In this document: positions 1 through 20,149 of the stretch, one piece after another
Layout of the letters: the number at the start of each line of letters is the position of its first letter
How positions within the stretch are numbered: the stretch's first letter is position 1
Source: a virus
Length of the DNA: 20,149 nt
Strand: one strand, 5' to 3'
Virus record (IMG/VR): IMGVR_UViG_3300025736_000268
Coordinates: 1 to 20,149 of that record
Notes under the pieces: model-generated
What the model saw: the letters and a program-made list of their open reading frames with translations, nothing else
The model's database searches: none
What the model was told of the DNA's origin: nothing
Translations under genes and position numbers: made by a program

Positions 1-1
1 C

Positions 2-646
2 ACCTATGGGCTCTACTCCAGCTACTCGAACACTCTATATGCTGTTGATTTTACGTCAACTACCACTGAGAATAGTGGATATGCCAACGACGTACGTTCT
101 ATGCCGTGGGCCTACACCCCGTCATACAACCACGACGCCGTTGCTGGGGCCTTTAAGGCTTGGACCCGTGGTGGAGCAGTCCTCAGTCAAACTACAAGCC
201 CTCCGAGTGGCTACAGTACGTACTATGAACATGCTTGCGTAGATGTAGATAACTACGTCTTCCGGCAGGAGAAGATCTCGCTCGATCCGGGCCAGACACT
301 CACCGTTAAATCGGTGATGCAGTTGCCGGGCGGTGAAAATCTATCTGCGGCAGCCCCCACCATTGAGATCATTGATGCATCTGCCGATCCGCTGTGGGGT
401 ACTGGCGAGTCCGCGTTGGCGGTAGCGGCAATGCCGGTTGATGATGGGTCAGTGACATCCTGGCAGGAGATGCCGACGATATCATACAAGAACGCTGGAT
501 CGATTCCGATGGTTGTGGTGGTAAGGGCCAAGGCGAAGCACGCTACCGCCGACGTCAATGAGGCGTGGTGGTTGACGCGGACTGGAGAGTCTGGCGAGTC
601 CGGGGCTGCTGGATCTGTGAATGCATCTTGGAGTTGGAGCTGGTAA
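2..646 (+). CDS. C-terminal part of an unidentified phage structural-type protein (5' partial)
   Basis: The reading frame is open from the first bases of the window, so the true start lies upstream; the first internal ATG is at 101. About 214 residues are visible. The sequence is rich in Ser, Thr, Gly and aromatic residues. It contains a beta-rich-looking stretch (LDPGQTLTVKSVMQLPGG) and ends in a Trp/Ser-rich tail (ASWSWSW). No catalytic motif, signal peptide or membrane segment is visible. The composition suggests an extracellular or virion beta-structured protein, for example the end of a tail-fibre, tail-tip or capsid-surface protein; this is inferred from composition and position only. 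Its TAA stop overlaps the ATG of the terminase small subunit (TAATG at 644-648), so the two genes are probably translationally coupled. I do not recognise the family. Confidence 0.7.
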   Translation, partial: TYGLYSSYSNTLYAVDFTSTTTENSGYANDVRSMPWAYTPSYNHDAVAGAFKAWTRGGAVLSQTTSPPSGYSTYYEHACVDVDNYVFRQEKISLDPGQTLTVKSVMQLPGGENLSAAAPTIEIIDASADPLWGTGESALAVAAMPVDDGSVTSWQEMPTISYKNAGSIPMVVVVRAKAKHATADVNEAWWLTRTGESGESGAAGSVNASWSWSW

Positions 647-1182
647 TGAGCCATGTACCAGTACACATAGACACGGAAAAGGGTTTGCCGGCGTTGTCCG
701 ACATAACCGCAGCTCAAATTGAGCTGTACCTCGCCTTTCTGGAGGTTTCTGGCCGCAAACGGCACTCTGCCATCATGGCGGGAGTGGCTCCTGGTCGCAT
801 GTCGTACCTCATGACCAAGGAGACGGATCTCAAGGAACGCGAGATGTCCGCGTTGCAGGGCTATGTGGAATTGATCGACGCGGCAGTCCATGCCCGTGCG
901 ATTAACGGCGTGAGAAAAGGTGTATGGTTCAAGGGCAAGTGTGTGGGTCATGAGATCCAATATTCCGACACGCTGTTGCTCGCGTTGGCGAAGGCCAACA
1001 ACCCGAAGTACCGTGAACACATGAGCATCGACGCGAACGTCAAGGCGGGCGTTCTCGTGGTGCAGGCGTCCCTAGATCCTGACGATTGGGAGGATGAGTA
1101 TGCTGGAGTGCGAATTAACACAAGCCGGATTGACAGTGTATGTGCGGAGCCAAGTGAGACCCCGGACCAAGATGATGGCTGA
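646..1182 (+). CDS. terS: Terminase small subunit (TerS)
   Basis: This 178-residue protein should recognise phage DNA and load it onto the large terminase for packaging. Residues 21-60 look like an N-terminal helix-turn-helix region (TAAQIELYLAFLEVSG followed by AIMAGVAPGRMSYLM). Residues 89-124 carry the pattern typical of this TerS group: a short Val-Trp-Phe-Lys-Gly-Lys turn, then YSDTLLLALAKANNPKYREH. In the family, the latter segment is the conserved YSDxLLxxLLKAxxPxKYR. The C-terminus is acidic. I chose ATG 646 over the in-frame ATG at 565 because it overlaps the upstream stop and has a TTGGAG Shine-Dalgarno just before it. The gene sits two genes upstream of TerL, as expected for TerS. 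The last 83 bases overlap the next ORF. Assignment is by motif and position. Confidence 0.85.
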   Translation: MSHVPVHIDTEKGLPALSDITAAQIELYLAFLEVSGRKRHSAIMAGVAPGRMSYLMTKETDLKEREMSALQGYVELIDAAVHARAINGVRKGVWFKGKCVGHEIQYSDTLLLALAKANNPKYREHMSIDANVKAGVLVVQASLDPDDWEDEYAGVRINTSRIDSVCAEPSETPDQDDG

Positions 1183-1444
1183 GTGTGGGTTCGATCAGGA
1201 TGTGGCCCTTGTAGTTGCAGGTGCCCTGGCCGAACAGTTGAACGAGACATATGGTGACAGTATTGACCCGGCTCTATGCGTCGCTGCGGTGAAGCAGTTC
1301 ATTGCCTCCGACGTTGATATTAAATGCCGTCACTGTGGCTGGCGTAGGCCCGGAACGAAGTTCTGTACGTTCCAAGGATGCCAAACCGGTGACGCCGACA
1401 AGTGTGGCCAGTTCAGGCACGTCTTTGAAGTGGTACGTAAATGA
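1100..1444 (+). CDS. Small cysteine-rich (putative zinc-binding) protein between terminase genes
   Basis: This 114-residue protein is of unknown function. Its C-terminal half contains Cys76-x2-Cys79, Cys89-x4-Cys94 and Cys102 (CRHCGW, FCTFQGC, KCGQF), which looks like a small zinc ribbon or knuckle. The N-terminal part is probably helical (DVALVVAGALAEQLNETYG). I chose ATG 1100 because GGGAGG lies at 1088-1093, six bases upstream. ATG 1094 is almost on top of that site, and ATGs at 1172 and 1175 lack a good one. With the 1100 start, the gene overlaps the end of TerS by 83 bases. Its TGA overlaps the TerL ATG (ATGA at 1441-1444), so it is probably translated together with both terminase genes. 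A role in packaging or as a nucleic-acid-binding accessory is inferred from context only. Confidence 0.7.
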   Translation: MLECELTQAGLTVYVRSQVRPRTKMMAECGFDQDVALVVAGALAEQLNETYGDSIDPALCVAAVKQFIASDVDIKCRHCGWRRPGTKFCTFQGCQTGDADKCGQFRHVFEVVRK

Positions 1445-3948
1445 GCCAACAGGTTGAGTGGCGACTAGATGAGACTGGTCAGCTTACCGCGTACATCGAC
1501 GGTACGCCGGCCGTCTGGTTCCCTCAGCCAGGAAGCCAAGAGGCTTTCATGCGGTGTCCCATATTTGAGACACTCCTCGCAGGAAACCGTGGCGGTGGTA
1601 AGACAGATGTGTTGCTGATGGACTTCGCCCAGCATGTTGGTAAGGGCTTCGGCGAAGAGTGGAAAGGCATCCTGTTTCGTCGGACCTTTCCAGAGCTTGA
1701 TGACGTCATCGGTAAGTCACTCAAGTGGTTCAAGAAGATCTGGCCGAAGGCCGAGTACAATAAGCAGGCAAAGACGTGGGTGTTTCCTGACGGCGAGACG
1801 TTGAAGTTCCGCCATATCAGCCGCCCGAATGAGTACTGGAGCTATCACGGGCACTCGTATCCGTGGATAGGATTTGAAGAGTTGACGACTTGGCCCAATT
1901 CAGACTGTTACACTCCGCTATTCTCGCTCTGTCGGTCTAGCCATATCGCCGCTGCCAAGCTCTGTGGAATCCGGGCCACCACAAATCCTTACGGATGTGT
2001 CCCATACGGAGAAGTCTTGACCGCAGATCGCGGATGGGCAGATATCAAGGACATTCGGCCCGGCGAATCTGTGGTTTCGGTGGATAAAGATGGCGTGGCG
2101 ATACGAAGTTCTGCCTATCCAGTGGTTCAGAAGTACGACGGAGCCATGATTAGCCGGAACGGTCGTGGCCTGAATATGGTATTTACCGAGGACCATAGGC
2201 TGCCCCACCTGAATACCAGTGGGGATAGTTTTACGATTAAGCACTTCCACGAGCTACCGGGGCAGGCAATCCTGAAACGCACCGCAGATGGGTGGGCCGG
2301 CACGGGGCCTGCAACAATTACTCCTGGAGTCACTGTGCCTGTTCGTAAGTTGAAGAGCAAACAAGTACCATCATTGACTGCCGTGCAGTATGCTGCGTTG
2401 CTCGGGTGGATGCTCTCTGAGGGTTGTCCAGTTTCGAGAGACAAGGCGTTCCAGATAGCTCAAAGCAAGAGCCACACTCGGCCAATCATTGAGCGACTTT
2501 TGGAGGATTGTGGGTTTACCTACAGGAAGGACCCCCAAGCGTTTATTATTACAGAGCCTAATTGGTCGAAACACTTTGAGCAGTTTGGGAAGTGCAGAGA
2601 TAAGTTTATCCCACAGGTCATAAAGAGCCACAATACTGGGGTACTGGGGGCACTACTTGACGCTCTGATGATGGGCGACGGCTGCGAGAATACCTACTAT
2701 ACGGCCTCGAAGCGGTTGGCCGATGATGTGGCGGAGATAGCCACCAAGCTGGGCTACGCTGTATTTGTGTCGTCTAGGCAAAGACCTGAACGCTCTGGAC
2801 TGTGCTATGCTGTGCACATGAGCGAGAATAGACAAACGCAGCTCAACACCGGAAATCATGTTTATGACGTTGCCACTTCGGTAAGGAAGTTGAATATCAC
2901 CAGAGAGTCTTTCGTGGGCGAGGTATACTGCCTTACCGTCCCGGATACCGAGACATTCTTTATTCGTCAGAATGGATGTGTGTGGCTAAGCGGGAATAGT
3001 GGCCATAACTGGGTCAAGAAGAGATTCCACCTGCCGATGGGTGAAGGTATGTTGATCGGCAAGGTTATCAAAGATGAGCGTGACGTACCAGAGGATGAGA
3101 AGGAAAAGCCTCGCGTCGCGATCAGGAGTTCACTCGCTGAGAATAAGATCCTCCTCATGGCGAATCCGACCTACGTGCAGACGCTGCGGGCTGCGGCTCG
3201 TAACCCTGCGGAGTTGGCCGCGTGGATTGAGGGCTCCTGGGATATTACCTCCGGTGGCATGTTCGATGACATCTGGAAAGAGGGTATCCATGTTATCCCG
3301 GATATCCCCTACATCCTACTCAGGAAATCAGGCTGGTTTCTGAATAGGGCCTATGACCACGGCCTATCAAAGCCGTTCTCGGTGGGTTGGTGGGCAGTGA
3401 GCAACGGGAATCCGATCACGGTCTTCGGGAAGCAGTATGGCGAGGTCAAGGGTGACATGTTCCTCTTTGATGAGTACTACGGATGCCAGACCGAGGACAA
3501 CAAGGGCCTGAACATGACGGCCCAGGAGATCGCGGCACAGATCAAGCTCCACGAAAAAGAGATGGGCATGCGGGGTCGGATCAAGAGAGGCCCGGCCGAT
3601 AGTGCGATCTTCTCGAAGTACGATGGCAAGAAAACGGTAGCAGGTGACATGAAGAAGGAAGGCGTCTACTGGGATGCAGTTGATAAATCCAGTGGGTCGC
3701 GTATCCAGGGCTGGCAGCAGATTCGTAACTACCTCACTGGAGCACTGCCTAACCCCAATGGTCCCCGAGAGAAGGCGGGCATCTTCATCTGTGATCGATG
3801 TCGCGACACCAGGAGAACAGTGCCGTGCCTTCCGCGTGACGATAAGAACTTGGATGATGTGAATAGTGAAGTTGAAGATCATGCTGGTGACATGATTCGA
3901 TATAGGCTACGATGGACAAGACGCTCTATAACTCAAAGGAAGTGGTGA
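1441..3948 (+). CDS. terL: Terminase large subunit (TerL) precursor interrupted by an intein
   Basis: TerL is the ATP-driven packaging motor and headful or site nuclease, docked on the portal. The ORF encodes 835 residues: an N-extein (1-185), a 334-residue intein (186-519) and a C-extein (520-835). Splicing would give a 501-residue TerL, a normal size. The ATPase domain shows Walker A at residues 47-55 (AGNRGGGKT) and a Walker B at 142-148 (WIGFEEL) with the acidic pair. Splicing rejoins the conserved coupling loop TTNPYG|SGHNWVKKRF. The RNase-H-like nuclease domain carries candidate metal-binding acids at Asp639 (AYDHG), Asp720 (PADSAIF) and Asp813 or Asp817 (EDHAGDMIRYR). The start overlaps the previous stop (ATGA). 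The portal gene follows after one base. The unspliced precursor should not be a working motor because the insertion splits the ATPase fold. Confidence 0.95.
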   Translation: MSQQVEWRLDETGQLTAYIDGTPAVWFPQPGSQEAFMRCPIFETLLAGNRGGGKTDVLLMDFAQHVGKGFGEEWKGILFRRTFPELDDVIGKSLKWFKKIWPKAEYNKQAKTWVFPDGETLKFRHISRPNEYWSYHGHSYPWIGFEELTTWPNSDCYTPLFSLCRSSHIAAAKLCGIRATTNPYGCVPYGEVLTADRGWADIKDIRPGESVVSVDKDGVAIRSSAYPVVQKYDGAMISRNGRGLNMVFTEDHRLPHLNTSGDSFTIKHFHELPGQAILKRTADGWAGTGPATITPGVTVPVRKLKSKQVPSLTAVQYAALLGWMLSEGCPVSRDKAFQIAQSKSHTRPIIERLLEDCGFTYRKDPQAFIITEPNWSKHFEQFGKCRDKFIPQVIKSHNTGVLGALLDALMMGDGCENTYYTASKRLADDVAEIATKLGYAVFVSSRQRPERSGLCYAVHMSENRQTQLNTGNHVYDVATSVRKLNITRESFVGEVYCLTVPDTETFFIRQNGCVWLSGNSGHNWVKKRFHLPMGEGMLIGKVIKDERDVPEDEKEKPRVAIRSSLAENKILLMANPTYVQTLRAAARNPAELAAWIEGSWDITSGGMFDDIWKEGIHVIPDIPYILLRKSGWFLNRAYDHGLSKPFSVGWWAVSNGNPITVFGKQYGEVKGDMFLFDEYYGCQTEDNKGLNMTAQEIAAQIKLHEKEMGMRGRIKRGPADSAIFSKYDGKKTVAGDMKKEGVYWDAVDKSSGSRIQGWQQIRNYLTGALPNPNGPREKAGIFICDRCRDTRRTVPCLPRDDKNLDDVNSEVEDHAGDMIRYRLRWTRRSITQRKW
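1996..2997 (+). mobile_element. Intein with LAGLIDADG homing endonuclease domain inside TerL
   Basis: This in-frame insertion (TerL residues 186-519) begins with Cys186 and ends with Asn519, followed by Ser520 as the +1 nucleophile. Block A is the region starting CVPYGEVLTADRGW. Block B holds the TxxH motif T249-E-D-H252. Block F is VGEVYCLTV with Cys497 at the position often held by Asp. Block G ends CVWLSGN with Gly, not the usual His, as penultimate residue. Between blocks B and F lie two dodecapeptide endonuclease motifs: ALLGWMLSEG (residues 319-328, acidic Glu327) and LLDALMMGDG (405-414, acidic Asp413). This predicts a class 1, self-splicing intein able to home into intein-less terL alleles. 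Both nuclease acids and the splicing residues are present, so it looks intact. The boundaries follow from the uninterrupted TerL motif TTNPxGxGHNWVKK. Confidence 0.93.
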
Positions 3949-3949
3949 T

Positions 3950-5383
3950 ATGAATAAGAAGGAAGCAACCGTAGCTACTCCTAGCCTCGCATACACGGCT
4001 ATGACCTCCCGGTGGTACAAGATGGACACGCTGCTTGGTGGAACTGAGGCCATGCGTGAGGCCGGCGAAGATATGGCCGCGAGGCATGAACATGAGTCAG
4101 AAGATCACTACAATGAGCGGATTGATGGCAACGTTCTGTTCAACATGGTTGACCTGACGCTTCGCACGTGGGTTGGCCGTCCGTTCGCGGATCAGATCCA
4201 GTACAGCGAGGACTTTGCACCGCACCTCATACCGCTGATGGATGATGTGAATATGAGCGGTGACAACCTCGACGTCTTCTCACGCCGATGGTTCCGTGAT
4301 GGCGTCGCCAAGGCATTCAGCCATGTGTTGGTTGAGTTTCCTCGCGTCGTCGCCGTTGCCCCCCGCTCGCTTGCGGATGATGACCGAATGAACATTCGCC
4401 CGTACCTCGTGCAGGTGTCGCCGGAACAACTGATCTTCGCACTGGCTGCTCGCGAGGATGGCAAGGAAGTGTTGCAGCATGTCCGGATCTCTGAGGAAGT
4501 CGTCGCCATGAATGGCTGGGAAGAGGTGGTGACAGAGCAGATTCGTGTTCTGGAGCTGGAGTACGTCAACACGGGCACTGATGAGGCCCCAGAATTTGAG
4601 CGTCGCGTTCGCGTGGACATCCACCAGGAGAATGATAAGCGTGAGTGGGTTATAGTTGAGTCGTGGCATATGGACATCGACTTCATTCCGCTTGTCACGT
4701 TCTATGCTGACCGCCAGGGCTTCATGGTGGGTCGATCTCCGTTGGATGACCTTGCTGACCTGAACATCCGTCACTGGCAGTCGATGTCGGACCAGATCTC
4801 GATCCTAACCGTGGCTCGGTTCCCGATGCTCGCTTGCTCGGGCGGCGACGATGAAGAGGGCAAGCTAATCATTGGGCCAAAAGAGTGGCTCTACACTCCT
4901 GATCCCTCAGCGAAGTTTTACTATGTCGAACACAAGGGTGCTGCCATCGCGGCCGGTGAAAAGGACATTGAAGGTCTTGAAAAGCGTATGCAGACCTACG
5001 GTGCCGAGTTCGCCAAAGATCGGCCAGACCGCGAGTCTGCAACTGCCCGTAATCTTGATACGTCTGAGGCAACGTCGCCTTTGCAAGATGTAACGTTCCG
5101 CTTCAACGATGCGTTGAACTTCGCGTTGTGGATGATGTCGTCCTGGATGCATAAACCGCACACTGGCAAGGCAGAAGTCCCGACTGAGTTCGCAAACCCC
5201 GAAGCGGTGGAACTGCAAACGTTGTACAACTCTTGGGTTGAAGGAGCCCTGACGACAGAAGAGTACTTGAAAGAATTGCAACGCCGTGGTGTACTGTCAG
5301 AACAAATTGTGAATTTCAAGAAGCCAAACCGTACCCCTGATACCAAGGAGATTAGGCCAGATGAAGATCCTGAAAAGAGTTAA
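3950..5383 (+). CDS. Portal protein (DUF4055-like)
   Basis: This 477-residue protein should form the dodecameric ring at the capsid vertex through which TerL pumps DNA, and to which the connector attaches. The N-terminal third resembles the DUF4055 portal family: a GTEAMREAGEDMAARH segment, then YNERI, then TLRTWVGRPFADQIQY. The middle is acidic and beta-rich, and a helical C-terminal part follows (from about residue 300). A Pro/Asp/Glu-rich tail ends the protein. It starts one base after the TerL stop, with an AAGGAAG ribosome site upstream. Its 3' end overlaps the scaffold gene by 23 bases. Size and position, directly after terL and before scaffold and capsid, fit the family. No protease domain is fused to it. 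Confidence 0.88.
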   Translation: MNKKEATVATPSLAYTAMTSRWYKMDTLLGGTEAMREAGEDMAARHEHESEDHYNERIDGNVLFNMVDLTLRTWVGRPFADQIQYSEDFAPHLIPLMDDVNMSGDNLDVFSRRWFRDGVAKAFSHVLVEFPRVVAVAPRSLADDDRMNIRPYLVQVSPEQLIFALAAREDGKEVLQHVRISEEVVAMNGWEEVVTEQIRVLELEYVNTGTDEAPEFERRVRVDIHQENDKREWVIVESWHMDIDFIPLVTFYADRQGFMVGRSPLDDLADLNIRHWQSMSDQISILTVARFPMLACSGGDDEEGKLIIGPKEWLYTPDPSAKFYYVEHKGAAIAAGEKDIEGLEKRMQTYGAEFAKDRPDRESATARNLDTSEATSPLQDVTFRFNDALNFALWMMSSWMHKPHTGKAEVPTEFANPEAVELQTLYNSWVEGALTTEEYLKELQRRGVLSEQIVNFKKPNRTPDTKEIRPDEDPEKS

Positions 5384-6161
5384 AGCACTGACCGAAGTCG
5401 ATACCAACCTGCACGTGTTCTACGAAGAGGACGCCGAAGCCGGTGGGTTCAAGCTTCGCACCGATGATATCACTGCCACGGCGATCTCCGTGATCTCTGG
5501 GCAGAACGCCGCCCTTATCGCGGCCCGTAACGAGGCGAAGTCCGCAAAAGACGCCGGCTCCGTCGATCTGTCGGCCCTGGCCGACTTCGGCACCGACCCC
5601 GCTGGGATCGCGACGGCTGTGGCAGCCAGGATTGATGAGCTGGCCAATGCAACGTCACAGGGTCAGAAGGAAGTCGCTGCTCGCATTGATGCCATCAAGA
5701 AACAGCATGCTGAGGCATTGACTGTCGCGACGTCCGCGAAGGATCTGGAGATCACGGCCCTGGGTAATACGCTGCACAACTACATGCTCGACACGTCGAT
5801 CCTGGGTGCCGCAGGTTCGTGGCCGGGCCTCAGTGCAAAGTTGGTTCAGCCGTTCGTCCGCCAGCACATGAAGGTGGCCGATGTTGAGGGCAAGCCCCGC
5901 CCGGTCGTCGTTGACGCCGATGGGCAGCCCCGCTACTCCAAGATGGCTGAGCGTGCCGGCGAGTTGATGCAGCCGGACGAATTGCTGCTTGAGATGTCAG
6001 AGCAGGCCGACTATCGCCAGCTCTTTCCGTCCCAGCAGGCAGCTCAGGGTGGTGGAGCCACACCCCCGAAGACGCCAGCGGGTGTGCGTCGTACTGATAA
6101 GACCGCGAACATGACCCCGGCCGAGAAGATCACCGCAGGACTGCCCGGCAACAAGAAGTAG
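5361..6161 (+). CDS. Capsid scaffolding protein (putative)
   Basis: This 266-residue protein lies between portal and major capsid genes, the usual place for the scaffold that directs procapsid assembly and is later lost. Residues 45-135 are rich in Ala, Lys, Glu, Asp and Gln with long helical, coiled-coil-like stretches (for example QKEVAARIDAIKKQHAEALT). The C-terminal part is polar and Pro/Gly-rich, ending in a basic tail (GLPGNKK), a feature often used by scaffolds to contact the coat protein. I see no Ser-His-Asp protease triad, so a separate maturation protease is not evident. ATG 5361 is preceded by AAGGAG at 5345-5350 and lies inside the end of the portal gene. A hairpin follows the stop. 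The assignment rests on position and composition; sequence identity of scaffolds is usually low. Confidence 0.75.
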   Translation: MKILKRVKALTEVDTNLHVFYEEDAEAGGFKLRTDDITATAISVISGQNAALIAARNEAKSAKDAGSVDLSALADFGTDPAGIATAVAARIDELANATSQGQKEVAARIDAIKKQHAEALTVATSAKDLEITALGNTLHNYMLDTSILGAAGSWPGLSAKLVQPFVRQHMKVADVEGKPRPVVVDADGQPRYSKMAERAGELMQPDELLLEMSEQADYRQLFPSQQAAQGGGATPPKTPAGVRRTDKTANMTPAEKITAGLPGNKK

Positions 6162-6167
6162 AAAATA

Positions 6168-6206
6168 CGGACCCGGAAGTCATTTTTCTCTTGACTTCCG
6201 GGTCCG
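6168..6206 (+). terminator. Perfect 15-bp hairpin after the scaffold gene
   Basis: Bases 6168-6182 pair perfectly with 6192-6206 around a nine-base T/C loop (6183-6191). No clean T-run follows on the + strand (ATAATGTTAT). It may therefore act as a weak or factor-assisted terminator, or as an mRNA-end stabiliser. On the - strand it is followed by TATTTTC, so termination of antisense transcription is also possible. The right arm contains the -35 box of the capsid promoter. Confidence 0.6.
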
Positions 6207-6219
6207 ATAATGTTATCAT
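6191..6219 (+). promoter_or_regulatory. Sigma70-type extended -10 promoter for the major capsid gene
   Basis: TTGACT (6191-6196) and TATCAT (6214-6219) are separated by exactly 17 bases. TG at 6211-6212 forms an extended -10 element (TGtTATCAT). Each hexamer matches five of six consensus positions. The predicted transcript start is near 6226, giving a leader of about 100 bases ahead of the capsid ATG. The -35 box lies inside the second arm of the upstream hairpin, so readthrough transcription and initiation here may interact. Confidence 0.65.
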
Positions 6220-6225
6220 ATGTAC

Positions 6226-6327
6226 AGAATTGATTAGCACTTGGCATAAGGGCGATCCTTGGCCGTGACCGCGATGGTCTTCGATGTGCTTCGTTGAAGA
6301 TGAACCTGCGAACCCAAGGAGAATCAA
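6226..6327 (+). promoter_or_regulatory. Structured 5' leader of the capsid mRNA with a maskable ribosome site
   Basis: No gene is visible in this stretch. The Shine-Dalgarno AAGGAG (6316-6321) lies six bases before ATG 6328. Seven bases covering it (6314-6320, CCAAGGA) are complementary to 6256-6262 (TCCTTGG). Between them lie two small hairpins (GACC/GGTC at 6267-6279, and TCTTCGA/TTGAAGA at 6278-6300, which share two bases). A competing short hairpin, AAGG/CCTT (6248-6260), would free the ribosome site. This is a hand-found fold, not a computed one. Confidence 0.35.
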
Positions 6328-7245
6328 ATGGCATCAGTAACCCTCGCTGAATCGGCCAAGCTTTGCCAGGACACTCTGGTAGCCGGCCTGATTGAGAGCG
6401 TCATCACTGTCAACCACATGTACCAGCTCATGCCCTTCGACGGGATCGACGGCAACGCCTTGGCGTATGACCGCGAGAACGCCCTCGGCGACGTTGAGAA
6501 CATCGCCGTTGGTGGGACTATCACCGCGAAGAACGCCGCGACCTTCACTCAGATCACGAGCACGCTGGTTAAGATCATCGGTGACGCAGAGGTCGATGGC
6601 CTGATCCAGGCTACCCGCTCTGGTGTCAATGACCAGACCGGTATCCAGATTGCGTCCAAGGCGAAGAGTGCCGGCCGCAACTACCAGAACATGGTCATCA
6701 ACGGCACCGGTGCAGGCAGCGAGTTCAACGGCCTCATCAACCTCTGTGCTGCCGGCCAGAAGGCCACCACCGGCGTCAACGGCGGGGCCCTCAGCTTCGA
6801 GTTCCTGGACCACACGATGGACCTTGTCACCGCGAAGGATGGCGACGTGGACTATATCCTGATGCATTCCCGTACGATCCGTTCGTACAAGAGTCTGCTT
6901 CGGGGCCTGGGTGGCGTGACCATGCAGGAAGTCTTCGAGCTGCCCAGCGGCCGTAACGTCCCCAGCTACTCCGGGGTGCCCATTCTGCGGAATGACTACA
7001 TCCCGATCAACCAGACCAAGGGTACGGGCTCGGGCCAGACCACGGTCTTCGCCGGCGTTTTCGATGACGGCGACATGAAGACCGGCCTCCTGGGCCTCAC
7101 CGCCCGCAACGCCTACGGCCTCCAGGTCGCGGATGTTGGCGAGTCCGAGACCAAGGATGAGCGAATCTGGCGTGTCAAGTGGTACTGCGGCTTGGCTCTG
7201 TTCAGCGAGCTGGGGCTGGCCTGTGCGGACGGCATCACCAACTAG
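6328..7245 (+). CDS. Major capsid protein (HK97-fold type)
   Basis: This 305-residue protein should form the icosahedral shell. It matches a common phage major-capsid group with these landmarks: N-terminal LAESAKLCQDTLVAG; MPFDGIDGNALAYDRE (residues 35-50); GDAEVDGLIQATRS (85-98); DQTGIQIASKAKSAGRNYQ (102-120), probably the long spine-helix region; HSRTIRSYKSLLRGLGG near the middle; SYSGVPILRNDYIP; FAGVFDDG; and RVKWYCGLALFSELGLA at the C-terminus. There is no long cleaved N-terminal delta domain, which fits a separate scaffold gene upstream. ATG 6328 has an AAGGAG six bases upstream. The gene has its own promoter and a strong terminator after it, as expected for the most abundant virion protein. 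Codon use is distinctly GC-ending, unlike the neighbouring endonuclease gene. Confidence 0.93.
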   Translation: MASVTLAESAKLCQDTLVAGLIESVITVNHMYQLMPFDGIDGNALAYDRENALGDVENIAVGGTITAKNAATFTQITSTLVKIIGDAEVDGLIQATRSGVNDQTGIQIASKAKSAGRNYQNMVINGTGAGSEFNGLINLCAAGQKATTGVNGGALSFEFLDHTMDLVTAKDGDVDYILMHSRTIRSYKSLLRGLGGVTMQEVFELPSGRNVPSYSGVPILRNDYIPINQTKGTGSGQTTVFAGVFDDGDMKTGLLGLTARNAYGLQVADVGESETKDERIWRVKWYCGLALFSELGLACADGITN

Positions 7246-7257
7246 ATTGAAACCCTC

Positions 7258-7290
7258 GGAGGGGCCGACTTTGGCCCCTCCTCTTTTCTG
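7258..7290 (+). terminator. Intrinsic terminator after the capsid gene
   Basis: A nine-base-pair GC-rich stem (7258-7266 with 7273-7281, GGAGGGGCC/GGCCCCTCC) with a six-base loop is followed by TCTTTTCT. It starts 12 bases after the capsid stop. It should partly terminate or stabilise the capsid transcript before the decoration-like genes. Confidence 0.8.
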
Positions 7291-7299
7291 GAGTGTATA

Positions 7300-7857
7300 A
7301 TGTCAATCTGGACCCTCACTCTTCCTGAAACGGCCAAGTCGCTTCTGCATAACGGCATCGATACGATGATCGTTGAAGCGGACTCGGCTGCCCAGGCGAA
7401 GGTTCTCGCAGAAGCTTACAGTTCAGTGGACACAAACACTCCCTGGGCCGATGCAACCGCTGTCACGCTGGCTCAAGATCTTGAAGGCGTCGTCTTTACG
7501 ATCGTCGTAGACGCCGACGACACGCCGGCAACCTTCGCGTACACCGCAGTGGCCGACGACACTTGGGCCGACGTGGGTGCTGCTCTGGAACTTCTTACCG
7601 AAGTGACCTACACCTCGACCTGGACGCCGGAAGCAACGCATGGCCTCGTGGGTACGCTGCTCGTCGCGACTGGTGGTGGCACGGACGACGTCGGGGATAA
7701 GACCCTAGCCGCCACGGCCACCGGGCCCAACGGCGAAGACCTGACCGCGAAGTTCTTCGGGAACATTGTGTCCGAAGGTGAGTCAACGGATAATCTGACT
7801 GTGGACATTCTGTCAACAGTTACATCTCTGCGGGTCATTGGGGCCTACAAGAGCTAA
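7300..7857 (+). CDS. Putative capsid decoration protein, paralogue 1
   Basis: This 185-residue acidic protein directly follows the major capsid gene and its terminator. It is rich in Ala, Thr, Val and Asp, with no Cys, membrane segment or enzyme motif. That fits a beta-sandwich structural protein. It is clearly related to the next protein along its length. Both start with LPxTAKxxLxxGxDTxxVxAxS and continue AAxAKxLxxAY; both have a central DN/DVGDxT segment; both end with FGxIxxEGxSxDxLxV. Position after the capsid gene suggests a head-surface decoration or stabilising protein (like lambda gpD in role, not in sequence). A head-fibre or early tail role is not excluded. The ribosome site TGGAG at 7289-7293 is six bases before ATG 7300. 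I do not recognise a named family. Confidence 0.7.
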   Translation: MSIWTLTLPETAKSLLHNGIDTMIVEADSAAQAKVLAEAYSSVDTNTPWADATAVTLAQDLEGVVFTIVVDADDTPATFAYTAVADDTWADVGAALELLTEVTYTSTWTPEATHGLVGTLLVATGGGTDDVGDKTLAATATGPNGEDLTAKFFGNIVSEGESTDNLTVDILSTVTSLRVIGAYKS

Positions 7858-7869
7858 CACGAATTGATC

Positions 7870-7883
7870 TCAGCTACGGCTGA
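7870..7883 (+). other. Small UACG-tetraloop hairpin between the paralogues
   Basis: TCAGC (7870-7874) pairs with GCTGA (7879-7883) around a TACG loop closed by C-G, a stable UNCG-type tetraloop. It lies in the 45-base gap between the two paralogues. No T-run follows, so it is more likely an mRNA-protecting hairpin than a terminator, and it may be chance. Confidence 0.3.
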
Positions 7884-7902
7884 ATGAAAGGATCATAACA
7901 CG

Positions 7903-8469
7903 ATGGCACTATACCACGTAATACTGCCGGTAACGGCAAAGACTGTCTTGACGGAAGGCAAGGATACGGCTGTTGTAGCTGCGGCCTCTGCTGCCGATGC
8001 CAAGCAACTCATGAAAGCCTACCTCGGCCTGCCCAGTGACGCCGCGTGGGCGGCTGCAACTGTGACCGCTCTCACTGAGGATACGGACTTGGAAGATTGG
8101 CGTGCGACTGTCACGGTCAAGTCTGCCGCTGGGGCAGTGCTGGAGTCAGTGACTGTCACTGCTGCATCGGGTGGGAATTTCGACGCCATCGGGGCTCTGC
8201 TGGTTACTGCGTTGAACGCCTGCACGCTCATTGCCGGTGCCGCGTATTCGACCCCGAACCTCACGGTTGCTGGGACCGCGGACAACCTGGGTGATAACAC
8301 TGTCGAAGTGTCGTTCCTGCCTCCGGCCACCTGGGACGGTGACACCATCGTGCTTGCCTCGTTGTTTGGCACGATCACTCACGAAGGAGCGAGCGGTGAT
8401 GCACTGGCAGTGGTCATGCTGGACACTAAGCTCCCGGAGATCCTGTACCAGCTCAACTCCGGACACTAA
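7903..8469 (+). CDS. Putative capsid decoration protein, paralogue 2
   Basis: This 188-residue protein is the tandem paralogue of the gene before it. The N-terminus (LPVTAKTVLTEGKDTAVVAA, then SAADAKQLMKAY), the central NLGDNTVEVSF segment and the C-terminal FGTITHEGASGDALAVVML align collinearly with the first copy. The middle and the last dozen residues have diverged. It has a Trp-containing acidic stretch (DTDLEDWRATVTV) and one Cys, but no catalytic or membrane feature. The start ATG 7903 is preceded by GAAAGGA about ten bases upstream. A strong hairpin follows the stop. The likely role is in the virion head surface, inferred from position. The pair may occupy different sites on the shell or form a hetero-oligomer. 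It could alternatively be another virion protein, as no family is recognised. Confidence 0.7.
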   Translation: MALYHVILPVTAKTVLTEGKDTAVVAAASAADAKQLMKAYLGLPSDAAWAAATVTALTEDTDLEDWRATVTVKSAAGAVLESVTVTAASGGNFDAIGALLVTALNACTLIAGAAYSTPNLTVAGTADNLGDNTVEVSFLPPATWDGDTIVLASLFGTITHEGASGDALAVVMLDTKLPEILYQLNSGH

Positions 8470-8481
8470 GATCGATTGATC

Positions 8482-8512
8482 GGGCCCAGGACGTCCCTGG
8501 GCCCCTACTTTA
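8482..8512 (+). terminator. Hairpin terminator, copy 1 of a repeated element
   Basis: GGGCCCAGG (8482-8490) pairs with CCTGGGCCC (8496-8504) around ACGTC, followed by CTACTTTAT. It lies between paralogue 2 and the next gene. The 26 bases 8479-8504 recur exactly at 12459-12484. The T-tract is weak, so partial termination or mRNA-end protection is possible. Confidence 0.7.
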
Positions 8513-8527
8513 TAAAAGGAGAGATCC

Positions 8528-8944
8528 ATGAGTCACACCACAATCCGCATGACCCTGACAGGAGCACTCGCGGGCAAGACAATCGCACTGGGTAACATGC
8601 AATTCGTTAAAGGGCTGGCCGATTTTTCTGGGCAAGCCGAAGATGTCGCCGGCATGATTACCTACTACACTCGAAGCTATCAAGTGAATATCTCGACGCC
8701 GGGAAGCGAACACGTGGACCCTATCGTGGAGCCCAAGCCCGAGCCGGTGGTAGTGGCCGAGCCCCAAGAGCCGAATGAACGGCAGGCCAAGATCATCGAA
8801 GTCGTCAACATGATCGACAAGGATGAGTGGGTTGACAAGCATGCGACGGCACACCCCAAAGTGAAGGAAGTCTCTGAGTTGATGGAAGACCCCACCGTAA
8901 GCAAAGCTGAAATCGTAGAGGTCATCGAGATATGGTTGAGCTAA
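8528..8944 (+). CDS. Unknown two-part protein in the head module
   Basis: This 138-residue protein is not recognised. Residues 1-55 look like a small beta-rich unit (IRMTLTGALAGKTIALGN). Residues 64-86 form a Pro/Glu/Val-rich linker (EPKPEPVVVAEPQEP). Residues 87-138 are charged and helical (NERQAKIIEVVNMIDKDEW and then VSKAEIVEVIEIWLS). The layout suggests two small modules joined by a flexible, extended linker. A strong AAAAGGAG ribosome site is six bases before ATG 8528. The gene lies after the decoration-like pair and before the connector genes, so a virion or assembly role at the head or neck is plausible. Its 3' end overlaps the HNH gene start by 13 bases. Confidence 0.65.
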   Translation: MSHTTIRMTLTGALAGKTIALGNMQFVKGLADFSGQAEDVAGMITYYTRSYQVNISTPGSEHVDPIVEPKPEPVVVAEPQEPNERQAKIIEVVNMIDKDEWVDKHATAHPKVKEVSELMEDPTVSKAEIVEVIEIWLS

Positions 8945-9411
8945 AACTCGCCAAGCGATTTTGGAAGAAGGTGTGCATTGGGGGTGCAGACCAATGTTGG
9001 GAGTGGTCTGCTTACCGAAACTGGCAGGGATACGGAAAGATTTTTGTCAATGGTAAAGCCGTTAATGCTCAGCGGGTGGCGTACTGCTTGGAGCATGATC
9101 TTTCCTTACAGGACATTGAAGGTAGGCTGATTCTACATTCGTGTGACAACCCTGGGTGTGTGAACCCCAAACATTTGCGATCTGGAGATCACCAGGCAAA
9201 TTTGGAGGACATGCAGACCAGAAAACGTGAAGCGATGCGGGTTGGTGAGCAGAACCCTAACAGGAAATTGAGTATGGAGATCGTGCGGATCATTCGCCAG
9301 AAGTATACTTCTGGCGAGGCCAACGGCGTGCAACTCGCAAAAGAGTTTGATGTCCACAGCTCTACGATATATGATATGTTGCGTGGTAAGACTTGGAGCT
9401 TTGTACTATGA
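8932..9411 (+). CDS. Free-standing HNH homing endonuclease
   Basis: This 159-residue protein should nick or cut DNA at a related locus lacking it and so spread by homing. It has the order seen in phage HNH proteins. An N-terminal CWEWSAYRNWQGYGKIFVNG segment is followed by QRVAYCLEH. The HNH core is LHSCDNPGCVNPKHL (His69, Cys71, Cys76, Asn78, His81). Then comes HQANLEDM with Asn90. The C-terminal half (about 107-159) looks like a DNA-binding helix-turn-helix (VQLAKEFDVHSSTIYDMLRGKTW). Family members usually have AHRVAY where this one has AQRVAY. The gene overlaps the upstream gene by 13 bases and the downstream connector gene by 4 (ATGA), so it rides on their transcript. It is more AT-rich than its neighbours, consistent with later insertion. 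No intron surrounds it. Confidence 0.9.
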   Translation: MVELKLAKRFWKKVCIGGADQCWEWSAYRNWQGYGKIFVNGKAVNAQRVAYCLEHDLSLQDIEGRLILHSCDNPGCVNPKHLRSGDHQANLEDMQTRKREAMRVGEQNPNRKLSMEIVRIIRQKYTSGEANGVQLAKEFDVHSSTIYDMLRGKTWSFVL

Positions 9412-9923
9412 GTTTTGTGGTTCAAGATCCTGATGCACCGGCAGATGACGCTAACGCGTACATCTCCATTGCTGAGTTCGAGGCCTACCACGATGACCGT
9501 GGAAATGGGTACACCGCTACCGATACGGAGATCGAACAAGCGATTGTCAGGGCAACGGATTACATAGACGCCAGGTGGACGTTCGCGGGCTCTCGGGAAG
9601 ACGGAGATCAGTCAACCGAGTGCCCGCGATCTGGTGTCTACTCCGAAGTCACCGGATACGAGTTGCCCGGCTATCCCGACGAGCTGAAAGAGGCTTGTTC
9701 GGAATACGCTATGTCCGCGATCGCTGGCTCACTGAGTCCCACCGCATTGGACCCCTCTGGGTATCAGGTCAAGAAAGTTCGCAAGAAGGCCGATGTGATA
9801 GAGAAGGAAACGGAGTACTTCTCTCAAGGCAAGACTGCATGGAAGGCATTCAGTGTTGCTGACGGGAAGATGAAGCGGACCAGACTTCTTTCGCAAGTTC
9901 GACGGACACTTGGGAGGTCATAA
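9408..9923 (+). CDS. Head-tail connector (DnaT-like/adaptor family)
   Basis: This 171-residue protein resembles the phage family often labelled 'putative DnaT-like ssDNA binding protein', which sits at the head-tail connector position. Its landmarks are DANAYISIAEFEAYHDDRG near the N-terminus, IEQAIVRATDYIDARWTFAG, then DQSTECPRSGV and the helical YPDELKEACSEYAM. The C-terminal half is basic (KKVRKKADVIEKE, MKRTRLLSQVRRTL). The adaptor should bind the portal after packaging and receive the stopper protein. ATG 9408 overlaps the HNH stop and has TTGGAG upstream; the in-frame ATG at 9393 is less likely because the family begins near this point. The stop overlaps the next ATG. The DNA-binding label of the family is historical and not shown by any motif here. 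Confidence 0.8.
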   Translation: MSFVVQDPDAPADDANAYISIAEFEAYHDDRGNGYTATDTEIEQAIVRATDYIDARWTFAGSREDGDQSTECPRSGVYSEVTGYELPGYPDELKEACSEYAMSAIAGSLSPTALDPSGYQVKKVRKKADVIEKETEYFSQGKTAWKAFSVADGKMKRTRLLSQVRRTLGRS

Positions 9924-10282
9924 TGCCACTTCCCGAGGACTGGCAATGGATTGAAGAGCTGATCGCTGAGGAGGGCCGATCAATGACGATCACCCTCCCT
10001 GGGTCTGAGGCCAACGCGGCGAAGCCCTGGCGGGGTAACGCTGCCGGCACTCCCACCAATAGCATCGGTCTTATGGTTAGGTATAAGGCTTCGCAGATCG
10101 ACAATGACCACATCAAGCGTGGCGATCAGAAGATCTACATTGTCCCAAGCGACACCGTCAATATTGAGCAGGGAACCAAGGTTGTGGACTCATTGGACAC
10201 GTCGAGCTGGAATGTAATCGACGTGGAGAAAATTACCAGCAAATCAGACATTATCCTTTACGTCCTCCAAGTGCGGCAATAA
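9923..10282 (+). CDS. Head-closure / stopper protein (putative)
   Basis: This 119-residue protein resembles small head-tail joining proteins. Its landmarks are an N-terminal helix (WIEELIAEEGRSMTITLPG), the KPWRGNAAGTP segment, IDNDHIKRGDQKIYIVPSD and a C-terminal WNVIDVEKITSKSDIILYVLQV strand region ending QVRQ. In this family a KPWxG motif and an IKxGDxxxxV motif are usual. It should cap the adaptor to keep DNA in the head and provide the surface for tail docking. The ATG overlaps the previous TAA (TAATG) and has GGGAGG upstream. It is followed by a 200-base stretch containing a promoter and a tiny ORF. The family is assigned by motif memory and position. Confidence 0.75.
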   Translation: MPLPEDWQWIEELIAEEGRSMTITLPGSEANAAKPWRGNAAGTPTNSIGLMVRYKASQIDNDHIKRGDQKIYIVPSDTVNIEQGTKVVDSLDTSSWNVIDVEKITSKSDIILYVLQVRQ

Positions 10283-10286
10283 TAGT

Positions 10287-10315
10287 TTGACAAACGTCCG
10301 AAAATAGTGTAGACT
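10287..10315 (+). promoter_or_regulatory. Sigma70-type promoter before the tiny ORF and tail terminator
   Basis: A perfect TTGACA (10287-10292) is followed after 17 bases by TAGACT (10310-10315, four of six consensus). The predicted start of transcription, near 10322, falls on the first codons of the following small ORF. It lies five bases after the stopper stop, in an unusually AT-rich gap. Confidence 0.55.
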
Positions 10316-10319
10316 GTGA

Positions 10320-10481
10320 ATGATGATAGCCACGAATAAACAAAGTAAGAGGCACCTATTTGTGAACCGAACGGGCCACAAATATGGAAGGTTATTGGTT
10401 ATTGGGCCAGAGATGTCAGTCGAAGAATTTAAGAGCTGGGTGTCGCGAGTCTATCGGCATCTGGCGGAAGGTGGTCGTTAA
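10320..10481 (+). CDS. Tiny unknown ORF (up to 53 residues)
   Basis: A short frame runs from ATG 10320 (or 10323) to TAA 10479-10481, whose last base is the A of the next ATG (TAATG). The product is basic and contains KYGRLLVIGPEMSVEEFKSW. Its function is unknown. Starts at 10320 or 10323 would be on a leaderless mRNA if the promoter at 10287-10315 is used. An alternative is GTG 10362, with AAGAGG nine bases upstream (39 residues). The tight overlap with the tail terminator gene supports real translation, perhaps as a coupling leader. No family is recognised. The GxxYGRLxV pattern is loosely like N-termini of some phage HNH/AP2 proteins, but no nuclease motif is present. Confidence 0.45.
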   Translation: MMIATNKQSKRHLFVNRTGHKYGRLLVIGPEMSVEEFKSWVSRVYRHLAEGGR

Positions 10482-10900
10482 TGGTCGTCTCAAGGTCAGC
10501 CGCGAGAGATGCGATCCTGACGCCGCTGAAAGCGGTGGCGACTACGCTGTCGTTGTACGCTATCTACGACGATACGGAGAAAGCGGTTCCCGCAAGCGGA
10601 GCTGCTAAGTGGGTTCGGATATCCGTTAAGCACCGACGTGGACGACGCACGTCGTTAGGCCGTGCCGACAAGATGGGTAGGCATACCCAGTCCGGCTTTA
10701 TCTTCGTGGAGATCTACACGCCCCGAGAAGATGGCTTGACACAGAGTGACCTGATTTCTGCGGCGTTCGCAGACGTCTTCCGTAATTCAGGTATCGGTGA
10801 CATCTGGTATCAGGATGTTTCGGAAATAGAGGTTGGTGAAGATGGAAGCTGGTTTCGATGTGACGTAATCGCTGAGTTTCAGTACGACTTGATTCAGTAA
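10481..10900 (+). CDS. Tail terminator / tail completion protein (putative)
   Basis: This 139-residue protein fits the tail-terminator group that ends tail-tube growth and joins tail to head. It starts with a helical stretch (SAARDAILTPLKAVATT). It then shows the usual alternation of Trp-led strand (KWVRISVKHRRG), small loop (TSLGRADKMGRHTQSGFIFVEIYTP is split by Gly and Thr residues) and a helical region (LISAAFADVFR). The end pattern is GSWFRCDVIAEFQYD. The start ATG overlaps the stop of the tiny ORF and has GGAAGG eight bases upstream. The tail tube gene follows after 12 bases. Position between stopper and tube is typical. The assignment is from pattern and gene order. Confidence 0.75.
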   Translation: MVVSRSAARDAILTPLKAVATTLSLYAIYDDTEKAVPASGAAKWVRISVKHRRGRRTSLGRADKMGRHTQSGFIFVEIYTPREDGLTQSDLISAAFADVFRNSGIGDIWYQDVSEIEVGEDGSWFRCDVIAEFQYDLIQ

Positions 10901-10912
10901 GGAGTTTATTAG

Positions 10913-12448
10913 ATGGCTGCGGTAAATAAGATCAACTCAAATGTAGTGGAAACAGCGTACGCTGAGGAGACCAGCATCAAGACGCTGCCGACGACCCCTG
11001 TCTGGCATCCTCTTGACGTGAATAGCTTCTCGGACTTCGGTGGGTCCATCTCAAAGGTGTCTCGCAATCCGTTCCGTACCGATCGACAGATGCGTAAGGG
11101 GTCTACTGTGGACCTGGATGCGGCTGGCTCGATCAATCATGATCTCGTGCAGAAAGGCTTGCAGGATATTTTGCAAGGGTTCTTCTTCGCGGATCTGCGG
11201 ACCAAGGTTGAGTTCGGCGGGGCCGGCGAGATCACTGGTGTCACGACCGACCCGGAAACCTACACGGCTGCCTCTGGTCTGGACGTGTACGTGGCGGACG
11301 ACCTTGTCTTTGTGTCGGGCTGCACCAACGCCTCGAACAACGGCCTCAAGACTGTCGTCACTGCGACGGCCACCGCACTGACGGTCGCTGAGACGCTCGT
11401 CGCCGAGACGCCCGGTGATGCCGCCACCATCGTGCAGGTTGGCTTTCAGTTTGATACTGGCGATCTACAGGCCAGTGACGCTGGAGACTTGCCCGTGCTG
11501 GCCTCAACCGTGAAGGACATGACGGACTTCGGTCTGGTCCCAGGCGAGTTCATCTACATCGGTGGTGACACCGCCGCGACACAGTTCGCTCTTAGCGGAA
11601 TGGGTTTTTGCCGCGTGCGATCCGCCGCCATTCATGAGATCGTCATTGATAAGTCCCAGGCGGATGTCGTCACGGACAACGGTGCCGCCAAGACGATCCA
11701 GATCTTCTTCATGCGTGTGTTGAAGAACGAGGTCGGCACCAAGATCGTTCGCAGAACCTACAACATCGAGCGTCAGCTCGGTGCCCCGGACGACGCAGAG
11801 CCGACAGAGATTCAGTCAGAGTACCTGACCGGTGCGGTCCCCAACGAAGTGACCTTCAACATTCCGACCGCCGACAAGGCTATGCTCGATCTCGCGTTCA
11901 TCGCTATGGATCACGAGCAGAGAACCGGAGTCGTCGGAAAGAAAACTGGAACGCGAGCCGCCTCGATAGAGGAGTCGGCGTTCAATACGTCGTCCAATGT
12001 GCCGCTAATCAACCTCGCCATCGTCAGCAACACGGATGCGAATCCGACGCCGCTGTTCGCCTTCGCAGAAGAGATGACGATCGCCGTCAACAACAACGTG
12101 TCCCCGGACAAGGCTATCGGCGTGCTCGGTGGGTTCGATGCGAGCTACGGCAATTTTGAAGTCACCGGTAGCCTTACGGCGTACTTCATGGATACCGAAT
12201 CGGTTGCCGCCGTGCGAAACAACAGCGACGTCACGATGGACATGCACCTCGTCAAAGAGAACGGCGGTATCACGGTCGATATTCCGCTGTTGTCCCTGGG
12301 CGACGGGCGACTGGATGTTGCTCAGAACACGGCCATCCGAATCCCGCTGACGCAGGAAGCTGCGATCGGCACCGGTGCCGTCACTGGCCTCGACCACACT
12401 CTGCTGGTGGGCTTCTGGGATTACCTCCCTGACGCCGCCGAGGCCTAA
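10913..12448 (+). CDS. Tail tube (major tail) protein
   Basis: This 511-residue protein should polymerise into the tail tube around the tape measure. The N-terminal 100 residues carry the landmarks of a known tail-tube group: LPTTPVWHPLDVNSFSDFGG, then RNPFRTDRQMRKG and DLDAAGSINHDLVQKGLQD, then ILQGFFFAD. Residues about 100-190 form an Ala/Thr/Val-rich section (TYTAASGLDVYVADDLVFV). The remainder is beta-rich, with two related-looking halves typical of long tube proteins (GVLGGFDASYGNFEVTGSLT near the C-terminus). An AAGGAG at 10900-10904 region precedes ATG 10913. It is followed by the second copy of the repeated hairpin, consistent with high expression. The size is at the large end for siphovirus tube proteins, but no frameshift is visible. 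Confidence 0.85.
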   Translation: MAAVNKINSNVVETAYAEETSIKTLPTTPVWHPLDVNSFSDFGGSISKVSRNPFRTDRQMRKGSTVDLDAAGSINHDLVQKGLQDILQGFFFADLRTKVEFGGAGEITGVTTDPETYTAASGLDVYVADDLVFVSGCTNASNNGLKTVVTATATALTVAETLVAETPGDAATIVQVGFQFDTGDLQASDAGDLPVLASTVKDMTDFGLVPGEFIYIGGDTAATQFALSGMGFCRVRSAAIHEIVIDKSQADVVTDNGAAKTIQIFFMRVLKNEVGTKIVRRTYNIERQLGAPDDAEPTEIQSEYLTGAVPNEVTFNIPTADKAMLDLAFIAMDHEQRTGVVGKKTGTRAASIEESAFNTSSNVPLINLAIVSNTDANPTPLFAFAEEMTIAVNNNVSPDKAIGVLGGFDASYGNFEVTGSLTAYFMDTESVAAVRNNSDVTMDMHLVKENGGITVDIPLLSLGDGRLDVAQNTAIRIPLTQEAAIGTGAVTGLDHTLLVGFWDYLPDAAEA

Positions 12449-12461
12449 CAAAGAGATCATC

Positions 12462-12492
12462 GGGCCCAGGACGTCCCTGGGCCCTTACTTTC
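12462..12492 (+). terminator. Hairpin terminator, copy 2 of a repeated element
   Basis: The same nine-pair stem (12462-12470 with 12476-12484) and ACGTC loop as at 8482-8504, followed by TTACTTTCTT. It lies between the tail tube gene and the chaperone gene. Identity with copy 1 extends through the stem, loop and a TACTTT tail. Confidence 0.72.
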
Positions 12493-12507
12493 TTGTGGAG
12501 AAACAGA

Positions 12508-12942
12508 ATGAGTAGTCCGTTGCGTAAGATGTTTCAAACTGACACGGATGTGGAACGTGAAGGCCTCTGGCTTGAGTACGCCGAAGGTTTGGAGATCAAG
12601 ATCGCCCGTGCCGGTGGCTCCAACAAGCGGTTTGCCAAGGTCATGGCTCGTCTGGCAAAGCCCCATCGTCGGGCGATCCAGACCGAGGTTATCGATGAGG
12701 GTATCCTTCGTGAGATGTTCATCAAGGCCTACTCTCAGGCGGTCATCCTTGATTGGAAGGGCGTGACAAAGGACGCCATGACGGGCGACGACGCCGACGC
12801 CGAAGAGGTGCTGGCCTTCAACCTGGAGAATTGCATGGGAGTCATGCGGGCCCTGCCTGAGCTGTTTGCTGACGTCATGAAGGCTGCCGACAATATCACC
12901 CTATTCCGTTCCGAGATCATGGAGGAAGACTCAAAAAACTGA
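12508..12942 (+). CDS. Tail assembly chaperone, short form (gpG-like)
   Basis: This 144-residue protein fits the tail assembly chaperone role: it coats the tape measure and recruits tube subunits, and is absent from the finished virion. Landmarks are LRKMFQTDTDVEREGLWLEY at the start, IKIARAGGSNKRFAKV, then AYSQAVILDWKGV, LPELFADVMKAAD and the acidic end MEEDSKN. I chose ATG 12508 because GGAG lies seven bases upstream; an upstream in-frame ATG at 12493 would run back into the hairpin tail. The frame ends with TCA AAA AAC TGA, which contains a canonical slippery heptamer. A part of the ribosomes should shift to the -1 frame and make a longer fusion reaching 13274 (about 255 residues). Gene order (tube, chaperone, tape measure) supports the call. 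Confidence 0.87.
   Translation: MSSPLRKMFQTDTDVEREGLWLEYAEGLEIKIARAGGSNKRFAKVMARLAKPHRRAIQTEVIDEGILREMFIKAYSQAVILDWKGVTKDAMTGDDADAEEVLAFNLENCMGVMRALPELFADVMKAADNITLFRSEIMEEDSKN
12933..12939 (+). promoter_or_regulatory. Programmed -1 ribosomal frameshift site (A AAA AAC)
   Basis: The heptamer A AAA AAC lies in the correct phase (zero-frame codons AAA 12934-12936 and AAC 12937-12939) directly before the TGA at 12940-12942. Slippage by -1 leads into the open frame that ends at 13274. Seven bases downstream a stem is possible: CTGTTTGC (12947-12954) with GCAGAACAG (12978-12986), with one bulged base. Confidence 0.8.
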
Positions 12943-13274
12943 TTGACTGTTTGCTCTACTATTTGGAGATGGGGCAGGCAGAACAGAGGATCATCCGGCA
13001 ATGCTATCTCCGAAAGCGACCGCTGCCTGAACGTATACAAAACGCTCCAGACCTATTCGTGGGTCTGGAGCTGTACTTTCAGGCGTTTACGGAACTGAAC
13101 ACGTGTCGCAGCACAGGTTGGTCTGCCGGACCTATACCGTCTTGGTGCATAGATGAATTATGTGCAAGAGCCGAATTGACTGAGGACGAGTCGGAAGATA
13201 TGTGCTATCATATTCGGACGATGGATCAAGCCTTTTTGAAGCACATGTCTACCAAATCAAAAGAATCTGCTTGA
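12939..13274 (+). CDS. Frameshift-encoded C-terminal part of the tail assembly chaperone (T part)
   Basis: This frame is -1 relative to the short chaperone and should be made as a gpG-gpT-type fusion. It adds 111 residues after the slip (LIDCLLYYLEMGQAEQRIIR onward). The added part is acidic and helical, with scattered Cys and a central LFVGLELYFQAFTELNTC, and ends in STKSKESA. Taken alone, the first possible start (TTG at 12951) has no ribosome site. The in-frame ATG at 12969 also lacks one, so independent translation is unlikely. In lambda-type phages the extended form is the minor product and bridges tape measure and tube subunits. The stop TGA is embedded in the -35 box of the next promoter. 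No named family is recognised for the T part, whose sequence usually diverges strongly. Confidence 0.75.
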   Translation: MIDCLLYYLEMGQAEQRIIRQCYLRKRPLPERIQNAPDLFVGLELYFQAFTELNTCRSTGWSAGPIPSWCIDELCARAELTEDESEDMCYHIRTMDQAFLKHMSTKSKESA

Positions 13275-13299
13275 AAATGCGGATATTATCGGGTATAAT
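13271..13299 (+). promoter_or_regulatory. Near-consensus sigma70 promoter before the gp10-like gene
   Basis: TTGAAA (13271-13276) and a perfect TATAAT (13294-13299) are separated by 17 bases. The predicted start of transcription falls at about 13306, the A of the next ATG. No clear Shine-Dalgarno precedes that ATG (only TAGG, two bases away). The promoter could thus feed a leaderless mRNA for the gp10-like and tape-measure genes. Confidence 0.6.
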
Positions 13300-13305
13300 G
13301 TAGGC

Positions 13306-13737
13306 ATGGCACGAAGCTTATCTAGTAGATTGGACGCGGTGGGTGATGTATTGATGCACAACGTCTCAGCTACCATCCGCAAAGCTGCCCAAGCTGCTAC
13401 GAATGAGTTGGTGCTTAGAACGCCGGTGAAGACTGGCCGGGCCCGCGTCAACTGGAAGGTTTCATTCAAGACGCCGTCCGCACGGGAGACCGAGCCGCCG
13501 AACACTAAGTCCGTTGATACCAACAGACAAGTGGCGTCTACCGAGGCACTGATAACCGCCGCGAACAAGTTGAAGGGATGGAAGGTGGGTAAGGGTAGCA
13601 TCTTTGTTGCCAACCCCGTCTATTACATTTCTGACCTTGATGAAGGAACATCAGAACAGGCCCGTGCTGGTATGACGCTCTTCGCCATCACTGCTGCTCG
13701 GGACATTCTGCGGAAAGGAAAGCTGCTCCGTGGCTGA
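13306..13737 (+). CDS. HK97-gp10-like neck/tail completion protein
   Basis: This 143-residue basic protein resembles HK97 gp10-like proteins. The landmarks are ELVLRTPVKTGRARVNWKVSF (the TPVxTGxxRxxW motif), then IFVANPVYYISDLDEGTSEQ, then ARAGMTLFAITAARDI. In the family the NxxxYxxxLExGTSxxAPxGM pattern is conserved. Here Pro is replaced by Arg in QARAGM. The usual role is head-tail joining or tail completion. It lies unusually late, after the chaperones rather than with the other connectors, directly before the tape measure. ATG 13306 is the only sensible start; no strong ribosome site is visible. Its TGA overlaps the GTG start of the tape measure by 8 bases. Confidence 0.8.
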   Translation: MARSLSSRLDAVGDVLMHNVSATIRKAAQAATNELVLRTPVKTGRARVNWKVSFKTPSARETEPPNTKSVDTNRQVASTEALITAANKLKGWKVGKGSIFVANPVYYISDLDEGTSEQARAGMTLFAITAARDILRKGKLLRG

Positions 13738-16210
13738 TCGCAAAGAACTATTGCTGATTGAGATTCGTGAAGATGGTGCTCGCGTTGTGAAGCGACGCAT
13801 CAGTGACATCGGTGAGGCCGGTGACGCCACGACCGACCAAATGGGCAAGCTCAAGACCGTGCTCGCTGGGCTTGTATCCGCAAAGGTTCTACGTGACACG
13901 ATCATGCTCGCGGATGCTTATGCGAACATGCTCAACCGTCTCCGCATTGTTACAGAAGGTAACTACGAGTTGCACGCTGCGATGGCTGCGGTCTATAAGA
14001 TGAGTCGTGAGACACGTACCTCACTCGAAGCTAATATCGACATGTACGCCCGTATCGCAATCAACACCTCTCAGATGGGATTGCGAATGAAGGACGTCGT
14101 TAGGTTCGCTACGCAGTTGAACCATGCGATCATTCTGTCCGGTGTCACGGCACGAGAAGCTCAGTGGGGTATGGTCCAGTTCTCGCAGGCGTTGGCGTCC
14201 AATACCCTACGGGGTGACGAACTGCGTGCCATTCTGGAACAGTTGCCCGTGGTGACTAACGTCATTGCCGCCCACTTCAAAGTGACGAGAGGCGAACTTC
14301 GCGAGCTTGGGTTCCAAGGTAGGATCACGTCTAGGGAAATCATCAAGGCCTTCAACGAGGCTGAGGCTGAACTGGCTGAGAAGTTTGGTCGTCGGCTTCC
14401 TACGATCGACCAGGGCATAACAGTTCTCCGGTCGTCCATCATGCAATTCGTTGGGAATATGGACCAAGCGGTTTTGGGCACTTCGAGTATGGCGGATGGC
14501 CTGCTGGTTTTGGCTGACAACATAGAGCTGGTAGGTCGCGTCTCCATGATTGCTGGCACAGTACTCGGTACGGTGTTTCTAAAGAACCTGATTGGCATCG
14601 TTGCACAGATGAAGCTGTTTAGTGTGACTCTTCTAGCGGCCCACCCAGTAGCAGCCGCGATTCTTATAGCGGGTGCGGCTGTTGCGGTTTTCTCCGACAA
14701 GATTAAGATTGCAAATGATTCCACAGGCACATTGGCGGATTTGATGGTGGCTCTACGCGGAAACATCATCGATACATACCACGCGATAGGTGAGGCGATT
14801 GGGGTCATCACTGCCGCAGGCAATGTCAACACTGAATATGAGATAACAATCTCGTCACTCTTGAAGACTTCGGCGTCGTTCATCGATAAGTTCGCCGGCC
14901 TATTCGTAGGTGCTGGCCAAGTCGTTAAGAAGGTATTTGACGACATGCCCAACTACGCAAAGCGAGCCTGGAACGCGATCATAAGTGGTGTCGAGAGTGT
15001 AGTGGACCACGTCATCGCAGTATTCAAAACGCTTGCGAACATGCTGCGGATCTTCGGCCTGAACGTGAAGATGGCAGTTACGGCGTTGTCGTCATCGGTC
15101 GAGCAGGCTATGGCGGGCAATGTGAAGCAGGCTCACTTCTTCGCCGATCAGGCCGTCCTGGCATTTGATCGTGCGGCGGCTGGTGGTAATTTTGGAGAGA
15201 TGTTTCGTAAGAATCTTGAGAAGGAAATGTCTACCGACGTTCTTGGCGGAGCAAAGGCAAAAGTTGAAGCCGCAGGCGAGACCATCGGGCAGGCGTTCAT
15301 GCGTGGTTTCAATATGTCTACGCTAGTGTCGTCCGGAGTAGACCAACTGCTCAAGCGAGCAGAAGGAGCAATGGAAGACCGGACGATGCGAGAGCAGAAC
15401 CCCATGTTTTCTCCGACTACGGTTCAGAGTCAATTGATGAAGGATATGTCGAACAACGTCGGCGAAACCAATAATAAAATGATTCAGCTCCGGGAGCTAT
15501 GGATAGCTGTAAACACTAAACAGCCTGGGACAGAAACAATAAGTCTAACGCTGGATGAGGTCAATAGGAAGATGGCCGAGCTTCAAGCGAAGAGCTTGGA
15601 GGTCAGCACTGGTGTCATTGACGGATTCCATCGTGGCTTCATCAAGATTGGGCTGGAGATCACCAACTTTGCAGACACGGCAGAGCAGACCATCACCAAC
15701 GCCTTCAAGGGCATGGAGGACGCACTGGTGAGCTTTGTCCAGACCGGCAAGGTTGACTTCAAGAGCCTAGTTGATTCGATGCTCGCGGACCTGACGCGGC
15801 TCCTCGCACGGCAGGCAATCGTCGGGTTGCTGAACAGCATGTCTGGATCTGGTGGTATCCTCGGATCGATCGCGGGTGCATTCGGACAGACTGCTTCGGC
15901 AGGGACAGCGGCGGCAGTACCGGCCACGAGCCATTCGTCTATGGGACGGGCCACCGGTGGTCCCGTCTCTCCGGGCCTGAACTACATGGTTGGCGAACGG
16001 GGCCGACCCGAGATGTTCCAACCTGCTCAGCCTGGGCATATAACCCCAGTGGACCAAGCCCAGAGTTCTGGCGGCGGAAGTGTTGTGATTATCAACGTCG
16101 CTTCTGAGGAAGAGGCTCAGGCGGCGGCGGCGGCGTACATAGACAGCTCAGCGGGTGACAGAGTCATCCAAAACAAGATCAGAACCTACAGTGGTGGGAG
16201 TAAACTATAA
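13730..16210 (+). CDS. Tail tape measure protein
   Basis: This 826-residue protein sets tail length and is ejected with the DNA. The start is a GTG at 13730 with AAAGGAAAG upstream, overlapping the previous gene. Residues 55-240 match the tape-measure N-terminal domain (AREAQWGMVQFSQALASNTL, then RGDELRAILEQLPVV and GELRELGFQGRITSREIIKA). Residues about 270-325 hold hydrophobic stretches (VSMIAGTVLGTVFL, AAAILIAGAAVAVF), likely membrane-active during ejection. Helical regions follow. Residues about 658-700 resemble the lambda gpH C-terminal signature (AFKGMEDALVSFVQTGK followed by DFKSLVDSMLADL). A Gly/Ala/Ser-rich end is usual. At about 0.15 nm per residue it predicts a tail near 120 nm. It is followed by a TAATG overlap with the first tail-tip gene. 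Confidence 0.93.
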   Translation: MADRKELLLIEIREDGARVVKRRISDIGEAGDATTDQMGKLKTVLAGLVSAKVLRDTIMLADAYANMLNRLRIVTEGNYELHAAMAAVYKMSRETRTSLEANIDMYARIAINTSQMGLRMKDVVRFATQLNHAIILSGVTAREAQWGMVQFSQALASNTLRGDELRAILEQLPVVTNVIAAHFKVTRGELRELGFQGRITSREIIKAFNEAEAELAEKFGRRLPTIDQGITVLRSSIMQFVGNMDQAVLGTSSMADGLLVLADNIELVGRVSMIAGTVLGTVFLKNLIGIVAQMKLFSVTLLAAHPVAAAILIAGAAVAVFSDKIKIANDSTGTLADLMVALRGNIIDTYHAIGEAIGVITAAGNVNTEYEITISSLLKTSASFIDKFAGLFVGAGQVVKKVFDDMPNYAKRAWNAIISGVESVVDHVIAVFKTLANMLRIFGLNVKMAVTALSSSVEQAMAGNVKQAHFFADQAVLAFDRAAAGGNFGEMFRKNLEKEMSTDVLGGAKAKVEAAGETIGQAFMRGFNMSTLVSSGVDQLLKRAEGAMEDRTMREQNPMFSPTTVQSQLMKDMSNNVGETNNKMIQLRELWIAVNTKQPGTETISLTLDEVNRKMAELQAKSLEVSTGVIDGFHRGFIKIGLEITNFADTAEQTITNAFKGMEDALVSFVQTGKVDFKSLVDSMLADLTRLLARQAIVGLLNSMSGSGGILGSIAGAFGQTASAGTAAAVPATSHSSMGRATGGPVSPGLNYMVGERGRPEMFQPAQPGHITPVDQAQSSGGGSVVIINVASEEEAQAAAAAYIDSSAGDRVIQNKIRTYSGGSKL

Positions 16211-17955
16211 TGGCATGGTTCAAGGGAACATCGACGGACTATCATGACTTTCTGGACATCCTCAAGTCCCTCGTGAAGGATGACCATATCTCAGTTACTG
16301 CGGTGCTCAACGGTGGGATTGATTACGCCATCGGCGACACAATCACGCTCGCTGGTGGGACGAAGTCTCACGAGCCAGAGTTTGAGGTGGTATCCATCGA
16401 CGGTGGTGATTACGTCACGGTTGCGGCCGTCAGTGCTGGTGGCACCCTCTACAACATCGGGGACAAACTGATCCTAGCGACAGGCACCTACTCGGTCGCC
16501 CCGGATATTGAAGTGTTGACGCTATCTGGATCTGCTGTTGCAACAGTGCAGATCAACAACCCAGGCATTTGCTCAGCCCAGCCGACAAACCCAGTGGCGA
16601 CGACCACGGGCGGTGCCGGTAGTGGCTGTACGCTAAACCTTACGTTCGTGGCAGGCACTGGCATCGTCAACGGAGTTCATATCTCGGACTCAGGCGTGTA
16701 CACGGCTCAGGCAGCCAACCCGGTCAGCCAGAACACGTCGAGCGGAGCCGGCACTGGAGCAAAGTTCACTGTTACGTACACGGACACTGCGTGGGAGACG
16801 CTGATTGATTGGGAGTCGGACGCTGCTTCGGCGGTCGCCATTGCTGTGGCCGGCACAGGTTACTTGGCAGGCGACTACGTCACTGTGGTTGGTGGTGCAT
16901 TCGCAGCCGCGACGGTAGTGAAGATTGACACGGTATCCAGCGGCGTTCCGACTGCGATATCGGTGTACGATGATGGCGACTACAAGACCACGCCGAGCAA
17001 CCCGGCCGCAACGTCGGGAGGCACTGGCAGTGGGTTGACAGTGACAGTGACATGGGCGACTCATCCGTCAGAGGTGAAGTACCTCATGCTACACAACACC
17101 GGCTCGGACCAGTACCTCGGCTGTAGGGCCTTCACGCAGTCAACTCCTGATGCTGCGTACCTATTGGAGTGGAACGGCTTCACGGGCTTCTCCTCGGACG
17201 TGATGCCCTGGGATCAGCACCCCGGAGCCCTCAGCTATCCTGAGACATACACGCCGCTCTCTGGCGGTGCATCTCCTGCGACGATCACGTACTGGATCGC
17301 GGTTGATGACGACAGGATATGCGGAGCGTTCAAGGTCGGATCGGTCTACCCGAATTTCTACATCGGTGGGATTGACAAGTTCCTAAACGCTACGGAGTAC
17401 AGTTATCCGCAGGTAATTCTCGGCTGCTCGGCTGAGGAAGTGCCGTACAACTATGCTGGCGTGGATTATGCAGGTATGACGAATCCTGGCTCCGCAGGCC
17501 CCAGTGATGATGGACCTGGATATCTCCGGAGTCCAGACGGTACTATGCTGGTGATTCGCAACTGGTATCTGTATAGGGGCAACCCCTCCTACTACGACGC
17601 TGATGTCAAGATAGCTCCAGCGGGTGGGTGTGAGTGGCCGGTGCCGGCCGGTGCCAATGGGTGGTACGACGAGTACTACGTTAACTGGCAATGGATGTTT
17701 GGCACTGCGACGTCCATCGCTGCGGGATTCGATGCATTGAAGCGGATCAATGATGAGTACATCTTGATTCCTGCAACCTTGTCACATCTGGCCAATAACA
17801 GGATATACGGGAACTTGATTGGAGTGTTTACGTTTAACCCCGACGGAGCCATTGACTCCGAAGACAGAATCTATATCGGGACAAGCGTGTACAGATGCTT
17901 CCAAAACTGTAATAAGGCAAACAGGAACTACTTCTTCTGCATAAAGGAAGATTGA
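16210..17955 (+). CDS. Tail-tip / fibre structural protein with beta repeats
   Basis: This 581-residue protein is probably a distal-tail structural protein. The N-terminal half is built from short beta-type repeats. Repeat A has the form GGxxYxxGDxxTLAGG (residues about 35-50, 77-92 and 213-229). Repeat B has the form GxYxxxxxNPVxxxTGGxGSG and then a strand (about 118-147, 160-191 and 254-282). The C-terminal half (from about 285) is Trp/Tyr-rich, with a segment like phage virion proteins: ITYWIAVDDDRICGAFKVGS, then YIGGIDKFLNATEYSYP, and later YILIPATLSH and IYIGTSVYRCF. No enzyme motif is visible. It overlaps the tape measure (TAATG) and has GGGAG upstream. Baseplate hub, tip or fibre roles are all possible; the repeats suggest an elongated, surface-exposed part. 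Confidence 0.72.
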   Translation: MAWFKGTSTDYHDFLDILKSLVKDDHISVTAVLNGGIDYAIGDTITLAGGTKSHEPEFEVVSIDGGDYVTVAAVSAGGTLYNIGDKLILATGTYSVAPDIEVLTLSGSAVATVQINNPGICSAQPTNPVATTTGGAGSGCTLNLTFVAGTGIVNGVHISDSGVYTAQAANPVSQNTSSGAGTGAKFTVTYTDTAWETLIDWESDAASAVAIAVAGTGYLAGDYVTVVGGAFAAATVVKIDTVSSGVPTAISVYDDGDYKTTPSNPAATSGGTGSGLTVTVTWATHPSEVKYLMLHNTGSDQYLGCRAFTQSTPDAAYLLEWNGFTGFSSDVMPWDQHPGALSYPETYTPLSGGASPATITYWIAVDDDRICGAFKVGSVYPNFYIGGIDKFLNATEYSYPQVILGCSAEEVPYNYAGVDYAGMTNPGSAGPSDDGPGYLRSPDGTMLVIRNWYLYRGNPSYYDADVKIAPAGGCEWPVPAGANGWYDEYYVNWQWMFGTATSIAAGFDALKRINDEYILIPATLSHLANNRIYGNLIGVFTFNPDGAIDSEDRIYIGTSVYRCFQNCNKANRNYFFCIKED

Positions 17956-17956
17956 T

Positions 17957-18982
17957 ATGGCGTATCAAGCTGGAGCAGCCTCCAACCAGACTGATCTTAT
18001 GAACAAGTTGCAGGTGTTCGCGGCTGCAAACGGATTCGTTGTAGATAACTATGACGGCAGCAACCGATTCCTGTCGATCAGCCGACCCACTGACAACCTA
18101 TATGTCACGTTCTACTGGGATTCAGCAAACAACCTAGCGGTATATCAGGCTCTCGGCTACGCAGGTGCCTCGGCACAGACTCCGTGGACTCAGGCCAACG
18201 ATAGCGGGAACGGCAATACCAACATAGCCCAAATCTACTCAGGCCGCAATGTCAACGACATAGGTGCTGGGCCGTACACGTCGCACTACTTCTTCGCATA
18301 CACTGATCCGTACGCCCTTCACGTCGTGCTGGAGTTCGCCCCTGGGCTTTACCGACACTTCGGGTTTGGCTCGGTGCAGAAAGTTGGCACATGGGTAGGT
18401 GGAGCATTCGCGTACGGTCATCACTGGAACGCACAGCATGGCGGAGTCATCTTGGGACAACCCGCATCTTGTCCGCATTCGTTGATGCTAGACGGCAATC
18501 ATGTTGCTACGACGCACTACTACGGGTACAGCGTGCGGACTGCGGCTACACTTCATTGCGAGGGCTTGCCGGATCAGCCTGCCGGGGGCAAGTGGGGTGT
18601 CTGTGCTGCACCCATATCCAACCTGCTATATGATGATACTGCGGGAGTAGAACGAATCCGAATTGTTGGTGGATGCCGTGCCAGCAACGCTCTATCCCAG
18701 TTCGGTCACTTGCTGCCTGACAAGTCGAACGGCTTTATCCCGATCATTCCGTTCGAGGTATTTTATACCGATAGCTCCGACTCCTATCCGCCAAACGGCT
18801 GGTACTACCTTGGACGGATGGCAAACGTTGGACACATCCACCTGCATGGGATCGACCCGGCCGAAGAGTTGACTGTTGGAGCTGCCACGTGGGTAGCATT
18901 CCCCGGTGTCAGGAAGTCGCAGGTAGTGTCCAGTAATCAAGAGACTTGGAACATGGGAATCATCTACCGGAAGGATGTATAA
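17957..18982 (+). CDS. Tail-tip / fibre structural protein
   Basis: This 341-residue protein begins MAYQAGAASNQTDLMNKLQ, a helical start similar in pattern to the preceding protein. It is followed by beta-rich sequence. Landmarks are DPYALHVVLEFAPGLYRHFG, then FGSVQKVGTWVGGAFAYGHHW, and near the end WYYLGRMANVGHIHLHGIDP and VGAATWVAFPGVRK. These resemble a group of virion proteins found beside tape-measure genes. The ending runs parallel to the C-terminus of the upstream protein, so the two may be distant relatives. Its start lies two bases after the upstream gene, with an AAAGGA site nine bases before. It is Trp/Tyr/His-rich and lacks enzyme motifs. A tail-tip or receptor-contact role is inferred from position. 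Confidence 0.7.
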   Translation: MAYQAGAASNQTDLMNKLQVFAAANGFVVDNYDGSNRFLSISRPTDNLYVTFYWDSANNLAVYQALGYAGASAQTPWTQANDSGNGNTNIAQIYSGRNVNDIGAGPYTSHYFFAYTDPYALHVVLEFAPGLYRHFGFGSVQKVGTWVGGAFAYGHHWNAQHGGVILGQPASCPHSLMLDGNHVATTHYYGYSVRTAATLHCEGLPDQPAGGKWGVCAAPISNLLYDDTAGVERIRIVGGCRASNALSQFGHLLPDKSNGFIPIIPFEVFYTDSSDSYPPNGWYYLGRMANVGHIHLHGIDPAEELTVGAATWVAFPGVRKSQVVSSNQETWNMGIIYRKDV

Positions 18983-19368
18983 TGAGCTTCGCTACCTACA
19001 CAGAGAACTTTCTGCTCAACTATTTGTTCACTACCAAGACAATCTACGTCGGCTATGGCACAGCCGGGAGCGAGACCGCCGTCACCGAGCCTGTCGGCCT
19101 GGGGTATACGCGAAAGGCCTATGGAGCGTGGACTCTGACCGCTGTTGGTGTTGATCTACAGGAAGTGTCCAACGACGCTGCAATCACCTTTGACGCGTCC
19201 ACCGGGAATCAAGGAACCATTACTCACGTTGGATTTTGGGATGCCCTGACCGGTGGCAATCTGATAGCCAGTGTGTCATTCGCGGAGTTGAGTCTGGACA
19301 ACATCAGCGTAATCGCTGGCACACAGATTCAATTCATCATAGGTGCCTGTCTCTGCAAACTGGATTGA
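18982..19368 (+). CDS. Short phage tail-fibre-like protein
   Basis: This 128-residue protein resembles small fibre-type proteins of tailed phages. Landmarks are MSFATYTENFLLNYLF, TIYVGYGTAGSETA followed by TEPVGLGYTRKAYGAWT, then AAITFDASTGNQGTITHVGF and WDALTGGNLIASVSFAEL. In relatives the pattern LxxxxxxxxYVGLxxxxP, EPxGxGYxRxA and ITFPxATxxWGxVTHxGI is familiar. I chose ATG 18982 because it overlaps the previous stop (TAATG) and follows AAGGA by a short distance; the in-frame ATG 18946 would lie within the upstream gene. It probably forms part of a tail-tip appendage. The next gene starts four bases after its stop. Confidence 0.78.
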   Translation: MSFATYTENFLLNYLFTTKTIYVGYGTAGSETAVTEPVGLGYTRKAYGAWTLTAVGVDLQEVSNDAAITFDASTGNQGTITHVGFWDALTGGNLIASVSFAELSLDNISVIAGTQIQFIIGACLCKLD

Positions 19369-19372
19369 TATT

Positions 19373-20149
19373 ATGGCCGCTACCTTACAGATTTACAACA
19401 ATACTGGCGACAGTACACAAGGAAACGTCAATGTCGATACGCGGTTGATCGGAAATTCGTTCAAGACCGTAGGTGCCTTTTCTTGTCCCTTCGTAAAGTT
19501 GCTAGTGTATAGAGCTAACGTCGCCCCCACATTCAACTTTGAGATATCGCTGTGGAGTGCTTCCGGAATTTCTACTCCCACGGCGGTGATAACCGCTTAC
19601 GCTTTCGACCCAACGGGAGTTACAACGTCACCCGCAGGAGCATGGTACACTGCGACGTGGGCTTCTCCGGTCGCACTTTCTGCGGCTACGTACTACTGGG
19701 TCGGGATACGTTCCCTCAGCCCTACCTCTGCTTCTCCAGCCGCCTATATTCGTATTGGTCCAAATGTCTATTCCGATGGTAGGTTGTTGCAATCACTAAA
19801 TGGTGGGGGTAGCTGGACCGGGTACTCTTTCGACGCAATGTTTGAGATTTGGGGTGAGGTTGGGGCCACTGACTTAGAAGTTTCCCTCTCCGGTGCGGGG
19901 TCGGTTGTGGTCGTTCCCAGCATCAATCAGTTTTTGGAAACGGCCGTCACCGGGGTTGGGTCAGTTGGAGTAGCTCCGGCCATCTCCAACATCAACCAAC
20001 TAGGCTGTATCTTTCCGCTGCCCCTAACGCTCATTCAGCCGGGCCAGAACAGTGACTGCAACCAGGGCTCGATCAGCCTGTGGGATAACTCGTTGCCGCA
20101 GATCATGGCCACCCCTCTGGGCTTGGGATCATCTCAGCGAGTGGTAAAG
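19373..20149 (+). CDS. Putative fibre / adhesin-type virion protein (3' partial)
   Basis: The frame starts at ATG 19373, four bases after the preceding stop, and stays open to the window end (259 codons). Residues about 1-165 look like a jelly-roll carbohydrate- or surface-binding domain. They begin LQIYNNTGDSTQ and show FSCPFVKLLVYRANVAPTFN, ISLWSASG, PAGAWYTATWASPVALSAAT and YYWVGIRSL. The order recalls surface domains of the choice-of-anchor type. Two short imperfect repeats follow (VSLSGAGSVVVVPSINQF and TAVTGVGSVGVAPAISNINQ, residues about 168-205), then a Pro-rich part with a Cys pair. The ribosome site is weak (TGGA), so coupling to the upstream gene is likely. A receptor-binding role is inferred from domain type and position; the family is not firmly identified. 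Confidence 0.72.
   Translation, partial: MAATLQIYNNTGDSTQGNVNVDTRLIGNSFKTVGAFSCPFVKLLVYRANVAPTFNFEISLWSASGISTPTAVITAYAFDPTGVTTSPAGAWYTATWASPVALSAATYYWVGIRSLSPTSASPAAYIRIGPNVYSDGRLLQSLNGGGSWTGYSFDAMFEIWGEVGATDLEVSLSGAGSVVVVPSINQFLETAVTGVGSVGVAPAISNINQLGCIFPLPLTLIQPGQNSDCNQGSISLWDNSLPQIMATPLGLGSSQRVVK

Follow-up and report, generated by a model that had tools for sequence, protein, structure and literature searches.

A tandem pair of genes behind the capsid gene

The window, meaning the whole stretch of DNA analysed here, is a virus record of 20,149 bases that holds the head and tail block of a tailed phage. The gene for the major head (capsid) protein (6328..7245, + strand; 305 aa) has a product that matches PHROG 212, major head protein (E 3.9e-70), and that is 67% identical to the major head protein of Pseudomonas phage MP1412, so that the comparison with MP1412 is a close one; a search of solved structures with the capsid protein alone returned no relative at E 0.01. 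Directly 3′ of it lie gene A (7300..7857, +; 185 aa), which we regard as an accessory paralogue encoding a decoration-like virion protein, and gene B (7903..8469, +; 188 aa), which we regard as the core copy and which is nearest to YuA gp57; the capsid protein would presumably form the lattice that A and B bind. The next gene (8528..8944, +; 138 aa) encodes a homologue of the YuA gp58 family (PHROG 6213, E 3.6e-8; 40% over 48 residues to MP1412_58), which is also found 3′ of B in relatives. Indeed, the order of capsid, gp57, gp58 and head-tail adaptor genes is common to the phages MP1412, PAE1, YuA and Ab19 and to the group around the window. In the window, an ORF (8932-9411) that looks by eye like an HNH endonuclease lies between the gene for the gp58 homologue and that for the adaptor; of the loci examined, only the near-identical contig L002 shares it, and a comparison with NCBIfam gave no match.

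A sequence-only reading of this DNA had described two adjacent proteins of 185 and 188 residues that share three collinear motifs. Both reading frames are present as described, and so are all three motifs (at residues 8, 30 and 153/155). BLASTP aligns A with B end to end at 32% identity (185 columns, E 4e-7). The Smith-Waterman score of the pair is 179. Shuffling A 2000 times gave scores with a mean of 47.6 that never exceeded 87 (none ≥179), and the 13 other window proteins scored 26-53 when compared with A or B. Furthermore, B searched against the whole window record matches itself and A alone (A at E 1.6e-12). A and B are true paralogues.

Terminator-like hairpins lie on either side of the pair. 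The first, in the gap between the capsid gene and gene A (7258..7281, +), has a 10-pair stem and a T-rich tail (fold −22.5 kcal/mol, z −2.6), and a comparable hairpin occupies the gap between the capsid gene and the first copy in 8/8 two-copy and 4/4 one-copy loci examined. The second lies 3′ of gene B (8482..8504, +; z −3.6), and a similar one is found 3′ of B in 11 of the 12 loci examined, the twelfth ending before the site. In the relatives examined, the gap between the two genes holds no comparable hairpin. Two such hairpins between 6000 and 9500 do not exceed the number obtained from shuffled sequence (2.5), so that conservation in place is the sole argument for them. Promoter-like matches in the same interval number five, against a shuffle mean of 1.4, and none of the five falls within the A/B block. 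Since the hairpins flank the A-B pair with none comparable between the two genes, the arrangement suggests joint expression of A and B that is in part separate from that of the capsid gene. The stem of the second hairpin (CCCAGG/CCTGGG) is very similar in most relatives, often with an ACGT loop, and is more alike among them than a plain terminator would need.

Family membership and the history of the two copies

The sequence-only reading had recognised no named family for either protein. By profile comparison, however, A and B belong to a known, little-studied family that includes the YuA virion protein gp57: PHROG 15312, annotated as virion structural protein, matches both B (9.7e-22, residues 13-172) and A (9.9e-5, residues 15-170), whereas Pfam and NCBIfam gave no accepted match for A or B. 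YuA belongs to the family Mesyanzhinovviridae, and its gp57 is known to be in the virion from the annotation of the YuA record, which carries the note "phage particle protein". By tblastn against phage records, B matched 45 (44 Pseudomonas phages and one Sphaerotilus), with none of the matches spanning more than 80% of the query, and A matched none. Foldseek against viral models gave one strong match for B (A0A411BB20, 40% identity), the rest yielding nothing below 0.06. YuA gp57, MP1412_57, PAE1_10 and Ab19 gp56 are homologous to B over most of their length (40-45% identity) and occupy the same place behind the capsid gene as A and B; family members lie directly 3′ of the major head protein gene and 5′ of the gp58 homologue. 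In the open-licence literature, as covered by titles, abstracts and some passages, we found no report of a tandem pair of this family, and no virion proteomics or capsid structure for a two-copy phage.

Scans of viral contigs yielded 11 distinct A-bearing contigs besides the window; one of them ends within A, and B is the next gene in the remaining 10/10. Five contigs, representing four distinct sequences (L034, L035, L036/L037 and L040), carry the capsid gene followed directly by B, and four of the five, which are fragments, gave a single match each when searched whole with the family profile. As these four close relatives keep B alone, A appears to be optional and B the core copy. MP1412, PAE1, YuA and Ab19 likewise have one copy each, of the YuA type, as do contigs L045-L048 and L051/L052, whereas the window group has B and a divergent A. 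Because one-copy and two-copy relatives have a similar capsid protein, they form a natural contrast from which the contribution of a second decoration protein could be read.

The full-length family tree has 30 rows. It unites the eight A proteins in a single clade (100/100) and places B together with the one-copy relatives in another (100/100). The family trees omit the near-copies L026 and L037, the partial A of L038 and the copy of L048, and the capsid tree omits L027, in which the capsid frame is broken into three. An exclusive clade of the B proteins of two-copy phages is rejected (p 0.018), and the two-copy phages are not a clade on the capsid, adaptor and portal trees (AU p 0.0025, 0.010 and 0.022, respectively). 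It follows that A has come and gone, or has been exchanged, among members of the group, whereas B was retained. Contig L049 carries a tandem pair of its own (4953-5519 and 5566-6135), one gene further from the capsid gene, and this pair forms a separate clade (99/94), so that the gene family has probably been duplicated in tandem at least twice.

An N-terminal module and a C-terminal domain

The sequence-only reading had proposed structure prediction for each protein, and the AlphaFold2 models (mean pLDDT 81 for A and 74 for B) gave not unrelated folds but the same predicted order of strands and helices. Each model was built from an alignment holding both groups, and the likeness of the models therefore fits a shared fold but is not independent proof of one. 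Near residue 58 the models switch from an alpha-beta module to a beta-rich domain, and the joint between the two modules is placed there. The N-terminal module (N-module; residues 1-58, 7300..7473 in A and 7903..8076 in B, both +) is predicted in both models, with moderate confidence (block pLDDT 64-81), as strand-helix-strand-helix-strand. The C-terminal beta-rich domain (C-domain) comprises residues 59-185 of A (7474..7854, +) and 59-188 of B (8077..8466, +). Foldseek against the PDB gave neither model a match at E ≤0.001, and the structure matches from VIA reached at most Z 6.9, under the tool's informative level. They include flagellin, GbpA and tail sheath (Z 4-7) and Ig domains (Z under 7) for the C-domain and ribosomal matches for the N-module (Z 4-5), and we claim kinship with none of them; among the structure matches listed there was no chain like pb10 or like lambda gpD, the beta-tulip cement protein that sits as a trimer at local three-fold axes, which is uninformative as an exclusion. 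Two AI-designed TIM barrels matched the family profile in the search of solved structures (E 1e-6 and 4e-6) and were treated as an artefact, because each of their repeats scores ~10 bits against residues 4-38, with none of the stretches passing by itself.

The gene 3′ of the capsid gene was compared in 17 phage records with a capsid region. It encodes a full-length relative in 4/17 (MP1412, PAE1, YuA and Ab19), the N-module almost alone in another four (Bhz59, 91 aa; DLP4, 77 aa; Mallos, 75 aa; VBv52, 83 aa), and the N-module joined to a different, repetitive C-terminal part in two (MW2, 253 aa; Elanor, 213 aa). The other 7/17 records show no recognised relative 3′ of the capsid gene (PaMx28, ZQG1, MD-2021a, Fanboy, ZY21, RHph_N1_10 and Cyrano), and the gp57 family is therefore not universal. 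DLP4 was missed by the family profile and joins the set through PHROG 30814 (1e-46), with a marginal match to PHROG 15312 (0.013). In hhalign, the N-module profile matched the short proteins at 97.7% (E 1.6e-12; ≤19.4% in 30 column shuffles), and the short proteins matched the MW2/Elanor profile at 96.8%; the direct match between the family and the MW2/Elanor profile is weak (28.8%, 28 columns), the link running through the short proteins. With the N-module behind the capsid gene in 10/17 records, this module most likely binds the capsid lattice and would act as the capsid anchor. The annotated starts of YuA gp57 and MP1412_57 omit ~24 residues that correspond to the start of the N-module in PAE1 and the full-length relatives, and an in-frame ATG lies upstream (L010 4539-4608 and L006 7815-7887).

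The C-domain is also found away from the capsid gene. The tail-tube protein of Brevundimonas phage Fanboy contains a clean insert of ~118 residues that matches the C-domain of A and B (L020 6493-7552, L053 3494-5371); it aligns to hmm positions 51-145 with an E-value of 3.8e-13 for the stretch alone and 1.4e-9 in the first search. The Fanboy and window tail tubes are otherwise collinear (34% over the first 150 residues and 41% over the last 326). Together, the short N-module proteins and the Fanboy insert indicate that each half is used without the other in nature. Since the C-domain varies, is absent or sits on another part of the virion, it is most likely a displayed, outer domain.

The gp57 record says no more than that this is a phage particle protein, and connector genes lie in the same block, so A and B might instead be internal head, neck or connector proteins rather than surface proteins. 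Against such a role, the two genes lie 3′ of the capsid gene and 5′ of the gp58 homologue, the adaptor being a separately identified gene further on; the tail-tube insert argues against it as well, a domain of that size being presumably more easily placed outside the tube than within it. Furthermore, the weak fold matches obtained for the C-domain often involve exposed domains, from flagella or from phage tails, and we consider an internal or neck location quite improbable.

Mean identity between A and B is 34.9% for the N-module and 26.5% for the C-domain, although among the A proteins, and likewise among the B proteins, conservation is higher in the C-domain than in the N-module. The difference between A and B, N-module minus C-domain, is +8.9 points with a bootstrap interval of −0.6 to 19.1; the anchors of A and B may thus have stayed somewhat closer than the displayed domains, a likeness that is borderline. 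When N-modules are taken from the same phage, A-B identity is 36.4%, as compared with 34.7% across phages (p 0.077), and the corresponding test for the C-domains gives p 0.73. These values give no support to gene conversion or to co-adaptation of A and B within a phage. They also bear on the idea of an obligate hetero-oligomer of A and B forming one coat unit, which would agree with B being the next gene in all 10 of the A-bearing contigs that reach past A. The same-phage comparison speaks against such a unit, however, and B alone persists in four distinct sequences; we judge obligate pairing to be very unlikely.

Domain-wise trees place A differently. In the N-only tree A joins B (99/94) and is separated from the YuA type, and in the C-only tree A lies outside B and the YuA type (86/81), while AU tests reject neither alternative grouping (p 0.13 and 0.25). 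With these p values and the long branch of A, a domain-swap origin of A was not adopted and is at most a suggestion.

Orthologous pairs of A have dN of 0.03-0.56 with dS of 0.5-3 or saturated, the clearest pair (L025-L027) having a dN of 0.034 against a dS of 0.53, and gene A is apparently under purifying selection in these pairwise comparisons; B, too, is apparently under selection. The two proteins could still be redundant, with one function and one site between them, A being retained only for added dosage or as a spare copy that drifts. They share a predicted topology, they are likely co-transcribed given that no strong hairpin separates them, and close relatives do without A. Nevertheless, A and B fall into separate clades and show no homogenisation, the pairwise comparisons point to purifying selection on A and the C-domains differ to the extent given above, so that redundancy appears unlikely. 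Separate, old A and B clades would fit specialisation of the two copies.

A decoration-type layout

A small N-module joined to an exchangeable C-domain, encoded behind the capsid gene, is a layout that the comparisons above support as that of decoration proteins, and "decoration protein" is the best reading of A and B. We consider it reasonably likely that they are paralogous head decoration proteins with the N-module docked and the C-domain outward, B being the core and A an optional second copy. In such an arrangement, the N-module of ~60 residues would dock on the lattice of the major capsid protein, and the beta-rich C-domain would face outward. B would be the core copy of the YuA gp57 type, and A an old, optional second copy with a B-like anchor and an outer domain that diverged or was exchanged. 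A phage with both copies would then show two surfaces, or fill two classes of site, on one capsid. We infer an outer-surface position, an anchor role for the N-module, co-occurrence of A and B in one virion and a division of labour between them.

Among known systems, T5 pb10 is described as binding the capsid through an N-terminal domain (resolved residues 2-68) and exposing a C-terminal one (PMC5292684, PMC11313276), and thus, as far as these accounts go, it is a small protein with an N-terminal anchor and a displayed C-terminal domain, as proposed for A and B. The pb10 anchor is all alpha-helical, whereas the N-module is predicted with three strands besides its helices, and a sequence search of solved structures with the family profile gave no pb10 match. 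Proteins of the pb10 type are further marked by an Ig-like C-terminal domain and by binding at the centre of capsid hexamers. A conserved capsid-binding domain is likewise described with displayed domains in T4 Hoc, whose fibre is acidic (PMC10385173), and with a variable set of displayed domains in Sf14 gp20 (PMC11821841). Strong acidity is shared by all 16 proteins of the eight complete A/B pairs (net charge −13 to −26), as reported for the Hoc fibre (PMC10385173). The anchor of Hoc is C-terminal, whereas the presumed anchor of A and B is N-terminal; furthermore, the displayed domains of Hoc and gp20 are strings of Ig-like domains, and no sequence link to A and B was seen. By analogy, A and B probably resemble T5 pb10 and T4 Hoc in layout and not in fold, with a different anchor fold.

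The sequence-only reading had gone further, proposing a duplicated and specialised head-surface protein that makes up a two-component coat. The paralogy of A and B, their membership in a virion protein family and their decoration-type layout speak for this proposal, but some close relatives have B and lack A. A two-component coat, if real, is therefore an option and not a requirement, and for phages with both genes it is plausible and a fair hypothesis on the present sequence comparisons. In T4, the capsid gene itself is duplicated, gp23 and gp24 taking different capsomer positions, and the decoration proteins Soc and Hoc are unrelated to each other. gp23 and gp24 are shell proteins, however, whereas A and B are decoration-like. 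Two decoration proteins on one capsid are described for T4 (Soc and Hoc; PMC5694885) and for Sf14 (gp33 and gp20, with different folds; PMC11821841). These coats pair different kinds of protein, whereas A and B are paralogues.

More tentatively, A and B could belong to a modular display kit, in which one anchor carries interchangeable outer domains, which are also grafted onto the tail tube, and duplication of the unit in the lineage of the window gives two different surfaces per capsid; we regard this as possible but doubtful. Each of the two surfaces would perhaps have its own class of capsomers on an elongated head. Such a head, of 85 x 60 nm, is reported for the YuA-like phage Ab18 (PMC4482731). 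A display kit, if true, would amount to a two-component coat built from paralogues, of which one is core and the other optional. The natural split into anchor alone, anchor with another tail and outer domain on the tail tube suggests that the N-module might serve as a capsid tag of ~60 residues.

Elsewhere in the block, the large terminase gene of the window (1441-3948) is split by an intein, with the C-terminal splicing region TIGR01443 scoring above its cut-off at residues 494-514. By eye, the terminase of relative L001 (25-2562) has inteins at two other places, one of them at the Walker A motif, and that of relative L003 (1075-2577) has none.
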